NCBI RefSeq assembly: GCF_936925435.1
Contig: NZ_CAKZHQ010000003.1
Coordinates: forward strand, 186,001 to 250,000
Direction: 5' to 3'
Source: an uncultured Ramlibacter sp.
Lineage (GTDB): Bacteria; Pseudomonadota; Gammaproteobacteria; Burkholderiales; Burkholderiaceae_C
DNA length: 64,000 nucleotides
Part shown: in pieces, positions 1 through 64,000 of the stretch
Position numbering within the stretch: position 1 is the stretch's first letter
Layout: each line of letters begins with the position of its first letter
The notes under the pieces: generated by a model
Database searches by the model: none
What the model was told of the DNA's origin: nothing
The model's input: the letters and a program-made list of their open reading frames with translations, nothing else
Program-made: the position numbers and the translations under genes

Positions 1-575
1 AGCAGCTGGCCGACTACCTGCCCACCGGCTGCCACGCCAGCATCGTGCTGGTGGCTGAAGAAAGCGAAGCCGCCTTCCTGGAGCTGGTGACCCAGTTCGG
101 CGGCACTGTCAGCTACCGCAAGACCGCGGCCGAAGTGGCGGCCAGCAACCGCACCTTGCTGGAATACACCTGGAACCACACGACGCTGCACGCCATGCGG
201 GTCGACAAGAACCTGACCTATCTGCAAAGCGCCTTCACCGCCGGCCAGCACCTGGAGCAGGTGCGCACCATGGAAAAGCTGCTGGGCGGCGAGGTGATGA
301 TGCACACCGAGTTCATCCGCAACATGGATGGCCTGATGACCTGCACCGCCTTGCAACTGGTGAAGTTCAGCACCGAGGAACGATTGAACGAGATCATGCA
401 GATCCACCGCGACAACGGTGTGCGCATCAACGACCCACACGTCTTCATCGTGGAAGACGGCCGAGCCAACGGCGAGCTGCCCGCCGCCGTGCTGGCCACC
501 AAGCGCCGCTTCGATCCACACAATCTGCTCAACCCCGGCAAGGTCCGGACCTGGGCGCGGGGCATCCCCCAATGA
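1..575 (+). CDS. FAD-linked oxidase, C-terminal part (partial)
   Basis: The frame is open from base 3, so the gene starts outside the window; about 190 C-terminal residues are visible. They match the C-terminal cap domain of the FAD-linked oxidases (glycolate oxidase GlcD, D-lactate dehydrogenase type), including the typical ending KRRFDPHNLLNPGKV. The flavin-binding N-terminal half is not visible, so the substrate is unknown. The stop overlaps the ATG of the next gene by four bases (ATGA), which points to translational coupling with the RidA-like protein. An oxidase that makes imines, next to an imine-handling protein, would make sense, but that is inference. Confidence 0.85.
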   Translation, partial: QLADYLPTGCHASIVLVAEESEAAFLELVTQFGGTVSYRKTAAEVAASNRTLLEYTWNHTTLHAMRVDKNLTYLQSAFTAGQHLEQVRTMEKLLGGEVMMHTEFIRNMDGLMTCTALQLVKFSTEERLNEIMQIHRDNGVRINDPHVFIVEDGRANGELPAAVLATKRRFDPHNLLNPGKVRTWARGIPQ

Positions 576-1030
576 GCACGATGGGCAAGCCGATGGCCAA
601 CTACGCAGCCGCAAAGCGCGTGGGCGACTTCGTCTTCCTCAGCGGCGTGGTGGCCGTCGATCCCATGCGCAAGGCCGTGGTGCAGAGCTACGAAGAACTG
701 CCGGCCGAAGCCATGGAGCAATTGAAGAGCCTGGGCTACGTCACGGGCCAGATGACGGTGGACATCTACGAGGCGCCGGCCGTCGCGCAGAGCTGGTTCG
801 TGCTCGACCGCATCCGCCAGATCGCCAGAGAGCATGGCGGCGAGATGAAGGACGCGGTCAAGCTGGTCCAGTACTTCCGCGACCTGCGCCACTACCCGTT
901 CTACAACCGCGTGCGCGGCCTGTTCTACCCCGGTGAACCACCGGTGAGCACGGTGGTCGAAGTGGCGCGCTTCATGCCCGGCGATGGTGCGTTGATCGAA
1001 GTGGAGGCAACGCTGTACCTGCCCAAGTAG
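572..1030 (+). CDS. RidA/YjgF/UK114 family protein
   Basis: A 152-residue protein of the Rid family, slightly longer than the usual 125-130 residues. The C-terminal signature VVEVARFMPGDGALIEVEA is clear. In E. coli RidA the arginine that holds the imino-acid carboxylate lies just before this motif (PARSCVEV). Here the matching stretch reads PVSTVVEV, so a serine sits at that position and 2-iminoacid deaminase activity should not be assumed. Members of the Rid2-Rid7 groups often lie in catabolic operons and act on reactive enamines or imines. The gene is coupled to the FAD oxidase upstream and ends directly before a sigma-54 promoter. Confidence 0.85.
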   Translation: MSTMGKPMANYAAAKRVGDFVFLSGVVAVDPMRKAVVQSYEELPAEAMEQLKSLGYVTGQMTVDIYEAPAVAQSWFVLDRIRQIAREHGGEMKDAVKLVQYFRDLRHYPFYNRVRGLFYPGEPPVSTVVEVARFMPGDGALIEVEATLYLPK

Positions 1031-1046
1031 TGGCACGCCACTTGCA
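1031..1046 (+). promoter_or_regulatory. Sigma-54 (RpoN) -24/-12 promoter
   Basis: TGGCACGCCACTTGCA matches the RpoN consensus TGGCAC-N5-TTGC(A/T) without a mismatch, with exactly ten bases between the GG (1032-1033) and GC (1044-1045) elements. Transcription would start near 1057, about 115 bases before the binding-protein gene at 1172. It begins on the base after the stop codon of the RidA-like gene. Sigma-54 promoters of catabolic operons usually answer nitrogen limitation or a dedicated enhancer-binding activator; no activator gene is visible in the window. Confidence 0.8.
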
Positions 1047-1073
1047 TCAAATTTGACGGAGTAGAAGCAGTCA

Positions 1074-1089
1074 ACGGCGCCAGCGCCGT
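1074..1089. repeat. Short inverted repeat in the sigma-54 leader
   Basis: ACGGCGC-CA-GCGCCGT has two perfect 7-base arms around a 2-base centre. It lies just downstream of the predicted sigma-54 transcription start and before the ATG of the binding protein. It could be an operator. The loop is too short for a normal hairpin terminator, and a GC-rich genome makes chance arms more likely. Confidence 0.35.
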
Positions 1090-1171
1090 GGGTCATTGCT
1101 CTGGCGGTGGAAGAGCTCCACCGTGCGCCGATCTGGCGCTTTGTGTTCCACGACATGACCGGAGAAACTGC

Positions 1172-2128
1172 ATGAAACGCGTCCTCGCATCCTTTGCCCT
1201 TGCCGCAACCGCCCTCGCCTCCCAGGCGCAGGACAAAGTCACCTTCCTCACCTCCTGGTACGCCCAGGCCGAACACGGCGGCTACTACCAGGCCATCGCC
1301 ACCGGCATCTACAAAAAATACGGCCTCGACGTCACCGTCAAGATGGGCGGCCCCCAGGTCAATGCGATCCAGATCATCGCCGCCGGCCAGGCCGACTTCA
1401 TCATGGGCAAGGACTTCCAGACCCTGTCGGCCATCGAGAACGGCGTGCCCCTGACCACGGTGGCGGCTGTGTTCCAGATGGAGCCCCAGGGCATGGTGAC
1501 GCACACCGACGTCAAGGGCCTGGCCGACCTCAAGGGCAAGACCATCCTGCTGGCCACCAGCGGCCGCACCAGCTGGTGGCCCTGGCTGAAGATCAAGCAC
1601 GGCCTGAAAGACGACCAGACCCGTCCCTACACCTTCAGCATGGCGCCCTTCTTCGCCGACCCGAACATGGCACAGCAGGGCTACCCCGGCTCCGAGCCCT
1701 TCATCGCCGAGAAGGCCGGCCAGAAGGTCAAGTTCTTCCTGTTCGCCGACGAAGGCTATCCGCCGTATGGCAACACCATCGTCACCACGCGCCAGATGGT
1801 CAAGGACAAGCCCGAACTGGTGCAGCGCTTCGTCAAGGCCACGCTGGAAGGCTGGAAGAGCTACCTGGCCAACCCGGCGCCCGGCAACGCGCTGATCAAG
1901 CAGGACAACCCCAAGATGGAAGACGAGCTGATCGCCTATTCCGTCAAGACCATGAAGGAGATGAAGTTCATGGACGGCGGCGATGCTGCCAAACTGGGCG
2001 CGGGCGTGATGACAGACGCGCGCTGGAAACAGACCTACGACCTCATGGTCACCAGCGGCCAGCTCAAGCCCAACCCGAACTGGCAGCAGGCCTACACCCT
2101 GCAGTTCCTCAAAGACCTGAAGAAGTAA
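1172..2128 (+). CDS. ABC transporter substrate-binding protein, NMT1/THI5-like (SsuA/TauA type)
   Basis: A 318-residue periplasmic binding protein. The start at 1172 was chosen because MKRVLASFALAATALASQAQ is a clean Sec signal peptide and GGAGA lies seven bases upstream; an in-frame earlier start at 1088 adds a non-secretory leader. The mature N-terminus (VTFLTSWYAQAEHGGYYQA) and the GPQVNAIQIIAAGQADF stretch are typical of NMT1/THI5-like proteins, which bind thiamine-pyrimidine precursors, aliphatic sulfonates or other N-containing small molecules. No permease or ATPase is adjacent. It is the first gene after the sigma-54 promoter and 15 bases before the Rieske genes, so it probably delivers their substrate. 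Confidence 0.88.
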   Translation: MKRVLASFALAATALASQAQDKVTFLTSWYAQAEHGGYYQAIATGIYKKYGLDVTVKMGGPQVNAIQIIAAGQADFIMGKDFQTLSAIENGVPLTTVAAVFQMEPQGMVTHTDVKGLADLKGKTILLATSGRTSWWPWLKIKHGLKDDQTRPYTFSMAPFFADPNMAQQGYPGSEPFIAEKAGQKVKFFLFADEGYPPYGNTIVTTRQMVKDKPELVQRFVKATLEGWKSYLANPAPGNALIKQDNPKMEDELIAYSVKTMKEMKFMDGGDAAKLGAGVMTDARWKQTYDLMVTSGQLKPNPNWQQAYTLQFLKDLKK

Positions 2129-2143
2129 GAAGGGAGGCCAGCC

Positions 2144-3196
2144 ATGCTCGTCACCCAACAAGCTGTGCTGCGGCGTTTCTGGTACGCCGTCATGCCCATG
2201 GACAAGCTCGATGCCGGGCCCCAGCCCTTCACCCTGCTGGGCGAAAACATCGTTCTCTGGAAAAAAGCCGACGGCACACCGGCCGCCGTGCGCGACCGCT
2301 GCTGCCACCGCACGGCCAAGCTCTCCAAGGGCTTCGTCGAGGGCGACAACATCGTCTGCGGCTACCACGGCTGGACCTACGACTGCAGCGGTGCCTGCGT
2401 GAAGATTCCGCAGGCGCCCGACATGCAGGTGCCTGCCGGCGCGCGCGTACCGGCCTACCACTGCGCCGAGAAATTCGGCTACGCCTGGGTCGCGCTGGAC
2501 GACCCGCTGCTGCCGCTGCTGGAGACCGAGGAAGAAGCCGCCGGCTACCGCCGCATCCACCAGTTCGACGAAACCTGGGCCACAGGCGCGCTGCGGCTGA
2601 TGGAGAACTCCTTCGACACGGCGCACTTCGCCTTCGTCCACGCCGGCACCTTCGGCCAGGGTGGGCAGCCCAAGCCCGAGCACTTCGCGCTGAACGAAAC
2701 GGAGTACGGCTTCGAGGCGCAGGTGGTGGTCAAGATCAACAACCCTCCTGAATCGCACCGCATCACAGGCACGACCGATCCGACCACCACGCGCAGCTTC
2801 ACCAACCAGTGGCACCTGCCCTTTCTGCGCAAGCTGGGCCTGAACTACCCCAGCGGCATCAAGCACACCATCTTCACCTGCGCCACGCCCATCGACGACC
2901 ACCATGTGCAGCTGATCCAGTGGCTCTACCGCAACGACACCGAAGAGGATTGCCCGGCCGCCCTGCTCAATGAGTGGGACACCAAGGTGGTTCTGGAAGA
3001 CAAGGTCATCCTGGAATCCGTCGACGCCGACGCGCCAGTGGACGTGGGCCGCCGCGACGAGCAGAGCATGGCCAGCGACCGGCCCGGCATGCTGATGCGC
3101 AAACGCCTGCTCGCCCTGCTCAAGGAGCATGGCGAGACCGAGGTCCACGGCTGGACCCGTATTCATCCCGTCACGCAGGAGTTGCAAGAATGCTGA
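2144..3196 (+). CDS. Rieske [2Fe-2S] oxygenase (N-/O-demethylase-like), first of a tandem pair
   Basis: A 350-residue ring-hydroxylating oxygenase alpha subunit. The Rieske cluster ligands are Cys53-x-His55 and Cys72-x2-His75. The mononuclear iron site is in MENSFDTAHFAFVH, with Asn155, Asp158, His161 and His166, and a C-terminal LEDKVILES segment carries the expected third-ligand Asp. Length and layout match the VanA/NdmA group of O- and N-demethylases rather than dioxygenases with a beta subunit. No ferredoxin or reductase lies in the window, so an electron donor must be supplied from elsewhere. It overlaps the second copy by seven bases. Substrate unknown; a methylated N-heterocycle is an inference from the neighbours. 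Confidence 0.88.
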   Translation: MLVTQQAVLRRFWYAVMPMDKLDAGPQPFTLLGENIVLWKKADGTPAAVRDRCCHRTAKLSKGFVEGDNIVCGYHGWTYDCSGACVKIPQAPDMQVPAGARVPAYHCAEKFGYAWVALDDPLLPLLETEEEAAGYRRIHQFDETWATGALRLMENSFDTAHFAFVHAGTFGQGGQPKPEHFALNETEYGFEAQVVVKINNPPESHRITGTTDPTTTRSFTNQWHLPFLRKLGLNYPSGIKHTIFTCATPIDDHHVQLIQWLYRNDTEEDCPAALLNEWDTKVVLEDKVILESVDADAPVDVGRRDEQSMASDRPGMLMRKRLLALLKEHGETEVHGWTRIHPVTQELQEC

Positions 3197-4245
3197 CCAC
3201 TCAACAAAAGGTGCTGCGCCGCTTCTGGTACGCACTCATGCCCATGTCCTTCCTGGACGATGGCCCCAAGCCCTTCACCCTGATGGGCGAGGACATCGTT
3301 CTGTGGAAGCAGGCCGACGGCACGCCAGCCGCGGTGCGCGACCGCTGCTGCCACCGCACGGCCAAACTCTCCAAGGGCTTCGTCGAGAACGGCAACATCG
3401 TCTGCGGCTACCACGGCTGGACCTACGACTGCACAGGCAGCTGCGTGAAGATTCCGCAGGCCCCCGACATGCAGATCCCGGCCAGCGCCAAGGTGCCGGC
3501 CTTCCGTGCACAGGAAAAGTACGGCTATGTCTGGGTGGCGCTGGACGAGCCGCTCAAGCCCATCCCGCATTTCCCGGAAGACGGCGCGCCCGGCTACCGC
3601 CGCATCTTCCAGTTCTACGAGGAATGGAAGACCAGCCCGCTGCGCATGATGGAGAACTCCTTCGACAACTCGCACTTCTCCTACGTGCACAAGGCCAACT
3701 TCGGCATCCTGGAGAACCCCAAGCCCGCGCCGTATGAGTTCCGTGAGACCGACTACGGCTTCGAGGCCGAGACCCATGTGCCCATCCGCAACATCGAGGC
3801 GGGACACAGCGTCACGGGCACGACCGAGCCCATCACCGAGCGGCACCTGATCAACCGCTACTACCTGCCGTTCGCACGGCGCTTCGGCTGCACCTACCCG
3901 GCCAGCGGCATCGACCACATCATCTACAACTGCGCCACGCCCATCGACGATGAACGCATGATGCTGGTGCAATGGCTGTACCGCAACGACAGCGAAGAGG
4001 CCTGCAGCACGCAAAAGCTGATTGACTGGGATGCCGCCATCACGGCGGAAGACCGCGACATCCTGGAAGCCACGGACGCCGATGCCTGCGTGGACACGCG
4101 GCGCAAGGTGGAATTCCACATGCCGTCGGACAAGCCCGGCCTGGTGATCCGCAAGCAGTTGCTGGACCTGCTCCATGCCCACGGCGAGGAAGAGATCCAC
4201 CGCGGCAATGTTGCCAACCCGCCCGCCATCAAGGCGGTGGCATGA
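3190..4245 (+). CDS. Rieske [2Fe-2S] oxygenase (N-/O-demethylase-like), second of a tandem pair
   Basis: A 351-residue paralogue of the preceding gene, alike over its whole length, starting at MLTTQQKVLRRFWYA inside the end of the first copy. The Rieske ligands fall at the same residues (53, 55, 72, 75). The iron site MENSFDNSHFSYVH carries Asn156, Asp159, His162 and His167. All catalytic residues are kept in both copies, so neither looks like a decaying duplicate. The two could be two enzymes for successive steps, or subunits of a mixed oligomer as reported for the caffeine demethylases NdmA and NdmB. The stop overlaps the deaminase start by four bases. Confidence 0.88.
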   Translation: MLTTQQKVLRRFWYALMPMSFLDDGPKPFTLMGEDIVLWKQADGTPAAVRDRCCHRTAKLSKGFVENGNIVCGYHGWTYDCTGSCVKIPQAPDMQIPASAKVPAFRAQEKYGYVWVALDEPLKPIPHFPEDGAPGYRRIFQFYEEWKTSPLRMMENSFDNSHFSYVHKANFGILENPKPAPYEFRETDYGFEAETHVPIRNIEAGHSVTGTTEPITERHLINRYYLPFARRFGCTYPASGIDHIIYNCATPIDDERMMLVQWLYRNDSEEACSTQKLIDWDAAITAEDRDILEATDADACVDTRRKVEFHMPSDKPGLVIRKQLLDLLHAHGEEEIHRGNVANPPAIKAVA

Positions 4246-5660
4246 GTGTTCTGATCCGCAACGCCACGGCCATCCTCACCGGCCTGCGCGGTGATGGTGC
4301 GCGCCATGCAGGCCCCGACATCCGCATCGAGGGCAGCAAGATCGCCGCCATGGGCGCGCTCACGCCGCTGCCAGGCGAGCAGCAAATCGACGCCAGGGAT
4401 TGCGTGGTCTATCCGGCCTGGGTCAACACCCACCACCACCTGTTCCAGTCCCTGCTCAAGGGCGATCCGCAGGGCATCAACGCCACGCTCACACCCTGGC
4501 TGACGGCCACGCCCTGGCGGCTGCGGCCCGGCATGGACGAGGCCATGTTCCGCCTGGCAGCGCGCATCGGCCTGGTGGAGCTCGCCCTGTCCGGCTGCGG
4601 CACGGTGGCCGACCACAACTACGCCTACTGGCCGGACATGCCGTACGACGGCTCGGCCATCCTGTTCGAGGAGGCCCAGGCCCTGGGCCTGCGCTTCGCC
4701 CTGTGCCGCGGCGGCGGCACCCTGTCGCGCATGAAGACCGAGGACCTGCCGCCTTCGCTGCGGCCCGAGACCCTGGACGGCTACCTGGCCGACATCGAGC
4801 GCCTCGCGACGCGCTTCCATGACGCAGCACCCGATGCGATGCGCCGCGTGGTGGTGGCGCCGACCACGCCGCCGCACTCCATGCAGCCGCAGCAGATGCG
4901 CGAATGCGCGGCCGTGGCGCGCAAGCTCGGCCTGCGCCTGCACTCCCATCTGTCGGAGACGGTGGCCTACCACGACAGCGTCCATGCGCAGCACGGCATC
5001 AAGCCCATCCACTTCGCCGAGAGCATCGACTGGCTGGGGCCGGATGTCTGGTTCGCCCACCTGGTCAAGCTCGATGCCGACGAGATCGCCCTGCTGGGCA
5101 GCACCCGTACCGGCATCGCCCACTGCCCGCAAAGCAATGGCCGTCTGGGCAGCGGCATCGCCCCGGTGCGCGCGCTGGAGGACGCCGGCGCCACCGTGTC
5201 CATCGGCGTCGACGGCGCGGCCTCCAACGAGGCGGCCGACATGCTGTCGGAAACCCATGCGGCCTGGCTGATGGCGCGTGCCCGGGCCGGCGAGGCGGCT
5301 GTGGCCTTGCACCGCGGCGGCCAGGGCGAGAACAACGCGGCCGCGGCGGCAACGGTGGAAGACGTGGTGCGCTGGGGCACGGCCGGCGGCGCCAAGGTGC
5401 TGGGCCTGGATGCGGTGGGCACGCTGGCGCCGGGCCAGGCCGCCGACATCGCCATCTACTCGCTCAAGGACGACCCGCGCTACTTCGGCCTGCACGACCC
5501 CGCCATCGGCCCGGTGGCCAGCGGCGGCGCCGCCCATCTCAAGAGCCTGCTGGTGGCAGGCCGCGAGGTGGTCCGCGACAGCAGCCTGGCCGGCGTCGAC
5601 CTGCAGGCCCTGGGCCGACAGGCGCGCGAAGCCGTGGCGCGGCTGGCTGCTGTGGCCTAG
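4242..5660 (+). CDS. Amidohydrolase, 8-oxoguanine deaminase / s-triazine hydrolase-like
   Basis: A 472-residue metal-dependent deaminase. The first metal motif is VNTHHHLFQSLLK with His64 and His66. Later ligands are visible in LRLHSHLSE and VWFAHLVKL, and the catalytic aspartate is in SIGVDGAASNEA. The HCPQSNGRLGSG and GVDGAASN motifs place it with the 8-oxoguanine deaminase/AtzA-TrzN branch of the ATZ/TRZ amidohydrolases. It is the last gene of the sigma-54 cluster and would release ammonia from an oxidised or demethylated purine-like ring. Exact substrate uncertain: 8-oxoguanine, another oxopurine or a triazine are all possible. Confidence 0.85.
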   Translation: MSVLIRNATAILTGLRGDGARHAGPDIRIEGSKIAAMGALTPLPGEQQIDARDCVVYPAWVNTHHHLFQSLLKGDPQGINATLTPWLTATPWRLRPGMDEAMFRLAARIGLVELALSGCGTVADHNYAYWPDMPYDGSAILFEEAQALGLRFALCRGGGTLSRMKTEDLPPSLRPETLDGYLADIERLATRFHDAAPDAMRRVVVAPTTPPHSMQPQQMRECAAVARKLGLRLHSHLSETVAYHDSVHAQHGIKPIHFAESIDWLGPDVWFAHLVKLDADEIALLGSTRTGIAHCPQSNGRLGSGIAPVRALEDAGATVSIGVDGAASNEAADMLSETHAAWLMARARAGEAAVALHRGGQGENNAAAAATVEDVVRWGTAGGAKVLGLDAVGTLAPGQAADIAIYSLKDDPRYFGLHDPAIGPVASGGAAHLKSLLVAGREVVRDSSLAGVDLQALGRQAREAVARLAAVA

Positions 5661-7579
5661 GCCGCGCCGCGCGCGGCCGCGAAGGCCAGGGCCGCGCGCA
5701 AGGCCGCCAGCGCCTGCGGCTCGGACAGCAGGGAGTCGGGGCGGAACAGCAGGGCCACCAGGCTGTGCTGCGGCTGCGCCAAGGCCACCGGCCTGTCGTG
5801 CGCGTCCGTGGCCCAGACCTGCCAGCCCACCGGCACGCCCTCCAGCTGGAAGCTGGCATAGCGGGCCGCGATGAAGGCATTGTCGCTGCGCCAGGGCGCA
5901 TCGGCCTGCAGCTTGCACAGCAACAGGCGGCCATGCTCGGGCGCGATGCGCTGCACCTGCCCACCATGCAAGGCAAGCAGCTGGTAGGCCGCATCGCCGA
6001 TCGCCACCACGCTGCGCGGCGGCCAGGCGGCGGTGGCCGGCGCGCCGGCCACGACCGTCACGGCCGCTGCGTCGTTCAAAACCAAGCCCAGCCCCAGCAG
6101 GCAGTCGCGCGCCGCGTTGCCGAATGGGTCCTGCGCATCCAGCAAGCGCACCGCCTGCGGCAGTGCCGCAGCTGCCTGCTGGCCGTCCGGCACCGCGCCC
6201 ATGGCCGCCTCCAGGCCGAAGGCACGCCAGAGCGACAGGGTCTTGAGCCGCGACTCCTGCTCTTCGCGCTCGGGCGAGGAATCGGCCATCAGGTCACCGC
6301 CGGTGCGCACTTCGGCCACGCCGCCGCGCACCGCGGCTGCACGCAAGATGGTGCCGGCCAGCGCATCGCCGTTGGACGCCACCTGCACGAACAGGCCGCC
6401 GTACCAGCCGCGCGGGCTGGCCTCCAGCGCGCTGATGGCGGCCAGGGCATGGGCGCGCGGCGTGCCCGTCACCATCACCGGCGCGGCCGTCGCAGCGATG
6501 GCATCCCAGGCATCGGCACCATCGCGCAGGCGCCCCTGCAGCCGGTCCACCGCGTGGACCACGGTGGCCAGCGACATGGTCCGTCGCCGCTCGCTGAGCA
6601 CCAGACTGCCCGGCACACACAAAGGCGCCAGATCGTTGCGCAGGGCGTCGGTGCACACGGCCAGCGAGGCCGCGTCGACATCCTCGTTCATCAGCTCGCG
6701 CAGCGATTCGGCTTCGCCCACGGCGCCGGGCCGGCGCCGCACCGTGCCGCAGACCGGCAGGGCCTGGACCGCACGGCCGCTCACCACCAACTGCAGGTCG
6801 GGCGAAGCGCCCAACAGCTGCAAGCCCTGGCCATCGTCCAGAAAGAAGCTGGCCGGCGCCGGGTTGGCGGCGCGCAGGCGGGCAAAGGCCTGGGCCGGCG
6901 CCATCTCGACGCGTCGCCGGTAGCTCTGGCTCAGGGTCAGCGAGACCAGGGGCTGCTCGCGCAGCCAGCCCAGCGCCCGCCCCACCATGGCGGCATAGCC
7001 GCCGGGTGCATGGTCGTCGCCCGGTTCGGTTGCTGTTTGCGGCGTGTGCGCCAAGGGCGGCGGCATTGCGGCTGCCGCAGCGCCCGGCAAACTCAAATGC
7101 AGGCTGTGCCACTGCCCACGGGCGTCGCGCCGCAGCAGCTTCTCGCCGAAGAACAGTACGCCCAGCGGCTCACCCGAACTGCCGGGCCGGGCCAGCTTGT
7201 GGGCAGCGAAGGGCAAGGCTCCTAGCAGCAGCACATCGGCCGAGGGTGTGAAGCAGGCCAGGAAGCCACGCAGTGCCTGCAGGGTGTCGGTGCCGGGGCC
7301 GCGCTGCAAGCCGGAGCGCCAGGCGGCCAACGCCGGCTGCGCCAGCAGCGTCGCGCCGAAGGGACTGAGCACCTGCGCCTGCAGACCGTCGCCAAACAGG
7401 CGCAGGGCCAGGGCGGGCTGCTCGATGAGCGTGGCCTGCAAGGGATGCAGGCCGGCGATGCCGGCGTCGACGCCGAAGTAGGCGCCGGGTGCCTGGCCCA
7501 GGCGGGCCAGGGCTTCTTGCGCCTGCTGCGCGCTGGCGTCGCTGCGCGCGACGGCCAGGTCGATCGTGCCCTCGCTCAC
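5657..7579 (-). CDS. Anthranilate-synthase-like chorismate enzyme with degenerate glutamine amidotransferase domain
   Basis: A 640-residue protein built like the fused TrpE-TrpG anthranilate synthases and PhzE. The chorismate-binding part holds VCGTVRRR, RNDLAPLCVPGSL, VVHAVDRLQG, MVTGTPRAHAL, RGWYGG and TGGDLMADSSPEREEQ. The last 150 residues follow the fold of a class I glutaminase, but the three catalytic residues are gone: the GVCLG nucleophile loop is replaced by AIGDAAY (no Cys), and FHPES reads FRPDS (His to Arg, Glu to Asp). It therefore cannot use glutamine by itself. It might use free ammonia, borrow a partner glutaminase, or use water as an isochorismate synthase would. It overlaps the TctC-type gene by four bases. 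Confidence 0.75.
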   Translation of the reverse strand: MSEGTIDLAVARSDASAQQAQEALARLGQAPGAYFGVDAGIAGLHPLQATLIEQPALALRLFGDGLQAQVLSPFGATLLAQPALAAWRSGLQRGPGTDTLQALRGFLACFTPSADVLLLGALPFAAHKLARPGSSGEPLGVLFFGEKLLRRDARGQWHSLHLSLPGAAAAAMPPPLAHTPQTATEPGDDHAPGGYAAMVGRALGWLREQPLVSLTLSQSYRRRVEMAPAQAFARLRAANPAPASFFLDDGQGLQLLGASPDLQLVVSGRAVQALPVCGTVRRRPGAVGEAESLRELMNEDVDAASLAVCTDALRNDLAPLCVPGSLVLSERRRTMSLATVVHAVDRLQGRLRDGADAWDAIAATAAPVMVTGTPRAHALAAISALEASPRGWYGGLFVQVASNGDALAGTILRAAAVRGGVAEVRTGGDLMADSSPEREEQESRLKTLSLWRAFGLEAAMGAVPDGQQAAAALPQAVRLLDAQDPFGNAARDCLLGLGLVLNDAAAVTVVAGAPATAAWPPRSVVAIGDAAYQLLALHGGQVQRIAPEHGRLLLCKLQADAPWRSDNAFIAARYASFQLEGVPVGWQVWATDAHDRPVALAQPQHSLVALLFRPDSLLSEPQALAALRAALAFAAARGAA

Positions 7580-8550
7580 TCCATGGTCACGCCGGTGCGC
7601 TTGATCACCGGCGTCATCACTTTGAGCTCCTGCTGCATGAAGCGCTGCAGGTCCTGCACCGAGCCGCCGATGGGCTCCATGTACTGCGCGTGCAGCTTGT
7701 CCTTGACCTTGGGCATGGCCAGCACCGCGTTGATCTCGGTGTTCATGCGCTGGACGATGTCGTTGGGCGTGCTGGCCGGCGCCATCAGCGCCATCCAGGC
7801 CAGGTTCTCGATCTCGGACAGGCCGGCTTCCTTCATGGTCGGGATGTCGGGCGTGAGCTGGCTGCGCTTGGCGGTGGACACGGCCAGGGTGCGCAGCTTG
7901 CCGGCCTTGACCTGCGGGATCACCGCCACCGCCGGCACGCAGGCGAACTGCACGTCGCCTTGCAGGATGGCCAGGATGGCCAGCGGGCTGGAGGCATAGG
8001 GGATGTGCACGGCGAAAGTATCGGTCTTGACCTTGAGCAGTTCCACGCCCAGCTGCGACAGGCTGCCCACGCCGGTGGACGAGAAGTTGAACTTGCCGGG
8101 GTTCTTCTTCATGGCGTCGACCAGCTCCTTCAGGCTGGTGATGCCCGAGTCGGTGCGCACGGCGCAGACATTGGCCTGGCCGCCGGCCAGCACCACGGGC
8201 CGCAGCTCGGTGAAGGGATCGTAGGGCAGCTTCTTGTACAGCACGGTGTTGTAGACCAGGGGCCCATTGGTGCTGATGACGTAGCTGTAGCCGTCGCCGG
8301 CCGCCTTGGCCACCAGGCCGGTGCCGTTGTTGCCGCCGGCGCCGGGCCGGTTCTCGATCACCACTGGCTGGCCCAGGCGCGGGCCCAGTTCCTCGCCGAC
8401 GATCCGGGCAATGACGTCGGGCGAGGAGCCCGCGCCATAGGGCACGACGATGCGGATCGGCTTGTTCGGCCAGGCCTGCGCGAAGGCGGCGCCGGCAGCA
8501 AGGGCCAGCACGGCGGCGGCAAAACGGGGCAAGGCGGACATCTTGTTCAT
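7576..8550 (-). CDS. Tripartite tricarboxylate transporter substrate-binding protein (Bug/TctC family)
   Basis: A 324-residue periplasmic binding protein with signal peptide ending in AGAAFA and the family's hallmark start of the mature protein, WPNKPIRIVVPYGAG, followed by GQPVVIENRPGAGGN. Bug proteins bind carboxylates and other small acids; betaproteobacteria carry many copies, usually without adjacent TctAB membrane genes, as here. It is coupled on both sides by four-base overlaps to chorismate-related genes, so its ligand may be an aromatic acid. That link is inferred from position only. A second in-frame ATG (MSALPRF) three codons later is an equally good start. Confidence 0.9.
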   Translation of the reverse strand: MNKMSALPRFAAAVLALAAGAAFAQAWPNKPIRIVVPYGAGSSPDVIARIVGEELGPRLGQPVVIENRPGAGGNNGTGLVAKAAGDGYSYVISTNGPLVYNTVLYKKLPYDPFTELRPVVLAGGQANVCAVRTDSGITSLKELVDAMKKNPGKFNFSSTGVGSLSQLGVELLKVKTDTFAVHIPYASSPLAILAILQGDVQFACVPAVAVIPQVKAGKLRTLAVSTAKRSQLTPDIPTMKEAGLSEIENLAWMALMAPASTPNDIVQRMNTEINAVLAMPKVKDKLHAQYMEPIGGSVQDLQRFMQQELKVMTPVIKRTGVTME

Positions 8551-8915
8551 GGTTCGATCAGCTCCGTGTCATGGAAGAAGCGTCCCTCACTGGCGATGAA
8601 GCCGGCGACCAGGGTCCGGTAAGCGGCCTCGACGATGTCGGGCAGGCCGGGGAACGCGGTTTCGTGGGCAGTGGCCAGGGCCCTGACCTCTTCGAAGACC
8701 TGGGCCTGGCGCGCGGGCGCAGCGACCTGGAAGGCGTCGCGCTTGAAGCGGGTGGCGTCGCGCACGCACAGTGCGCGCTGCGCCATCAGCTCGACGATCT
8801 GGCGGTCGAGCGTGTCAATGCGCTCGCGCAATTCGGCCAGAGTGCCAGCGACGGGCTGGTAGGCGGCGTCCTTGAAGCGGCGCACCGGTGGCGTGGTGGT
8901 GGTGGGTTCCTGCAT
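8547..8915 (-). CDS. Chorismate mutase, AroQ/PchB-like
   Basis: A 122-residue all-helical AroQ-fold protein. [20 protein letters not shown] carries the first-helix arginine, and ATRFKRDA plus [12 protein letters not shown] match the positions of the active-site Lys and the third helix. The RFK and PAPERxxxxL-like stretch is closer to PchB-type proteins (isochorismate pyruvate lyase with weak mutase activity) than to the mutase domain of PheA. It begins a three-gene operon with a TctC protein and an anthranilate-synthase-like enzyme. It could make prephenate from chorismate, or salicylate from isochorismate. No signal peptide is visible, so it is cytoplasmic. Confidence 0.78.
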
Positions 8916-8983
8916 GGTGCCGCCAGCCTACCAATAAACCGATACAAAGCCAGCCGGGGTTTGCCCAGCGCGTCAGCCTGCGG

Positions 8984-9352
8984 TCAGACCGGGAGCTGCC
9001 AAGCCAAAAGCAGCAAGGCAAGCGCCAGCAGGGCCGGCAAGGCCTGGACGAAGAAGATGCGCTTGTTGACTGTGGCGGCGCCGAACACGCCGGCGACGAT
9101 GACGCAGCCCAGGAAGAACACCAGCACGGCGGCCCCGCCGCCCAGCAGGCCCCAGACCAATCCCGCTGCCAGGAAGCCGTTGTACAGGCCCTGGTTGGCG
9201 GCCAGCACCTTGGAGGCGGTGGCGAATTCCGGCGTGGTCTTGAAAACCTTGCGGCCGGCCGGCTTGTCCCACAGGAACATCTCCAGCACCAGGAAGTACA
9301 GGTGCAGGAGCGCGACCAGGGCGCTGAGCACAAAAGCAGTCGTCATCAACAT
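8984..9352 (-). CDS. DUF1304 family membrane protein
   Basis: A 122-residue hydrophobic protein with four predicted membrane spans: an N-terminal span around [18 protein letters not shown], the middle pair in [22 protein letters not shown] and [12 protein letters not shown], and a C-terminal leucine-rich span. The [10 protein letters not shown] and [14 protein letters not shown] motifs are characteristic of DUF1304 (inner-membrane, function unknown). The start MLMTTAF at 9352 is used; MTTAF at 9346 is also possible. It reads toward the chorismate operon with a 68-base gap and is divergent from gloA, with which it shares a 60-base promoter region. Confidence 0.8.
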
Positions 9353-9412
9353 GGGGGCTCCGTCCGGACGGTGTGTCCTGGCGCCTATCGTAGCCGCGCC
9401 TATCATTGGCGC

Positions 9413-9829
9413 ATGAGACTCCTCCACACCATGCTGCGCGTGGGCGACCTGGATCGCTCGATCGCCTTCTACACCGGAGTTCTGGGCATGCAGTTGCTGC
9501 GCCGCTCGGAAAACCCCGAGTACAAGTACTCGCTGGCCTTTGTCGGCTACGGCGGCAATCCCGACCAGGCCGAGATCGAGCTGACCTACAACTGGGGCAC
9601 GAGCAGCTACGAGCTGGGCACGGCCTACGGCCACATCGCGCTGGGCGTGCCCGACGCGGCAGCGGCCTGCGAGAAGATCCGCGCCAACGGCGGCAACGTC
9701 ACGCGCGAGGCAGGACCGGTCAAGGGCGGCAGCACGGTGATCGCCTTTGTCACCGACCCGGACGGCTACAAGATCGAACTGATCGAGCGCAAGGACGACC
9801 ACGCCGCCGGCAACTCGCTACGTTCCTGA
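9413..9829 (+). CDS. gloA: Lactoylglutathione lyase (glyoxalase I)
   Basis: A 138-residue glyoxalase I of the nickel-dependent short type. All four metal ligands fall at the same numbers as in the E. coli enzyme: His5 (MRLLH), Glu56 (AEIEL), His74 (YGHIALGV) and Glu122 (KIELIE). It isomerises the methylglyoxal-glutathione hemithioacetal to S-lactoylglutathione in the cytoplasm. The start at [10 protein letters not shown] was chosen from that alignment; the open frame continues upstream without similarity. The leader holds a repeated GCGCCTATC at 9382 and 9397 that may overlap the promoter. Confidence 0.95.
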
Positions 9830-9873
9830 TAGCAAACCAGGCTGCATTGGCGCGCTCTACAGCGCAATCTCCC

Positions 9874-10527
9874 TCAGTTCAGAGGAATGCCGCACCAGTC
9901 AGCGATGCGCCCGGCCATGCCGCCCCACAAGGCCCAGACGGAGGCCAGCACCAGCAGGCCGCCGGCCGCGCGCGCGCTCCAGGCTTCGCGCACACGGGCC
10001 AGCAGGCGCGGCGCCAGCGCCAGCGGCACGGCGCTGCCCAGGGCGAACAAGGCCATGGTCAGCGCGCCTTCCAGCGGCCCGCCGGCCAGCGCCGCCAGCA
10101 GCAGCGCCGAATACAACAGGCCGCAGGGCATGAAGGCCCACAGCATGCCCACACCGAAGGCTCCGCTGGTCTTGCGCGCCACTGCGCGCACTCGCGCCCA
10201 GATGCCGCCGCCAGCCGCCTGCACCCAGACCGGCGGGCGCGCCTGCACCAGCAGCACCAGGCCCCAGGCCAGCACGGCCAGGTGCAAGGCCATCCAGGCC
10301 GGGCGCAGCATGGCCGCCTGCGCGCCCAGCCAGGCCAGGGCGTGGACGGCGATGGCGGCCAGGGCGCCGGCCAGCGCATAGCCGGCCAGGCGGCCGGCAT
10401 GGAAGCCCAGCAGCGCACGCGGCCGGCCGCCGGTCAGGCCGGCGCAGGGCGCGCCGCACATGGCAGCGCAATGCGGGCCGCCGGCCAGTCCCATCAGCAA
10501 GGCGGGCAGGGCGAGGGCAGCAGACAT
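9874..10527 (-). CDS. TauE/SafE-like (UreH/DsbD-domain) membrane protein, putative copper or cytochrome oxidase assembly factor
   Basis: A 217-residue polytopic membrane protein. The N-terminal GLAGGPHCAAMCGAPCAGL and the internal AFMPCGLLYSALL hold the conserved His-Cys and Pro-Cys motifs of the family labelled sulfite exporter TauE/SafE-like, which resembles the transmembrane domain of DsbD. In many proteobacteria a protein of this type is encoded with ccoGHIS genes and is linked to copper delivery for cbb3 oxidase. Here it lies downstream of hemN on the same strand, close to the cco block. A role in copper or thiol transfer across the inner membrane is likely but inferred. Confidence 0.8.
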   Translation of the reverse strand: MSAALALPALLMGLAGGPHCAAMCGAPCAGLTGGRPRALLGFHAGRLAGYALAGALAAIAVHALAWLGAQAAMLRPAWMALHLAVLAWGLVLLVQARPPVWVQAAGGGIWARVRAVARKTSGAFGVGMLWAFMPCGLLYSALLLAALAGGPLEGALTMALFALGSAVPLALAPRLLARVREAWSARAAGGLLVLASVWALWGGMAGRIADWCGIPLN

Positions 10528-10539
10528 GGCTGCAGCCTA

Positions 10540-11922
10540 TCAGAGGATGCGTGAGAAGCGCGCGCGCTGGCGGTCGGCCTGCAGGTGACGGTCGAACACC
10601 ATGGCCACCGCGCGCACCAGGAACCAGCCCGTGGCCGTGACATGGATACCGCTGCCGTCGAGCTCCACCAGGCCCTGCTCCTGCAGTTCGGCCAGTTGGA
10701 CGATCTCGGCGGCGAAATAGCGGCGGAAGTCGATCAGCCAGGCCAGCTCGATCGACTCGTAAGCCAGCTCGCCCTGGCACATCAAGGCCATGATGACGGC
10801 GCGCCGCACCATGTCGTCGCGCTCGAGCGCCAGGCCGCGCACCACAGGCAGCTGGCCGCGGTTGACCAGGTCGTTGTACTCGTCCAAGGTCTTGGCGTTC
10901 TGGCTGTAGGTGGCGCCGACCCGGCCGATGGCCGACACGCCCAGGCCGATCAGGTCGCACTCAGGCTGGGTGCTGTAGCCCTGGAAATTGCGGTGCAGCC
11001 GGCCCTGGCGCTTGGCCACCGCCAGCGCGTCCTCCGGCAGCGCGAAGTGGTCCATGCCCACGTGGACATAGCCGGCGGCCAGGAAGGCCGTCAGCGCCTG
11101 CTCCAGCATGGCCAGCTTGGCGGCGCCTGCCGGCAGCGCGGCGGGGTCGATGCGCCGCTGCGGCTTGAAGCGCTCGGGCAGGTGGGCATAGGCATAGAGC
11201 GCGATCCGGTCGGGCCGCAGCTGCTGCACCTGGGCCAGGGTGCGCGCGAACGACTCCGGCGTCTGCCGCGGCAGGCCGTAGATCAGATCGATGTTGATCG
11301 AATCGAAGCCGATGGCCCGCGCCGCGTTGACCAGCTCGAACACCTGCTGCGCCGGCTGCACCCGGTGCACCGCCTGCTGCACCTGCGGGTCGAAGTCCTG
11401 CACGCCAAAGCTCAGCCGGTTGAAACCCAGATCGGCCAGCACCTGCAGGCGCTGACCATCCACCGTGCGCGGGTCGACCTCGATCGAGCATTCGGCGCCC
11501 GGCGCCAGCGTGAAATGGCTGCGCAGCAGTTCCATCAGCCGGCGCAGCCCATCGTCGGACAGGAAGGTGGGCGTGCCGCCGCCCAGGTGCAACTGGCTCA
11601 CGGCCTGGCCGCGGCCCAGCACGTCGGTGTGCAACGCCATCTCGCGCGCCAGCGTGTCCAGGTAGGCGTCGCCGCGCTCGGGGTGGCGGGTGATGATCTT
11701 GTTGCAGGCGCAGTAGTAGCACAGCGATTCGCAAAACGGGATGTGCACGTAGACCGACAGCGGCAGGGACAGGGCGGCAGGGCCGGCGCGCCGCTGGGCC
11801 AGGGCCTGGGCATGGTCGTCGGCGCCGTAGGCCTCGACAAAGCGGTCGGCCGTCGGGTAGGAGGTGTAGCGCGGGCCGCTGACGTCGTGCCGGCGCAGCA
11901 GTTCGGGCGGAATGGCATGCAT
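10540..11922 (-). CDS. hemN: Oxygen-independent coproporphyrinogen III oxidase (radical SAM)
   Basis: A 460-residue radical SAM enzyme that converts coproporphyrinogen III to protoporphyrinogen IX without oxygen. The cluster motif HIPFCESLCYYCAC holds Cys64, Cys68 and Cys71 plus the HemN-specific Cys73. SGPRYTSYPTADRF at the N-terminus and HLGGGTPTFL are typical. The start MHAIPPELL at 11922 was chosen from family length; the frame is open further upstream. An FNR/ANR box sits 35 bases upstream, so anaerobic or microaerobic induction by the adjacent fnr product is expected. It supplies haem for the cbb3 oxidase under low oxygen. Confidence 0.95.
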   Translation of the reverse strand: MHAIPPELLRRHDVSGPRYTSYPTADRFVEAYGADDHAQALAQRRAGPAALSLPLSVYVHIPFCESLCYYCACNKIITRHPERGDAYLDTLAREMALHTDVLGRGQAVSQLHLGGGTPTFLSDDGLRRLMELLRSHFTLAPGAECSIEVDPRTVDGQRLQVLADLGFNRLSFGVQDFDPQVQQAVHRVQPAQQVFELVNAARAIGFDSINIDLIYGLPRQTPESFARTLAQVQQLRPDRIALYAYAHLPERFKPQRRIDPAALPAGAAKLAMLEQALTAFLAAGYVHVGMDHFALPEDALAVAKRQGRLHRNFQGYSTQPECDLIGLGVSAIGRVGATYSQNAKTLDEYNDLVNRGQLPVVRGLALERDDMVRRAVIMALMCQGELAYESIELAWLIDFRRYFAAEIVQLAELQEQGLVELDGSGIHVTATGWFLVRAVAMVFDRHLQADRQRARFSRIL

Positions 11923-11956
11923 GGGCCGACTGTGCCCCGGCCCGGGCGGGCCCTCC

Positions 11957-11970
11957 TTGATCCATGTCAA
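11957..11970 (-). promoter_or_regulatory. FNR/ANR box upstream of hemN
   Basis: TTGATCCATGTCAA fits TTGAT-N4-(A/G)TCAA fully. Its centre is 41.5 bases from the A of the hemN ATG, so an FNR class II promoter would start transcription at or next to the start codon. Confidence 0.85.
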
Positions 11971-12126
11971 ACCCCGCTGCCGGCGCCCTGCCGACAATGG
12001 GCCATGGAGCATGAATGGGTGAGTGCCAGGACCGTCAGGCGCGCTGCTGGCGTCGGCTGTCCGGGCAGGTTAAGCTTGCACCAAACAGGAGCCATTTCGG
12101 CTCCTGCCGCAAATTCCAGCCACCGC

Positions 12127-12834
12127 ATGAGCCCGCAAACCCCCCTGAAGGTCGCCTGTTCCGGCTGCAACCTGCGCGAGCTGTGCATGCCGGTCGGCCT
12201 GAACGACAGCGAGATGGCCCGCTTCGACGAGGTTGTGTCCAGCCGCGTCAAGGTGCGCCGGGGCGCCGCCCTGTTCTCGGCGGGCCAGAAGTTCAGCGCC
12301 CTGTACGCCATCCGCACCGGCTACTTCAAGACCCGCGTCACCACGACCGACGGCCGCGACCAGGTCACGGGCTTCCAGATGGCCGGCGAGATCATGGGCC
12401 TGGACGGCATCGTCAACGACCACCACACCTGCGACGCCGTCGCGCTCGAAGACGCCGAGGTCTGCGTCATGCCCTTCGAGCGCATCGAGGAACTGTCGCG
12501 CGAGTTCGGCAAGCTGCAGCACCACATGCACAAGGTCATGAGCCGCGAGATCGTGCGCGAGCATGGCGTCATGCTGCTGCTGGGCAGCATGCGCGCCGAG
12601 GAGCGCCTGGCCGCCTTCCTGCTCAACCTGGTGCAGCGCCTGCACGCGCGAGGCTTCTCGCAGTCCGAACTGCTGCTGCGCATGACCCGCGAGGAGATCG
12701 GCAGCTACCTGGGCCTCAAACTCGAGACCATCAGCCGCACCTTCAGCAAGTTCGCCGAAGATGGCGTGATCGAGGTGCGCCAGCGCCATGTGCGCATCCT
12801 CGACACCGAGGCCTTGCGGGCCCTGGTCCACTAG
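12127..12834 (+). CDS. fnr: FNR-type oxygen-sensing transcriptional regulator
   Basis: A 235-residue CRP/FNR family regulator. Cys11, Cys14 and Cys20 (CSGCNLRELC) and Cys113 (EVCVMPFE) are the four ligands of the oxygen-labile [4Fe-4S] cluster. The C-terminal helix-turn-helix GSYLGLKLETISRTFSKF carries the Glu, Ser and Arg that read TTGAT half-sites. The start at 12127 was chosen because the motif spacing then matches FNR/ANR; the long upstream extension is antisense to hemN. It is divergent from hemN and is the probable activator of the four boxes in this window. No FNR box is seen before fnr itself. Confidence 0.95.
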   Translation: MSPQTPLKVACSGCNLRELCMPVGLNDSEMARFDEVVSSRVKVRRGAALFSAGQKFSALYAIRTGYFKTRVTTTDGRDQVTGFQMAGEIMGLDGIVNDHHTCDAVALEDAEVCVMPFERIEELSREFGKLQHHMHKVMSREIVREHGVMLLLGSMRAEERLAAFLLNLVQRLHARGFSQSELLLRMTREEIGSYLGLKLETISRTFSKFAEDGVIEVRQRHVRILDTEALRALVH

Positions 12835-12851
12835 CCAATTTCTTGGGGAAA

Positions 12852-12881
12852 CAGGCCTCCATCCCCCGTGGAATGGGCCTG
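12852..12881 (+). terminator. Possible hairpin after fnr
   Basis: CAGGCC (12852-12857) pairs with GGCCTG (12876-12881), with a further CAT/ATG pairing inside after a two-base bulge. No run of T follows, so this is a weak terminator candidate. Confidence 0.3.
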
Positions 12882-12912
12882 AGGCGCTCTCAAATCAGGA
12901 GCACGACGAGGT

Positions 12913-12926
12913 TTGACCGAGATCAA
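12913..12926 (+). promoter_or_regulatory. FNR/ANR box upstream of the fatty-acid desaturase
   Basis: TTGACCGAGATCAA is a full FNR/ANR palindrome in the opposite half-site order. Its centre is 41.5 bases from the A of the desaturase ATG at 12961, and a -10-like GACAAT lies at 12949-12954. This is the geometry of a class II activated promoter whose transcript would be nearly leaderless. Confidence 0.8.
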
Positions 12927-12960
12927 GCGGCAGCGGAGCGCGGGATTCGACAATAGCCTC

Positions 12961-14052
12961 ATGTCCTCTTCCCTTGCACTGCACGATCTCATTGCCGGCA
13001 GCAACGCGCCCATCGCCGCCGGCGCGCCACTGCCGCACCGCAAGGTCCTGCGCGCCTGGCTGGCGCCGCTGTCGGGCAAGACCACGGCCTGGCCGCTGCT
13101 GCTGCTGGCCTTCGACTATGCGCTGCTGGCCGCGACCCTGGCCGGGGCCGTGCTGGCGCCCAATGCCTGGCTGCAACTGGCCAGCGGCCTGCTGGCCGGC
13201 CTGGTGATCGGGCGGCTGTTCATCCTGGGCCATGACGCCTGCCACCAGAGCCTGACACCGCACAGGCGCCTGAACCGCTGGCTGGGCCGCATCGCCTTTC
13301 TGCCCTCGCTGACGCCCTACAGCCTCTGGGACGTTGGGCACAACGTCGTGCACCACGGCTACACCAACCTCAAGGGCTTCGATTTCGTCTGGGCGCCCAG
13401 CACCCTGGCCGAATTCGCCGCCCTGCCGCCGGCGCGCCGCGTGCTGGAACGCATCTACCGCAGCGGCTGGGCGCCCGGCCTGTACTACATGCTGGAGATC
13501 TGGGGCAAGCGCATGTTCTGGCCCTCGCGCAGCGCCATGCCGACGCGGCGCGCGGTCTTCGTCTGGGACAACCTGCTGGTCAGCGGCTTCGCGCTGGCCT
13601 GGCTGGCCGGCCTGGGCTGGGCGGCGCAGGCCACGGGCCAGTCCTTCGCCTGGCTGGCGCTGGCCGCCTTTGCATTGCCCCTGGCCGTCTGGTTCGCGCT
13701 CATCGGCTTCGTCGTCTACGTGCACCACACCCACATCGAGGTGGAATGGCACCAGGAGCGCCAGGCCTGGTCGCGTGCCCAGCCCTTTGTCTCGACCACG
13801 GTGCACCTGCGCTTTCGCAAGGGCATCGGCGCCGCCCTGCACCACATCATGGAGCACACGGCGCACCACGTGGACATGGGCGTGCCGCTGTACAGGCTGA
13901 AGAAGGCCCAGGCCATGCTCGAACACATGCTGCCCGGCCGCATCATCATCCAGCCGTTTTCCTGGCGCTGGTACTTCAGCACCGCGCGCAGGTGCAAGCT
14001 GTATGACTTTGAAAAGGGCTGCTGGACCGACTATGCGGGGCAGCCGTCCTGA
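12961..14052 (+). CDS. Membrane fatty-acid desaturase (delta-12/omega-3 type)
   Basis: A 363-residue integral membrane di-iron desaturase. The three histidine boxes are HDACH, HNVVHH and HTAHH, with an additional HHTH before the third, matching the acyl-lipid delta-12/omega-3 branch. Four hydrophobic spans flank the boxes. It introduces a double bond in membrane acyl chains using oxygen and electrons from a ferredoxin or cytochrome b5-like donor. The start at 12961 follows the FNR box; the frame opens earlier inside that box. An oxygen-requiring enzyme placed under an anaerobic regulator is unusual and may serve low-oxygen adaptation. Confidence 0.88.
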   Translation: MSSSLALHDLIAGSNAPIAAGAPLPHRKVLRAWLAPLSGKTTAWPLLLLAFDYALLAATLAGAVLAPNAWLQLASGLLAGLVIGRLFILGHDACHQSLTPHRRLNRWLGRIAFLPSLTPYSLWDVGHNVVHHGYTNLKGFDFVWAPSTLAEFAALPPARRVLERIYRSGWAPGLYYMLEIWGKRMFWPSRSAMPTRRAVFVWDNLLVSGFALAWLAGLGWAAQATGQSFAWLALAAFALPLAVWFALIGFVVYVHHTHIEVEWHQERQAWSRAQPFVSTTVHLRFRKGIGAALHHIMEHTAHHVDMGVPLYRLKKAQAMLEHMLPGRIIIQPFSWRWYFSTARRCKLYDFEKGCWTDYAGQPS

Positions 14053-14085
14053 GAACCGACAGCTCTTGACTGCCGTTGCGCTGAC

Positions 14086-15495
14086 CTAGCCGGCATTGGA
14101 GGGGTTTTCGTTCTTGAGTTCGGAAAACTTGGCCGCCATCGTCGGGTTGCCCCGGGTCAACTTCTTGATCGTCACATCCTGAGCCTTGTCATTGGCCAGC
14201 CGAAGGTTCCGGTCCGTCCCGAGCAAGGCATCCTTTGTTTTCTGCAAGTGATCGATCGACTTGTCGATTTCCGCGATGGCTTTCTGGAAATGCCCGGATG
14301 CCAGCTCGTAATTTCTTGCGAATGCTGCCTTGAAGGTCTCCAGCTCGGTTTCGAACTTCGTGATGTCGATGTTCTGCGCCTTGACGAGCGCCAGTTCCGA
14401 CTTGTACTTGAGTGAGTTCATCGCTGCGTTCCGAAGCAGCGTGATGATGGGAATGAAGAACTGCGGCCGGATGACGTACATCTTCGGGAAACGATGGAAC
14501 ACATCAACGATGCCACCGTTGTAGAGCTCACTGTCGGGCTCCAGCAGGGAGACCAGCACCGCGTACTCGCACCCCTTCTCGGCACGATCTTTGTCGAGTT
14601 CCTTCAGAAAGTCCTCGTTCCTGTTCTTCGTCGAGGTCCGGTCGGCTTCGTTCTTCATCTCGAACATGATGGAGACGATTTCGGTGCCCGCCTCGTCCGC
14701 GTCGCGGAAGATGTAGTCGCCCTTGCTTCCCGTGCGCGCGTCGTTGTCCTTGTCGAAATACGCCCTTGGAAACGCCGTCGCCCGAATGCGGTTGAACTCG
14801 GTTTCGCAGTGCTGCTCTAGGGTCTCCCCAACCATCTTGGTCGACAGGCGAGCCTTCATGTCACGCAGGCGCTCGATCGCATCATCGCGGTCCTTGATCT
14901 GTGTCTCGTACTTGTCCTTGAGCGCCGCCTCGGCAAGCTGCTTCTCAAGCTCCGCTCGCTGGAGGCCACTTTTGAATTCGTCGCGCTCCTTCTCGACCGC
15001 GCCAACCGCCTGAGTGATCGCGAGTTTCTGTGCGAGCGCTATGGCGTCGAATTGGGCCTTCAGTCCCTGGATCTCGGCATCCTTGGTGGCGGCGGTCTTC
15101 TGCAGTTCATTGAGCAGCCTCGCTGCGGCCAGCTCGGAAGTCGCCTGTTTGTCACGCCTGGCCTGCTCAAGCTCGTTGGCGAGCGCATCCCGCTGTTTTT
15201 CCACAGCGCCCAGGGCTTCGGCCACGGCGAGCTTGCGCGCGACGTCACCGGCATCCAGCCTGGCCTTGAGCTCCTGAATCTCGGCGTCCTTTGTCCCGGC
15301 AAGCCTCTGCATTTCGTTGGCGACTTGCGCCTGTGCGAGCTCGACGGCGTTTCGTTTGTCTTGCTCGGCGAGCTCAAGCCGCTCGTGCAACTGCTGTTCG
15401 AACTCGCCATCGCGAACCTGCTTGACGATGTCCGCGTACCCGGCTTCGTCGATCTTGAATGCCTTCCCGCAGTGCGGGCAGATGATTTCGTTCAT
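14086..15495 (-). CDS. DUF2130 family protein (zinc ribbon, coiled coil, nuclease-like core)
   Basis: A 469-residue protein. Residues 1-12 (CPHCGKAF) look like half of a zinc ribbon. A long coiled coil follows (about 25-215), containing an internal duplication: the KDAEIQ-LKA ... AVGAVEK block occurs twice. The conserved DUF2130 core holds [10 protein letters not shown] and [11 protein letters not shown], a D...ExK arrangement like that of PD-(D/E)xK nucleases. Function is unknown. Base composition is visibly lower in G+C than both neighbours, and the gene interrupts an oxygen-response region, suggesting acquisition by transfer. RBS GGGAGG and a -10-like TATATT precede the ATG. Confidence 0.82.
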
Positions 15496-15532
15496 GTTGT
15501 GTTCCTCCCGCCTGCGTCAGCAGAGGGGAACC

Positions 15533-15556
15533 AATATAAACGAGCCCCTTGGGGCT
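15533..15556 (-). terminator. Rho-independent terminator after the hemerythrin gene
   Basis: On the minus strand AGCCC-CAAG-GGGCT (15543-15556) is a compact hairpin followed by the T-rich CGTTTATATT. It lies 14 bases past the hemerythrin stop and would separate it from the DUF2130 gene; the T-rich part may double as the -10 region of that gene. Confidence 0.55.
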
Positions 15557-15569
15557 GCAGGCTGGATGT

Positions 15570-16166
15570 CTACGCCGTGGCCGCCAGCGGCTCGCCCAGC
15601 CCGATCGGCGCCGGCGCCGCCATCACGATGCGGGTGAACAGCCTGTCGTAGCCGGCGGGACGTTCGCCGCTGGCCAGCGGGTCGCGGTCGCGGCGGAAGG
15701 CGGCATCGAGCTCCTCCCAGTCGCGCTCGGACAGCACCCGCTGCGCGGCCGGCAGGATCTGGGTTTCTTCCAGGCGCATGTGCTCCAGGTAGAAGCCCAC
15801 ATAGGCCTGCGCGGCCTCGCAGAACGCGGCACGCCGGGGCTCGCCCAGCAGTTCCCAGGCCAGCAGCATGTGCTGCAACTCGCGCACCTTGCCCTCGCCC
15901 TGCATGTGGTCCGACTCCAGCCGGCGGATGACGGGCATCAGGCCGGCATCGGCACGCGCGAGCTTGGGGAACAGCAGGTCGGATTCCTTGGGGTGGTGCA
16001 GCTTCTCGGGGAATTCATCGATGTAGAACAGCATGGCCCGCAGCACGTCGAAGAAGCGCTCCGGCGCGTGGTCCGGCCCGCGTTCGATCATCAGCAGCAG
16101 TGAACGCAGGACGGCTGCGACGGCGGAGTGCTCCTCGCAAATGGCCTGGATGGCGAAACGGCGCAT
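15570..16166 (-). CDS. Hemerythrin HHE domain protein
   Basis: A 198-residue bacterial hemerythrin-like protein. The di-iron ligands are visible as EEHSAV, HHPKESDLLFP (HxxxE), LESDHMQGE and LEHMRLEETQILP (HxxxE), in the order expected for the four-helix bundle. Such proteins bind oxygen or NO or repair iron centres under nitrosative stress. It follows the cco accessory genes on the same strand with a 15-base gap, so it is probably co-transcribed with them and active in low-oxygen respiration. Confidence 0.88.
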   Translation of the reverse strand: MRRFAIQAICEEHSAVAAVLRSLLLMIERGPDHAPERFFDVLRAMLFYIDEFPEKLHHPKESDLLFPKLARADAGLMPVIRRLESDHMQGEGKVRELQHMLLAWELLGEPRRAAFCEAAQAYVGFYLEHMRLEETQILPAAQRVLSERDWEELDAAFRRDRDPLASGERPAGYDRLFTRIVMAAPAPIGLGEPLAATA

Positions 16167-16181
16167 GTCTGTTCCCGGAAA

Positions 16182-16436
16182 TCAATCGTTGGAGGGGCGT
16201 GGCGGCGGCCGCGAAGGCGTGGCGTCCAGCCAGAGGGTCAGGCCGCAGGCGCCCAGGCTGATCAGCCAGAAGGCAAAGAAGGCCAGGGTGTAGACGCCCT
16301 GGCGCGACATCTGCGCCAGCGGGCCGAAGTCGCGCAGGTCCTGCGGGTCGACCACCGCAAACACCATCAGCTCCAGCACGCAGGCTGCCAGGAAGGCCGG
16401 CCAGGCCGCGCGCATCAGAAGGCTGCGCAGGTCCAT
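16182..16436 (-). CDS. Small two-span membrane protein of the cco cluster
   Basis: An 84-residue protein, MDLRSLLMRAAW..., with two predicted membrane spans (about residues 10-30 and 45-68). It starts three bases past the stop of the FixH-like gene and ends just before the hemerythrin gene, so it belongs to the cco accessory operon. No family was recognised. It is not a displaced C-terminus of FixH, whose missing part should be a soluble periplasmic domain. Confidence 0.65.
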   Translation of the reverse strand: MDLRSLLMRAAWPAFLAACVLELMVFAVVDPQDLRDFGPLAQMSRQGVYTLAFFAFWLISLGACGLTLWLDATPSRPPPRPSND

Positions 16437-16438
16437 GG

Positions 16439-16684
16439 CTAGCGCCCGGCCGGCGGCGTGGCCGCATGGTTGCGCCCCTGCAGCGCCGGCAGCAAGGACT
16501 TGTCGGCCTGTGCGCCCATGGACTGGGTGCCCACGCGCTGGGGCAGCACCGGGTCGGGGAAGCTGACCGCCAGCCAGACGGTGACGGCGCCGGCGAGCGC
16601 CACGCTGGCGGGCCCGGCGATCACCATCCAGACCAGGCCATGGCGCCACCAGGGCGCACCGGGAACTTCGGGGGCATCACTCAT
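16439..16684 (-). CDS. ccoH: FixH/CcoH-like protein, short form
   Basis: An 81-residue protein whose first 40 residues, PWWRHGLVWMVIAGPASVAL and the following SFPDPV, match the membrane anchor of FixH/CcoH, an assembly factor for cbb3 oxidase. Full FixH proteins have about 150-170 residues; here the periplasmic domain is reduced to about 40 residues without similarity. It sits directly after ccoG with an 11-base gap, the canonical FixH position. It may be a natural minimal form. No frameshift that would restore a longer product was found. Confidence 0.7.
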   Translation of the reverse strand: MSDAPEVPGAPWWRHGLVWMVIAGPASVALAGAVTVWLAVSFPDPVLPQRVGTQSMGAQADKSLLPALQGRNHAATPPAGR

Positions 16685-16695
16685 GTTGCTGTCTC

Positions 16696-18102
16696 CTAGC
16701 GGGGGACAAGAAAAACCGACTTCTCGCTGACATGGCCATCGCCCGCGATGCTGCCAACCTCGAAATGGATGGGGTGCGAACCCGGCGTGGCCGAGCCATA
16801 GGCGATCTGCAGGCGCACGGCCACCCAGCGCGACTCGGCGGGGCCGACCTCCACCTCGGGCTCGGAAGCCAGGACCAGGCCGTCCAGCCCCTGGGCGCTG
16901 ATGCGGTAGCGCTGCGCCACCTCGGTGGCGTTCATCACCTGCAGGCGGTAGACGTTCTCCAGCTTGCCGCCGGCCACGATGCGCGAGAGCGCGGCGCGGT
17001 CGCGCACCACGTCCACCTTCAGCGGCTCGCGCGCCACCAGGCTGGCCAGCAAGGCCGCGCACAGCAGCGCCAGGACCAGGCCGTAGACCAGAATCCGCGG
17101 GCGCAGCACGCGCCGCCAGGCCTGGGCCCGGGTCCAGCCGCCGGCCATGGCATTGGGCGTGGTGAAGCGGATCAGGCCGCGCGGGTAGTCCAGCTTGTCC
17201 ATCACACCGTCGCAGACGTCGATGCAGGCGGCGCAGCCTATGCACTCGTACTGCAGGCCCTCGCGGATGTCGATGCCGGTGGGACAGACCTGCACGCACA
17301 GCGTGCAGTCCACGCAGGAGCCCAGCGCCAGCGCGGACAGGTCGGCGCCGCGGGCGCGCGGGCCGCGCGGCTCGCCGCGCCGCTCGTCGTAGCTCACCAC
17401 CAGGGTGTCCTTGTCGAACATGGCGCTCTGGAAGCGCGCATAGGGGCACATGTACTTGCAGACCTGCTCGCGCAGGAAGCCGGCGTTGCCATAGGTCGCC
17501 AGGGCATAGAAGAACACCCAGAAGATCTCCCACGAGCCCATGCGGGTCTGCAGGAATTCCATGCCCAGCTCGTGGATGGGCGTGAAGTAGCCCACGAAGG
17601 TAAAGCCCGTCCACATCGCCACACCGATCCAGAGCAGGTGTTTGAACCACTTCTTGACCAGCTTTTCCAGCGACATGGAGCCGCCGTCGAGCTTCATGCG
17701 GGCAGTGCGCTCGCCCTCCACCTTGCGTTCGATCCACAGGAAGATCTCGGTGTAGACCGTCTGCGGGCAGGAAAAGCCGCACCACAGGCGGCCGGCCAGC
17801 GCCGTGAACAGAAACAGCGACAGCGCGCTGACCACCAGCAGGCCGGTCAGGTAGATGAAGTCCTGCGGATACAGCACCCAGCCGAAGATGTAGAAGCGGC
17901 GCGCGCCCAGGTCGAACAGCACGGCCTGGCGCTGGCCCCATTCCAGCCAGGGCAGACCATAAAAGACCAGCTGGGTCAGCGCGACGAAGATCCAGCGCCA
18001 ATTGGCAAAACGGCCCGACGCCTGCCTCGGGTACAGCTTGCGCTGGGCCTCGTACAGCGAACCATCCTGCGGGGCGGGGGCGATGGGGATGGTCTTGCGC
18101 AT
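16696..18102 (-). CDS. ccoG: Cytochrome c oxidase accessory protein CcoG (RdxA/FixG)
   Basis: A 468-residue polyferredoxin with five or six membrane spans. Two ferredoxin-type motifs, CVDCTLCVQVCP and CIGCAACIDVC, bind [4Fe-4S] clusters; CGFSCPQTVYTE and CKYMCPYARFQ are the additional conserved cysteine pairs. CcoG reduces Cu(II) to Cu(I) for delivery to the cbb3 active site. The start MRKTIPIAPAP at 18102 gives the usual length. It follows ccoP by 23 bases on the same strand. Confidence 0.95.
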   Translation of the reverse strand: MRKTIPIAPAPQDGSLYEAQRKLYPRQASGRFANWRWIFVALTQLVFYGLPWLEWGQRQAVLFDLGARRFYIFGWVLYPQDFIYLTGLLVVSALSLFLFTALAGRLWCGFSCPQTVYTEIFLWIERKVEGERTARMKLDGGSMSLEKLVKKWFKHLLWIGVAMWTGFTFVGYFTPIHELGMEFLQTRMGSWEIFWVFFYALATYGNAGFLREQVCKYMCPYARFQSAMFDKDTLVVSYDERRGEPRGPRARGADLSALALGSCVDCTLCVQVCPTGIDIREGLQYECIGCAACIDVCDGVMDKLDYPRGLIRFTTPNAMAGGWTRAQAWRRVLRPRILVYGLVLALLCAALLASLVAREPLKVDVVRDRAALSRIVAGGKLENVYRLQVMNATEVAQRYRISAQGLDGLVLASEPEVEVGPAESRWVAVRLQIAYGSATPGSHPIHFEVGSIAGDGHVSEKSVFLVPR

Positions 18103-18125
18103 GGCGGGGACGCCCGGCGGCCGGC

Positions 18126-19043
18126 TCAGGGCCGGCGCTGGGCGGTCTTGTTCGACAGGCCCCACACGTAGGAGGCCAGCACCTGGATCTGGGCCTCGCT
18201 GAGCCTGCCGGTCTGGGCCGGCATCTCGCTGCTCTTGCCGTTGTTGACGATGGCGACGATGGCCTGCTCGCCCCAGCCGTGCAGCCAGGTGTCGTCGGCC
18301 AGGTTGGGCGCGCCCACGGCCTGGTTGCCCTTGCCGTCGACGCCATGGCAGGCGGCGCAGGCGGTGAATTTGGACTTGCCCATCTGCGCGCGCAGCGAAT
18401 CGTGCGGGCTGGCCGACAGGCTCAGCACATAGTGCGCGACGTTGCGCACATCGTCGGACGAACCCACGGCCGCGGCCATCGGCGGCATGGCGCCATGCCG
18501 TCCCTGGGTGATGGTCTCGGCGATCTTGGCCGGCGTGCCGCCGTACAGCCAGTCGCTGTCGGTCAGGTTGGGAAAGCCCTTGCTGCCGCGCGCGTCCGAG
18601 CCGTGGCACTGGGCGCAGTTGTTCATGAACAGGCGCTCGCCGATGCCCATGGCCTCGGCGTCGGCGGCCAGCGCTTCGGGCGTCTTGCCGGCAAAGCGGG
18701 CGTACAGGGGCGCGAGTTCGCGGCCGGCCTTGTCCACCTCCTCCTGGTACTCGGCGCGTGTGCTCCAGCCCAGGGTGCCGGCAAAGGTGCCCAGGCCGGG
18801 GAAGACCGCCAGGTAGCCCAGGCCGAACACGATGGTGATGACGAACAGCCACATCCACCAGCGCGGCATGGGGTTGTTCATCTCGCGCAGGTCCACGTCC
18901 CAGACATGGCCTGTGGTGTTGTCGCCGTCGGAACGGACTTTCTTGCGCGCCGTGATCCACAGCAGCAGCACGCAGGCCAGGATGCTGACCAAGGTCAGAA
19001 CGGCCACATAGGCCGACCAGAAACCGTCGGTGAAATCGCTCAT
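18126..19043 (-). CDS. ccoP: cbb3-type cytochrome c oxidase subunit III (dihaem)
   Basis: A 305-residue subunit with two membrane spans (residues 10-31 and 60-82) and two c-type haem sites, CAQCH at 143-147 and CAACH at 229-233, with methionine ligands in the HGAMPPM and EMPAQ regions. It carries electrons from soluble cytochrome to CcoO and CcoN in the periplasm. The start MSDFTDGFWSAY at 19043 was chosen from family alignment; the upstream frame overlaps ccoQ. Confidence 0.96.
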   Translation of the reverse strand: MSDFTDGFWSAYVAVLTLVSILACVLLLWITARKKVRSDGDNTTGHVWDVDLREMNNPMPRWWMWLFVITIVFGLGYLAVFPGLGTFAGTLGWSTRAEYQEEVDKAGRELAPLYARFAGKTPEALAADAEAMGIGERLFMNNCAQCHGSDARGSKGFPNLTDSDWLYGGTPAKIAETITQGRHGAMPPMAAAVGSSDDVRNVAHYVLSLSASPHDSLRAQMGKSKFTACAACHGVDGKGNQAVGAPNLADDTWLHGWGEQAIVAIVNNGKSSEMPAQTGRLSEAQIQVLASYVWGLSNKTAQRRP

Positions 19044-19053
19044 GGCTGTACTT

Positions 19054-19191
19054 TCACTCGCCGTCGAAGGGCAGCTGCGCCGCCTCTTCAAAGCGCGCGC
19101 TGTTGCGGCGGGAGAAGGCCCAGCAGGCGATGCCGATGAAGGTGGCGAAGCTCAGCAGGGTGGCCAAGATGCGCATGGTGGTGATGTCCAT
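19054..19191 (-). CDS. ccoQ: cbb3-type cytochrome c oxidase subunit CcoQ
   Basis: A 45-residue protein in the canonical place between ccoO and ccoP. One membrane span (about residues 7-25) is followed by the usual AFSRRNSARFEEAAQLPF tail. CcoQ stabilises the oxidase complex. Ten bases separate it from ccoP and 22 from ccoO. Confidence 0.92.
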   Translation of the reverse strand: MDITTMRILATLLSFATFIGIACWAFSRRNSARFEEAAQLPFDGE

Positions 19192-19213
19192 GGGAATGCT
19201 CCTCGCGTATGTG

Positions 19214-19846
19214 CTATTTCAGGGCCCGGCCCATGCCCTGCAGGTAGGCCACCAGGGCGTCCATCTCGGTCTTGCCCTTGACGTCCGCAGCGGCCTTGGC
19301 GATCTCGGCATCGGTGTAGGGCACGCCGACCGAGCGCAGCGCCTTCATGCGCGGCGCCATGCCCGCGGCATCCACCTGCGCGGTGTCCAGCCAGACATAG
19401 GCCGGCATGTTGGACTCGGGCACGACGTCGCGCGGATTGAGCAGGTGGACGCGGTGCCATTCGTCGCTGTACTTGCCGCCCACGCGGTGCAGGTCGGGGC
19501 CGGTGCGCTTGCTGCCCCACTGGAAGGGGTGGTCGTAGATGAATTCGCCGGCCACCGAGTAGTGGCCGTAGCGCAGGGTCTCGGCGCGGAACGGCCGGAT
19601 CATCTGCGAATGGCAGTTGTAGCAGCCCTCGCGCAGATAGACGTCGCGGCCGGCCAGCTGCAGCGCCGTGTAGGGCACCACGCCGGGCAGCGGCTGGGTG
19701 GTCGAGCGCTGGAAGAACAGCGGCACGATCTCGACGGCGCCGCCGATGGCGATCACCAGCAGGATCAGCACGATCATCAGGAAGTTGTTGGTCTCGACCT
19801 TCTCATGCGAGAAGCCGGTGGACGCGGGAGTGTGTTTGTCGCTCAT
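19214..19846 (-). CDS. ccoO: cbb3-type cytochrome c oxidase subunit II (monohaem)
   Basis: A 210-residue subunit with one N-terminal membrane anchor (residues 22-44) and one haem c site, [13 protein letters not shown], with Cys75, Cys78 and His79. The conserved SNMPAYVWL supplies the axial methionine. It passes electrons from CcoP to the CcoN active site. It starts 13 bases after ccoN. Confidence 0.96.
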
Positions 19847-19859
19847 GGTGTGGGCTCCT

Positions 19860-21293
<1,434 letters not shown>

Positions 21294-21347
21294 GGTTCAC
21301 CTGTGATCGGTTTGAAGCCAGTGTCCGGCTGGCACCAGGGTCAGACT

Positions 21348-21361
21348 TTGATGCATGTCAA
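21348..21361 (-). promoter_or_regulatory. FNR/ANR box upstream of ccoN
   Basis: TTGATGCATGTCAA is a full FNR/ANR palindrome. Its centre lies about 61 bases from the ccoN ATG, placing a class II transcription start near 21313 with a 20-base leader. It overlaps the last codons of ccoS. Confidence 0.88.
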
Positions 21362-21495
21362 TCGGAATGCAAAATCCGCTCGCCCTCGGCCTCGAGTGCG
21401 TCAAATTGGCCACGCCACACGGCCCAGGCCAGCGCGCCGACGATGAGCAAGGCCAGCACGACCGACAGCGGGATCAGCAGAAACAGGATGTCCAT
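21358..21495 (-). CDS. ccoS: cbb3-type cytochrome oxidase assembly protein CcoS
   Basis: A 45-residue protein with one N-terminal membrane span (MDILFLLIPLSVVLALLIVG) and the typical WAVWRGQFDALE tail. CcoS is needed to insert cofactors into CcoN. It begins six bases after the stop of ccoI, so the two are co-transcribed, and it ends inside the FNR box of ccoN. Confidence 0.92.
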   Translation of the reverse strand: MDILFLLIPLSVVLALLIVGALAWAVWRGQFDALEAEGERILHSD

Positions 21496-21500
21496 GGCGC

Positions 21501-23792
21501 TCAGCCTTCTTTCAGGCGGGCCAGCCGCGCCGAGTTCGCCACCACCAGCAGCGAGCTGGCCGCCATGCCCAGGCCGGCCAGCCAGGGCGGCATCGCCCCG
21601 ATCAGGGCCAGCGGTACGCAGACCGCGTTGTACAGGCCGGCCCAGGCCAGGTTCTGCCGCACCACCGCGCGGGTGCGGCGCGCCTGGCGCAGCAGGGCCG
21701 GCACCAGGGCCAGCTGGTTGCCCTGCACCACCACATCGCAACGCAGCTGGGCCAGCGGCACGGCGCTGCCCATGGCGATCGACAGATCGGCACAGGCCAG
21801 CACCGGGCCGTCGTTCAGGCCGTCCCCCACCATGGCGACACGCCGGCCGCGCGCCTGCAATCCGCGCAGGTGCTCCAGCTTGGCCTCGGGCGACTGCGCG
21901 CCGTCGGCCTGGGCAATGCCGGCGCGCTGCGCCAGTTGCGCCACGGGCAGTTGCCGGTCACCGGAGAGCATCTGCACATCCACGCCCTGGCCGCGCAACG
22001 CCGCCACCGCCGCCTGCGCATCGAAGCGCAGCGCCTCGTCCAGGCTGAAGCTGGCCAGCCAGCCCTGGCCGTCGGCCAGGTGGACCTGCGAAGCGCCGCT
22101 GTCCGGGGCGCCGCAGAAAGCTGCCGAACCCAGCCGCAGCGCCTGGACGCTGCCATCGGGCCCATGCACTCTGCCCTGCACGCCCTGGCCAGGCACTTCC
22201 GTCACGTCTTGCGCCGGCCACGCGCCCGGGCCGGCGAGGCTGGCGACGGCCCTGGCAGCCGGGTGCAGGGACTGCGCGGCCAGGCCGCCAGCCAGCGCCA
22301 GCACGCCGGCGCTCTCGCTGCCCGCACGCCAGGCCTGCAACTGCGCCTGCTGCCGGTCCTCGGTCAGGGTGCCGGTCTTGTCGAACACCACCGTGTCGAT
22401 GCAGGCGCCACGCTCGAACGCATCGAGCCGGCGCACCAGCACGCCGCGGCGCGCCAGCGCAGCCGCGGCCGCCAGGCTGGCCGCCGGCGTCGCCAGCGAC
22501 AAGGCGCAGGGACAGGTGACGATCAGCACCGCCACCGCCACACCGATGGCCTGGGCCGGGCCCTGCGGCCACCACCAGAGCGCGGCGGCCGCAGCCGCCA
22601 CCAAGACCAGCAGCAGGAAGGGGCCGGCGATCCGGTCGGCGGCACGGGCCAGGCGCGGCTTGTGGCCGGCCGCCTCTTCCATCAGCTGGGCGATGGCGGC
22701 AAAGCGCGTGTCCGCGCCAATGCGCTCCACCCGCAGCTGCAGGCTGCCGTTGAGGCAGTGACTGCCGGCGACCACGGCATCGCCGGCGCGGCGCAGCAGG
22801 GGACGCGATTCGCCGGTGAGCAGCGCCTCGTCGACGCGGCTCTCGCCGGCCAGCACGCGGCCGTCGGCCGGAATGACCTCGCCCGGCAGCACCCGCACCA
22901 CGTCGCCGGCCACCAGCCGGCGCACCGCCACCCGCTCAAAGCTGCCGTCGGGGCGCTGGCGCTCCACCGTGGCCGGCAACTGGTGCAGCAGCGCCTCCAG
23001 CGCGCCGGTGCTGCGCGCGCGCAGGCGCTCCTCCAGCAGGCGGCCAGACAAGAGGAAGAAAACAAACATGGTGACCGAGTCGAACCAGACTTCGGCACCC
23101 AGCGGGCCGGCCGGCTCGAAGGTGGCGGCGGAGCTGGCGCCGAAGGCCACCACGATGCCCAGCGCCACCGGCACGTCCATGCCGATGCGGCCATGGCGCA
23201 GGTCGCGCCAGGCCGAGGTGAAAAAGGGCTGGCAGCAAAAGAGCACCACCGGCAGGGTCAGCACCCAGGAAGCCCAGCGCAGCAGCGCGATGTCCTGGGG
23301 CGTGATGTCGCCTGGCGTCGCCCAGTAGGCGGGCGCGGCGTACATCATGACCTGCATCATGCAAAAGCCAGCGACCAGCCAGCGCCACAACAGCATGCGC
23401 TGGCTGCGTTGGCGCACCTGCTGCGCGCGCAGGTCACCAGCGGGCAGCAGGCTGTAGCCGGCACGCTGCACGGCCTCGCACCACTGCGACGGCCGGCCCT
23501 GCGGCGCAGACCAGCGCAGCCGCACCGTGCCGCTGGCGCCATTGAGCTGGACCTGCTGCACGCCCGGCAGGCGCGCCAGTGCCGCCTCGACCGCCAGCAC
23601 GCAGGTGCCGCAGCGCAGGCCGTTGACGCTCAGGTGCGACTCCCACAAGCCGTCGGGCAGCTGATGGCTGAAGACCTGCCACTCCTGCGGCGTGTCAAGC
23701 GCAGCCCAGGCCGCGGCGGTGGCCGCCCGGCTCTCAGGGTGGGGGGCAACACCGGCAGCACCTTCCATCAGGGTGGCAGCATCCATTCCCAC
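21501..23792 (-). CDS. ccoI: Copper-exporting P1B-type ATPase for cbb3 assembly (CcoI/FixI)
   Basis: A 763-residue heavy-metal P-type ATPase. An N-terminal HMA-like domain holds the CGTC metal site; the membrane copper motif is CPC in VTCPCALSLATP; phosphorylation occurs at the Asp of DKTGTLTE; TGES, the HP loop (LHPAAR) and GDGLND complete the set. Its position next to ccoS marks it as the CcoI/FixI copper pump for cbb3 oxidase rather than a copper-resistance CopA. MDAATLM at 23786 is a possible alternative start two codons later. Confidence 0.93.
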   Translation of the reverse strand: MGMDAATLMEGAAGVAPHPESRAATAAAWAALDTPQEWQVFSHQLPDGLWESHLSVNGLRCGTCVLAVEAALARLPGVQQVQLNGASGTVRLRWSAPQGRPSQWCEAVQRAGYSLLPAGDLRAQQVRQRSQRMLLWRWLVAGFCMMQVMMYAAPAYWATPGDITPQDIALLRWASWVLTLPVVLFCCQPFFTSAWRDLRHGRIGMDVPVALGIVVAFGASSAATFEPAGPLGAEVWFDSVTMFVFFLLSGRLLEERLRARSTGALEALLHQLPATVERQRPDGSFERVAVRRLVAGDVVRVLPGEVIPADGRVLAGESRVDEALLTGESRPLLRRAGDAVVAGSHCLNGSLQLRVERIGADTRFAAIAQLMEEAAGHKPRLARAADRIAGPFLLLVLVAAAAAALWWWPQGPAQAIGVAVAVLIVTCPCALSLATPAASLAAAAALARRGVLVRRLDAFERGACIDTVVFDKTGTLTEDRQQAQLQAWRAGSESAGVLALAGGLAAQSLHPAARAVASLAGPGAWPAQDVTEVPGQGVQGRVHGPDGSVQALRLGSAAFCGAPDSGASQVHLADGQGWLASFSLDEALRFDAQAAVAALRGQGVDVQMLSGDRQLPVAQLAQRAGIAQADGAQSPEAKLEHLRGLQARGRRVAMVGDGLNDGPVLACADLSIAMGSAVPLAQLRCDVVVQGNQLALVPALLRQARRTRAVVRQNLAWAGLYNAVCVPLALIGAMPPWLAGLGMAASSLLVVANSARLARLKEG

Positions 23793-23819
23793 AGCGTAGC
23801 ACTGTCAAGGCCTCTTGCC

Positions 23820-23833
23820 TTGACGTGGATCAA
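23820..23833 (+). promoter_or_regulatory. FNR/ANR box between ccoI and the first usp gene
   Basis: TTGACGTGGATCAA is a full FNR/ANR palindrome in the divergent gap. A class II start from its centre would be near 23868 for the usp gene, leaving a 23-base leader. Toward ccoI the same geometry would start transcription inside that gene, so the usp gene is the more likely target; Anr-controlled usp genes are known in Pseudomonas. Confidence 0.82.
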
Positions 23834-23890
23834 TGACGTCGGCCCCCAGCATGGCCAGACTGCAGCCTTTTCCAGCCTGGATCCAAAGCC

Positions 23891-24337
23891 ATGTACCAAA
23901 GCATCCTCGTTGCCACCGACGGCTCGGACCTGTCGGACAAGGCCGTCTCGCACGCCATCGGCCTGGCCGCCGCCACCGGCGCCGCACTGCTGGCGCTCCA
24001 TGTGGTGCCCGACTACCCCATGAGCTATTTCATCGAAGGCTCGGTCGCGATCGCCGCGGTCGACCTCGAGCGCATCGAGCGCAGCTGGACCGAACAGGGC
24101 CAGGCCACGGTCGACGCGATCTGCGCGGCCGCAGCCGCCAAGGGCGTGCAGGCGCGCGGCATCGTGCTGCGCGCCGACCGGGTCGGCGAGACCGTGGTGG
24201 CGACGGCGCGCAAGCACCAGTGCGACCTCATCGTCATGGCTTCGCATGGCCGCAAGGGCCTGCAGCGGGTGCTGCTGGGAAGCGAGACACAATACGTGCT
24301 CGCCCATGCGCAAGCGCCGGTGATGGTCCTGCGCTGA
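23891..24337 (+). CDS. Universal stress protein (UspA family)
   Basis: A 148-residue single UspA domain beginning MYQSILVATDGSDLSDKAV and ending with the nucleotide-loop stretch MASHGRKGLQRVLLGSETQ. Such proteins bind ATP and support survival in low-energy or anaerobic states. An FNR/ANR box lies upstream. It is followed after 26 bases by a second usp gene on the same strand, probably one transcript. Confidence 0.93.
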   Translation: MYQSILVATDGSDLSDKAVSHAIGLAAATGAALLALHVVPDYPMSYFIEGSVAIAAVDLERIERSWTEQGQATVDAICAAAAAKGVQARGIVLRADRVGETVVATARKHQCDLIVMASHGRKGLQRVLLGSETQYVLAHAQAPVMVLR

Positions 24338-24363
24338 ATTTTTTCAAACCCGAGGAGACATGA

Positions 24364-24786
24364 ATGAAGATCCTGCTCGCCGCTGACGGTAGCAAGTACA
24401 CGAAGAAGGCCCTGGCCTTCCTGGTCAACCAGGACAGCCTGAGCGGCCCCGACAACGAGGTCGTGGTCCTGCACGTCCAGCCCGTCATCCCGCCGCGCGT
24501 CAAGGGCATGGTCGGCGCGGCCGCGGTCAAGAGCTACCACGAGGAAGAAGCGGCCAAGGTGCTGGACCCGATCCGCAAGTTTCTCGACCGCAAGGGCATC
24601 AGCTACAAGGCCGAATGGCGCACCGGCAACAGCTCGGAGGAGATCCTGGCGGGCGCCAAGAAGGCCAAGGCCCACATGATCGTGATGGGCACGCACGGCC
24701 ATGGCCTGCTCGGCCGCGCCGTCATGGGCAGCGTCGCCCAGCGCGTGATCGCCCAGTGCGACATCCCCGTGCTGCTGGTCAAGTAA
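24364..24786 (+). CDS. Universal stress protein (UspA family), second copy
   Basis: A 140-residue UspA-fold protein, MKILLAADGSKYTKKALAF, with the loop GTHGHGLLGRAVMGSVAQ. It is clearly diverged from the first copy. GAGGAG lies upstream of the ATG at 24364, and an out-of-frame ATG four bases earlier should be ignored. Probably co-transcribed with the first copy under FNR control. After it, a 150-base gap before the phospholipase-D gene holds only GC-rich hairpin-like stretches (24844-24887). Confidence 0.93.
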   Translation: MKILLAADGSKYTKKALAFLVNQDSLSGPDNEVVVLHVQPVIPPRVKGMVGAAAVKSYHEEEAAKVLDPIRKFLDRKGISYKAEWRTGNSSEEILAGAKKAKAHMIVMGTHGHGLLGRAVMGSVAQRVIAQCDIPVLLVK

Positions 24787-24937
24787 ACCCAGCTCCAGCG
24801 CCGTCTGCTGGACCTGAGCAGCTATTGAATCGATAGCGACCCTCTCCTTTGGGGGAGCGGCGCGCGCCCCTTCATGGGGAAGGCGCGTTGCCGCGTGCCG
24901 CGCACACTCTGGCGCAGCAACCCCAAAGGAGCCTCCC

Positions 24938-26500
24938 ATGCCCACCGCTGCCTGGCTGCGCCGGGCGCTGGCCGTCCTGGTCCTGCTGCAACTGGCCGCC
25001 TGCGCCGGCCTGCCGTCGCGTGCGCCGGTCACGCCCAGCCAGGCGCTGGCGGCACCGCAGGGCACACCCTTGCGCAGCATCGCCGAGGCCAGCCGGCCGG
25101 CCAGCACGGCCGCGCAGGACTCGGGCTTTCGCCTGCTGCACGACGCAGGCCACGCCTTCGATGCCCGCATCGCCCTGGCCGACAACGCCAGCGTTTCGCT
25201 AGACGTGCAGTACTACGTTCTGGACAACGACGAGGTCGGCGGCCACTTCCTGCACGCGCTGCGTGACGCGGCCGCGCGCGGCGTGCGCGTGCGCCTGCTG
25301 ATCGATGACCTGCATGCCGGTCCCAACATCGAACTGCTGTGCGCCATGGCGGCGCAGCCGGGCATCGAGGTGCGCCTGTTCAATCCGCTGCCTGCGCGCA
25401 GCGGTGGCGTGGCTTCGCGGCTGGTGCGCTCGCTGCACGAGTTCGGCCGCATCAACCACCGCATGCACAACAAGCTGCTGGTGGCCGACGGCGTGCTGTC
25501 GGTCTCGGGCGGGCGCAACATCGCGGCCGAGTACTTCATGCGCGCTTCGGCGACCAACTTCATCGACATGGACGTGCTCGCGGCCGGGCCGGTGGTGGGA
25601 CAGCAGGCGGCTGCCTTCGACGCCTACTGGAACAGCCCCTACGCCTACCCGGTGCAGCAACTGGCGATCCTGGGCGGGGGCACCGAGCCGCAGCCGCGCA
25701 AGCCGCACTACAACGACGTCGACACCGTGCCGGCGGCGCAGGACATCTTCGGCCAGACCTCCCTGACCCAGCAACTGCAGGCCGGCGCCCTGGCCCTGAC
25801 CTGGGCGCCGGTGCGGCTGTTCGCCGACGACCCCGACAAGATCAGCCGGCCCGACTTCGACAGCCGCTTTGCCGGCAGCGTCAGCCAGAGCGTGCTGGCC
25901 GCCATCCGTGCGGCGCGCACGCGGGTGTTCATCAGCTCGCCCTACTTCGTGCCGGGCGAGCCCGGCATGGAAGTGATGCGCGACGCCGCCGCGCGCGGCG
26001 TGCTGACCACCGTGGTGACCAACTCGCTGGGCGCCACCGACGAGCCCCTGGTCTATGCCCGCTATGCGCGCTACCGCGGCCAGATGCTGGACCTGGGCAT
26101 CATGGTCTACGAGATGAGCCCGACCCTGTCACAACGCGCCGGCACGCTGGGCCGCTTTGGCCAGACCACCGGCCGCCTGCACTCCAAGCTGGCCGTCATC
26201 GACGGCCAGCGCGTCTACGTGGGCTCCATGAACCTGGACGGCCGCTCAGCCAGCCTGAACACCGAGGCAGGCCTGCTGATCGAGAGCACGCAGCTGGCCG
26301 GGCAGTTCAAATTCCTGCTGGACACCGACCGCTTCCGCAGCGCCTACTTGGTGCGCCGCGGCGCGGACGGCGGCACCGAGTGGGTGGAGCAGGCCGAGGA
26401 CGGCCTGCAGACCAGCCACCTGGAGGAGCCCGACGGCGACTGGATGGTGGCCCTGCGCACCTGGCTGGCCTCGCTGTTCGTGCAGGAGGAGTGGCTCTAG
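24938..26500 (+). CDS. Phospholipase D family lipoprotein, cardiolipin synthase C-like
   Basis: A 520-residue protein with a lipoprotein signal (lipobox LAAC, Cys22). Two HKD motifs are intact: HNKLLVADGVLSVSGGRN with GGRN, and HSKLAVIDGQRVYVGSMN with GSMN. The layout matches ClsC/YmdC-type cardiolipin synthases, which join phosphatidyl groups at the membrane, but here membrane attachment would be by a lipid anchor facing the periplasm. It stands alone between the usp pair and the hydrolase cluster. Confidence 0.88.
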   Translation: MPTAAWLRRALAVLVLLQLAACAGLPSRAPVTPSQALAAPQGTPLRSIAEASRPASTAAQDSGFRLLHDAGHAFDARIALADNASVSLDVQYYVLDNDEVGGHFLHALRDAAARGVRVRLLIDDLHAGPNIELLCAMAAQPGIEVRLFNPLPARSGGVASRLVRSLHEFGRINHRMHNKLLVADGVLSVSGGRNIAAEYFMRASATNFIDMDVLAAGPVVGQQAAAFDAYWNSPYAYPVQQLAILGGGTEPQPRKPHYNDVDTVPAAQDIFGQTSLTQQLQAGALALTWAPVRLFADDPDKISRPDFDSRFAGSVSQSVLAAIRAARTRVFISSPYFVPGEPGMEVMRDAAARGVLTTVVTNSLGATDEPLVYARYARYRGQMLDLGIMVYEMSPTLSQRAGTLGRFGQTTGRLHSKLAVIDGQRVYVGSMNLDGRSASLNTEAGLLIESTQLAGQFKFLLDTDRFRSAYLVRRGADGGTEWVEQAEDGLQTSHLEEPDGDWMVALRTWLASLFVQEEWL

Positions 26501-26591
26501 GGCAGAGGACGACCCTGGCCAAAGGGTAGATGAACTGCGGCGCCGGCGGCGCCAGACTCGGGTTCCCGCAACCCCATTCCAAGGATCTGCC

Positions 26592-27245
26592 ATGGCCCTG
26601 ACCGCCACCACCACGCCCGCAGCCGGCCTGCTCACGCCGGCCAACCACGCCTTGCTGATGATCGACTTCCAGTCGCAGATGGCTTTCGCCACCAAGTCCA
26701 TCGACGTCGTCCAGCTGCGCACCAACGCCGCCCTCGTCGCCCATGCGGCGGCCGGTTTCAAGGTGCCCACCATTCTGACCACGGTGGCCGAGAAGAGTTT
26801 TTCCGGCCCCATGTTCGACGAAGTCACGGCCGCCTTCCCCGGCCAGGAGATGCTGGACCGCACCTCGATGAACTGCTGGGAGGACAGCGCCGTCATCAAC
26901 ACCGTCAATGCCATTGGAAAACCGCGCGTCGTGCTGTCCGGCCTGTGGACCTCGGTGTGCATCGTCGGCCCGGTGCTGTCGGCGCTGGAACAGGGCTACG
27001 AGGTCTACGTCATCACCGACGCCTGCGGCGATGTCTCGGCCGAAGCCCATGAGCGCGCCATCACGCGCATGGTGCAGGCCGGCGCCGTCCCCATGACGGC
27101 GCTGCAGTACCTGCTGGAGCTGCAGCGCGACTGGGCGCGCGGCGAGACCTATGGTCTGACCACCGGCATCGCGGCACGCCTGGGCGGTGCCTACGGCCTG
27201 GGCATCATCTACGCCGGCACCATGTTCGGCGGCCACGAGGGATGA
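26592..27245 (+). CDS. Isochorismatase-fold cysteine hydrolase (YcaC-like)
   Basis: A 217-residue cysteine hydrolase. Asp25 (LLMIDFQSQ) and the nucleophile Cys123 (LSGLWTSVCIVGPV) are visible. The closest family by pattern is YcaC-like hydrolases, which act on unknown amides. The C-terminal tail with GLTTGIAARLGGAYGLGI is typical of that group. Its stop overlaps the XapX gene by four bases, so it leads a coupled set of four genes. Confidence 0.85.
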   Translation: MALTATTTPAAGLLTPANHALLMIDFQSQMAFATKSIDVVQLRTNAALVAHAAAGFKVPTILTTVAEKSFSGPMFDEVTAAFPGQEMLDRTSMNCWEDSAVINTVNAIGKPRVVLSGLWTSVCIVGPVLSALEQGYEVYVITDACGDVSAEAHERAITRMVQAGAVPMTALQYLLELQRDWARGETYGLTTGIAARLGGAYGLGIIYAGTMFGGHEG

Positions 27246-27523
27246 AAGCCTACCTCGTGACCCTGGCGCTGGGCCTGCTGGTGGGCGCCATCTACGGCGC
27301 CTTCCAGGTGCGCTCGCCGGCGCCGCCGGTGATCGCCCTGGTCGGCCTGCTGGGCATCCTGCTGGGCGAGCAGATCCCGCCGCTGCTGCGCCAGGCCCTG
27401 GCCAGGGAGTCCACCGCCGTCTCCTGGCTGGCCCACCAGGTCAAGCCCCACATGTTCGGCGCCCTGCCCTGCGCCACGCCGCCGGCCGGCAAGCCGGCCA
27501 GGCCCAGCTCGCGCCAGGCCTGA
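27242..27523 (+). CDS. XapX domain (DUF1427) small membrane protein
   Basis: A 93-residue protein. The first 50 residues, KAYLVTLALGLLVGAIYGAF then VRSPAPPVIALVGLLGILLG, form the two-span XapX domain. The family is found with xanthosine or hydrolase genes but has no proven function. The remaining 40 residues are polar and not conserved. Coupled to the hydrolase upstream and followed after two bases by the MFS gene. Confidence 0.85.
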   Translation: MKAYLVTLALGLLVGAIYGAFQVRSPAPPVIALVGLLGILLGEQIPPLLRQALARESTAVSWLAHQVKPHMFGALPCATPPAGKPARPSSRQA

Positions 27524-27525
27524 GG

Positions 27526-29118
27526 ATGGCCGATGGCAAGGCGTCGCAAACGGGCTTCGCGCCGCTGCGCCAGCCGGCGTTCGCCGTGCTCTGGCTGGCA
27601 GCCATCGTCGGCAACGTCGGCAGCTTCATGCGCGACGTCGCCAGCGCCTGGACCATCACCGAGCTCTCGCCTACGCCGGCCGCCGTCGCACTGATCCAGG
27701 CGGCCGCGACGCTGCCGATCTTCCTGCTGGCCATCCCCGCCGGCGTGCTGGCCGACACCATCGACCGGCGACGCCTGCTGATCGCCATCCAGCTCCTGCT
27801 CGGCGCCGTCAGCGCCACCCTGATGCTGCTGGCGCAGCAGTCGGCGCTGACCCTGCCCTGGCTGGTCGGGCTCACCTTCCTGGGCGGCGCAGGCGCCGCG
27901 TTGATGGGACCTGCCTGGCAGTCCATCGTGCCCGAGCTTGTGGACCGTGCCAGCCTGCGCAGCGCGGTGGCCTTGAACTCGTTGGGCATCAACGTCGCGC
28001 GTGCCATCGGCCCGGCGCTGGGCGGCCTGGTGCTGGGCCTGGCCGGCGCGGCCCTGACCTATGGCGCCGACGTGCTGACCTACGTCGCGGTGGTCGCTGC
28101 CCTGCTGTGGTGGAAGCGGCCGCCAGCCGCGTCCGCAGCCGGCGGCGAACAGTTCTTCGGCGCCTTGCGCGCTGGTTACCGTTTCACGCGGGCCAGCCCG
28201 CAGCTGCACCAGTTGCTGGGACGCAGCGCCGTCTTCTTCGTCTTTGCCAGCGCCGTCTGGGCCCTGCTGCCCCTGGTCGCGCGCCAGATGCTGCACGGCA
28301 CACCGGGCTTCTACGGCCTGTTGCTGGGCGCCATCGGCATGGGCGCCATCGTGGGCGCTGTCGCCCTGCCCCGACTGCGCGTCCTGCTGGGCGCAGACGG
28401 CCTGGTGTTGCTCGCGGCGGGCCTGGTGGCCGCCGCCATGGCGGGCCTGGCCTTCGCACCACCGCAGTGGCTGGCCCTGGCCCTGATGCTGCTGATGGGC
28501 GCCGGCTGGATCATCGCGCTGACGACGTTCAACGGCGCCACCCAGTCCATCCTGCCCGACTGGGTGCGCGGCCGCGCGCTCGCCGTCTACCTCACGGTCT
28601 TCAACGGCGCCATGACGGCTGGCAGTCTGGCCTGGGGCGCCGTGGCGCAGGGCCTGGGTATCCCGGCCACGCTGGCGCTTGCCGCAGTGGGCCTGGCCGG
28701 CGCCGCTGCGTGGGCAAAGCGCACGCCGCTGCCCGCGGGCGAGGACGACCTCACGCCGTCCGGGCATTGGCCGCAGCCGCCCCTTGCGCACGGCACGGCG
28801 GGCGGCCTTGGCCCGGTGCTGGTCCAGATCGACTACCAGGTGCAGGCCGGACAGCGGCCGCAGTTCATCCAGACCATGCAGGCCCTGGCACGCATGCGGC
28901 GCCAGGGCGGCGCATCCACCTGGGGCCTGGCGCAGGACGCTCAGCAGCCTGGCACCCTGGTCGAATGGTTTGTGCTGGAATCCTGGGAGGAGCACCTGCG
29001 CCAGCACCAACGCGTCTCGCACGCCGACGCGCAGCTGCAGCACGAGGTGCTGCGCTGGCACACAGGCACGGAGCCGCCACGCGTGCGCCACCTGCTGCCG
29101 GCGCAGGACGCAGGCTGA
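27526..29118 (+). CDS. MFS exporter, MFS_3/EntS-like, with C-terminal soluble domain
   Basis: A 530-residue major facilitator protein with about twelve spans up to residue 405 and a soluble tail of about 110 residues resembling the dimeric alpha-beta barrel of antibiotic monooxygenase-like domains (VQIDYQVQAGQRPQFIQTMQ). This composite is typical of the MFS_3 group, which includes siderophore exporter relatives. ETIDRRRL lies in the usual cytoplasmic loop as DTIDRRRLL. The start at 27526 gives the standard N-terminus FAPLRQPAFAVLWLA; an earlier in-frame start would overlap two genes. Confidence 0.87.
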   Translation: MADGKASQTGFAPLRQPAFAVLWLAAIVGNVGSFMRDVASAWTITELSPTPAAVALIQAAATLPIFLLAIPAGVLADTIDRRRLLIAIQLLLGAVSATLMLLAQQSALTLPWLVGLTFLGGAGAALMGPAWQSIVPELVDRASLRSAVALNSLGINVARAIGPALGGLVLGLAGAALTYGADVLTYVAVVAALLWWKRPPAASAAGGEQFFGALRAGYRFTRASPQLHQLLGRSAVFFVFASAVWALLPLVARQMLHGTPGFYGLLLGAIGMGAIVGAVALPRLRVLLGADGLVLLAAGLVAAAMAGLAFAPPQWLALALMLLMGAGWIIALTTFNGATQSILPDWVRGRALAVYLTVFNGAMTAGSLAWGAVAQGLGIPATLALAAVGLAGAAAWAKRTPLPAGEDDLTPSGHWPQPPLAHGTAGGLGPVLVQIDYQVQAGQRPQFIQTMQALARMRRQGGASTWGLAQDAQQPGTLVEWFVLESWEEHLRQHQRVSHADAQLQHEVLRWHTGTEPPRVRHLLPAQDAG

Positions 29119-29209
29119 ACAGTGCCGGGGTTCTCCAATGCCACCTGGCCTGAAGCGCGCTCCCTCTTTCGGGCGAGGCTGGCGCGCAGCGGCACGGCAA
29201 GATAGCAAC

Positions 29210-31051
29210 ATGACACAAACAGCCGACATCGTCTTCTTCAACGGCCGCATCACCACACTGGACCCGGCCCAGCCCGAGGTCGAGGCCATCGCGGTGAAAG
29301 ACGGCCTGGTGCAGGCCGTGGGCACACCAGCCCAACTGGCCCGGCTGCAAGGCCCGGCCACACGGCGCATCGACCTGCAGGGCCGGCGCGTGGTGCCCGG
29401 CCTGAACGACAGCCACACCCACCTGATCCGCGCCGGCCTGAACTACAACATGGAGCTGCGCTGGGACGGCGTGCCCAGCCTGACCGACGCCATGGCCATG
29501 CTGCGCGAGCAGGTGCAGCGCACGCCGGCGCCGCAGTGGGTGCGTGTGGTGGGCGGCTTTGCCGAGTTCCAGTTTGCCGAAAAGCGCCTGCCGACACTGG
29601 CCGAGATCAATGCCGCCGCGCCCGAGACGCCGGTCTTCATCCTGCACCTGTACGACCGCGCCCTGCTCAATGGCGCCGCTCTGCGCGCCTGCGGCTACAC
29701 CCGCGACACGCCCAACCCGCCGGGCGGCGAGATCGTGCGCGACAGCCGCGGCGAACCCAGCGGCCTGCTGCTGGCGCGGCCCAACGCCAGCATCCTCTAT
29801 GCGACGCTGGCCAAGGGCCCCAAGCTCTCGCCCGAAGACCAGGAGAACTCCACCCGCCTGTACATGCGCGAGCTCAACCGCCTGGGCATCACCTCGGTGA
29901 TCGACGCAGGCGGCGGCTTCCAGAACTACCCCGACGACTACCAGATCGTGCAAAAGCTGGCGGCGGCCGGCGAGCTCACGCTGCGCATCGCCTACAACCT
30001 GTTCACCCAGAAGCCCAAGGCAGAGAAAGACGACTTCGTGCGCTGGGCCAAGCTGGTCAAGCCGGGCGACGGAGATGCCTTTCTGCGGCACAACGGCGCC
30101 GGCGAGATGCTGGTGTTCTCGGCGGCCGACTTCGAGGACTTCCGCGAGCCGCGGCCCGACCTGCCCGAGAGCATGGAGGACGAACTGCTGGAGGTGACTC
30201 GCACCCTGGCCGCCAACCGCTGGCCTTTCCGCATCCATGCCACCTACGACGAGTCCATCACCCGCATCCTCGATGTGTTCGAAAGGGTCCACGCCGAGAT
30301 TCCCCTGACCGGCCTGCACTGGATCATCGACCACGCCGAGACCATCAGCGAACGCAACATCGAGCGCATCCGCGAGCTCGGCGGCGGCATCGCCGTGCAG
30401 CACCGCATGGCCTACCAGGGCGAGGCCTTCATCGAGCGCTACGGCGTGGCCGCCGCCCAGCGCACGCCGCCGGTGCGCAAGATGCTGGAGATGGGCGTGC
30501 CCGTCGGCATGGGCACGGACGCCACCCGCGTGGCCAGCTACAACCCCTGGGTCGGCCTGCACTGGCTGGTCACCGGCCAGACCGTGGGCGGCACACCGCT
30601 GTATCCGCAGCCCTGGCTGCTGGACCGCATGACGGCCCTGCGCCTGTACACCGAGGGCAGCGCCTGGTTCTCCACCGAGAACGGCCGCAAAGGCGCGCTC
30701 AAGCCCGGCCAGTACGCCGACTTCATCGCCTTGTCGGAGGATTATTTCCACATCCCCGAAGCGCGCATCAAGGCGCTGAGCGCCGTGCTCACCGTGGTCG
30801 GCGGCAAGCCCGTGCACGGTGACGGCGAATTCGGCCCACTGGCGCCGCCGCTGCCGCGGGCCAGCCCCGACTGGTCACCCGTGGGCCGCTACAAGCCTTT
30901 CTCGAACATGGCGGCCGCATCGTCGGCAGCCTGCTGTGCGGCCCCTTGCGGCGTGCACGGCCATCGCCACCTGTTCACGGCAACGGCGCCGGCACCGGCA
31001 CGCGACGGCGATGCGTTCTGGGGCGCACTGGGCTGCGGCTGCGCCTTCTAG
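29210..31051 (+). CDS. YtcJ-type amidohydrolase (Amidohydro_3) with Cys/His-rich C-terminal tail
   Basis: A 613-residue amidohydrolase. The metal motif is PGLNDSHTHL; later conserved stretches are RIHATYDES, WIIDHAETI, GMGTDATRVASYNPW and KPGQYADFIALSEDYF. The family hydrolyses unknown amides and formamides. The last 45 residues are odd: they hold five cysteines and three histidines (AACCAAPCGVHGHRH and GALGCGC at the very end), a likely metal-binding tail. The start at 29210 was chosen by family alignment. It is 91 bases past the MFS gene and may share its transcript. Confidence 0.87.
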   Translation: MTQTADIVFFNGRITTLDPAQPEVEAIAVKDGLVQAVGTPAQLARLQGPATRRIDLQGRRVVPGLNDSHTHLIRAGLNYNMELRWDGVPSLTDAMAMLREQVQRTPAPQWVRVVGGFAEFQFAEKRLPTLAEINAAAPETPVFILHLYDRALLNGAALRACGYTRDTPNPPGGEIVRDSRGEPSGLLLARPNASILYATLAKGPKLSPEDQENSTRLYMRELNRLGITSVIDAGGGFQNYPDDYQIVQKLAAAGELTLRIAYNLFTQKPKAEKDDFVRWAKLVKPGDGDAFLRHNGAGEMLVFSAADFEDFREPRPDLPESMEDELLEVTRTLAANRWPFRIHATYDESITRILDVFERVHAEIPLTGLHWIIDHAETISERNIERIRELGGGIAVQHRMAYQGEAFIERYGVAAAQRTPPVRKMLEMGVPVGMGTDATRVASYNPWVGLHWLVTGQTVGGTPLYPQPWLLDRMTALRLYTEGSAWFSTENGRKGALKPGQYADFIALSEDYFHIPEARIKALSAVLTVVGGKPVHGDGEFGPLAPPLPRASPDWSPVGRYKPFSNMAAASSAACCAAPCGVHGHRHLFTATAPAPARDGDAFWGALGCGCAF

Positions 31052-31134
31052 GGCCCGACTCCCTCCAAAGAGTGGGGCGTTTCCTGGCCTTGCGGCAGTT
31101 TCCGGTCTGTGCCGGCGCGGCGAACATGACCGGA

Positions 31135-31155
31135 CCCGTCAGATTGGCTGACGGG
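31135..31155. repeat. Perfect 8-base inverted repeat before the small secreted protein
   Basis: CCCGTCAG-ATTGG-CTGACGGG forms a perfect stem of eight pairs with a five-base loop. It lies 84 bases after the amidohydrolase stop and 32 before the ATG at 31187. No T run follows, so it looks more like an operator or RNA leader element than an intrinsic terminator. Confidence 0.5.
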
Positions 31156-31186
31156 CAAGACACCCCAAGCTGAAATGGACACTGCC

Positions 31187-31525
31187 ATGAAAAAGACCAC
31201 CCTGATCCTGTCGTTCGCGCTGGCCCAGTTGCTGGCCACCGCCGCCTTCGCCCAACCCGCCACGGCCGAAGCCGTGCCGCCGGGCACCAAGCTGCCCGCC
31301 CCCAAGGCCAAGGCCACCGCCGCCGAAAAGGCCGAGGGCAAGACCGCCCGCAAGAGCGAGGGCGCGGTTGCCGCCAAGGACGGCACGCCGGCCGAAGGCA
31401 ACCCCGTGCCCGATGCCAAGGCCAAGGTCCCCAAGGACGAGAAGCAGGCCGCACGCGCCGCGCGCAAGACCGAGACCACCCGTGCCAACAAGGCCGGCGA
31501 GATCACCGCCAAGGGCGAGAAGTAA
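31187..31525 (+). CDS. Small Ala/Lys-rich secreted protein of unknown function
   Basis: A 112-residue protein. [20 protein letters not shown] is a clear signal peptide with cleavage after AFA. The mature part is low-complexity, rich in Ala, Lys, Glu and Thr ([20 protein letters not shown]), probably disordered and basic, reminiscent of TolA-like or histone-like repeats. The start at 31187 was chosen for the signal peptide; ATG 31175 adds four residues. No family recognised. Confidence 0.7.
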
Positions 31526-31530
31526 ATCAA

Positions 31531-31554
31531 GCCGGGCGGGCCGCCAGGCCCGGC
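31531..31554. terminator. Bidirectional hairpin terminator candidate
   Basis: GCCGGGC (31531-31537) pairs perfectly with GCCCGGC (31548-31554) in the 37-base gap between two convergent genes. A short CCCCTT follows. Position and symmetry suggest it ends both transcripts, although there is no long T run. Confidence 0.5.
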
Positions 31555-31562
31555 CCCTTGCG

Positions 31563-32201
31563 TCAGCTGCGTGCCAGGGCCACGGCTTCGCGCGCCAGCT
31601 GGGTGATGCGGGCCCAGTCGCCCTGCGCCACCGCATCGGCCGGGGTCAGCCAGGAGCCGCCCACGCATTCGACGTTGGACAGCGCCAGGAACTCGTGCGC
31701 ATTGGCCACGCTGACACCGCCGGTGGGACAGAAGCGCACGTCGCCAAACGGCCCGCCCCAGGCCTTGAGCATGGCCGTGCCGCCGGCCTGCAGCGCGGGG
31801 AAGAACTTCAGCGCCGTGTAGCCGTCTTCCTGCGCAGCCATGATCTCGCTGCCGGTGGCCACACCGGGCAGCAAGGGCAGGCCCAGGTCGTGGCAGGCCT
31901 TGCCGACGGCCTGGGTGTAGCCCGGGCTGACGGCAAAGCGCGCGCCGGCCATGGCCGCGGCCTGCGCGTCGGCGGCGCTGCGCACCGTGCCGGCGCCGAC
32001 CTGGGCGCCTTCCACTTCCTTGGCGATGGCCTCGATGCAGGCCAGGGCCACCGGCGTGCGCAGCGTCACTTCCAGCATGCGGATGCCACCGGCCACCAGG
32101 GCGCGGGCCAGCGGCACGGCCTGGGCCACATCGGTCAGCACGATCACCGGGATCACCGGCGCATCGCGCATCACATCCAGAGAGGTCAGGGTCACAGCCA
32201 T
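31563..32201 (-). CDS. eda: 2-dehydro-3-deoxyphosphogluconate aldolase (KDPG/KHG aldolase)
   Basis: A 212-residue class I aldolase. Glu44 in MLEVTLRTP and the Schiff-base Lys132 in ALKFFPA are the catalytic pair; CPTGGVS is the phosphate-binding loop. It cleaves KDPG to pyruvate and glyceraldehyde 3-phosphate, the last step of the Entner-Doudoroff route. The start [10 protein letters not shown] at 32201 lies ten bases inside the end of edd, so the pair is translationally coupled. Confidence 0.95.
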
Positions 32202-34009
32202 GTGCAGGCTCCTTGTTCGGCTTCCAAAGCGCCGCGCCGGAAACCGGCAAACAGCTCGCGGCCCATGCCCAGGCCATTGGCGTCGCGCAGGGCCTGCGGC
32301 ATCAGCGCGTTCTCCCGCGCGTCCCACTCAGCTTGCGGCACCAGGGCCTGCAGGCTGCCGGCATCGGCGTCCAGCCGCACCACATCGCCGTCACGCAGCC
32401 TGGCCAGCGGGCCGCCGGCCGCCGCCTCGGGCGAGACATGGATGGCCGCCGGCACCTTGCCCGAGGCGCCGCTCATGCGGCCATCGGTCACCAAGGCCAC
32501 CTTGAAGCCGCGACCTTGCAGCACGGCCAGTGGCGGCGTCAGCTTGTGCAGCTCGGGCATGCCATTGGCCTGCGGCCCCTGCCAGCGCACCACGCAGATG
32601 AGGTCCCGGTCCAGCTCGCCGGCCTTGAAGGCGGCCTGCAGTTCCTCCTGGCCGTCGAAGATGCGCACCGGCGCCTCGATCAGATGCCGGTCCTGCGGCA
32701 CGGCCGAGACCTTGATCACCGAGCGTCCCAGGTTGCCGGTCAGCAGCTTGAGGCCGCCGGTGGCGCTGAAGGGCGCGGCAGCCGGCCGCACGACGGCCTC
32801 GTCGCGCGAGGCGCCGATGGCGCTCCAGGCCAGGCCGGCGCCCTCTTGCACCGGCTCGCGGGTGTACTCGCGGATGCCGCCTTCACGCACGGTCAGCACG
32901 TCTTCGTGCATCAGGCCGGCGTCGAGCAGCTCGCGGATCACGTAACCCGGCCCACCCGCCGCCTGGAACTGGTTGACGTCGGCGCTGCCGTTGGGATAGA
33001 CCCGCGACAGCAGGGGCACGACGGTGGACAGCTCGGCGAAGTCGTCCCAGTCGATGGAGATGCCGGCCGAGCGCGCCACCGCCACCCAGTGGATCAGGTG
33101 GTTGGTCGAGCCGCCGGTGGCCAGCAGCGCCGCCATCGCGTTGACGATGCAGCGCTCGTCGACGATGCGGCCTATGGGTGCGAAGCGCCTGGCCTTGACG
33201 ATGCCCAGCACGGTGCGTGCGGCTTCGCGCGTCAGGTGCTCGCGCAGGCCGTCGCCGGGATTGACGAAGGCCGTGCCCGGCACGTGCAGGCCCATGGCTT
33301 CGAGCAGCATCTGGTTGCTGTTGGCCGTGCCGTAGAAGGTGCAGGTGCCAGGCGCGTGGTAGGCCGCCTGCTCGGCGGCCATCAGCTCGGCGCGGCCGAC
33401 CAGGCCTTGCGCCGCCTGCTCGCGCACCTTGGCCTTGTCGCTGTTGGACAGCCCGCTGGGCATGGGGCCGCCGGGCACGAAGACCGTGGGCAGGTGGCCG
33501 AAGTGCAAAGCACCGATCAGCAGGCCCGGCACGATCTTGTCGCAGATGCCCAGCATCAGGGCGGCGTCGAAGACATCGTGGCTGAGCGAGACGGCCGTGG
33601 CCATGGCAATGGCATCGCGCGAGAACAGGCTCAGCTCCATGGCCGGCGTTCCCTGGGTCACGCCGTCGCACATGGCGGGCACGCCACCGGCCACCTGGGC
33701 CGTGGCGCCGTGACGCCGTGCCTCGTCCTTGAGGATGGCCGGATAGCTGCCCAGCGGCGCGTGGGCCGAGAGCATGTCGTTGTACGAATTGACGATGGCG
33801 ATGTTGGGGGCGCGCTCGGCAACGATGCGAAAGCGGTCGTTGTCGGGAACGCCGGCAAAGGCATGGGCGACATTGGCGCAGCCCAGGCGGTCGGCGCCGC
33901 GGTCGCGGTTGGCCGCAATGTCCAGCCGGGCCAGGTAGGCGCTGCGCTGCGGCGCGCTGCGTTCGCGGATGCGTTCTGTGACGCGGGCTACAACAGGATG
34001 AAGAGGCAT
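32192..34009 (-). CDS. edd: 6-phosphogluconate dehydratase
   Basis: A 605-residue IlvD/Edd dehydratase. N-terminal [37 protein letters not shown] and [15 protein letters not shown] contain the cysteines that bind the [4Fe-4S] cluster. It converts 6-phosphogluconate to KDPG. It forms an operon with eda. A HexR-like palindrome overlaps the region just before its ATG, consistent with KDPG-released repression. Confidence 0.95.
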
Positions 34010-34018
34010 CGTGGGACA

Positions 34019-34033
34019 GGTAACTAAATTACA
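34019..34033 (-). promoter_or_regulatory. HexR-like operator before edd
   Basis: Read on the minus strand, TGTAATTTAGTTACC fits the proteobacterial HexR site TGTARTWAAWTTACW with three mismatches. It begins ten bases before the edd ATG. HexR is the KDPG-sensing repressor of edd-eda in many proteobacteria. No hexR gene lies in the window. Confidence 0.5.
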
Positions 34034-34119
34034 GTCATCCTACCCCGGAACACCCGCTCTGAGGGACGTACCGGTTACGAGCGGCGGCGTCCCGCCGCGC
34101 CGCGTTAAAGTTTGCATTC

Positions 34120-34707
34120 ATGAGCACCCTGCCCCAACCCCTGCGCGACCCCGCCCCCATGCTGGCGCAGGTGCTGCACGCCTGGGGCGGCCACCAGGAC
34201 CTGTGGGTCTTCGGCTATGGCTCTCTCATCTGGAAGCCCGATTTCGAATACGCCGAACGCCGGCCGGCCAAGGTCCATGGCTGGCACCGGGCCCTGAAGA
34301 TGTGGAGCCGCATCAACCGCGGCACGCCCGAGCGGCCCGGCCTGGTGTTCGGCATGCTCTCGGGCGGCTGCTGCCAGGGCGTGGTCTTTCGCATCCCGGC
34401 GCACGAGGCTCCGGCCGTGCTGGAGCGGCTGTGGCAGCGCGAGATGGCCATGGGCGTGTACGACCCGCGCTGGCTGCCCTGCCAGACGCCGCATGGCAGC
34501 GTCAAGGCCCTGGCCTTCACCTTGTCGCGCCGCAGCCCCAGCCACACCGGTGTGCTCAGCGAAGAGGAGTACCGCCAGATCTTCGCCGCCGCCACCGGCA
34601 TCTACGGCACGACGCTGGACTACGCGGCCCGCACCTTCGAGGAACTGCAGCGGCACAACATCCGCGACCGCGCCCTGGAGCGCCTGCTGAAACTGTCCAG
34701 GCGCTGA
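34120..34707 (+). CDS. chaC: Glutathione-specific gamma-glutamylcyclotransferase (ChaC family)
   Basis: A 195-residue ChaC-like protein. VFGYGSLIWKPDF is the nucleotide-free substrate loop of the family, and the catalytic glutamate falls in the stretch around FRIPAHEAPAVLERLWQRE. It cleaves glutathione to 5-oxoproline and Cys-Gly in the cytoplasm. It is divergent from edd, with a 110-base intergenic region that holds the HexR-like site, and is 55 bases upstream of sodC. Confidence 0.9.
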   Translation: MSTLPQPLRDPAPMLAQVLHAWGGHQDLWVFGYGSLIWKPDFEYAERRPAKVHGWHRALKMWSRINRGTPERPGLVFGMLSGGCCQGVVFRIPAHEAPAVLERLWQREMAMGVYDPRWLPCQTPHGSVKALAFTLSRRSPSHTGVLSEEEYRQIFAAATGIYGTTLDYAARTFEELQRHNIRDRALERLLKLSRR

Positions 34708-34762
34708 CCGCACACGCGTGATTCGCCCTACAGTGGAGGCTTCCCATCCAAGGAGGCATCCC

Positions 34763-35287
34763 GTGAAGACAAGCATCACCCTGTCATCCCTGTTCCTGGC
34801 TGCGGCCACCCTGGCCGGCTGCGCCGTCTTCAGCCCCGGCCCGCGCGCCAGCGCCAAGCTCTCACCCACCACCGGCAGCGCCGTGACCGGTTCGCTGCAG
34901 TTCGTGCAAAAGGAGGGCAAGGTGCTGGTCAACGGCGAAGTCCGCGGCCTCAAGCCCAACGCGGAACACGGCTTCCACATCCATGAAAAGGGCGACTGCA
35001 GCAGCGGCGACGGCATGAGCGCGGGCGGCCACTTCAATCCCACGGCGATGCCCCATGCCGCCCATTCGGCCGCCATGCACCACGCGGGCGACCTGCCCAG
35101 CCTGAAGGCCGACGCCAACGGCGTGGCCACGGTGAATTTCGAGTCCACAAGCATCAGCGTGGGCGCCAGCGTCACCGACATCAGCGGCAAGGGCCTGATC
35201 GTCCACCGCGACCCCGACGACTACAAGACCCAGCCCACCGGCAACGCCGGGCCGCGGCTGGCCTGCGCGGTGATCGTCAAGTCCTGA
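34763..35287 (+). CDS. sodC: Cu,Zn superoxide dismutase, lipoprotein
   Basis: A 174-residue periplasmic SodC. A GTG start at 34763 was chosen because AAGGAGG lies seven bases upstream and the product then begins with a lipoprotein signal (lipobox LAGC, Cys20). Metal ligands are visible in HGFHIHEKGDC, GGHFNP, HHAGDLPSL and GLIVHRDPDDY, and the disulfide partner in RLACAVI. It removes superoxide in the periplasm while anchored to a membrane. Confidence 0.93.
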   Translation: MKTSITLSSLFLAAATLAGCAVFSPGPRASAKLSPTTGSAVTGSLQFVQKEGKVLVNGEVRGLKPNAEHGFHIHEKGDCSSGDGMSAGGHFNPTAMPHAAHSAAMHHAGDLPSLKADANGVATVNFESTSISVGASVTDISGKGLIVHRDPDDYKTQPTGNAGPRLACAVIVKS

Positions 35288-35295
35288 GGGTCGCT

Positions 35296-35844
35296 TCAGC
35301 GGGCACGCTGGGCCAGCAGACGCTCAGCCGCAGCCAGGTCGTCCAGCGTGTCGATGTCGGTCACGGTGCCGGCATCGTCCGCTTCCAATTCCATAGCACC
35401 CCAGGTCCGAAGGACGGGGGCTGCGCCCTGATTTCCCTCTAAAACGGAAAGCTGGGGTCCGCAGGCGATGGCAAAGCCCACCGGGTGGCCGCGCTGGCCG
35501 CGGTAGACGGGGACGACCACGGCGTGGCTTTGCAACGCGGCCGCCACCGCGCGCAAGGTCTCGGGCCGCACCAGGGGCAGGTCGCCCGGCAGAATCAGCC
35601 AGCCGGGCGCATCGCGGGTGGCCCGCATGGCGGCGGCGATGCTGTCGCCCATGCCGGCATGGCCGGCGTCTTCCAGATGGAAAGGCAGGCCGCTGGCGCG
35701 CACGGCGTCCAGCGTGTGTTCCAGGACCGGCTTGCCGGCCAGCAAGGCCTGCAGCTTGGAGCCGCTGCCGCCGGAGGCCTGGAAGCGCTCGCCTCTTCCC
35801 GAGGCAAGCACCAGCACCACCGGTTGCAGCGCTCTTCCTGTCAC
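35296..35844 (-). CDS. MobA/MocA-like nucleotidyltransferase
   Basis: A 182-residue NTP transferase. VVLVLASGRGERF is the nucleotide-binding loop (LAxGxGxRF), with GSKLQALLAGKPVLEHTL and ILPGDLPLVRPETL holding the substrate Lys and the metal Asp. MocA transfers CMP to molybdopterin for xanthine-oxidase family enzymes. Its ATG overlaps the stop of the molybdenum-binding subunit by four bases, which strongly suggests it matures that enzyme's cofactor. Confidence 0.87.
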   Translation of the reverse strand: MTGRALQPVVLVLASGRGERFQASGGSGSKLQALLAGKPVLEHTLDAVRASGLPFHLEDAGHAGMGDSIAAAMRATRDAPGWLILPGDLPLVRPETLRAVAAALQSHAVVVPVYRGQRGHPVGFAIACGPQLSVLEGNQGAAPVLRTWGAMELEADDAGTVTDIDTLDDLAAAERLLAQRAR

Positions 35845-38000
35845 GCTGCCTTGATGGCGTCCGCCGTCATCGGCAGCGTGCGCACGCGCTTGCCGGTGAG
35901 GGTGGCGACCGCATTGGCGATCGCCGGCACCACCACGGCGGTGGCCGGTTCACCGATGCCGCCGGGCTTTTCGGTGCTGTCGACGAGGATGATGTCGATG
36001 GCAGGCGACTCGTTCATGCGCACCACCGGGAACTGGTGGTAGTTGGTCTGCTGCACCCGGCCGTTGACCAGGGTGATCTCCTGCATCAGGGCCGCGCCCA
36101 TGCCGAACACCACGCTGGACTGGATCTGCGCCTCGACCGTGTCGGGGTTGACCATGCGGCCCAGGTCGGCCGCCACAGTCACCTTGTGGACCTTCACGCT
36201 GCCGCCCTCCATGCTGATTTCCGCCACCTGTGCCATGTAGGTATCGTAGCCCTCCATCAGCGCGATGCCGCGCGCCCGGCCCGCCGGCAGCGGCATGCCC
36301 CAGCCGGCCTTGTCGGCCGCCAGCTTGAGCACGTTGGCAAAGCGCGGCTGGTTCTTGAGCATGGACATGCGGTAGGCATAGGGATCCTGCCCTGCTTCCT
36401 TGGCCAGCTCGTCGATGAAGCTCTCGTTGGCAAAGGCGTTGAGCAAATGGCTGACCGAGCGCCAGTAGCCCACGCGCAGGCCGGCGTCGTGCTTGACGAT
36501 GTCGTGCTTGATGGCCGGGATCTCGTAGGCCGCCAGCGCCGCTTCCGTCATCAGCGGGTCCTGCACCTCGCCGGGCAGGCCGAAGACGCGGCCGGTGACC
36601 GACTGCGAGGTCATGCGGAAGGTCATGGCCGTGGGCTTGCCGTCCTGCCCCAGGGCCGCCGCCATCTGGTGCAGCGACTGCGGACGGTAGAAGTCGTGCG
36701 TCATGTCGTCCTCGCGCGTCCACAGCAGCTTGACCGGCTTGCCGATGGCCTTGGAGATCTGCGCTGCCTGCACGATGAAGTCCAGGTCGATGCGCCGGCC
36801 AAAGCCGCCGCCCAGGAAGGTGGTCTGCACCGCCACGTCTTCGGGCTTCATCTCGATGGCCTTGGCCACCGCGCCCTGGGCGCCGTCCTGCCATTGCGTG
36901 GGCCCGATCAGCAGCATCTTGCCGTTGGCATAGGACGCAGTGAAGTTCATCGGCTCCAGCGGCGAGTGCGACAGCAGCTGCGACACATACTCGCGCCGCA
37001 CCACGCGCTGCGAGGCGGCGATCACGGCCTCCGCATCGCCCACGGCCTTGACCGGCAAGGGCTTGCCGGTCTTGGACGCGGCTCGGATGCCGTCCAGCAT
37101 CATGGCGTTGTTCAGCTTGGCGCCCGCGCCCTCGTCCCACTGGATGGCCAGCTGCTTGCGGGCCTGGTTGGCGCGCCACCAGCTGTCGGCCACCACGGCC
37201 ACGCCGTCGGGGATCTGCACCACGTGCAGCACACCCGGCATGGCCTTGGCCTTGGCGGCATCGAAGCTCTTGACCGTGCCGCCGATGACGGGGCACTGCT
37301 CCAGCGCGGCATAGGTCATGCCCGGCAGCTTGACGTCGATGCCGAACTCCGCCGTGCCATTGGTCTTGGCCGGTGTGTCCAGGCGCGGCGTGCGCTTGCC
37401 GACGATGCGGAAGTCCTTGGGCTCCTTGATCGCCACCTTCTCGGGCACAGGCAGCTTGGATGCCGCCTCGGCCAGCTGGCCATAGGTGGCCTTGCGCCCG
37501 CCGGGGCCGGTGACCATGCCGTTCTCGGCCTTGAGCTGAGAGCGGTCGATGTTCCACTTGCTGGCGGCGGCGCTGACCAGCATCTCGCGCACCTGGGCGC
37601 CGGCGATGCGCAGCTTTTCCCAGCCGTCGCGCACCGAGGTCGAGCCGCCCGTGAGCTGCGGCCCACCCAGCAGCGGGTTGCCGTACAGCTTGTTGTTGGG
37701 CGGCGCGATGGCGACCTTGATCTTGCGGATGTCGACGTTGAGCTCTTCGGCGATCAGCATGGGCATGGAGGTGTAGACCCCCTGGCCCATCTCCGAGCGC
37801 GCGGAAATCAAAGTGATGGTGTTGTCGTCGGCGATGTGGACCCAGGCATTGGGCGTGTGCAGCGTCCCCGCGGCTTGCAAGCCGGCGGGCAGGGAGACGC
37901 CCATCAGCAGGCCGCCCGAAGCGAGGGCCGAAGCCTTGAGGAAAGTGCGGCGCGAGCTGCCGGCAACGGCCTTGTGTTCGGCCTTGGTGGTGGTGTTCAT
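35841..38000 (-). CDS. Molybdopterin-binding subunit of an isoquinoline 1-oxidoreductase-like hydroxylase
   Basis: A 719-residue xanthine-oxidase family large subunit. A twin-arginine signal (SRRTFLKAS, residues 16-24) sends it folded to the periplasm. ARSEMGQGVYTSMPMLIAEE and GGGFGRRIDLDF are molybdopterin contacts, and GGIGEPATAVV carries the catalytic glutamate. This is the IorB/aldehyde dehydrogenase (Fe-S) type, acting on N-heterocycles or aldehydes. The start at 38000 was chosen to place the Tat signal correctly. Confidence 0.9.
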   Translation of the reverse strand: MNTTTKAEHKAVAGSSRRTFLKASALASGGLLMGVSLPAGLQAAGTLHTPNAWVHIADDNTITLISARSEMGQGVYTSMPMLIAEELNVDIRKIKVAIAPPNNKLYGNPLLGGPQLTGGSTSVRDGWEKLRIAGAQVREMLVSAAASKWNIDRSQLKAENGMVTGPGGRKATYGQLAEAASKLPVPEKVAIKEPKDFRIVGKRTPRLDTPAKTNGTAEFGIDVKLPGMTYAALEQCPVIGGTVKSFDAAKAKAMPGVLHVVQIPDGVAVVADSWWRANQARKQLAIQWDEGAGAKLNNAMMLDGIRAASKTGKPLPVKAVGDAEAVIAASQRVVRREYVSQLLSHSPLEPMNFTASYANGKMLLIGPTQWQDGAQGAVAKAIEMKPEDVAVQTTFLGGGFGRRIDLDFIVQAAQISKAIGKPVKLLWTREDDMTHDFYRPQSLHQMAAALGQDGKPTAMTFRMTSQSVTGRVFGLPGEVQDPLMTEAALAAYEIPAIKHDIVKHDAGLRVGYWRSVSHLLNAFANESFIDELAKEAGQDPYAYRMSMLKNQPRFANVLKLAADKAGWGMPLPAGRARGIALMEGYDTYMAQVAEISMEGGSVKVHKVTVAADLGRMVNPDTVEAQIQSSVVFGMGAALMQEITLVNGRVQQTNYHQFPVVRMNESPAIDIILVDSTEKPGGIGEPATAVVVPAIANAVATLTGKRVRTLPMTADAIKAA

Positions 38001-38013
38001 GGTGCGTGTTCCT

Positions 38014-38481
38014 TTATGCCTTGCGCATGGAAGCGGCCGCATCCTTGATGGCGGCGCGCACGCGGGGGTAGGTGCCGCAGCGGCAGATGTTGCCGCTCAT
38101 GGCGGCGTCGATGTCGGCATCACTGGGGTTCTTGTTGGCCTGCAGCAGCGCGGCCGCGCTCATCAGCTGGCCCGACTGGCAGTAGCCGCATTGCGGCACG
38201 TCGTGCTTGATCCAGGCGACCTGCAGCGGGTGCGTGTTGCGCGTGCCCGAGAGGCCCTCCACCGTGGCCACGCGCTTGCCGGCCACAGAAGACACAGGGG
38301 TCTGGCAGGAGCGCACGGGCTGGCCGTTCAGGTGCACGGTGCAGGCGCCGCACAGCGCCGCGCCGCAGCCGAACTTCGTGCCGGTCAGGCCAAGCTCGTC
38401 GCGCACCACCCACAAAAGAGGCGTGTCGGGTTCGGCTCGCGATGTGACGGCTTTGCCGTTGAGATTGAAACTGACGCTCAT
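38014..38481 (-). CDS. [2Fe-2S] subunit of the isoquinoline 1-oxidoreductase-like hydroxylase
   Basis: A 155-residue iron-sulfur protein. [15 protein letters not shown] binds the plant-type cluster; CGYCQSGQ and CRCGTYP bind the second. It shuttles electrons from the molybdenum subunit, which follows 13 bases later. No FAD subunit is present, as usual for the IorAB type, where a cytochrome c accepts electrons. No signal peptide: it is likely exported with its Tat partner. Confidence 0.93.
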
Positions 38482-38600
38482 CGTGGGTCTCCTTGTGTGT
38501 TGTTCGATATCTGCAGAGGCAGCCTATGCCGATGGCTTGAAAAGTTCATCGGGTTAACCCTGGATGCAGCGCAGCATTCGCAAATTGATACATTGGCCGC

Positions 38601-39245
38601 ATGAGCGACACCACCGACCTGGCGCAGCTGCGCAAAAGCTACGAGAAAGCCGAACTGAGCGAGGACGCCTCGCATGCCGATCCATTGGCCCAGTTCGGCC
38701 AATGGCTGGACGAGGCCATCGCCGCCCAGGTGCCTGAGCCCAACGCCATGACCCTGGCCACGGTGGGCAGCGACCTGCGCCCCAGCACCCGCATCGTTCT
38801 GATCAAGGGCTACGACGCCAACGGCATCGTCTGGTACACCAACTACGACAGCCGCAAGGGCCGCGAACTGGCCGGCAATCCCTTTGCCGCCCTGCAGTTC
38901 CACTGGGTGGAGCTCGAGCGGGTGGTGCGCATCGAGGGCCGGGTGGAGAAAGTCAGTGCCGAGGAGAGCGACGCCTACTTCGCCAGCCGCCCGCTCGACT
39001 CGCGCATCGGCGCCTGGGCCAGCCCGCAAAGCCAGGTCATCTCCGGCCGTTCGGTGCTGGTGGCCAACGCGGCCAAGTACGGCGCCCAGTTCCTTCTCAA
39101 GCCGCCGCGTCCCCCGCACTGGGGCGGCTACCGCCTGGTCCCCACCGAGTGGCAGTTCTGGCAGGGCCGCAAGAGCCGGCTGCATGACAGGTTGCGCTAC
39201 ACGACTGACGGTGATGGGTGGTTGCGGGAGCGGCTGGCTCCCTGA
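38601..39245 (+). CDS. pdxH: Pyridoxamine 5'-phosphate oxidase
   Basis: A 214-residue PdxH. Recognised by [40 protein letters not shown] (FMN loop), [10 protein letters not shown] and the C-terminal [17 protein letters not shown]. It oxidises pyridoxine or pyridoxamine phosphate to pyridoxal phosphate. It is divergent from the molybdenum hydroxylase genes across 119 bases that hold both promoters. Confidence 0.95.
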
Positions 39246-39249
39246 GAGC

Positions 39250-39275
39250 TTGTCATCCCCGCGCAGCCGGGGACT
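39250..39275 (+). repeat. REP-like extragenic palindrome
   Basis: TGTCATCCCCGCGCAGCCGGGGA folds as CCCCG/CGGGG around a six-base loop and follows the pdxH stop. The same CTTGTCATCCCCG core appears inverted at 45144-45157 in another intergenic gap. GTCATCCCCGCG...CGGGGA elements are common dispersed extragenic repeats in betaproteobacteria. Confidence 0.5.
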
Positions 39276-39366
39276 CAGGGCCTCCACTTCGCTCGCCTCT
39301 TGCTTCGCTAGACTGCGGGCTTTGTGGCGGCAGTGATTCGTTCGCGTCTCTCGAACGGAGGACAGC

Positions 39367-39924
39367 ATGGGACTCTTGACCTTCAGCATCAACCTCACCC
39401 TGGACGGCTGCGTCGACCACCAGGAAGGGATCGTCGACGACGAGACACACGCTTTCTTCACCCAACTCATGGACGAGGGCGGGGCGATGCTGTGGGGCCG
39501 CGTCACCTACGAGATGATGGAGAGCTACTGGCCAGCGGTCGCCCGCGGCGATGTGGACGCACCGCCGGCGATGCGCGAGTGGGCGCTCAAGCTGGAGGCC
39601 AAGCCCAAGTACGTGGTGTCCTCGACGCGAAAAGACTTCCCCTGGACCAACAGCCGCCACATCACCGGCGACCTGCGCGCGGGCGTGCAAAAGCTCAAGG
39701 ACGCGACCCCGAACGGCGTGCTCCTGGGCAGCGGCAAGCTCGCAACCGAGCTGGACCGGCTGGATCTGATCGACGAGTACAAGTTGCTCGTCCACCCCAG
39801 GATCGCCGGCCACGGCCCGACCCTGTACCAGGGCGGGCTGCCCAGCACGCGGCGGCTGGAGTTGATCTCGGCCAAGCCGCTGCGCTGCGGCGCGGTCGCC
39901 ATGCACTACCGGCGTGCGAAATGA
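39367..39924 (+). CDS. Dihydrofolate reductase family protein (RibD C-terminal domain)
   Basis: A 185-residue stand-alone RibD_C/DHFR-fold protein, beginning LLTFSINLTLDGCVDHQEG with MLWGRVTYEMME and the NADPH-side motif VLLGSGKLATELDRLDLIDE. Such proteins are common and mostly uncharacterised reductases; substrate unknown. It follows the REP-like element and has its own promoter region. Confidence 0.85.
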   Translation: MGLLTFSINLTLDGCVDHQEGIVDDETHAFFTQLMDEGGAMLWGRVTYEMMESYWPAVARGDVDAPPAMREWALKLEAKPKYVVSSTRKDFPWTNSRHITGDLRAGVQKLKDATPNGVLLGSGKLATELDRLDLIDEYKLLVHPRIAGHGPTLYQGGLPSTRRLELISAKPLRCGAVAMHYRRAK

Positions 39925-39975
39925 ACACAAAACCTGGGATCTGCCTATGTCGACCGATCCATCACCTCAGCCCGC

Positions 39976-40443
39976 ATGAAGCACCGTTTCACCATCACCA
40001 TCGCCGCCGCCCTGTTCGGCTGCACCCAGGTCTTTGCGCAGGGCCTGTGCCTGAGCGGCGAACAGACCTACTTCGCCTGCGAGATCCGTGGCAGCAAGAA
40101 GAGCGTTGCAGTCTGCGGCGGGACAGACTGGCTGCAGTACCGGTTCGGGACGGCGGGCAACATTGAGTTGGGCTTTCCCGCCGAAAAGGCAGGCTCGCTG
40201 CAACAGTTCACGGGTGCTTCCCGCGTCCACAGAGCTGCCGGCGTTGCGGGCGAGTTTCTGATGTTCGCGCAAAGTGGCACGGAGTACTCCGTGATGCAAA
40301 TCGAGGGCGGCAGCGACTTCAACGGCGTTTCGGTGCTGATGCCCGGCGCCAAGCAGGCCCGGGATCTGCCTTGCGACATGCGCAAGAGCCCCGTGCGCAA
40401 GCTCGCCGGGGCGGTGCTCCTGGTTCCAGAGGGCAATCCCTGA
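39976..40443 (+). CDS. Secreted protein of unknown function
   Basis: A 155-residue protein with signal peptide MKHRFTITIAAALFGCTQVFA. The mature part has five cysteines (LCLSGEQTYFACEIRG, VCGG, LPCDM) and reads as a small beta-rich periplasmic or secreted protein. No family recognised. It converges on the LuxR-type gene; the seven-base gap overlaps a small TGAGC/GCTCA palindrome. Confidence 0.7.
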   Translation: MKHRFTITIAAALFGCTQVFAQGLCLSGEQTYFACEIRGSKKSVAVCGGTDWLQYRFGTAGNIELGFPAEKAGSLQQFTGASRVHRAAGVAGEFLMFAQSGTEYSVMQIEGGSDFNGVSVLMPGAKQARDLPCDMRKSPVRKLAGAVLLVPEGNP

Positions 40444-40450
40444 GCGTTGC

Positions 40451-41560
40451 TCAACCAAGCAGTCGCCGCTCCACCGCCTTGCGCACAGCGGCGCTGCGTG
40501 AGGGGCAATCCAGCGCAGCCAGGATGCGCGCAACATGCATTTCCACGGTCCGCGGGCTCAGGCCGAGGGTACGGGCAATTTCCTTGTCGGTGTGCCCCCG
40601 GCTGATGGCACGCAGCACCTCCAGCTGACGCGCGGTCAGCCCCGGACCGTCGACCCGCCCAGCCGCCGCGTTGGTGTCTCCAAGTTCCAGGAAGGTCCTT
40701 ATCTCGTCGCGCATGACGGGCCAGGCAGCATCTGTCTCCAGCGGCACTTCGTTTTCACCGTCCAAGGTGACAAAGCGGGCACCCACCAAGGAGGCCGCAA
40801 TGCGGCGGCCCTCTTCGTAAGGGACAGCCTGGCCCTGGCGCATGTGCATCACCAGCGCAGGGCAGGTGATGCGGGCAAGTTCATCCGACAGGTCGATGGC
40901 CCACATCGCATGCAGGTAGTCCAACACGACCTGCCCGGACCAGCGCCGCACGGTGAGCTCGCTCAACTGCGCCCAGATGGCTTCGCCGGCTTGCGGCATC
41001 AGCCGTGAGATGAACGCCAGCCGGTAGGCCGCGCTGTAGGGCAGGTTGCTGCCCCAGGCAACCTCCACCATTTCCAGCTGCGCGTGGGTTTCCTTGAGTT
41101 GAGCTGCATCCGGGTTGCGCCGCAACCGGCCTCTGGCATAGCCGCCGACGATCACCAGGCGCTGCACGCGTTCGGGGTGCGTCACGGTGTAGCCGATGGC
41201 GGCCGTGGCGCCATGCAGCAATGCAAGCAGTGCCACGGGGCCTGGGCCTGCGGCTTGAACCACCGCATGCAGATCTTCGACCCAGGCGTCCAGCGAATTG
41301 CGCGTGACATGGCGTTCCGACAGGCCGCAGCCACGCGCATCAAAACAGACCACACGCGCGTCCCTGGACAGCGCGGCAATCCAGTGTCCCGTGACCGGGC
41401 CGGGCGCATCCAGGTCATCGCCCATGTGCAAGCCCGTCAGCACGATGGTGCGGCCTGCGCCCCAACTGGCATAGGCGATGCGCGTGCCGTCGGCACTGCT
41501 GCAGAACTTCACTTCGGGTGGCGCTAGGCGGATCGGCATGCTTGTGATGGGTGGCTTCAC
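40451..41560 (-). CDS. LuxR-type regulator fused to a catalytically dead alpha/beta-hydrolase domain
   Basis: A 369-residue protein: residues 20-290 follow the alpha/beta-hydrolase fold and 308-369 form a LuxR helix-turn-helix ([20 protein letters not shown]). Active relatives carry LLGISQGG, RGDARVPF and NHVPLE; here the matching stretches read [16 protein letters not shown] and NEVPLE, so Ser, Asp and His are all replaced (Leu115, Gly243, Glu271). The domain is therefore probably a ligand sensor. The GTG at 41560 has AGGAGG only one base away; the ATG at 41539 (MPIRLAP) is an alternative. Three CTAC(C/G)GTAG copies precede it. Confidence 0.85.
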
Positions 41561-41564
41561 GCCT

Positions 41565-41612
41565 CCTGGCTACGGTAGCCGCTACCGTAGCCAGGTGGGG
41601 CGCCTACCGTAG
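41565..41612. promoter_or_regulatory. Operator array, three CTAC(C/G)GTAG copies
   Basis: Two arms of 15 bases (CCTGGCTACGGTAGC and its exact complement) form a perfect inverted repeat with a one-base centre at 41565-41595. The core nine-mer appears at 41570-41578, 41582-41590 and again at 41604-41612, in a gap between divergent genes. The array abuts the start of the LuxR-type gene, so autoregulation is likely; it could also control the DUF2917 gene. Confidence 0.72.
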
Positions 41613-41679
41613 TGCGCACACTACCACGGCCGCCGGTGCCCAACCAGACTCGCTCCATCGACAACACAAGGAGCAAAGC

Positions 41680-42048
41680 ATGGACAACACACTCAATGCG
41701 CCGGACTTCCAGGCAGGTTTCTGCCGTCCCACAGCCTTGCTGCGGATGCTCGCGGCGCTCAGGCGTGGCCGGTCAGCCACACAGCCCATGCCTGTGCCTG
41801 TGCCGGTGCAACGCATCAGCAAGCAAGCCACGCTCCGCTACCCCAATCTGATGGGCGCCCGCATTGAGTGCCTGGAGGGCAATGTCTGGGTCACCCTGGA
41901 CGGCGATTGCCGCGACGTGGTGCTGCGCGCGGGCCAAAGCCTGTTGGTGGACCGTCCAACGCCGGTCCTGGTCCACGCCCTGGCAGATGCATGCACCCGT
42001 GTTCGCCCCAGATCGGCAGGCATGGATGCCGGGCCGGGTCCGGCATGA
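41680..42048 (+). CDS. DUF2917 family protein
   Basis: A 122-residue protein. ARIECLEGNVWVTLDGDCRD and LRAGQSLLVDRP are the DUF2917 core, a small cupin-like beta domain frequent in Burkholderiales. AAGGAGC lies six bases before the ATG at 41680, which decides the start. It is divergent from the LuxR-type regulator across the operator array and precedes the multicopper oxidase by 66 bases. Function unknown. Confidence 0.8.
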   Translation: MDNTLNAPDFQAGFCRPTALLRMLAALRRGRSATQPMPVPVPVQRISKQATLRYPNLMGARIECLEGNVWVTLDGDCRDVVLRAGQSLLVDRPTPVLVHALADACTRVRPRSAGMDAGPGPA

Positions 42049-42114
42049 CAGAGAGATCGACAGCAGGAAGCTGTTCAGAACTATGATGGGACTCCACTCG
42101 GCGCGGAGCATCTC

Positions 42115-43758
42115 ATGCGTTGTCTTAGCCTCTCAAAAAATTGTGGTCTGAGTCCATCCCGCCTGGCGGCCTGGGGGATGCTGGCCCTAGTCGGCGCGGG
42201 TAGCGGCTGTAGCGATGGGTCCAAGGGAGCGATCGAGACCTTCCGAAACCCGCCGGAGATCAGCAGCAGCGACGGCGAACTCCGCGTCAAGCTCACGGTG
42301 GCCGAAAGCACGGTGGAGGTGGCCGGCCAATGGGTCACCACGACGGTTTACAACCGTTCGTACACGCCTCCGTTGCTGCGCGTTCGTCCCGGCGACACGC
42401 TCCATCTGGAGTTGGACAATCGCTCCAACGCCCCCACGAACGAGCACTACCACGGCATGAACGTGTCGCCTCGCATCAATGCGGACGGCACAGCGTCAGA
42501 CGACATCTTCGTTCACGCCGCGCCGGGCACAAAGATCAACTACAAGGTGGCGATCCCTTCGACCCACAATGCCGGTTTGTATTGGTACCACAGCCACCAG
42601 CATGGCAGTGCCGAGCAGCAGGTGATGGGAGGCTTGTCAGGCGGCCTGCTGGTGGAGGGCCTCACCGAACCGCTCCAACGGCTCGCCGGCATCACCGAAC
42701 GGGTGATGCTGCTCAAGGACATTCAGATCACGCCGGACGGCCGGGTGCCAGCCGACATCGACAGCAGTGCGCCAACCAACCGCACCGTCAACGGGCAGAC
42801 CAATCCCACCCTGGTCATTGCACCAGGAGAGACGCAATTGCTGCGCATCGGCAATCTCAGCGCCAATCTGTACTACCGCCTCCAGTTGGGGGGTCATACC
42901 CTGTACGAACTGGCGCGCGACGGCAATCGGCACACGCAGCTGGTGGCTTCCGACGAGATCCTGCTGGCCCCGGGCTCACGCTCCGAAGTACTGATTCAGG
43001 GCGCTGCGCCGGGAATCTATGCGCTCAAGACGCTGGACATCGATACCGGGCCGCAAGGCGACACCGCCACCGAGACCATCCTGGCCACCGTGGTGTCACA
43101 GGGCGAAGCGCGCGAGCCGCTGGCGCTTTCGACGGTCCTGTTGCCGCCGGTCGAGGACTTCCGCACTCTGCCGATCGCACGCAAACGCACCATCACCTTC
43201 AGCGAATCGGCGGATGGCAACACCTTCTTCATCGATTCCGGCAACGGAAATGGACCGGTGCAGTTCGACCACAACCGGGTCGACACCACCATCGTTTCCG
43301 GTACGGTGGAAGAATGGACCGTGCTCAATCCGACCGGGGAGTGGCACGTGTTCCACATCCACCAGACCGACTTCCAGGTTGTGGAGGTCGACGGAGTGCC
43401 CCAGCCTTTCATCGGCCACCAGGACAATGTGAACGTGGCCTTCCAGACGGACGGCAGCTCGCCGCCAGGGCAGGTCAAGCTGCTGATCGACTTTCGCAAC
43501 CCGCTGATGATCGGCAAATTTGCGTACCACTGTCACATCCTGGAGCACGAGGACGGCGGCATGATGGGCGTGGCCCAGGTCGTGCCCGGCCCGGCGCAAC
43601 TCGCGGCCCGCCGCTCCTCGCAGGCCCCCGGCGCATCCGGCGGCATGAGCGCCATGTTCAAGAGCCTGCTGGGCCGGTTCGCGCAGCAGCCCCGCCCGCT
43701 CGATGGTGATGCCATGGCCGCTCTGCAGGAGGCCAACGTCTGCCGCGTCTCGCCCTAG
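42115..43758 (+). CDS. Multicopper oxidase, lipoprotein-like
   Basis: A 547-residue three-domain laccase-like oxidase. Copper ligands lie in NEHYHGMN, YWYHSHQHGSAEQQ, WHVFHIHQTDFQ and the type 1 site YHCHILEHEDGGMM. The N-terminal hydrophobic stretch ends in GSGC, a possible lipobox. It oxidises metals or phenols with four-electron reduction of oxygen in the periplasm. Its base composition is slightly less GC-rich than neighbours and the leader lacks a strong RBS. Confidence 0.9.
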   Translation: MRCLSLSKNCGLSPSRLAAWGMLALVGAGSGCSDGSKGAIETFRNPPEISSSDGELRVKLTVAESTVEVAGQWVTTTVYNRSYTPPLLRVRPGDTLHLELDNRSNAPTNEHYHGMNVSPRINADGTASDDIFVHAAPGTKINYKVAIPSTHNAGLYWYHSHQHGSAEQQVMGGLSGGLLVEGLTEPLQRLAGITERVMLLKDIQITPDGRVPADIDSSAPTNRTVNGQTNPTLVIAPGETQLLRIGNLSANLYYRLQLGGHTLYELARDGNRHTQLVASDEILLAPGSRSEVLIQGAAPGIYALKTLDIDTGPQGDTATETILATVVSQGEAREPLALSTVLLPPVEDFRTLPIARKRTITFSESADGNTFFIDSGNGNGPVQFDHNRVDTTIVSGTVEEWTVLNPTGEWHVFHIHQTDFQVVEVDGVPQPFIGHQDNVNVAFQTDGSSPPGQVKLLIDFRNPLMIGKFAYHCHILEHEDGGMMGVAQVVPGPAQLAARRSSQAPGASGGMSAMFKSLLGRFAQQPRPLDGDAMAALQEANVCRVSP

Positions 43759-43774
43759 CTGGTGCAGGCCGTCG

Positions 43775-44989
43775 TCACCGGGCCGCGTCGAACCAGGTCT
43801 TCCACTGGGGGACGGCGGTCGCGAATGTTCCCCGGTGCGTCGTCGCTCCGGTGGAGATGGCCTGTACGCTGGGATTGCCGGTGCCCATGGATTGCGCGTA
43901 GGTCATTCCCAGCCGCGCGACACCCACCGGGATGGCTTCGTCCTTCTCGCCGTAGTAGTTGCGCACTGGCGTGCGGTACAACCAGCCGTAGGTTTCGTTT
44001 GCCTTGAGGAGCTTGCCGTAGCTCGAGGCCGCGAAAAACTGGGGATCGAAATACTCGGGGCGCATCAACTTGCGCATGTCCATCGGAACATCGGCGGGGT
44101 CGTACTTTTGCCGCTCGTATGCCTTGCGCGAGATGTCATAGGCCGCGTCGTTGATGACCGACCGCGCCAGGCCGGATGCGCCATAGTAGGTCTCGTAGGA
44201 AAACGCCGAGAGGATGACAATGGTGGTCAGCCACGGGGCATTCTCCGGGCGCGGAAAGCTCAGGATGCCGTTGAGCATGGCGAACAGGTCCAGCGGACCG
44301 GCGGCTGTGGCGGCGGCCAGGGGCTTTTCCCCCGCTCGTTCGAGCTTCTGCAGGAAGGCCATCGTCACGGCGCCACCTTGCGACCAACCGCCCAGGAACA
44401 GCTTGCTGGCCGACAGCTTGAGGTGGCCGAGCACGGCACGGCTGGCCAGGAGCAGGTCGTGGCAGGCTTGCTGGTGGCTTGCCATGACCATGTAGCCCTC
44501 CGGCTCCGTGGACGTGCCCATGCCGAAGTAGTCGGCCCCGATCACCGCATAGCCCTGCCCTGCGAACTGCGCGATCATCAGCTGCGTCTCGGGCGAGTTC
44601 ACGGCCATGGAGGGAACCTGCTCGCGCAGGTACACGGTCCCATGCTGATAGGAGACCATCGGGAAGCTGGTCTCCTGCGTGTCCGGGACGGCGAGCAGGC
44701 CGGACGCGACGACCTGTTTGTTTCCCCGTTCCGGCGCGACCGAGTTGTAGGTGACCCGGTACAGGCGGACCGCGTTGCGCGCCGGGCTGTAGCTGACGGG
44801 GATCCCCGCGAACGCGGGGGTGTCGACCTGGAGGATCCGGTTGAGCCGGTCGACGTCCCAACGTTCCAGGAACTGATAGCTCACCCCGGGTCCGACCTGC
44901 GTCGCCGCACTTCCCTGTGCCACGGCGGGCGGCAGAAAAGCTGCAAGCAACGCGCCGACAAGCGCGAACCTGGCAATGAGATTGACCAT
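43775..44989 (-). CDS. Secreted alpha/beta-hydrolase, secretory-lipase-like
   Basis: A 404-residue hydrolase with a signal peptide ending in PPAVAQG. The nucleophile elbow is GGWSQGG; NYYGEKDEAIPV carries the probable catalytic Asp and TTHRGTF the His. The YQHGTVYLREQVPS and GADYFGMG stretches resemble fungal-type secretory lipases and feruloyl/cephalosporin esterase-like proteins. MVNLIAR at 44989 was taken as start because GGAG lies seven bases upstream; ATG 45001 is in frame. It converges with the multicopper oxidase. Confidence 0.85.
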   Translation of the reverse strand: MVNLIARFALVGALLAAFLPPAVAQGSAATQVGPGVSYQFLERWDVDRLNRILQVDTPAFAGIPVSYSPARNAVRLYRVTYNSVAPERGNKQVVASGLLAVPDTQETSFPMVSYQHGTVYLREQVPSMAVNSPETQLMIAQFAGQGYAVIGADYFGMGTSTEPEGYMVMASHQQACHDLLLASRAVLGHLKLSASKLFLGGWSQGGAVTMAFLQKLERAGEKPLAAATAAGPLDLFAMLNGILSFPRPENAPWLTTIVILSAFSYETYYGASGLARSVINDAAYDISRKAYERQKYDPADVPMDMRKLMRPEYFDPQFFAASSYGKLLKANETYGWLYRTPVRNYYGEKDEAIPVGVARLGMTYAQSMGTGNPSVQAISTGATTHRGTFATAVPQWKTWFDAAR

Positions 44990-45176
44990 GAGTGGCTCCA
45001 TGTGGTGGGGGTTGATTGATCAAGACCTCTGACCGTGCAATCGCGCCAACCTTGCGCGCCCGGCGGCGAGGTGTCAATCCCCTGCGTGCGAGCCGTCCAA
45101 GCGGCCTGCACGACATCCCGGGCGTTTCAGGCCCCTCAAGTCGGGGATGACAAGACAGAGTCGGGCGACAGAAGCG

Positions 45177-46124
45177 TCAGAGCAACTGCACCGCCCACAA
45201 CACCAGCGAAATACTCAGCAGCGCCAGCAGCGTCGAGACGCCCACGCTGGCGGTGATCAGTTCCTCGGCCACGCCATAGCGCTGCGAGAACATGAAGACG
45301 TTGGCGCCGATGGGCAAGGCGGCGGTCACGACCATCACGGCCAGGGGCAGGCCGTGCAGGCCCAGCAGCCAGCCGGCGGCTGCGACCAGGGCCGGGTGCA
45401 GCAGATTCTTCACCGTGGCCAGCACCAATGCGCCGCGCAGCTGCTCGCCGATCTTGGTATAGGCCAGCGTTGTGCCCACCAGCAGCAGGGCAATGGGGCC
45501 GAAGGCCTGGCCCAGCAACTGCAAGGGCTTGTCGATCACTTCCGGCACGGTCAGGCCGGTCTGCGCGAACAGCAGGCCGGCGATGATGGGCAAGGGAACG
45601 GGGTGGAGGATGGCGTTGCGCACCGCCGTCATCACGGTGCGCGCCATCGAGCGGCCTTGCGGGCTGCCGGCTGCGGCTTCCTCGCGCGCCACGGCCAGCT
45701 CCAGCACCACGGTGGCGCTGGTCAGCAGCACCAGGGTGTGGACGGTGTACAGGGTCAGCAGGCTCACCAGGCCGGCCTCGCCGAAGGCCAGTCCCACCAG
45801 CGGGATGCCGATCATCACGGTATTGCTGAAGGTGGTGGCCAGGGCCAGCACGGCGGCGCGGCGGTTGAAGCCGCAGACCAGCAGGGTGCCGGCAAACAGA
45901 ACACCTACGCCGATGAAGTAGGCCAGCACCGGCGCGAAGTCCAGCTGCTCGGGCCGCACCTTGCTCATGGTGCGAAACAGCAGGGCCGGCGTCAGCACGA
46001 TGAAGACCAGGTTGGACAGGTCCTTGACCGCATTGGCGCCCACCCATTGGCGCCGGCCGGCCAGAAAGCCCAGGGCGATCAGCAGCACCACGGGCAGCAG
46101 GGAAGAGATGACGGGCGAAGACAA
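45177..46124 (-). CDS. AEC family transporter (auxin efflux carrier type)
   Basis: A 315-residue membrane protein with ten predicted spans in two five-span halves, starting SSPVISSLLPVVLLIALGFL and containing SNLVFIVLTPALLFRTM and ALPIGANVFMFSQRYGV, both typical of AEC carriers (malonate/malate and other weak acids). Substrate unknown. The 175-base gap before the lipase gene holds that gene's promoter and the inverted REP-like core, nothing else recognisable. Confidence 0.9.
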   Translation of the reverse strand: MSSPVISSLLPVVLLIALGFLAGRRQWVGANAVKDLSNLVFIVLTPALLFRTMSKVRPEQLDFAPVLAYFIGVGVLFAGTLLVCGFNRRAAVLALATTFSNTVMIGIPLVGLAFGEAGLVSLLTLYTVHTLVLLTSATVVLELAVAREEAAAGSPQGRSMARTVMTAVRNAILHPVPLPIIAGLLFAQTGLTVPEVIDKPLQLLGQAFGPIALLLVGTTLAYTKIGEQLRGALVLATVKNLLHPALVAAAGWLLGLHGLPLAVMVVTAALPIGANVFMFSQRYGVAEELITASVGVSTLLALLSISLVLWAVQLL

Positions 46125-46202
46125 GCAGCAAGCATAGCCGCCCTGTTCCCGAAAATTCCCGCCTCACGGCAGAATGGCTGCCTCACAGCAGCAAGGACGC
46201 CC

Positions 46203-46544
46203 ATGAAAGCCGTATCCGTTCACGTGGTCGACATCGCCAACGGCGTGGTGGCGCGCGGCATGCACGTGCAGATCGCCCGGGTCGGCGGCGACACGGTGTT
46301 CGAAGGCGTTGTCGGCAGCAACGGCGTGGTCGCCGACAAGCACCACGAGGACCTGTTCACGCCCGGCCCTTACGAGCTGCGCCTGCACGTGGCGGCCTAT
46401 TACCGTGCGCGCGGCACGGTGCTGCCCGAGCCGCCCTTTGTCGACGTGCTGGTCTTTCGCTTCGGCATCGCCGACACGGCCCAGCACTACCACCTGCCGG
46501 TCAAGCTCACGCCCTGGGGCATGAGCCTGTTCCGCGGCTCCTAG
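46203..46544 (+). CDS. uraH: 5-hydroxyisourate hydrolase (transthyretin-like)
   Basis: A 113-residue transthyretin-like enzyme. Active-site His (VSVHVVDIANG), Arg (YELRLHV) and His (AQHYHLPV) are present. The C-terminal tetrapeptide, YRGS in nearly all members, reads FRGS, so a conserved Tyr is replaced by Phe. It opens 5-hydroxyisourate in the urate pathway; no other urate gene lies next to it, although an oxoguanine-deaminase-like gene is at 4242. It converges on the TonB receptor gene with a four-base overlap. Confidence 0.87.
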   Translation: MKAVSVHVVDIANGVVARGMHVQIARVGGDTVFEGVVGSNGVVADKHHEDLFTPGPYELRLHVAAYYRARGTVLPEPPFVDVLVFRFGIADTAQHYHLPVKLTPWGMSLFRGS

Positions 46545-48544
46545 AAGGCCGCCTGCAGGCCGACCTTCAGGCTGCGCCCGGCCAGCGGTGACTTGCCCGG
46601 TGCGGTCTGGGTCAGGATGGAGCTGGCGCTATAGGCCAGGGCGTCTCCCGCGTTGTCCAGCCTGGCGTACCAGAGCATGCTGGCCGGCCCGGCCTGCATG
46701 CGGTAGCTCAGGGCCGCGCTCCACAAGGTGTAGGCGTCGGTGGGCAGCTCACCGACGGGCACGCGGTCCTGCCGCATCGCATGGTCAAAGCCGAGGCGCG
46801 CGCCCCAGGGTCCCTGGCCCCAGACCAGGGTTGCGCCGGCGCGCAGTGGCGCGATGCGCGGCAGCGGCTGGCCGTCGCTCTCGTTCTTGGCCCGCACCAT
46901 GTCGCCGCGCAACTCCAGGTCCAGGGTCGATGCCGCATCCAGCAGGCGCAAGGTGCCACTGGCCTCCAGCCCGCGGAATGTGGCACGCACCTGGCGGTAG
47001 GCGTACTCGGGCAGCAACTCCTCGTCCACCTCGCGCTGCGCGCCGGTGGCCCCCAACGCGATGTAGTTGGCAAAGCGCGCATTGAAGGCATTGAGCTTGA
47101 GTTCGTTGTGGCCGCTCTTCCACTGCAGGCCGACCTCGGTGTTGGTCGACTTCTCCTTGCCCAGGTTGGCGTCGCCCACCTCGTAGGCGCCGGTGGCGAT
47201 GTGGGCTCCGTCGGCGAACAGCTCGTAGTCCTTGGGCGCGCGTTCGCTCCTGGCCAGGTTGCCGGTGAGCTGCCAGGCCGGCGCCAGCTTCCACAGCGCG
47301 CCCAGCGACACGCTCGCCGGATGGAAGTCGCGACTGGCCGGGGCAAAGCGTGCCAGCTGCGGATTGCCCAGCGATTGCACGGTCACCGATTCGCCGCGCG
47401 CGCCAAAGCTGAACTTGCCCCAGGGCATGGCCAGCTCTTCATACGCAAACAGCGCGGCCTGCTGCGTCTTGCTGTAGGGCGCGAAGGCCTCCGCGCCGTC
47501 GGCCGAAAAACGCGTGCTCTCGGTCTGCAGGCCGACCACGCCTTCCAGTGGGCCGATCTTCTGGTGGCGGGCTTCGAGCCGCAGATCGCTGCCCTGGTTG
47601 CCGAACACCGTGCCGGGCGCGCCGGCCTCGAACTCGGTGTGGCGGTAGTCGGTGTGGCTGGCCTGGAGCTTGAGACCCTGCAGCCAGCGCACCGGATTGC
47701 GCAGCTCACCCTCCAGCGCATAGCGGGTCGAGCGCATGCCAATGGTCACATCATCCTCGGCCACCGTGCCGTAGTCGTTGCGGTACTCGCTGACCGAGGC
47801 GCCCAGGTAGCCCTGGTCGAAGAACAGCGAGCCACCGGCCGCGCCGCCGCGCACCTCGCTGGCGGAGTTGCAGATGCGCTTGGCCGAACCGATGGCGCCG
47901 TCCTTGCTGCAGACCAGCGACACAGGCACCTGCACGTCGGCCGTGCTGCGGCTGAAGACGTCGGCATGCAGGCCGATGCGGCTGTTGCCGCCCTCGACCA
48001 GCAAGCCCCCGCCCTTCTCGCGGTTGCCGCTGGCAAAGCCCAGGTCGGCCTTGCCGGTCGCGCCTTCCATGGCTTCGCGCGGGATGCGGTTGTCGATCAG
48101 GTTGACCACGCCGCCGATGGCGTTGCCGCCATACAGCAGGGCCGCCGGGCCGCGCAGCACCTCGATGCGCTCCACGCTCAGCGGATCGGCGCTGACGGCG
48201 TGGTCGTAGCTCAGGCTGGAGGCATCGACGCTGGCGCCGCCGTTGCTCAGGATGCGCACGCGGTCGCCGTCCAGGCCGCGGATGATGGGCCGGCTGGCGT
48301 TGGGGCCGAAGCCGGTGCTGCTCACACCGGGCAGGTTGCCCAGCGTTTCGCCCACCGTGGTTTTGGAGCGCAACAGCAGCTCAGAGCCCGTCAGCTGCAC
48401 CGCAGGCGCTATCAACTCTGTAGCGCCCAGGGGATTGCCGGTGACGGTGACTTCGGACAGCTCGGGGTTGGCGGGAGACTGGGCCAGGCCAGCCAGGGGA
48501 AAGAGCGCGGCGCACAAGGCGCTGCGATGGAAAACAGTGGTCAT
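46541..48544 (-). CDS. TonB-dependent receptor, ZnuD-like
   Basis: A 667-residue outer-membrane receptor. The plug carries SEVTVTGNPLG (TonB-box region), ASRPIIRGLDGDRVRILSNG and ERIEVLRGPAALLYGGNAIG. The plug signature SYDHAVSADPLSVERIEVLR and an external loop with a Cys pair (CSKDGAIGSAKRIC) match the zinc receptor ZnuD. The barrel ends in the usual LKVGLQAAF. It is the last gene of the ABC/DUF3299 operon, so zinc or another divalent metal, or a metal chelate, is the likely substrate. Confidence 0.88.
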   Translation of the reverse strand: MTTVFHRSALCAALFPLAGLAQSPANPELSEVTVTGNPLGATELIAPAVQLTGSELLLRSKTTVGETLGNLPGVSSTGFGPNASRPIIRGLDGDRVRILSNGGASVDASSLSYDHAVSADPLSVERIEVLRGPAALLYGGNAIGGVVNLIDNRIPREAMEGATGKADLGFASGNREKGGGLLVEGGNSRIGLHADVFSRSTADVQVPVSLVCSKDGAIGSAKRICNSASEVRGGAAGGSLFFDQGYLGASVSEYRNDYGTVAEDDVTIGMRSTRYALEGELRNPVRWLQGLKLQASHTDYRHTEFEAGAPGTVFGNQGSDLRLEARHQKIGPLEGVVGLQTESTRFSADGAEAFAPYSKTQQAALFAYEELAMPWGKFSFGARGESVTVQSLGNPQLARFAPASRDFHPASVSLGALWKLAPAWQLTGNLARSERAPKDYELFADGAHIATGAYEVGDANLGKEKSTNTEVGLQWKSGHNELKLNAFNARFANYIALGATGAQREVDEELLPEYAYRQVRATFRGLEASGTLRLLDAASTLDLELRGDMVRAKNESDGQPLPRIAPLRAGATLVWGQGPWGARLGFDHAMRQDRVPVGELPTDAYTLWSAALSYRMQAGPASMLWYARLDNAGDALAYSASSILTQTAPGKSPLAGRSLKVGLQAAF

Positions 48545-48620
48545 GAAAATGCTTCGTTGATGCGGACGCGAACAGAGCGCCGCCAGGCCTGGGGGCCTGG
48601 TCAGCGCTCAAGGGCGGGGA

Positions 48621-48977
48621 TCAGCGAAGCGGGGGCGGGCCGCGCGCGTCGTACAGCGCGGCCCAGCGGACGAGGAACTCGCCCTGGAAGACATCGAGGA
48701 AATACGAACTCAGAAGCAGCGGCAGCACCAGGGCCGGCACCGAGGGCGGGCCGTCGTGGGTGAGCGGGTCGAACAGGCGGCAGCTGGACTCGTCATGGCC
48801 GGCAAACAGGTCGGCGACCCAGCCGGCGCCGTGATGGCCCTGGCCGGCAGCCACGGCCACAACAGGCACGGAGCCGGCATGCGGCGCATGGACGATGCGG
48901 TGCATCAGGCCGAGCGCCTGCGCCGCGACCAGCGCGGACACAAGCAGCCAGACAGCGATGCGCCGGGACAAGACCAT
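48621..48977 (-). CDS. Small His-rich membrane-anchored protein of unknown function
   Basis: A 118-residue protein with an N-terminal membrane segment (WLLVSALVAAQALGL) and His clusters HRIVHAPHAG, GHHGAGW, GHDESSC and DPLTHDG, suggesting metal contact. It lies between the DUF3299 and TonB receptor genes on the same strand. No family assigned. In the similar Pseudomonas aeruginosa PA4063-PA4066 set a His-rich periplasmic protein is also present, but homology cannot be claimed from reading alone. Confidence 0.65.
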   Translation of the reverse strand: MVLSRRIAVWLLVSALVAAQALGLMHRIVHAPHAGSVPVVAVAAGQGHHGAGWVADLFAGHDESSCRLFDPLTHDGPPSVPALVLPLLLSSYFLDVFQGEFLVRWAALYDARGPPPLR

Positions 48978-48983
48978 GGGTGT

Positions 48984-49475
48984 TTACTTCACACCGACCG
49001 CGTCGGTCACGCGGTAGTACAGGCCGTACGGGTCGTCGGCCAGCACGGCGAACTTGCCTTCCACCGTCACCGGGTCCAGCGTGTACTTCAGCGGCGTCCT
49101 GGTCTTGACCTCGACCATGCTCTCGGGGCCGCCGGGCAGGCAGAACGAGCAGGTCAGCGGCACCGAGCTGAGCAGAAAGTGGCTCTGCTTTTCGCCCGGC
49201 TCCAGCGGCATCATGAAACCCTGGACGCGCTGGGTCTTCTGGTCCAGCGCGGCCTGGCGCGCTCCGAAGGCCGGCAGGATGCGGTTCTTCTCGGTCCTGG
49301 TCTTGACGTCGGTCAGCAGCGACCAGGGCACGACATCGGATCGCACCGGCAAGGGTGCGAAGGGGCTGTCGGGGCTGTGCACGCCGGCGCCGCTGCCGGC
49401 CGGCAAAGGAGCGCTCAGCTGCGCGTGTGCGGCGCCGGCCAGGGCCAGCAGCGCGCTTGCAATCAGTTTGTGCAT
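48984..49475 (-). CDS. DUF3299 family periplasmic protein
   Basis: A 163-residue protein with a signal peptide (ASALLALAGAAHA) and the DUF3299 core: VPWSLLTDVKTRTEKNRILP, GFMMPLEPGEKQSHFLLSS and CSFCLPGGPESMVEV with a CxxC pair. DUF3299 proteins occur with MacB-like ABC transporters in zinc-starvation operons of Pseudomonas and Vibrio. It follows the permease gene by three bases. Confidence 0.87.
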   Translation of the reverse strand: MHKLIASALLALAGAAHAQLSAPLPAGSGAGVHSPDSPFAPLPVRSDVVPWSLLTDVKTRTEKNRILPAFGARQAALDQKTQRVQGFMMPLEPGEKQSHFLLSSVPLTCSFCLPGGPESMVEVKTRTPLKYTLDPVTVEGKFAVLADDPYGLYYRVTDAVGVK

Positions 49476-49478
49476 GGC

Positions 49479-50672
49479 TTACCTCGCATTGAGCAGTTGC
49501 GCCACATCGACGCGGGCGGCGCTCAGGGCCGGGATCAGGGCGGCCACGAAGGCCACGCCCAGGGCCGCGACCGGGATCCAGATCTCCTGGGCCACCCAGG
49601 TCCAGCCGCTCAGTGGCAGCGATTGCTGGGCCGCCAACAAAGAGCCTACCAGAGCTGTCAAGCCATGGCCAAGGCCCAGGCCCAGCAGCGAGGCCAGCAG
49701 GGCCAGCCAGAGCGCCTCGCACAGCATCAGCAGCGCCACCCGCAGCGGCGTGGCGCCCAGCATGCGCAGCATGGCCAGATCCTCGCGGCGCTCGCGCACC
49801 GCGTTCCACAGCGCGATGAAGACGCTCAGCGCCGCCGTCACCAACAGCACCACGCCCAGGCCTTGCAGGGCCTCGGAGCCCACGCCCAGCATGCGCAGCA
49901 GGCGCGTGACCTCCACCGCCGGCGCCGCCGCCTGCATGCTGGTGCCGGTGTTGACCATGCGCGGGAAGCTGACCGCTGCCAGCGGCGTGGTGTAGCGGAT
50001 CAGGGCCATGGTCACTTCGCGCTCGTCCTCATGCGCCTTGCCGTCGCCATGGCCGGCCTTCTCGTGCAGCTGCCAGACCGATTCCAGGCCGGTCAGGATG
50101 AGGCGGTCGGCCACGCAGCCGCAGGGCGCCAGCACGCCGGCCACGCGGTAGGGCGCGTCGCCGTGCGCGTGGCCGCCGCCGCCCAGGCCGTGGTTGCCGC
50201 TGAAGCTGCCGCCGCTCTTGAGGCCGCTGGCGGCCGCCACCTGGGCGCCCAGCACGGCTTCCATGGGCTGCTCCCAGCTGCGCCCCTGCACCGGCCGCAG
50301 CCCGTACTGCGCCAGATAGTCCTGGGTCGTGCCAAGGATGCGGAAACCGCCGAAGCTGTCGCCCATGGCCAGCGGCACCAGGCTGGCCACCTGCGGGTGC
50401 TTTTGCAGGGCCTGGATCTCGGCCAGCGGCACATTGCCCGGCGCCACGTCGATCTGGAACACGCCAGCCAGGATCAGCTGCAGCGGGCTGCCCTTGGCGC
50501 CCACCACCAGGTCGATGCCGGCCAGGTTGCGCTGGAAGGAGCGGCTGACCTGTTCGCTGGCCAGCACGACAAAGGTGATGGAGGCCAGGCCCAGGGTCAG
50601 CAGCAGCAGGTTGAGCACCGCGGCCAGCGGCCGCGACCACAGGTAGCGGAAGGCAAGCGCTACTGTTTTCAT
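49479..50672 (-). CDS. ABC transporter permease, FtsX/MacB type
   Basis: A 397-residue permease with one N-terminal span, a periplasmic domain of about 230 residues and three C-terminal spans (residues 265-395). LIVGxxxSPLQ-like VVGAKGSPLQLILAGVFQI and the FtsX core LGVVLLVTAALSVFIALWNAVRERREDLAMLRMLG are typical. The periplasmic part has a His-rich stretch GLGGGGHAHGDAPY and a CGC, fitting a metal role. It overlaps the ATPase gene by four bases. Confidence 0.9.
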   Translation of the reverse strand: MKTVALAFRYLWSRPLAAVLNLLLLTLGLASITFVVLASEQVSRSFQRNLAGIDLVVGAKGSPLQLILAGVFQIDVAPGNVPLAEIQALQKHPQVASLVPLAMGDSFGGFRILGTTQDYLAQYGLRPVQGRSWEQPMEAVLGAQVAAASGLKSGGSFSGNHGLGGGGHAHGDAPYRVAGVLAPCGCVADRLILTGLESVWQLHEKAGHGDGKAHEDEREVTMALIRYTTPLAAVSFPRMVNTGTSMQAAAPAVEVTRLLRMLGVGSEALQGLGVVLLVTAALSVFIALWNAVRERREDLAMLRMLGATPLRVALLMLCEALWLALLASLLGLGLGHGLTALVGSLLAAQQSLPLSGWTWVAQEIWIPVAALGVAFVAALIPALSAARVDVAQLLNAR

Positions 50673-51337
50673 AGCTTCTCAGGCCCAATCCACGCGGGCT
50701 GCGCGCCGATTTCATACACCAGCGCGTCGGCGAAGGCATGCTGCACGCGGTGGTCATGGGTGGCGATCACCAGGCTGGCGTTGCACTGCCGGGCGCAGTC
50801 ACGCAACAGGCCCAGGCTGGTGGCTGCCGCCGCGTCGTCCAGGCTGGCCGTGGGCTCGTCGGCCAGGATCAGCTTGGGCGCCATCAGGATGGCACGGGCC
50901 AGGGCCACGCGCTGGGCCTGGCCGCCCGACAGCTGGCTGGGCCGGCGTTGGGCCAGCTGGGCCACATCCAGAGTCTCCAGCGCGCGAGCGATGCCGGGCC
51001 TGTCCACCGTCAGGCCAGCAGCGAAGTAGGCCAGCTCCAGATTGCTTTGCACGCTGAGCGCCTCGCTCAAGTGCAGACGCTGCGGCAGAAAGCCCAACTG
51101 GCGGCCACGCCAGCGGTCGCACTGGGCGCGCGACAAACCGCCCAGGGCCTGGCCCGCCACAGTCACCGTGCCGCCTGTGGGCGTGCGCAGGCCGGCGGCC
51201 AACGCCAGCCAGGTGGATTTGCCGGCGCCGGAGTTGCCGCGCAGCAGCAGGGTTGCGCCCTGGGGCAGCTGGATGTCGGCAAAGAACAGTTCGGGGCCGG
51301 CTGCGTAGCGGTAGCGCAGCGCTCGGGTCTCGACCAC
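50669..51337 (-). CDS. ABC transporter ATP-binding protein, LolD/MacB type
   Basis: A 222-residue ATPase. Walker A is GNSGAGKST, the signature LSGGQAQRVALARA and Walker B LILADEPTASLD. The subfamily powers FtsX-type permeases that work mechanically rather than by import of solute through a channel. It is coupled to the permease gene downstream and starts six bases after msrA. Confidence 0.93.
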   Translation of the reverse strand: MVETRALRYRYAAGPELFFADIQLPQGATLLLRGNSGAGKSTWLALAAGLRTPTGGTVTVAGQALGGLSRAQCDRWRGRQLGFLPQRLHLSEALSVQSNLELAYFAAGLTVDRPGIARALETLDVAQLAQRRPSQLSGGQAQRVALARAILMAPKLILADEPTASLDDAAAATSLGLLRDCARQCNASLVIATHDHRVQHAFADALVYEIGAQPAWIGPEKL

Positions 51338-51343
51338 GGGAGC

Positions 51344-51883
51344 TCAGTCCTTGGACAGCGCGGCGAAGGTCTTGCGAAACTTCGCCACCTTGGGGCCGGC
51401 CACGGCCATGCAATAGCCCTGGTGGGGGTTCTTCTCGAAGAAGTCCTGGTGGTAGTCCTCGGCGGGCCAGTAGTTCTGCAAGGGCAGGACCTCGGTCACC
51501 ACCGGGCGGCCGAAGATCTTGTCCTGGTTCAGCTGCAGCACGAAGGCCTCGGCCTCCTCCTTTTGCCCGGGCGTCGTGGTGTAGATGCCGCTGCGGTACT
51601 GGGTGCCCACGTCGTTGCCCTGCTGGTTCAGCGTGGTCGCATCGTGGATGACGAAGAAGATCTCCAGGATCTGGCGCAGGCTGATCTGCTGGGGGTCGAA
51701 CTCCAGCTTGACCACCTCGTTGTGGCCTGTGCGGCCAGTGCAGACCTGCTCGTAGCTGGGGCGTTCGCCCTGGCCGTTGCTGTAGCCGGACTCGACGTCG
51801 GTGACGCCGCGCACCTTGACGTAGACCGCCTCGGTGCACCAGAAACAGCCGCCGCCCAGGACGATGGTTTGCGAGTTGCTCAT
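51344..51883 (-). CDS. msrA: Peptide methionine sulfoxide reductase MsrA
   Basis: A 179-residue MsrA with catalytic Cys13 in GGGCFWCTEA and the conserved GYSNGQGERPSYEQVCTGRTGH and HDATTLNQQGNDVGTQYRS. It repairs methionine-S-sulfoxide. The start MSNSQTIVLG at 51883 is preceded by an AAGGAAACG-type RBS. It lies six bases before the ABC ATPase gene, so it may be the first gene of the metal-uptake operon. Confidence 0.95.
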   Translation of the reverse strand: MSNSQTIVLGGGCFWCTEAVYVKVRGVTDVESGYSNGQGERPSYEQVCTGRTGHNEVVKLEFDPQQISLRQILEIFFVIHDATTLNQQGNDVGTQYRSGIYTTTPGQKEEAEAFVLQLNQDKIFGRPVVTEVLPLQNYWPAEDYHQDFFEKNPHQGYCMAVAGPKVAKFRKTFAALSKD

Positions 51884-51959
51884 ATGCGTTTCCTTGGAAT
51901 GCCTGAACTGTAGCCGCCTGGGCCCGGCCCCGGATTGCGCGGGCCTTACGATGCGCCCC

Positions 51960-52730
51960 ATGGACATTGGTGAATTGAAACCCCTTGCGGCCGCCCTGGT
52001 GCTGCCGCCGGCCGGCCCGCTGCTGCTGGCCTTTCTAGGGTGGTTGCTGGCCCGGCGTCACCGGCGCAGCGGCGCGGCCCTGCTGCTGGCCGCCCTGGCC
52101 CTGCTCTGGCTGCTGGCCTGCAGCGGCGTGGCCGTGGCCTTGGCCGGCTGGGCCCTGCCACGGGCGCAGCCCCTAGAGGCGAGCCAGCTGGCCGCGGCCC
52201 GGCCGCAGGCGCTGGTCGTGCTGGGCGGAGGCCTGTTGCCGCAGGCGCCCGAGTACGGCCAATCCCAGCCCTCCTCCGCCACCCTGGCCCGGCTGCGCTA
52301 CGGCGCGCGGCTGGCAAAGGCCAGCGGCCTGCCCCTGGCCTTTGCCGGCGGTATCGGCTGGGCCGCCTCGGGGATGGACACCGACCCCGAGGGCGAGATC
52401 GCGCGGCGGGTGCTGGCCGAATGGGGCCTGCAGGCGCGCTGGCTGGACAGCGCCTCGCGCGACACCCAGGAAAACGCCCAGCAGATGCGCCGTTTGCTGC
52501 AAGCCGATGGCGTGCAGCGCATCGTCCTGGTCACCAGCGCCAGCCACATGCCGCGGTCCCGACTGGAGTTCGAGCGCGCCGGTTTCACGGTGACGCCCGC
52601 GCCCACCGGCTTCATCCTGCCCAGCGAACGGCCGCTGCTGCAATGGCTGCCCTCAGCCGATGGGCTGGCGCTCTCGCGCGAAGTGTTGCGCGAATGGCTG
52701 GCACTGCGGGTGGCCGGGTCGCGCCAGTGA
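51960..52730 (+). CDS. YdcF/ElyC-like DUF218 membrane protein
   Basis: A 256-residue protein with two N-terminal spans and a DUF218 domain: ALVVLGGGLLPQAPEYG, SRDTQENAQQM and VTSASHMPRSRLEFERAG. ElyC/SanA-type proteins act in envelope polymer assembly. ATG 51951 lies three codons upstream in frame and neither start has a clear RBS. It is divergent from msrA. Confidence 0.88.
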   Translation: MDIGELKPLAAALVLPPAGPLLLAFLGWLLARRHRRSGAALLLAALALLWLLACSGVAVALAGWALPRAQPLEASQLAAARPQALVVLGGGLLPQAPEYGQSQPSSATLARLRYGARLAKASGLPLAFAGGIGWAASGMDTDPEGEIARRVLAEWGLQARWLDSASRDTQENAQQMRRLLQADGVQRIVLVTSASHMPRSRLEFERAGFTVTPAPTGFILPSERPLLQWLPSADGLALSREVLREWLALRVAGSRQ

Positions 52731-52739
52731 CGTTGCGCA

Positions 52740-52769
52740 TTGACTGCCTGGGCCCGGGACCGCTATATT
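52740..52769 (+). promoter_or_regulatory. Sigma-70 promoter of the efflux operon
   Basis: TTGACT (52740-52745) and TATATT (52764-52769) are separated by 18 bases. The transcription start would fall near 52776, inside the operator and only 20 bases from the tetR ATG. Confidence 0.7.
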
Positions 52770-52783
52770 ACTAACCAGTCAGT
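52770..52783. promoter_or_regulatory. Probable TetR operator
   Basis: ACTAAC-CA-GTCAGT is a palindrome with one mismatch. It begins on the base after the -10 element and would block the promoter when bound, as expected for autorepression by the tetR-type product. A further GTCATTAA continues the pattern. Confidence 0.6.
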
Positions 52784-52795
52784 CATTAATTCTTC

Positions 52796-53485
52796 ATGTC
52801 CCTGTCCAAGCTCATCGGTGGCCGCGCCGGCAACGCGAGCGACGAGGTCCAGGCCGCCAAGCGCGAGCGCCGCAAGCAAGCCCGTCCGGGCGAGCTGCTG
52901 GATGCCGCGCTCGACCTATTCGTCGAGAAGGGCTTTGCCGCCACCCGGGCCGAAGAGGTCGCGGCCCGCGCCGGCGTCTCCAAGGGCACGCTGTTCCTGT
53001 ACTTCCCGAGCAAGGAAGAACTGCTCAAGGCCGTGGTGCGCGAGAACATCGCCGGCCGCTTTGCCGAATGGAACGAGGAATTCGACCACTTTGAAGGCAG
53101 CAGCGCCGACATGGTGCGCTACTGCATGAACGTCTGGTGGCAGCGCGTGGGCGCGACCAAGGCCTCGGGCATCACCAAGCTGATGATGAGCGAGGCGAGC
53201 AACTTCCCCGAGATTGCCGCCTTCTACCAGCAGGAGGTGATCGTCCCGGGCCAGGCCCTGATCCGCAAGATCCTCCAACGCGGCGTGGACAGCGGCGAAT
53301 TCGGCCCGTTGGACCTGGATTACGCGATCTTCCTGATCATCGCCCCCCTGATTTTTCTCATCATGTCCAAACACTCCATGGGCGCCTGCGTGCCCGTCGG
53401 CACCGAGCTCGACCCGCAGCGCTACATCGCGGCCCAGGCCGACGCCATCCTCAACGGCCTGGTCGTGCGCGGAGGCAAGGCATGA
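52796..53485 (+). CDS. TetR/AcrR family regulator of the efflux operon
   Basis: A 229-residue regulator. The N-terminal helix-turn-helix is in LLDAALDLFVEKGFAATRAE and VAARAGVSKGTLFLYFPSKE. The ligand domain ends with a hydrophobic helix (YAIFLIIAPLIFLIMSK). The stop overlaps the adaptor start (ATGA), so repressor and pump share one transcript, starting at the promoter and operator just upstream. No Shine-Dalgarno sequence is visible in the 20-base leader. Confidence 0.9.
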   Translation: MSLSKLIGGRAGNASDEVQAAKRERRKQARPGELLDAALDLFVEKGFAATRAEEVAARAGVSKGTLFLYFPSKEELLKAVVRENIAGRFAEWNEEFDHFEGSSADMVRYCMNVWWQRVGATKASGITKLMMSEASNFPEIAAFYQQEVIVPGQALIRKILQRGVDSGEFGPLDLDYAIFLIIAPLIFLIMSKHSMGACVPVGTELDPQRYIAAQADAILNGLVVRGGKA

Positions 53486-54663
53486 AGCGCCCCGCCCTGA
53501 AATGGCTGGTGGCCGGCGTGGTGCTGGTGCTGCTGGCCGGCGGCGTGCTGCGCGCCCTGTCGGTGCGCAAGGACCAGCGCGAGGCGGTGGCTGCCGCCAG
53601 CCTGGCCAAGACCGAGTCGGTGATTGAACTGGCCGCCACCGACGTGGTGCCGGCCGCCGTGGTCGACCTGGTGCGCGGCCTGCCGCTGTCGGGCGCGCTG
53701 CGGGCCGTCAATTCGGCCCTGGTCAAGGCCCGCGCCGTCGGTGAACTGCAAGGCCTGACGGTGCGCGAGGGCGACCGGGTCCAGGCCGGCCAGGTGATCG
53801 CGCGCATCGACCCCACGGAATACCAGCACCGCGTCCGCCAGGCCCAGGAGCAGGCCGACGCCGCCCGCGTGCAGATCGACATCGCCCAGCGCCAGTGGAC
53901 CAACAACCAGGCCCTGGTCGACCAGGGCTTCATCTCCAAGGCCGCACTGGACACCTCGCAGAACAACCTGGCCGGCGCCCAGTCCACCCACAAGGCGGCA
54001 CTGGCCGCGGTCGACCTGGCGCGCAAGATGCTCGACGACACGGTGATGCGCACACCCATCTCTGGCGTGGTCGCCCAGCGCCTGGCCCAGCCCGGCGAGC
54101 GCATGGCCCTGGACGCCCGCGTGGTAGAGATCGTCGACCTGTCGCGGCTGGAAATGGAGGCCACGCTGTCGGCCGCCGACTCCATGCAGGTGCGGGTCGG
54201 CCAGTCCGCCACGCTGCAGATCGAGGGCAGCGCCAGGCCGGTGGCCGCCACCGTGGCGCGCATCAACCCCAGCGCCCAGGCCGGCAGCCGCAGCGTGCTG
54301 GCCTACCTGGCCATCGCCGATGCCAGCGGCCTGCGCCAGGGCCTGTATGCCCAGGGCACGCTGGCCATCGGCCACGGCGCGGAACTGGCCGTGCCGCTGA
54401 CAGCGGTGCGCACCGACAAGCCCGCACCTTATGTGCAGGTGGTGGAGAACAGCCGCATCGTTCACAAGCCGGTGCAAACCGGCGCCCAGGGCGAGTCCGG
54501 CAAGGAAGCCCTGGTGGCCGTCAAGGGCCTGGCGCCCGGCGCCCTGGTGGTGCGCGGCAACCTGGGGTCGCTGCGCGAAGGCACGGCGGTGAAGTTCACG
54601 CCCATGGCCGTTCCCGTCGTGCCAGTCACTCCGGCTGCGCCCGTTCGCTCGCCCAGCCCCTGA
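53482..54663 (+). CDS. RND efflux periplasmic adaptor (membrane fusion protein)
   Basis: A 393-residue adaptor with an N-terminal anchor (WLVAGVVLVLLAGGVLRAL). ARAVGELQGLTVREGDRVQA is the lipoyl half-motif, followed by a helical hairpin and TPISGVVAQRLAQPGERM, the second lipoyl half. The start at 53482 is coupled to tetR. It bridges the pump at 54674 to a TolC channel. Confidence 0.92.
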   Translation: MKRPALKWLVAGVVLVLLAGGVLRALSVRKDQREAVAAASLAKTESVIELAATDVVPAAVVDLVRGLPLSGALRAVNSALVKARAVGELQGLTVREGDRVQAGQVIARIDPTEYQHRVRQAQEQADAARVQIDIAQRQWTNNQALVDQGFISKAALDTSQNNLAGAQSTHKAALAAVDLARKMLDDTVMRTPISGVVAQRLAQPGERMALDARVVEIVDLSRLEMEATLSAADSMQVRVGQSATLQIEGSARPVAATVARINPSAQAGSRSVLAYLAIADASGLRQGLYAQGTLAIGHGAELAVPLTAVRTDKPAPYVQVVENSRIVHKPVQTGAQGESGKEALVAVKGLAPGALVVRGNLGSLREGTAVKFTPMAVPVVPVTPAAPVRSPSP

Positions 54664-54673
54664 GCCGCCCGCC

Positions 54674-57600
54674 ATGTGGTTCACCCGCGTCAGCCTGCAA
54701 AACCCGGTCTTCGCGACCATGGTCATGCTGGCCATCGTCGTGCTGGGACTGTTCTCCCTGCAACGCCTGAAGGTCGACCAGTTCCCCAACATCGACTTCC
54801 CGGTGGTGGTGGTGACCGCCGAATACCCCGGTGCCTCGCCCGAGATCGTCGAGAGCGAGGTCAGCAAGAAGATCGAGGAAGGCGTCAATGCCATCGCCGG
54901 TATCAACGCCCTGACCTCGCGCAGCTACGAGGGCCAGTCGGTCGTGGTGATCGAGTTCCAGTTGCACATCGACGGCCGCAAGGCAGCCGAGGACGTGCGC
55001 GAGAAGATCGCCGCCGTGCGGCCGACCTTCCGCACCGAGGTCAAGGAGCCGCGCGTGCTGCGCTTCGACCCGGCCAGCCGCGCCATCTGGTCGCTGGCCG
55101 TGCTGCCCGATCCCTCCAGGGGCCGCGCCATGTCGGCCGTGGAGCTGACCAACTGGTCCGACCAGGTCCTGAAAAAGCGCCTGGAAAACGTGCGCGGCGT
55201 TGGCTCGGTCACCCTGGTGGGCGGCACCAAGCGCGAGATCAACATCTACCTGAACCCGCAGGCCATGGAGTCCCTGGGCATCACGGCCGACCAGGTGGCC
55301 GCCGCGGTGCGCAGCGAAAACCAGGACCTGCCGGTCGGCGCGATCCGCTCGCTGGCGCAAGAGCGCGTGGTGCAGATCGACGCGCGCATGCAGCGCCCGG
55401 AGGACTTCGGCAAGATCATCGTCACGCGCAAGAATGGCACGCCGGTGCGGGTCGAGCAGGTCGCCCGCGTGGCCGACGGCGCCCAGGAAGTCGACAGCCT
55501 GGCGCTGTACAACGGCGGCCGCACCCTGCTGCTGACGGTGCAAAAGGCCCAGGACGAGAACACCATCGAGGTGGTCGACGGCCTCAAGCGCACTGTCGAC
55601 GAGATGGGCGCCCAGCTGCCGCCGGGCGTGCGGCTCGAGCCCATCCTGGACGGCTCACGGCCGATCCGGGTGGCGGTGGAGAACGTGCGGCGCACCCTGA
55701 TCGAAGGCGCCTTGCTGACAGTCCTGATCGTCTTTCTGTTCCTGAACTCCTGGCGCTCAACGGTGATCACCGGCCTGACGCTGCCGATCGCGCTGATCGG
55801 CACCTTCCTGTTCATGCACATGTTCGGCTTTTCCATCAACATGATCACGCTGATGGCGCTGTCGCTGTGCGTGGGCCTGCTGATCGACGACGCCATCGTG
55901 GTGCGCGAGAACATCGTGCGCCATGTGCTGATGGGTAAGAGCCCCTACCAGGCCTCGCTGGAAGGCACGCAGGAAATCGGCATGGCGGTGCTGGCCACCA
56001 CCTTTTCCATCGTCGCGGTGTTCCTGCCGATCGGCTTCATGGGCGGCATCATCGGCAAGTTCTTCCACGAGTTCGGCGTGACCATTGTGGCGGCGGTGAT
56101 GATCTCGATGTTCGTCAGCTTCACGCTCGACCCCATGCTGTCGTCGATCTGGCACGACCCCGAGATCGAAGCCCACGGCAAACCCAAGGCCAAGCTTTCG
56201 CTCTACGACAAGACCATAGGCCGCGTCACCGGCTGGTTCGACCGCGCCACCGATTCCATGGCCGATGGCTACCAGGGCCTGCTGCGCTGGTCGCTGGCCC
56301 ACAAGCTGGCCACCGTGCTGCTGGCCACCGGCATCTTCATCACCAGCCTGGTGATGGTGCCGCTGCTGGGCACGGAGTTCGTGCCCAAGGCCGACTTCTC
56401 CGAGACCAACATCAGTTTTTACACGCCGGTGGGCTCATCGCTGGAAGCGACCGAGGCCAAGGCGCGCCAGGTCGAGGCCATCGTGCGCAGCTACCCGGAG
56501 GTCAAGTACACGTTGGCGACCATCAACACCGGCAACGCCCAGGGCAAGATCTACGCGGCGGTCTATGTGCGGCTGGTCGACCGCAAGCTGCGCTCGCGCA
56601 ACGTCGACGAGATCTCCGGCGCGCTGCGCGAGCGCTTGCGCCAGGTGCCGGGCATCACCGTCACCCATGCCGGCCTGGTCGACGCGGTGGGCGGCAACAA
56701 GCAGATCGAGTTCTCGCTGCAGGGCCCCGACCTCAAGGAGCTGGAGCGCCTGTCGCAACTGGTCAGCGAGGCCATCCGCCCCATCCCGGGCCTGGTCGAC
56801 CTGGACTCCAGCGTCAAGCCCGACAAGCCTGTGATCGACGTCGAGGTGCATCGCGATGCCGCCTCCGACCTGGGCCTGTCGGTGGCGCAGATCGCTGCCT
56901 CGCTGCGCGTGCTGGTGGCTGGCCAGACCGTGGGCAACTGGCGTGCGCCGGACGACCAGACCTATGACGTCAATGTGCGGCTGGCGCCGGACGCCCGCGT
57001 CGCGCCCAACCAGCTGGAACGCCTGCCCTTTGCCACTGGCACCAATGCCGATGGCAGCTCGCGCATCGTGCGGCTCAACCAGCTGGCCACGGTCAAGGAA
57101 GCCACCGGCCCCAACCAGATCAACCGGCGCGACCTGACGCGCGAGGTGGCGATCAACGCCAATGCCTACCTGCGCTCGGCCGGCGAGGTCTCCACCGACA
57201 TCCGCGCCAGGCTGGACGGCATCGCCTTCCCGCCGGGCTACCGCTACGCCTTCAGCGGCTCGACCAAGAATATGGCCGAGTCCTTCGGCTATGCGGTCTC
57301 GGCCCTGGTGATGGCGGTGATCTTCATCTACATGATCCTGGCCAGCCAGTTCAAGAGCTTCCTGCAGCCGCTGGCGCTGATGACCGCGCTGCCGTTGACC
57401 CTGATCGGCGTGGTGCTGGCGCTGCTGATGTTCCGCTCCACCTTGTCGATGTTCTCCGTCATCGGCGTGGTCATGCTGATGGGCCTGGTGACCAAGAACG
57501 CCATCTTGCTGGTGGACTTCGCGATCCGGATGCGCGACGAGGGCATGGAGCGTACCGAGGCCCTGCTGCTGGCCGCCAAGGTCCGGCTGCGCCCCATCCT

Positions 57601-57859
57601 GATGACCACCCTGGCCATGATCTTCGGCATGGTGCCGCTGGCTTTTGCCCTGACCGAGGGCTCGGAGCAGCGCGCTCCCATGGGCCAGGCCGTGATCGGC
57701 GGCGTCATCACCTCCTCCCTGCTGACCCTGGTGGTCGTGCCTGTCGTCTACTGCTACCTGGACGACTTCGCCCGCTGGCTGCGCCGCAAGCCCGCCAGGA
57801 CCACCGGCGGCAGCGGAGCCCAGCCTGTGCCGGCCTCTAAAATTGACGGTTTGTCCTGA
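54674..57859 (+). CDS. RND efflux pump, HAE-1 family inner-membrane permease
   Basis: A 1061-residue AcrB-like pump with twelve spans and two large periplasmic loops. The proton-relay pair is the Asp-Asp of [13 protein letters not shown]; the N-terminal [20 protein letters not shown] and the second-half [16 protein letters not shown] are conserved. It exports hydrophobic compounds or solvents with adaptor and TolC. The C-terminus (about 25 residues) is polar. Confidence 0.94.
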
Positions 57860-57880
57860 ATCCACGACCGAAAGCCATCC

Positions 57881-58570
57881 ATGACCGCCCCCGCCAATCT
57901 CGAACAAGCCCGCTTCAACATGATCGAGCAGCAGATCCGTCCCTGGGACGTGCTCGATCCCAAGGTGCTGGACCTGCTGACCCTGGTCAAGCGCGAGGAT
58001 TTCGTGCCGCTGGCGCACAAGGCCCTGGCCTTCGTCGACATGGAGATCCCGCTGCTGGGCTCCGAGGACGAGGCCATGAAGAGCGGCCACTGCATGCTGG
58101 CGCCGCGCGTCGAGGCCCGCCTGCTGCAGGCGGTCGACCCGCAGCCCCATGAAAAGGTGCTGGAGATCGGCGCCGGTTCCGGCCACATGGCGGCCCTGCT
58201 GGCGCACCGCGCCGGCCAGGTCATCTCGCTGGAAATCCACCCCGAACTGGCGCGCCTGGCCGCGGCCAACCTGCGCAAGGCCGGCATCAGCAACGCGCAG
58301 GTGCTCGAGGCCGACGGCGCCAAGGGCCTGGCGGCGCAGGGCCCGTTCGACATCATCGTGCTCAGCGGCTCGGTGGCCGAGGTGCCGCAGGCCCTGCTGG
58401 CCCAGCTCAAGCCCGGTGGCCGGCTGGCCGCCATCGTCGGCAGTGAGCCGGTGATGCGCGCCACCTTTGTCACGCGCAGCGGCGAGGCCAGCTACACCAC
58501 CACCCAGCCCTGGGACACGGCGGCGCCGCGCCTGGCGAACTTCCCCGAGCCCTCGCGCTTCAGCTTCTGA
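57881..58570 (+). CDS. Protein-L-isoaspartate O-methyltransferase-like SAM methyltransferase
   Basis: A 229-residue PIMT-family protein with the SAM loop VLEIGAGSGHMAALLA and IIVLSGSVAEVP. It has FNMIEQQIRPWDVLD at the N-terminus, the form seen in the Pcm-like proteins encoded next to tolC in betaproteobacteria, rather than classical repair PIMT. Its substrate is unknown. It lies between the pump and the rhodanese and is probably in the same transcript. Confidence 0.87.
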   Translation: MTAPANLEQARFNMIEQQIRPWDVLDPKVLDLLTLVKREDFVPLAHKALAFVDMEIPLLGSEDEAMKSGHCMLAPRVEARLLQAVDPQPHEKVLEIGAGSGHMAALLAHRAGQVISLEIHPELARLAAANLRKAGISNAQVLEADGAKGLAAQGPFDIIVLSGSVAEVPQALLAQLKPGGRLAAIVGSEPVMRATFVTRSGEASYTTTQPWDTAAPRLANFPEPSRFSF

Positions 58571-58589
58571 GTCACCACGGACCCCAACC

Positions 58590-58925
58590 ATGATCGTCCA
58601 AGTACGCCCTTCCGAGCTCGCGGCCTGGCTGCAGCAGCAAAGCCAGCCGGCCGTCGTGCTGGACGTGCGTGAGCCCTCGGAGCTGCGCACTGCGAGCGTG
58701 CGGGCCGAGGGCTTCGAACTGGTCACCATCCCGATGAACGAGATCCCGGCACGGCTGGGCGAGCTGGACGCCGGCCGTCCCATCGCCTGCCTGTGCCACC
58801 ACGGTGCACGCAGCCAGCGCGTGGCCATGTTCCTGGCCGGCAACGGCTTCGGCGAGCTTGCCAACATCGCCGGCGGCATCGACGCCTGGTCGCTGGAACG
58901 CGACAGCGCCGTGCCGCGCTACTGA
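58590..58925 (+). CDS. Rhodanese-like domain protein
   Basis: A 111-residue single rhodanese domain: VVLDVREPSELRTA, then the active-site loop CLCHHGARSQRVA with the catalytic Cys before HHGARSQ, and NIAGGIDAW. It transfers sulfane sulfur in the cytoplasm. The pcm-like, rhodanese, tolC order is a conserved neighbourhood in Burkholderiales. The start at 58590 gives the standard N-terminus. Confidence 0.9.
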   Translation: MIVQVRPSELAAWLQQQSQPAVVLDVREPSELRTASVRAEGFELVTIPMNEIPARLGELDAGRPIACLCHHGARSQRVAMFLAGNGFGELANIAGGIDAWSLERDSAVPRY

Positions 58926-58973
58926 GCGCCAGGACCTGTGAACGCCAACACTCTTGACTCTAAGGACGGACCC

Positions 58974-60305
58974 ATGAAATCGTTGCGGCCCCGCTTGCGG
59001 CTGTTGCCCCTGGCTGTGGTGCTGGTGCTTGCCGCGCCCGTGCACGCGCAAAGCCTGGTGGACCTCTATGAGGCCGCCCGCGCCTACGACGCCAGCTGGC
59101 AGTCGGCCAAGGCCCAGTACGACGCCAACCTGTTTCGCGCCGAGCAGGCCAAGGCCGGCATCCTGCCCAGCGCCAACCTGGCGGCCGGCGTCTCGCGCAC
59201 GCAGTTCGAGAACACCAACCCCGTCACCGACCGCGGCTTCGACGCGCAGACGGCCACGCTGTCCGCATCCCAGCCGCTGTACCGCCCGGCCAATTTCGCC
59301 ACCTATGAACAGGGCAAGCGGCAGGTCGAGCTGGCGCTGGCGCAGCTGACGACCGCCAGCCAGGACCTGGCCGTGCGCGTCAGCCAGGCCTATTTCGACG
59401 TGCTGGCCGCCTACGACACCCTGACCTTCGTGCGCGCGCTCAAGGCCGCGACGGCCGAACAGCTGGCCTCGGCCAAGCGCAACTTCGAGGTCGGCACGGC
59501 CACCATCACCGACACCCGCGAAGCCCAGGCCCGCTACGACCTGACCGACGCGCAGGAGATCGCCGCCCTGAACGACCTGCAGGTCAAGCGCCTGACGCTG
59601 GACAACGTGGTGGGCATCACCAACGCCACGCCGCGCCAGCTGGCCCTGCCGCTGGCCCTGCCCATGCCCGAGCCGGCCGACATGAACGCCTGGGTGCAGA
59701 TGGGCGAGCTGCGCAGCCCCGCCATCTTGCAGGCGCGCAGCAACCTGGAGATCGCCCAGCTGGAAACCGAGAAGGCCAAGGCCGGCCATAAGCCCACCCT
59801 GGACCTGACGGCCAGCTACAACGTCCTGCGCAACCCGGACGGCAGCGCCACCAGCATCTTGCGCCAGCGCCTGAACACCGGCCAGGTAGGCGTGGCCTTC
59901 AACCTGCCGCTGTTTGCCGGCTTCTCCACCCAGAACCGCATCCGCGAGACTCTGTCGCTGGAAGAAAGAGCCCAGTCCGACCTGGAAGCCGCGCGCCGCA
60001 GCATGGCGCAGGCCACCCGCACCGCCTACCTGGGCGTGGTCTCGGGCCAGGGCCAGGTGCGCGCGCTGGAAGCCGCTGAAGCCTCCAGCCAGAGCGCGCT
60101 GGACGCCAACCGTGTGGGCTACCAGGTGGGCATCCGCATCAACATCGACGTGCTGAACTCGCAGACCCAGCTGTACCAGACCAAGCGCGACCTGGCCGTG
60201 GCCCGCTACAACGTGCTGTTGGGGACGCTGCGGCTGCGCCAGGCCAACGGCACGTTGGCCGTTGAAGACCTGGCCCGCCTCAACCAGCTGCTGCAGGCAC
60301 GCTGA
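58974..60305 (+). CDS. tolC: TolC-family outer-membrane channel protein
   Basis: A 443-residue outer-membrane efflux protein with a signal peptide ending in VHAQS, followed by LVDLYEAARAYDASWQSAKA. Two repeated halves of TolC-type helices are visible, and the second carries NVLLGTLRLRQANGTL near the end. MKSLRPRL at 58974 is preceded by AAGGAC. It is the exit duct for the RND pump. Its last 26 bases overlap waaA on the other strand. Confidence 0.92.
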   Translation: MKSLRPRLRLLPLAVVLVLAAPVHAQSLVDLYEAARAYDASWQSAKAQYDANLFRAEQAKAGILPSANLAAGVSRTQFENTNPVTDRGFDAQTATLSASQPLYRPANFATYEQGKRQVELALAQLTTASQDLAVRVSQAYFDVLAAYDTLTFVRALKAATAEQLASAKRNFEVGTATITDTREAQARYDLTDAQEIAALNDLQVKRLTLDNVVGITNATPRQLALPLALPMPEPADMNAWVQMGELRSPAILQARSNLEIAQLETEKAKAGHKPTLDLTASYNVLRNPDGSATSILRQRLNTGQVGVAFNLPLFAGFSTQNRIRETLSLEERAQSDLEAARRSMAQATRTAYLGVVSGQGQVRALEAAEASSQSALDANRVGYQVGIRINIDVLNSQTQLYQTKRDLAVARYNVLLGTLRLRQANGTLAVEDLARLNQLLQAR

Positions 60306-61560
60306 GACGTCCGGCCGCCAGCGCCAGCACGGCGGTGGCGGTCTTGTCGGCCGCGCCGCGGTGGCTGGCGGCAAAGCGCAGGGCGGCGCCGGCCATGGCC
60401 TCGCGCCGCTCGCTGGTGGCCAGCGCCAGCGCCTGCTGCACCCCCTCCTCCAGTGTCGCCACGCGCAGCGCAGCACCCGCGCCCTCGGACAGCTGCGCCG
60501 CTTCGGCGAAATTGAAAGTGTGGGGGCCCATCACCACCGGGCAGCCGCAGGCCGCGGCCTCGATCAGGTTCTGCCCACCCAGGGGCTCGAAGCTGCCACC
60601 CAGCAGGGCCACGCCGGCCAGGCCGTAGTACAGCGCCATCTCGCCCAGTGAGTCCCCGATCCACAGCGATGCCGCCACGGGTTCGCCGCTCCAGCCGCTG
60701 CGGCGCGAGACGGTCAAGCCGGCCTGCACGGCCAGGGCCGCCACCTCGTCAAAACGCTGCGGATGGCGTGGCACCAGCAGCCATTGCGCCTGCTGCGCCC
60801 AATCGGGATGCGCCTGCAGCACGCGCAGCAACTGCGCCTCCTCGCCTTCGCGCGAACTGGCGAACAGCACGACCGGCAAGGTCGAACTGGCGCGCCAGCC
60901 GCGGCCGCGTTCGAGCTGCGCCGCATCGGGCGCGGCATCGAACTTGAGGTTGCCATAGACAGCCTGGACGGTGGCGCCGGCCTGCGCCAGGCGGCGCGCA
61001 TCGGCCTCGGTCTGGGCCCAGACGGCGGCCAGCGCGGCATAGGCCGGCCGTGACAGGGGCGCCAGCCGCAAGCTCTGGCGCAAGGACTTGTCCGACAGGC
61101 GCGCATTGGCCAGGGCCAGCGGGATGCCGCGCTCACGGCAGACGGCCGCCAGGTTGGGCCACAGTTCGGTCTCCATCAGCACGCCGGCGGCCGGCGCGAA
61201 GTGGTGGAGGAAGGCGGCAACGGCGCGCGGCGTGTCCCAGGGCTGCCAGGATTGCAGGTCGCCGTTGCGCAGCAGCTTGGCGCCTTCGGCGCGGCCTGTG
61301 GCCGTGCCGTGCGTGAGCAGAAAGCGCAGACCCGGCTGCTGGCGGCGCAGCGCCTGCATCAGGATGGCGGCAGCCCGCGTCTCGCCCAGCGAGACGGCAT
61401 GGATCCACAGGCGGCCCGGCGCGGCGCTGCCCTGGTAGCGGCCGAAGCGCTCGTCGATGGCTTCCAGGTAGCCCGGCTCGGCCTCCCCCCGCCGACGCAG
61501 CTTGCGCCGCAGCAGCGGCTGGACACAGCGCATCAGCAGCGAATACACGCCGCGGATCAC
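60280..61560 (-). CDS. waaA: 3-deoxy-D-manno-octulosonic acid transferase (Kdo transferase)
   Basis: A 426-residue GT30 glycosyltransferase. MIRGVYSLLMRCVQPLLRR is the membrane-associated N-terminus; WIHAVSLGETRAA holds the catalytic Glu, VLMETELWPN and GGSFEPLGGQNLIEAAACG are hallmarks. It adds Kdo to lipid A precursor. It overlaps waaC by four bases and runs into the end of tolC. Confidence 0.95.
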   Translation of the reverse strand: MIRGVYSLLMRCVQPLLRRKLRRRGEAEPGYLEAIDERFGRYQGSAAPGRLWIHAVSLGETRAAAILMQALRRQQPGLRFLLTHGTATGRAEGAKLLRNGDLQSWQPWDTPRAVAAFLHHFAPAAGVLMETELWPNLAAVCRERGIPLALANARLSDKSLRQSLRLAPLSRPAYAALAAVWAQTEADARRLAQAGATVQAVYGNLKFDAAPDAAQLERGRGWRASSTLPVVLFASSREGEEAQLLRVLQAHPDWAQQAQWLLVPRHPQRFDEVAALAVQAGLTVSRRSGWSGEPVAASLWIGDSLGEMALYYGLAGVALLGGSFEPLGGQNLIEAAACGCPVVMGPHTFNFAEAAQLSEGAGAALRVATLEEGVQQALALATSERREAMAGAALRFAASHRGAADKTATAVLALAAGRLSVPAAAG

Positions 61561-62537
61561 GGCGCCGCGCTCACTTGCAGCCAGAGCTGCCAGACCGTGT
61601 CGACGTCGGGCTTCCAGACGGCGCGCTGGCGGGCCCGGCCCACAGGCTCGGTGCGCCAGGCGTTGTTGCGCATGTAGATCTGCACATGCGGCAGGTCCAG
61701 CGCCACCGCGATGTGGCTCAGGCCGGTGTCCACGCCGACCACGCCGAAGCAGCCGGCCAGCCGGTCGGCCACTGTGCCCAGGTTGGTTCGCGGCCAGACG
61801 GCCGCGCCCTCGCCCAGCGCCGCGGCGATGCGCTCGCTGCGCAGGCGCTCCTCCTCGCTGCCGTGCGGCAGGCCCACAGTCCAGCCGCCGGCCAGCAGGC
61901 GCTGTCCCAGCTCGATCCAGTGCTCGTCGGGCCAGCGCTTGTCGTCGCCGGCCGTTCCGTGGACCAGGACGACGCAGCGGCTCGCTCCACTTTCGATAGC
62001 ACCTGAGGCAGCATCCACGGGGGATACCAGCCCAAAACGCTCATCTTCGGGGACAGCGTAGCCGAGCGCCCGGGCGCACATGACGCGCGAGCGCTCGATG
62101 ACGGGCGTGCGTGAGGGAAAGGTGAAGGCCACGTCGGCCACCCAGCGGGTGGGCGCCTCGTAGCCCGAGTCTTCGGTCTGGTTTGCCAGGGCGTAGCGCT
62201 TGCCGCCGGGCGCCAGCCGCGCCATGCGCGAGACCAGGGCCGACTTGGTCAGGCCCTGCAGATCGATCACCGCTTCATAGGCCTGGCTGTGCAGGTCTTC
62301 GCGGAAGGCGCGCCATTCACTGCGCGTTTGCGCCGCGAACAGCGCCTTGCGCCAGCCCCGCAGGTCGCAGACGATGACCTTGTCAACGCCCTGGCAGCGC
62401 TGCGCCAGGCCGGCAAAGCTGCGCTCCACCACCCAGTCGATGCGCGCCTGCGGAAATTGGGCGCGCATGTCCTGCACCGCCGGCATGGTGTGGACCACGT
62501 CGCCAAGCGAGGACAGCTTGACGATCAGAATGTTCAA
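61557..62537 (-). CDS. waaC: Lipopolysaccharide heptosyltransferase I
   Basis: A 326-residue GT9 enzyme that adds the first heptose to Kdo. The N-terminus NILIVKLSSLGDVVHTMPAV matches WaaC, which sets a TTG start at 62537; no ATG or GTG fits. GTAGDDKRWPDEHWIEL and GVDTGLSHIAVALDLP are the ADP-heptose binding stretches. It overlaps the phosphomannomutase stop (TTGA) and waaA start by a few bases on both sides, a tightly coupled operon. Confidence 0.92.
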   Translation of the reverse strand: MNILIVKLSSLGDVVHTMPAVQDMRAQFPQARIDWVVERSFAGLAQRCQGVDKVIVCDLRGWRKALFAAQTRSEWRAFREDLHSQAYEAVIDLQGLTKSALVSRMARLAPGGKRYALANQTEDSGYEAPTRWVADVAFTFPSRTPVIERSRVMCARALGYAVPEDERFGLVSPVDAASGAIESGASRCVVLVHGTAGDDKRWPDEHWIELGQRLLAGGWTVGLPHGSEEERLRSERIAAALGEGAAVWPRTNLGTVADRLAGCFGVVGVDTGLSHIAVALDLPHVQIYMRNNAWRTEPVGRARQRAVWKPDVDTVWQLWLQVSAAP

Positions 62538-63916
62538 TGCGCGGCCTCGCCGACCTTGGCATCGGGCTTGACGCTGCGCAGCAGGGCCAGCATCGCTTCC
62601 TCGATGCGGTGCAAGGCCTCGGGCGTGTGGCCCTCGAAGCGCAGCACCAGCACCGGCGTGGTGTTCGAGGCACGGATCAGGCCGAAGCCGTCCGGCCAGT
62701 CGACCCGCAGGCCGTCGATGGTGGAGATCTCGGCGTCGTCGAATCGGGCCTTGGCCACCAGCTGGTCGACGATGCCGTGCGGCTCGCCTTCCTTGCAGGC
62801 CACGTTCAGTTCGGGGGTGGAAAAACTGGTGGGCAGGCCGTCGAGCACGGCGCTGGGATCGGCGTGCTTCGAGAGGATCTCCAGCAGGCGGGCGCCAGCA
62901 TAAGTGCCGTCGTCGAAGCCGTACCAGCGCTCCTTGAAGAAGATGTGGCCGCTCATCTCGCCGCCCAGGGGCGCGCCGTTCTCCTTCATCCTGGCCTTGA
63001 TGAGGGAATGGCCGGTCTTGTACATCAAGGGCACGCCGCCGGCGGCGCGGATCGCCGGCGCCAGCCTCTGGGTGCACTTGACGTCGAACAGGATGGTGCC
63101 GCCGGGCACGCGCGAGAGCACGTCCTGGGCAAACAGCATCATCTGGCGGTCCGGGTAGATGGTGTTGCCGCCGCGGGTGACGATGCCCAGCCGGTCGCCG
63201 TCGCCGTCAAAGGCCAGGCCCAGCTCGGCGCCGCTGGTCTGCAGCGCCTTGATCAGGTCCTGCAGGTTCTCCGGCTTGCTGGGGTCGGGGTGGTGGTTGG
63301 GGAAGCTGCCGTCGACTTCGCTGAACAGCTCGATGACCTCGCAGCCCAGGGCCCGGAAGATGGTCGGGGCCGAGGCGCCGGCGATGCCGTTGCCCGAGTC
63401 GATGACGATCTTGAGCTTGCGCGCCAGCTTGATGTCGCTGGTGATGCGGTCGCGGTAAGGGGCGAAGATGTTGATGTTGCGGACCTGGCCGGGCGAGCGG
63501 CCCTGGTTCCAGCTTTCCTGTTCCATCATGGCGCGCAGGGCCTGGATCTCGTCGCCATAGATGGCACGGCCGCCCATCACCATCTTGAAGCCGTTGTAGT
63601 CCTTGGGATTGTGGCTGCCGGTGACCTGGATGCCGCTGGCGCACAAGGTGTTGGCGGCGAAGTACAGCATGGGCGTCGTCACCATGCCGACGTCGATGAC
63701 GTCGACGCCCGAGGCGACCAGGCCACGGACCAGGGCGGCGGACAGCGAGGGGCCAGACAGGCGGCCGTCGCGGCCGACGGCCACGGTTTTTTCACCCTCG
63801 GCCAGGGCGATGGAGCCGAAGGCCCGGCCCAAGGCCTCGGCCAGGTCCTCGTGCAGGGTGGACGGCACGATGCCGCGGATGTCATAGGCCTTGAAGATCG
63901 AGGGTGAAACTTGCAT
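62534..63916 (-). CDS. Phosphomannomutase/phosphoglucomutase (AlgC/ManB type)
   Basis: A 460-residue alpha-D-phosphohexomutase. Phosphoserine 101 is in VTGSHNPKDYNG; the metal loop is AFDGDGDRLG; the sugar loop is GGEMSGHIFF; and the phosphate site is RASNTTPVLVLRFE. It provides mannose-1-phosphate or glucose-1-phosphate for surface sugars, in keeping with the two LPS core genes behind it. The remaining 84 bases to the window end hold its leader; no motif is recognised there. Confidence 0.94.
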   Translation of the reverse strand: MQVSPSIFKAYDIRGIVPSTLHEDLAEALGRAFGSIALAEGEKTVAVGRDGRLSGPSLSAALVRGLVASGVDVIDVGMVTTPMLYFAANTLCASGIQVTGSHNPKDYNGFKMVMGGRAIYGDEIQALRAMMEQESWNQGRSPGQVRNINIFAPYRDRITSDIKLARKLKIVIDSGNGIAGASAPTIFRALGCEVIELFSEVDGSFPNHHPDPSKPENLQDLIKALQTSGAELGLAFDGDGDRLGIVTRGGNTIYPDRQMMLFAQDVLSRVPGGTILFDVKCTQRLAPAIRAAGGVPLMYKTGHSLIKARMKENGAPLGGEMSGHIFFKERWYGFDDGTYAGARLLEILSKHADPSAVLDGLPTSFSTPELNVACKEGEPHGIVDQLVAKARFDDAEISTIDGLRVDWPDGFGLIRASNTTPVLVLRFEGHTPEALHRIEEAMLALLRSVKPDAKVGEAAH

Positions 63917-64000
63917 GAAATTGTGCTTCCCTGGAGACGTGGCAAAGGCCGGATTGTAGGCCTCGGCACCGCGAGGGAGATGTCCGGAAACGGCCAGTCC

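Follow-up and report, generated by a model that had tools for sequence, protein, structure and literature searches.

Gene content and layout of the locus

The analyzed window, a 64,000-nucleotide stretch of DNA, carries close to its 5' end an operon in which an RpoN promoter and a xanthine riboswitch precede genes for an NMT1-domain binding protein, two Rieske oxygenases and an amidohydrolase (Table 1). This architecture of promoter, aptamer and gene set is near certain. The initial annotation had described the NMT1 protein, two intact Rieske genes and the amidohydrolase with short overlaps, as well as the FAD-oxidase and Rid genes upstream, and all of these were recovered; for the NMT1 gene, the mechanically called open reading frame (1088-2128) probably starts too early.

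Table 1. Features at the 5' end of the window (positions in the window, with strand)
Feature	Position	Remarks
FAD-binding-4 (GlcD-like) oxidase, 3' part	1..575 (+)	Whole gene L010:1211-2575, starting 789 bases before the window
Rid-family protein	572..1030 (+)	Closest solved relative 3lyb; the Arg found in canonical Rid proteins is absent
RpoN (sigma-54) -24/-12 promoter	1031..1046 (+)	GG 1032-1033, GC 1044-1045
Xanthine riboswitch aptamer (RF03054, NMT1 RNA)	1054..1106 (+)	53.3 bits, gathering 36
Shine-Dalgarno GGAG of first gene	1161..1164 (+)	Probable switch target (putative)
NMT1-domain periplasmic binding protein (SBP-B)	1172..2128 (+)	
Rieske oxygenase A (Rieske + VanA_C)	2144..3196 (+)	Closest solved relative: methylxanthine demethylase NdmA
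Rieske oxygenase B	3190..4245 (+)	62% identical to A; closest solved relatives SxtDIOX and SxtT, then NdmA
Amidohydrolase PRK12393	4242..5660 (+)	Orthologue of 2PAJ (isoxanthopterin deaminase)

The FAD oxidase is encoded by the penultimate gene of an upstream operon, in which seven more genes precede it and which codes for an ATPase and a permease as well as creatininase-like and cytosine-deaminase/AtzC-like proteins. No paper was found on the role of 6v42, a solved relative of this oxidase. An Arg residue is part of the active site of RidA imine deaminases. The Rid protein of the locus contains PPV where 2dyy, 1x25, 3k0t and 6izh contain PAR, and 3lyb likewise has Val in place of Arg, so that a function as imine deaminase is unsupported, as is the previously proposed imine handling by a RidA-like protein.

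Both Rieske proteins retain the CxH-x16-CxxH and HxxxxH motifs along with a VanA_C domain, and the solved relatives nearest to each of them include NdmA and NdmB. The ring hydroxylases SxtDIOX and SxtT outscore NdmA in comparison with Rieske B; among the 40 plasmid records listed for Rieske B, one stands at 56% and the rest at 31%. A VanB-type Rieske reductase was not found among the cluster genes. The best candidate, on contig C4, is 43% identical to the Klebsiella reductase and adjoins another Rieske-type gene.

An RpoN promoter followed by a xanthine riboswitch

The RpoN site, which opens at the base after the rid stop codon, reads TGGCACGCCACTTGCA and has no mismatches to the consensus TGGCACGNNNNTTGCW. 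No other match with 0 or 1 mismatch is present in the 64-kb window. With up to 2 mismatches, 11 matches were found compared to a mean of 18.6 in shuffled sequences, so that weak matches are uninformative and the perfect site alone stands out.

Between this promoter and the first gene lies a riboswitch that the initial annotation overlooked. The match to RF03054 is full length (model positions 1-56 of 56), and its conserved core GAGTAGAAGC begins at 1059; no further copy was found in the genome, and the window has no other Rfam match. A model built here detected the aptamer in 72 of 85 related loci as well as in the window, for a total of 78 matches. In the alignment fitted to this model, 92.3% of the cells are paired in the P1/P2a/P2b fold, and helix P2 covaries, with 137 double changes against 46.5 in shuffles, a difference that such a model-fitted alignment favors. 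Helix P1 is nearly invariant across the aligned aptamers, and 22 columns are invariant in an alignment of 25 sequences. No second riboswitch was detected before the upstream operon at E-values up to 1 (L009:12500-20000).

The spacing between the two elements is conserved. Among the 78 aptamers of the related loci, an RpoN site with up to 2 mismatches lies 27-30 nt 5' of the core in 65, and in 72 when 3 mismatches are allowed; under random placement, the mean was 0.115 of 78 and the maximum 1 (200 rounds). Riboswitches from a genome survey, picked irrespective of the deaminase, gave 14/19 and 17/19, respectively. Given this fixed offset, the aptamer should be transcribed first, from a start that we place, by inference, at about 1057, and the locus thus provides an example of a promoter positioned for aptamer-first transcription. 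Furthermore, an exact NtrC-like palindrome, GCAC-N7-GTGC, occurs upstream of 23 of the 78 aptamers compared to 1% at random. None was found upstream of the window promoter, where the best site has one mismatch, a level reached by 19% of random stretches. The RpoN promoter proposed from the sequence therefore stands, with its perfect match and a position conserved in related loci, where, unlike in the window, NtrC-like palindromes are enriched.

The ligands of the NMT1-motif riboswitch are xanthine and urate, with binding published for another member of the class, whereas forms methylated at N1, N3 or N7 are described as not bound, and the one member tested in print is an OFF switch (Yu and Breaker 2020, PMC7373994, main text). 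The presence of this riboswitch in the leader constrains the product of the pathway. Folding of the window leader shows no OFF switch (Shine-Dalgarno accessibility is 0.55 in free folding, 0.52 under constraint to the formed aptamer), and constrained folding of ten leaders gave no clear direction, ON or OFF. Complementarity between the 3' strand of P1 and the Shine-Dalgarno region would rather suggest an ON switch.

The amidohydrolase belongs with isoxanthopterin deaminase

The amidohydrolase passes the NCBIfam cut-off of the PRK12393 model (727 bits, cut-off 543) and fails that of the 8-oxoguanine deaminase model PRK08203 (397 bits, cut-off 532). Its closest solved relative is 2PAJ (672 bits, 66% identity over 470 amino acids), with which it shares identical metal and pocket residues. 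The residues aligned to Q69, Y127, T208 and T209, whose pocket roles in 2PAJ were reportedly described by Hall in 2010, are retained in 87-88 of 88 aligned sequences. The lone departure at the Thr-Thr pair is a paralogue (C51) in the same genome, which reads APCS at these four positions and is an 8-oxoguanine deaminase well above the model cut-off (696 bits). The earlier label "oxoguanine-deaminase-like", and with it 8-oxoguanine deaminase as the activity, can accordingly be set aside: the score is below the cut-off, the pocket residues differ, and a true 8-oxoguanine deaminase is encoded elsewhere in the genome. Judged by sequence, the window protein is an isoxanthopterin-type deaminase orthologous to 2PAJ. 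The latter, reported to act on pterins, derives from Sargasso Sea DNA (PMC5270733 and PMC11121863, as far as cited here). A Paraburkholderia fungorum protein (locus L089) shares 99.2% identity with 2PAJ, and that of locus L085 shares 92.9%; both operons carry the xanthine riboswitch.

Elsewhere in the genome, xanthine dehydrogenase, hydroxyisourate hydrolase and allantoinase PuuE are encoded on one contig. No model identified a urate-oxidizing step in this genome; L102:4058-5275 was without a match.

Related loci

For the locus set, the best 80 of 193 amidohydrolase relatives were kept. The loci are related, and the counts hence represent non-independent events. Gene calls used matches covering more than 40% of the query; the oxygenase count was further confined to matches of at least 45% identity (40% for 2OG, 38% for VanB) within 9 kb of the deaminase. 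By this measure, a Rieske and/or 2OG-Fe(II) oxygenase accompanies the deaminase in 81 of 84 loci, the three without a detected one being L052 (an 8-kb contig), L063 and L071, and in all 72 riboswitch loci (47 with Rieske only, 9 with 2OG only, 16 with both), as if the two enzyme types could perform one and the same oxidation.

The survey covered 300 genomes, including that of the window, and overlaps the first set given that L112 and L067, on contigs that both measure 640,196 bases, are probably from the same genome. Seven of 14 surveyed loci (L105-L110, L113) contain riboswitch-oxygenase units without a PRK12393 deaminase in the 9-14 kb examined, although L107, L109 and L110 come from genomes that encode one elsewhere; the riboswitch is thus tied more tightly to the oxygenases than to the deaminase. 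Conversely, 8 of 17 genomes with a deaminase above the cut-off lack the riboswitch.

Proposed function and alternative readings

We propose, with a probability of roughly 0.5, that this is a doubly gated nitrogen-scavenging operon through which an imported pteridine-like (or purine) ring would be hydroxylated and deaminated on the way to xanthine, the product to which the riboswitch responds. The initially envisaged handling of an N-heterocycle by uptake, oxidation of the ring and deamination is supported as a reading. When nitrogen runs short, RpoN polymerase at the promoter would be activated by NtrC or a different enhancer-binding protein, and the xanthine aptamer would be the first structure made on the nascent transcript. 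Binding of xanthine or urate could then control translation of the first gene. Import may proceed through the binding protein and the ATPase and permease encoded by the upstream operon, with a pterin such as isoxanthopterin as the most likely ring. The two Rieske hydroxylases and the isoxanthopterin-type deaminase would act on this ring, presumably in this order, and free ammonia, perhaps with participation of the upstream creatininase-like and cytosine-deaminase-like hydrolases and FAD oxidase. The product, presumably xanthine or an analogue, would be processed further by the cell's own xanthine dehydrogenase and would shut the operon down. Several observations count against this reading: the 66%, rather than 99%, identity to 2PAJ, the cluster without a Rieske reductase, the leader folding without an OFF sign, the deaminase genomes without the riboswitch and the window without an NtrC-like site above chance.

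The pterin as substrate also has to be weighed against purines. The published ligand is a purine, the accompanying genes were read as purine oxidation with the oxygenases likened to HpxDE, and the main text does not list isoxanthopterin as a binder, although it was bought for ligand tests (PMC7373994). Along with the affinity of Rieske A to NdmA and the seven surveyed units without a nearby deaminase, these points favor purine oxidation proper, whereby xanthine would arise from hypoxanthine, in the manner of HpxD, or from some other purine through hydroxylation by the Rieske enzymes, and the amidohydrolase would deaminate a guanine-type base, its pterin activity being incidental. We consider this rather unlikely: the enzyme reads Thr-Thr like 2PAJ rather than Cys-Ser like 8-oxoguanine deaminase, and an above-cut-off 8-oxoguanine deaminase and xanthine dehydrogenase are already present in the genome. 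Moreover, guanine and the other purines of the tested library are, by the abstract of Hall 2010, said not to be substrates of 2PAJ. Salvage of N-methylated purines or modified nucleobases, such as methylxanthines or methylguanines from RNA, with N-demethylation by Rieske A and B followed by deamination to xanthine, would suit the relationship to NdmA and NdmB, the VanA_C demethylase domain and an aptamer that, ignoring the methylated forms (PMC7373994, main text), would sense the demethylated product alone. This scenario appears quite improbable, with Rieske B closer to SxtDIOX and SxtT and with 9 of 72 riboswitch loci containing a 2OG-Fe(II) oxygenase without a Rieske gene. The triazine or creatinine substrates named in the initial annotation evoke the creatininase-family and AtzC-like proteins upstream and the triazine hydrolases that are distant relatives of the amidohydrolase. 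A xenobiotic pathway of this kind is nevertheless extremely improbable: the creatininase model yields 89 bits against a cut-off of 235, triazine hydrolases reach at most 160 bits against 672 for 2PAJ, and a xanthine riboswitch would fit poorly. Yu and Breaker rejected the uptake of a thiamin pyrimidine, evoked by the name NMT1/THI5, for riboswitches of this class (PMC7373994, main text).

A bolder version, which we regard as unlikely, has the two operons jointly encoding a pteridine-to-purine ring-contraction route, with the xanthine riboswitch, fused to an NtrC/RpoN promoter, as end-product sensor. This route would be the conversion of isoxanthopterin via 7-hydroxylumazine, tetraoxypteridine and xanthine-8-carboxylate to xanthine that McNutt reportedly described in Alcaligenes in the 1960s. 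The oxygens at positions 6 and 7 would come from the two Rieske enzymes (or from a 2OG oxygenase elsewhere), and the 2-amino group would be lost through the PRK12393 enzyme. Opening of the pyrazine amide, which would then reclose as an imidazole, would fall to the creatininase-like or cytosine-deaminase-like hydrolase. If true, this would assign a gene to tetrahydroxypteridine cycloisomerase (EC 5.5.1.3), an orphan enzyme.

Comparison with known systems

The closest described systems are the operons of Yu and Breaker (2020, PMC7373994), where the association of the riboswitch with NMT1, Rieske, 2OG-oxygenase and PRK12393 genes was published; aptamer family and partner genes are alike. The initial claim that no pathway with this gene set has been described thus fails for the association, and it holds in that no pathway was worked out in the main text, which left open the purpose of the riboswitch and the roles of the partner oxygenases. 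There, the deaminase was likened to guanine and 8-hydroxyguanine deaminases; here, it is an orthologue of 2PAJ, which itself has near-identical orthologues in the same type of riboswitch operon. In a word search of that main text, RpoN and NtrC were absent and "sigma" occurred solely as a firm's name.

Klebsiella pneumoniae and Rahnella victoriana (L091, L094) share with the window the FAD oxidase, ABC transporter, creatininase, Rid, cytosine-deaminase-like enzyme, NMT1, PRK12393 enzyme and riboswitch. Unlike the window, they carry a 2OG-Fe(II) oxygenase but no Rieske gene, their clusters include a VanB-type reductase as well as a LysR regulator, the genes form two divergent runs, and the RpoN-like site has 3 mismatches. 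By description, Klebsiella HpxDE (Riva 2008, cited in PMC7373994) similarly oxygenates a purine ring that serves as nitrogen source; that main text mentions neither a PRK12393-type deaminase nor a riboswitch in connection with it. Variovorax sp. F1, also compared by description, combines a pterin deaminase with folate breakdown and resembles the present case in betaproteobacterial deamination of pterins, but its deaminase is an orthologue of Agrobacterium Arad3529, and no Rieske protein is named in the text cited (PMC9513972).

Riboswitch, protein families and their association are therefore already published, whereas the RpoN-aptamer module and the link between riboswitch and 2PAJ were not found in the literature searched. 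The operon connects this xanthine riboswitch class both to nitrogen-type control, through RpoN and the NtrC-like sites of relatives, and to a group of enzymes for which activity on pterins has been reported, so that the nature of the substrate can be put to a direct test in laboratory Burkholderiales.

Xanthine riboswitch in the leader of the gene cluster

A single RNA exceeds the Rfam threshold in the window (bases 186001-250000 of contig C3; genome, 4.49 Mb), namely a full-length match to RF03054, the NMT1 RNA or xanthine riboswitch, at 1054-1106 (53.3 bits against a threshold of 36). This riboswitch, the only one of its kind found in the genome, follows the RpoN site and precedes the first gene, which encodes the NMT1 protein and probably starts at 1172 rather than 1088. 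In the excerpts of Yu and Breaker 2020 consulted (PMC7373994), one member of the family binds xanthine and urate, and another switches expression off, probably at translation; these excerpts also attribute the first description of the motif to Weinberg 2017, name NMT1 proteins, Rieske and 2OG oxygenases and PRK12393 amidohydrolases as partner genes, and declare the oxygenase functions not established.

The initial annotation described a gene cluster behind an RpoN site, and both are borne out: the genes are as described, and the site at 1031-1046 departs from the consensus at no position. Weaker RpoN-consensus matches are no commoner in the window than in shuffled sequence (11 versus 18.6), so that we place weight on the perfect site only. 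The interpretation then offered, a sigma-54-driven cluster for catabolism of an N-heterocycle, stands in outline, but it overlooked the riboswitch; its imine handling is not supported, and its 8-oxoguanine-like deaminase does not hold. The two Rieske proteins, A and B, are 62% identical, and both retain the iron motifs. The end of the amidohydrolase gene overlaps by 4 bases an opposite-strand gene for a chorismate-binding (TrpE-like) protein at 5657-7579, whose top NCBIfam matches fall far under their cut-offs (for example, 242 bits versus 645).

The 3' strand of aptamer helix P1, CUCUGG (1099-1104), is complementary to the Shine-Dalgarno stretch CCGGAG (1159-1164), an arrangement that would rather point to an ON switch, contrary to the published OFF sign.

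The cluster extends beyond the window through upstream genes on the same strand (Table), with the RutR-like TetR gene in front of this upstream operon and the FAD oxidase gene, followed by rid, at its end. All 9 loci examined (our own and eight others) have an RpoN-like site with 0-2 mismatches ahead of the flavodoxin gene, a count that leaves out L060 and L064, related loci whose flavodoxin gene lies elsewhere; in L019, the site is just 26 nt before the gene.

Table. Promoter sites and upstream genes, with positions in the window or in L009, the sequence of the same genome upstream of it
Feature	Position	Strand	Remarks
RpoN site	window 1031-1046		perfect consensus match; first base directly after the rid stop codon
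RutR-like TetR gene	L009:12968-13597	same as cluster	C-terminal domain PF08362; RutR model 116 bits, cut-off 368
Second RpoN-like site	L009:13678		two mismatches
Flavodoxin-fold oxidoreductase	L009:13828-14415	same as cluster	
Cytosine-deaminase-like amidohydrolase	L009:14412-15665	same as cluster	
Creatininase-family protein	L009:15678-16532	same as cluster	
Second NMT1 protein	L009:16593-17579	same as cluster	
ABC ATPase	L009:17579-18397	same as cluster	
ABC permease	L009:18394-19197	same as cluster	

Association of RpoN promoter and aptamer

For comparison, we collected 80 genome loci around relatives of the amidohydrolase (66-85% identity; the best 80 of 193), the closest of which belong to Burkholderiales, and five loci from a plasmid collection; some loci end early at contig ends. 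Two laboratory strains are represented with their operons, Paraburkholderia xenovorans LB400 (L080) and Herbaspirillum huttiense (L034). A covariance model made from 25 aptamers and applied to 87 sources detected 78 aptamers, in the window and in 72 of the 85 related loci (L011-L095), and helix P2 covaries. Four loci that lack the riboswitch (L014, L024, L025 and L027) also lack the second NMT1 gene and one Rieske gene. Pairings of P1 with the Shine-Dalgarno stretch, similar to that in the window, can be drawn by eye in some close relatives.

An RpoN site is located 27-30 nt ahead of the conserved GAGTAG core in 65 of the 78 aptamers at up to 2 mismatches and in 72 at up to 3, compared with a mean of 0.115 per 78 random places in the same loci (maximum, 1 in 200 rounds). 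Promoter and aptamer are predicted to be one module. Transcription usually starts 12 bases past the -12 element, and the aptamer core would thus begin at about +2 to +5. The six aptamers without an RpoN site ahead come from a Paracoccaceae locus (L093) and from Ramlibacter and Caenimonas loci, of which L015 is cut short and the others (L018, L019, L020 and L022) have an RpoN site with 0-1 mismatch before the upstream operon, so that in these four the riboswitch may be internal to a longer transcript.

Of 300 genomes surveyed from the order, our own among them, 14 contain the riboswitch at E ≤0.001 (10 above threshold). For the 19 riboswitches outside our own genome, a search 25-40 nt before the core found an RpoN site in 14 at up to 2 mismatches and in 17 at up to 3. 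These sites lie 28-32 nt from the core, except for a distance of 37 in survey loci L116 and L118; the riboswitches without a site are those of L115 and L117, and all four are under the Rfam threshold.

Back-to-back riboswitch pairs, with an RpoN-like site (up to 3 mismatches) at each riboswitch, occur in related loci L038, L051, L062, L079 and L092, where a 2OG oxygenase gene lies on one side and an NMT1 gene on the other, and also in survey loci L105, L106, L108 and L113. In 23 of 78 cases, the 230 nt upstream contain an exact NtrC-like palindrome, compared with 1% of random stretches; the copy in the window has one mismatch and is no better than chance.

Amidohydrolase and oxygenases

The PRK12393 model gives the window amidohydrolase 727 bits (cut-off 543) and the model for 8-oxoguanine deaminase gives it 397 (cut-off 532), so the earlier assignment to the latter kind is rejected. 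Among solved structures, 2PAJ is the top relative (672 bits; 66.2% identity over 470 amino acids), compared with 264 bits for 8-oxoguanine deaminase. Of 88 aligned sequences, 87 retain the pocket Thr-Thr of the 2PAJ type; the exception, with Cys-Ser, is a paralogue in our own genome that is itself an 8-oxoguanine deaminase (696 bits against a cut-off of 532) and shares a contig with xdhA, xdhB, xdhC, hydroxyisourate hydrolase and the allantoinase PuuE.

We take 2PAJ to be the isoxanthopterin deaminase of Hall 2010, for which purines are reportedly no substrates. Identity to the 2PAJ chain reaches 99.2% for the protein of L089 (Paraburkholderia fungorum) and 92.9% for that of L085. The riboswitch occurs in both loci, along with genes for an NMT1 protein, a Rieske enzyme, an ATPase, a permease and the PRK12393-type deaminase. 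If 2PAJ is indeed that enzyme, a kinetically characterized deaminase would belong to a xanthine-riboswitch operon. Hall 2010 is cited for isoxanthopterin deaminase in the consulted excerpts of PMC5270733 and PMC11121863, the former naming Sargasso Sea DNA, isoxanthopterin and pterin-6-carboxylate for that enzyme.

The Caballeronia sp. NK8 plasmid pNK83 (L095) encodes an amidohydrolase that has 50% identity to 2PAJ and shares its APTT letters; next to it lie homologues of UbiD and UbiX, a nucleobase symporter and other amidohydrolases. The covariance model found no riboswitch in this locus, which perhaps represents a second pathway, for a pteridine or purine carboxylate.

No more than 9 kb from the deaminase, 81 of 84 loci encode a Rieske or 2OG oxygenase, as does every one of the 72 riboswitch loci (Rieske only, 47; 2OG only, 9; both, 16). 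That unrelated oxygenases take each other's place points to a single defined oxidation. The closest PDB relative of Rieske A is NdmA (138 bits), and Rieske B matches SxtDIOX (140 bits) and SxtT (132 bits) ahead of NdmA (126 bits). SxtDIOX and SxtT are ring hydroxylases, and because of this affinity of Rieske B and the swapping of oxygenases, we prefer ring hydroxylation as the putative Rieske reaction over demethylation, the less probable alternative.

Candidate substrate

The best single reading, to which we assign a probability of about one half, is that the operon feeds on the pteridine ring: a pteridine would be imported and oxidatively deaminated, yielding xanthine or an analogue of it, and the RNA would sense this product. 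Its strongest support is the identity of 2PAJ. Across the survey, the riboswitch occurs in 9 of 17 genomes with a deaminase over the cut-off (8 lack it) versus 5 of 283 without one (Fisher p about 1e-9 for 300 genomes including our own, counted as independent despite kinship), and in five of the nine (G000, G119, G178, G242 and G255) the two are at most 10 kb apart. The weakest point of the pteridine reading is the riboswitch-oxygenase units that lack a deaminase within the 9-14 kb fetched, at 7 of 14 survey loci, 3 of them from genomes with a deaminase elsewhere. Such units suit equally well the purine oxidation proposed by Yu and Breaker, and for this reason we hold the pteridine reading at no higher figure.

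Comparison with known systems

Among the best 80 of 193 relatives, one unit is met again and again in Burkholderiales and Pseudomonas: NMT1 protein, Rieske enzyme, ATPase, permease and amidohydrolase. The window's FAD oxidase and Rid genes have counterparts in 14 of the 80 loci. One Klebsiella record of 120 kb that is listed as a plasmid (L091, NZ_CP074582.1) has the cluster among chromosomal-looking genes; a 5.4-Mb Klebsiella record is likewise in the plasmid collection, and both are possibly mis-filed chromosome pieces.

No statement of the promoter-aptamer arrangement was found in searches of open-licence papers or by word search of the available text of PMC7373994, and neither the RpoN-aptamer module nor the joining of a pterin enzyme with a xanthine riboswitch was met in the open-licence papers searched. 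The riboswitch and the enzymes themselves are of already known kinds. Klebsiella and Rahnella share much of the window cluster, but in these a 2OG-Fe(II) oxygenase replaces the Rieske pair.
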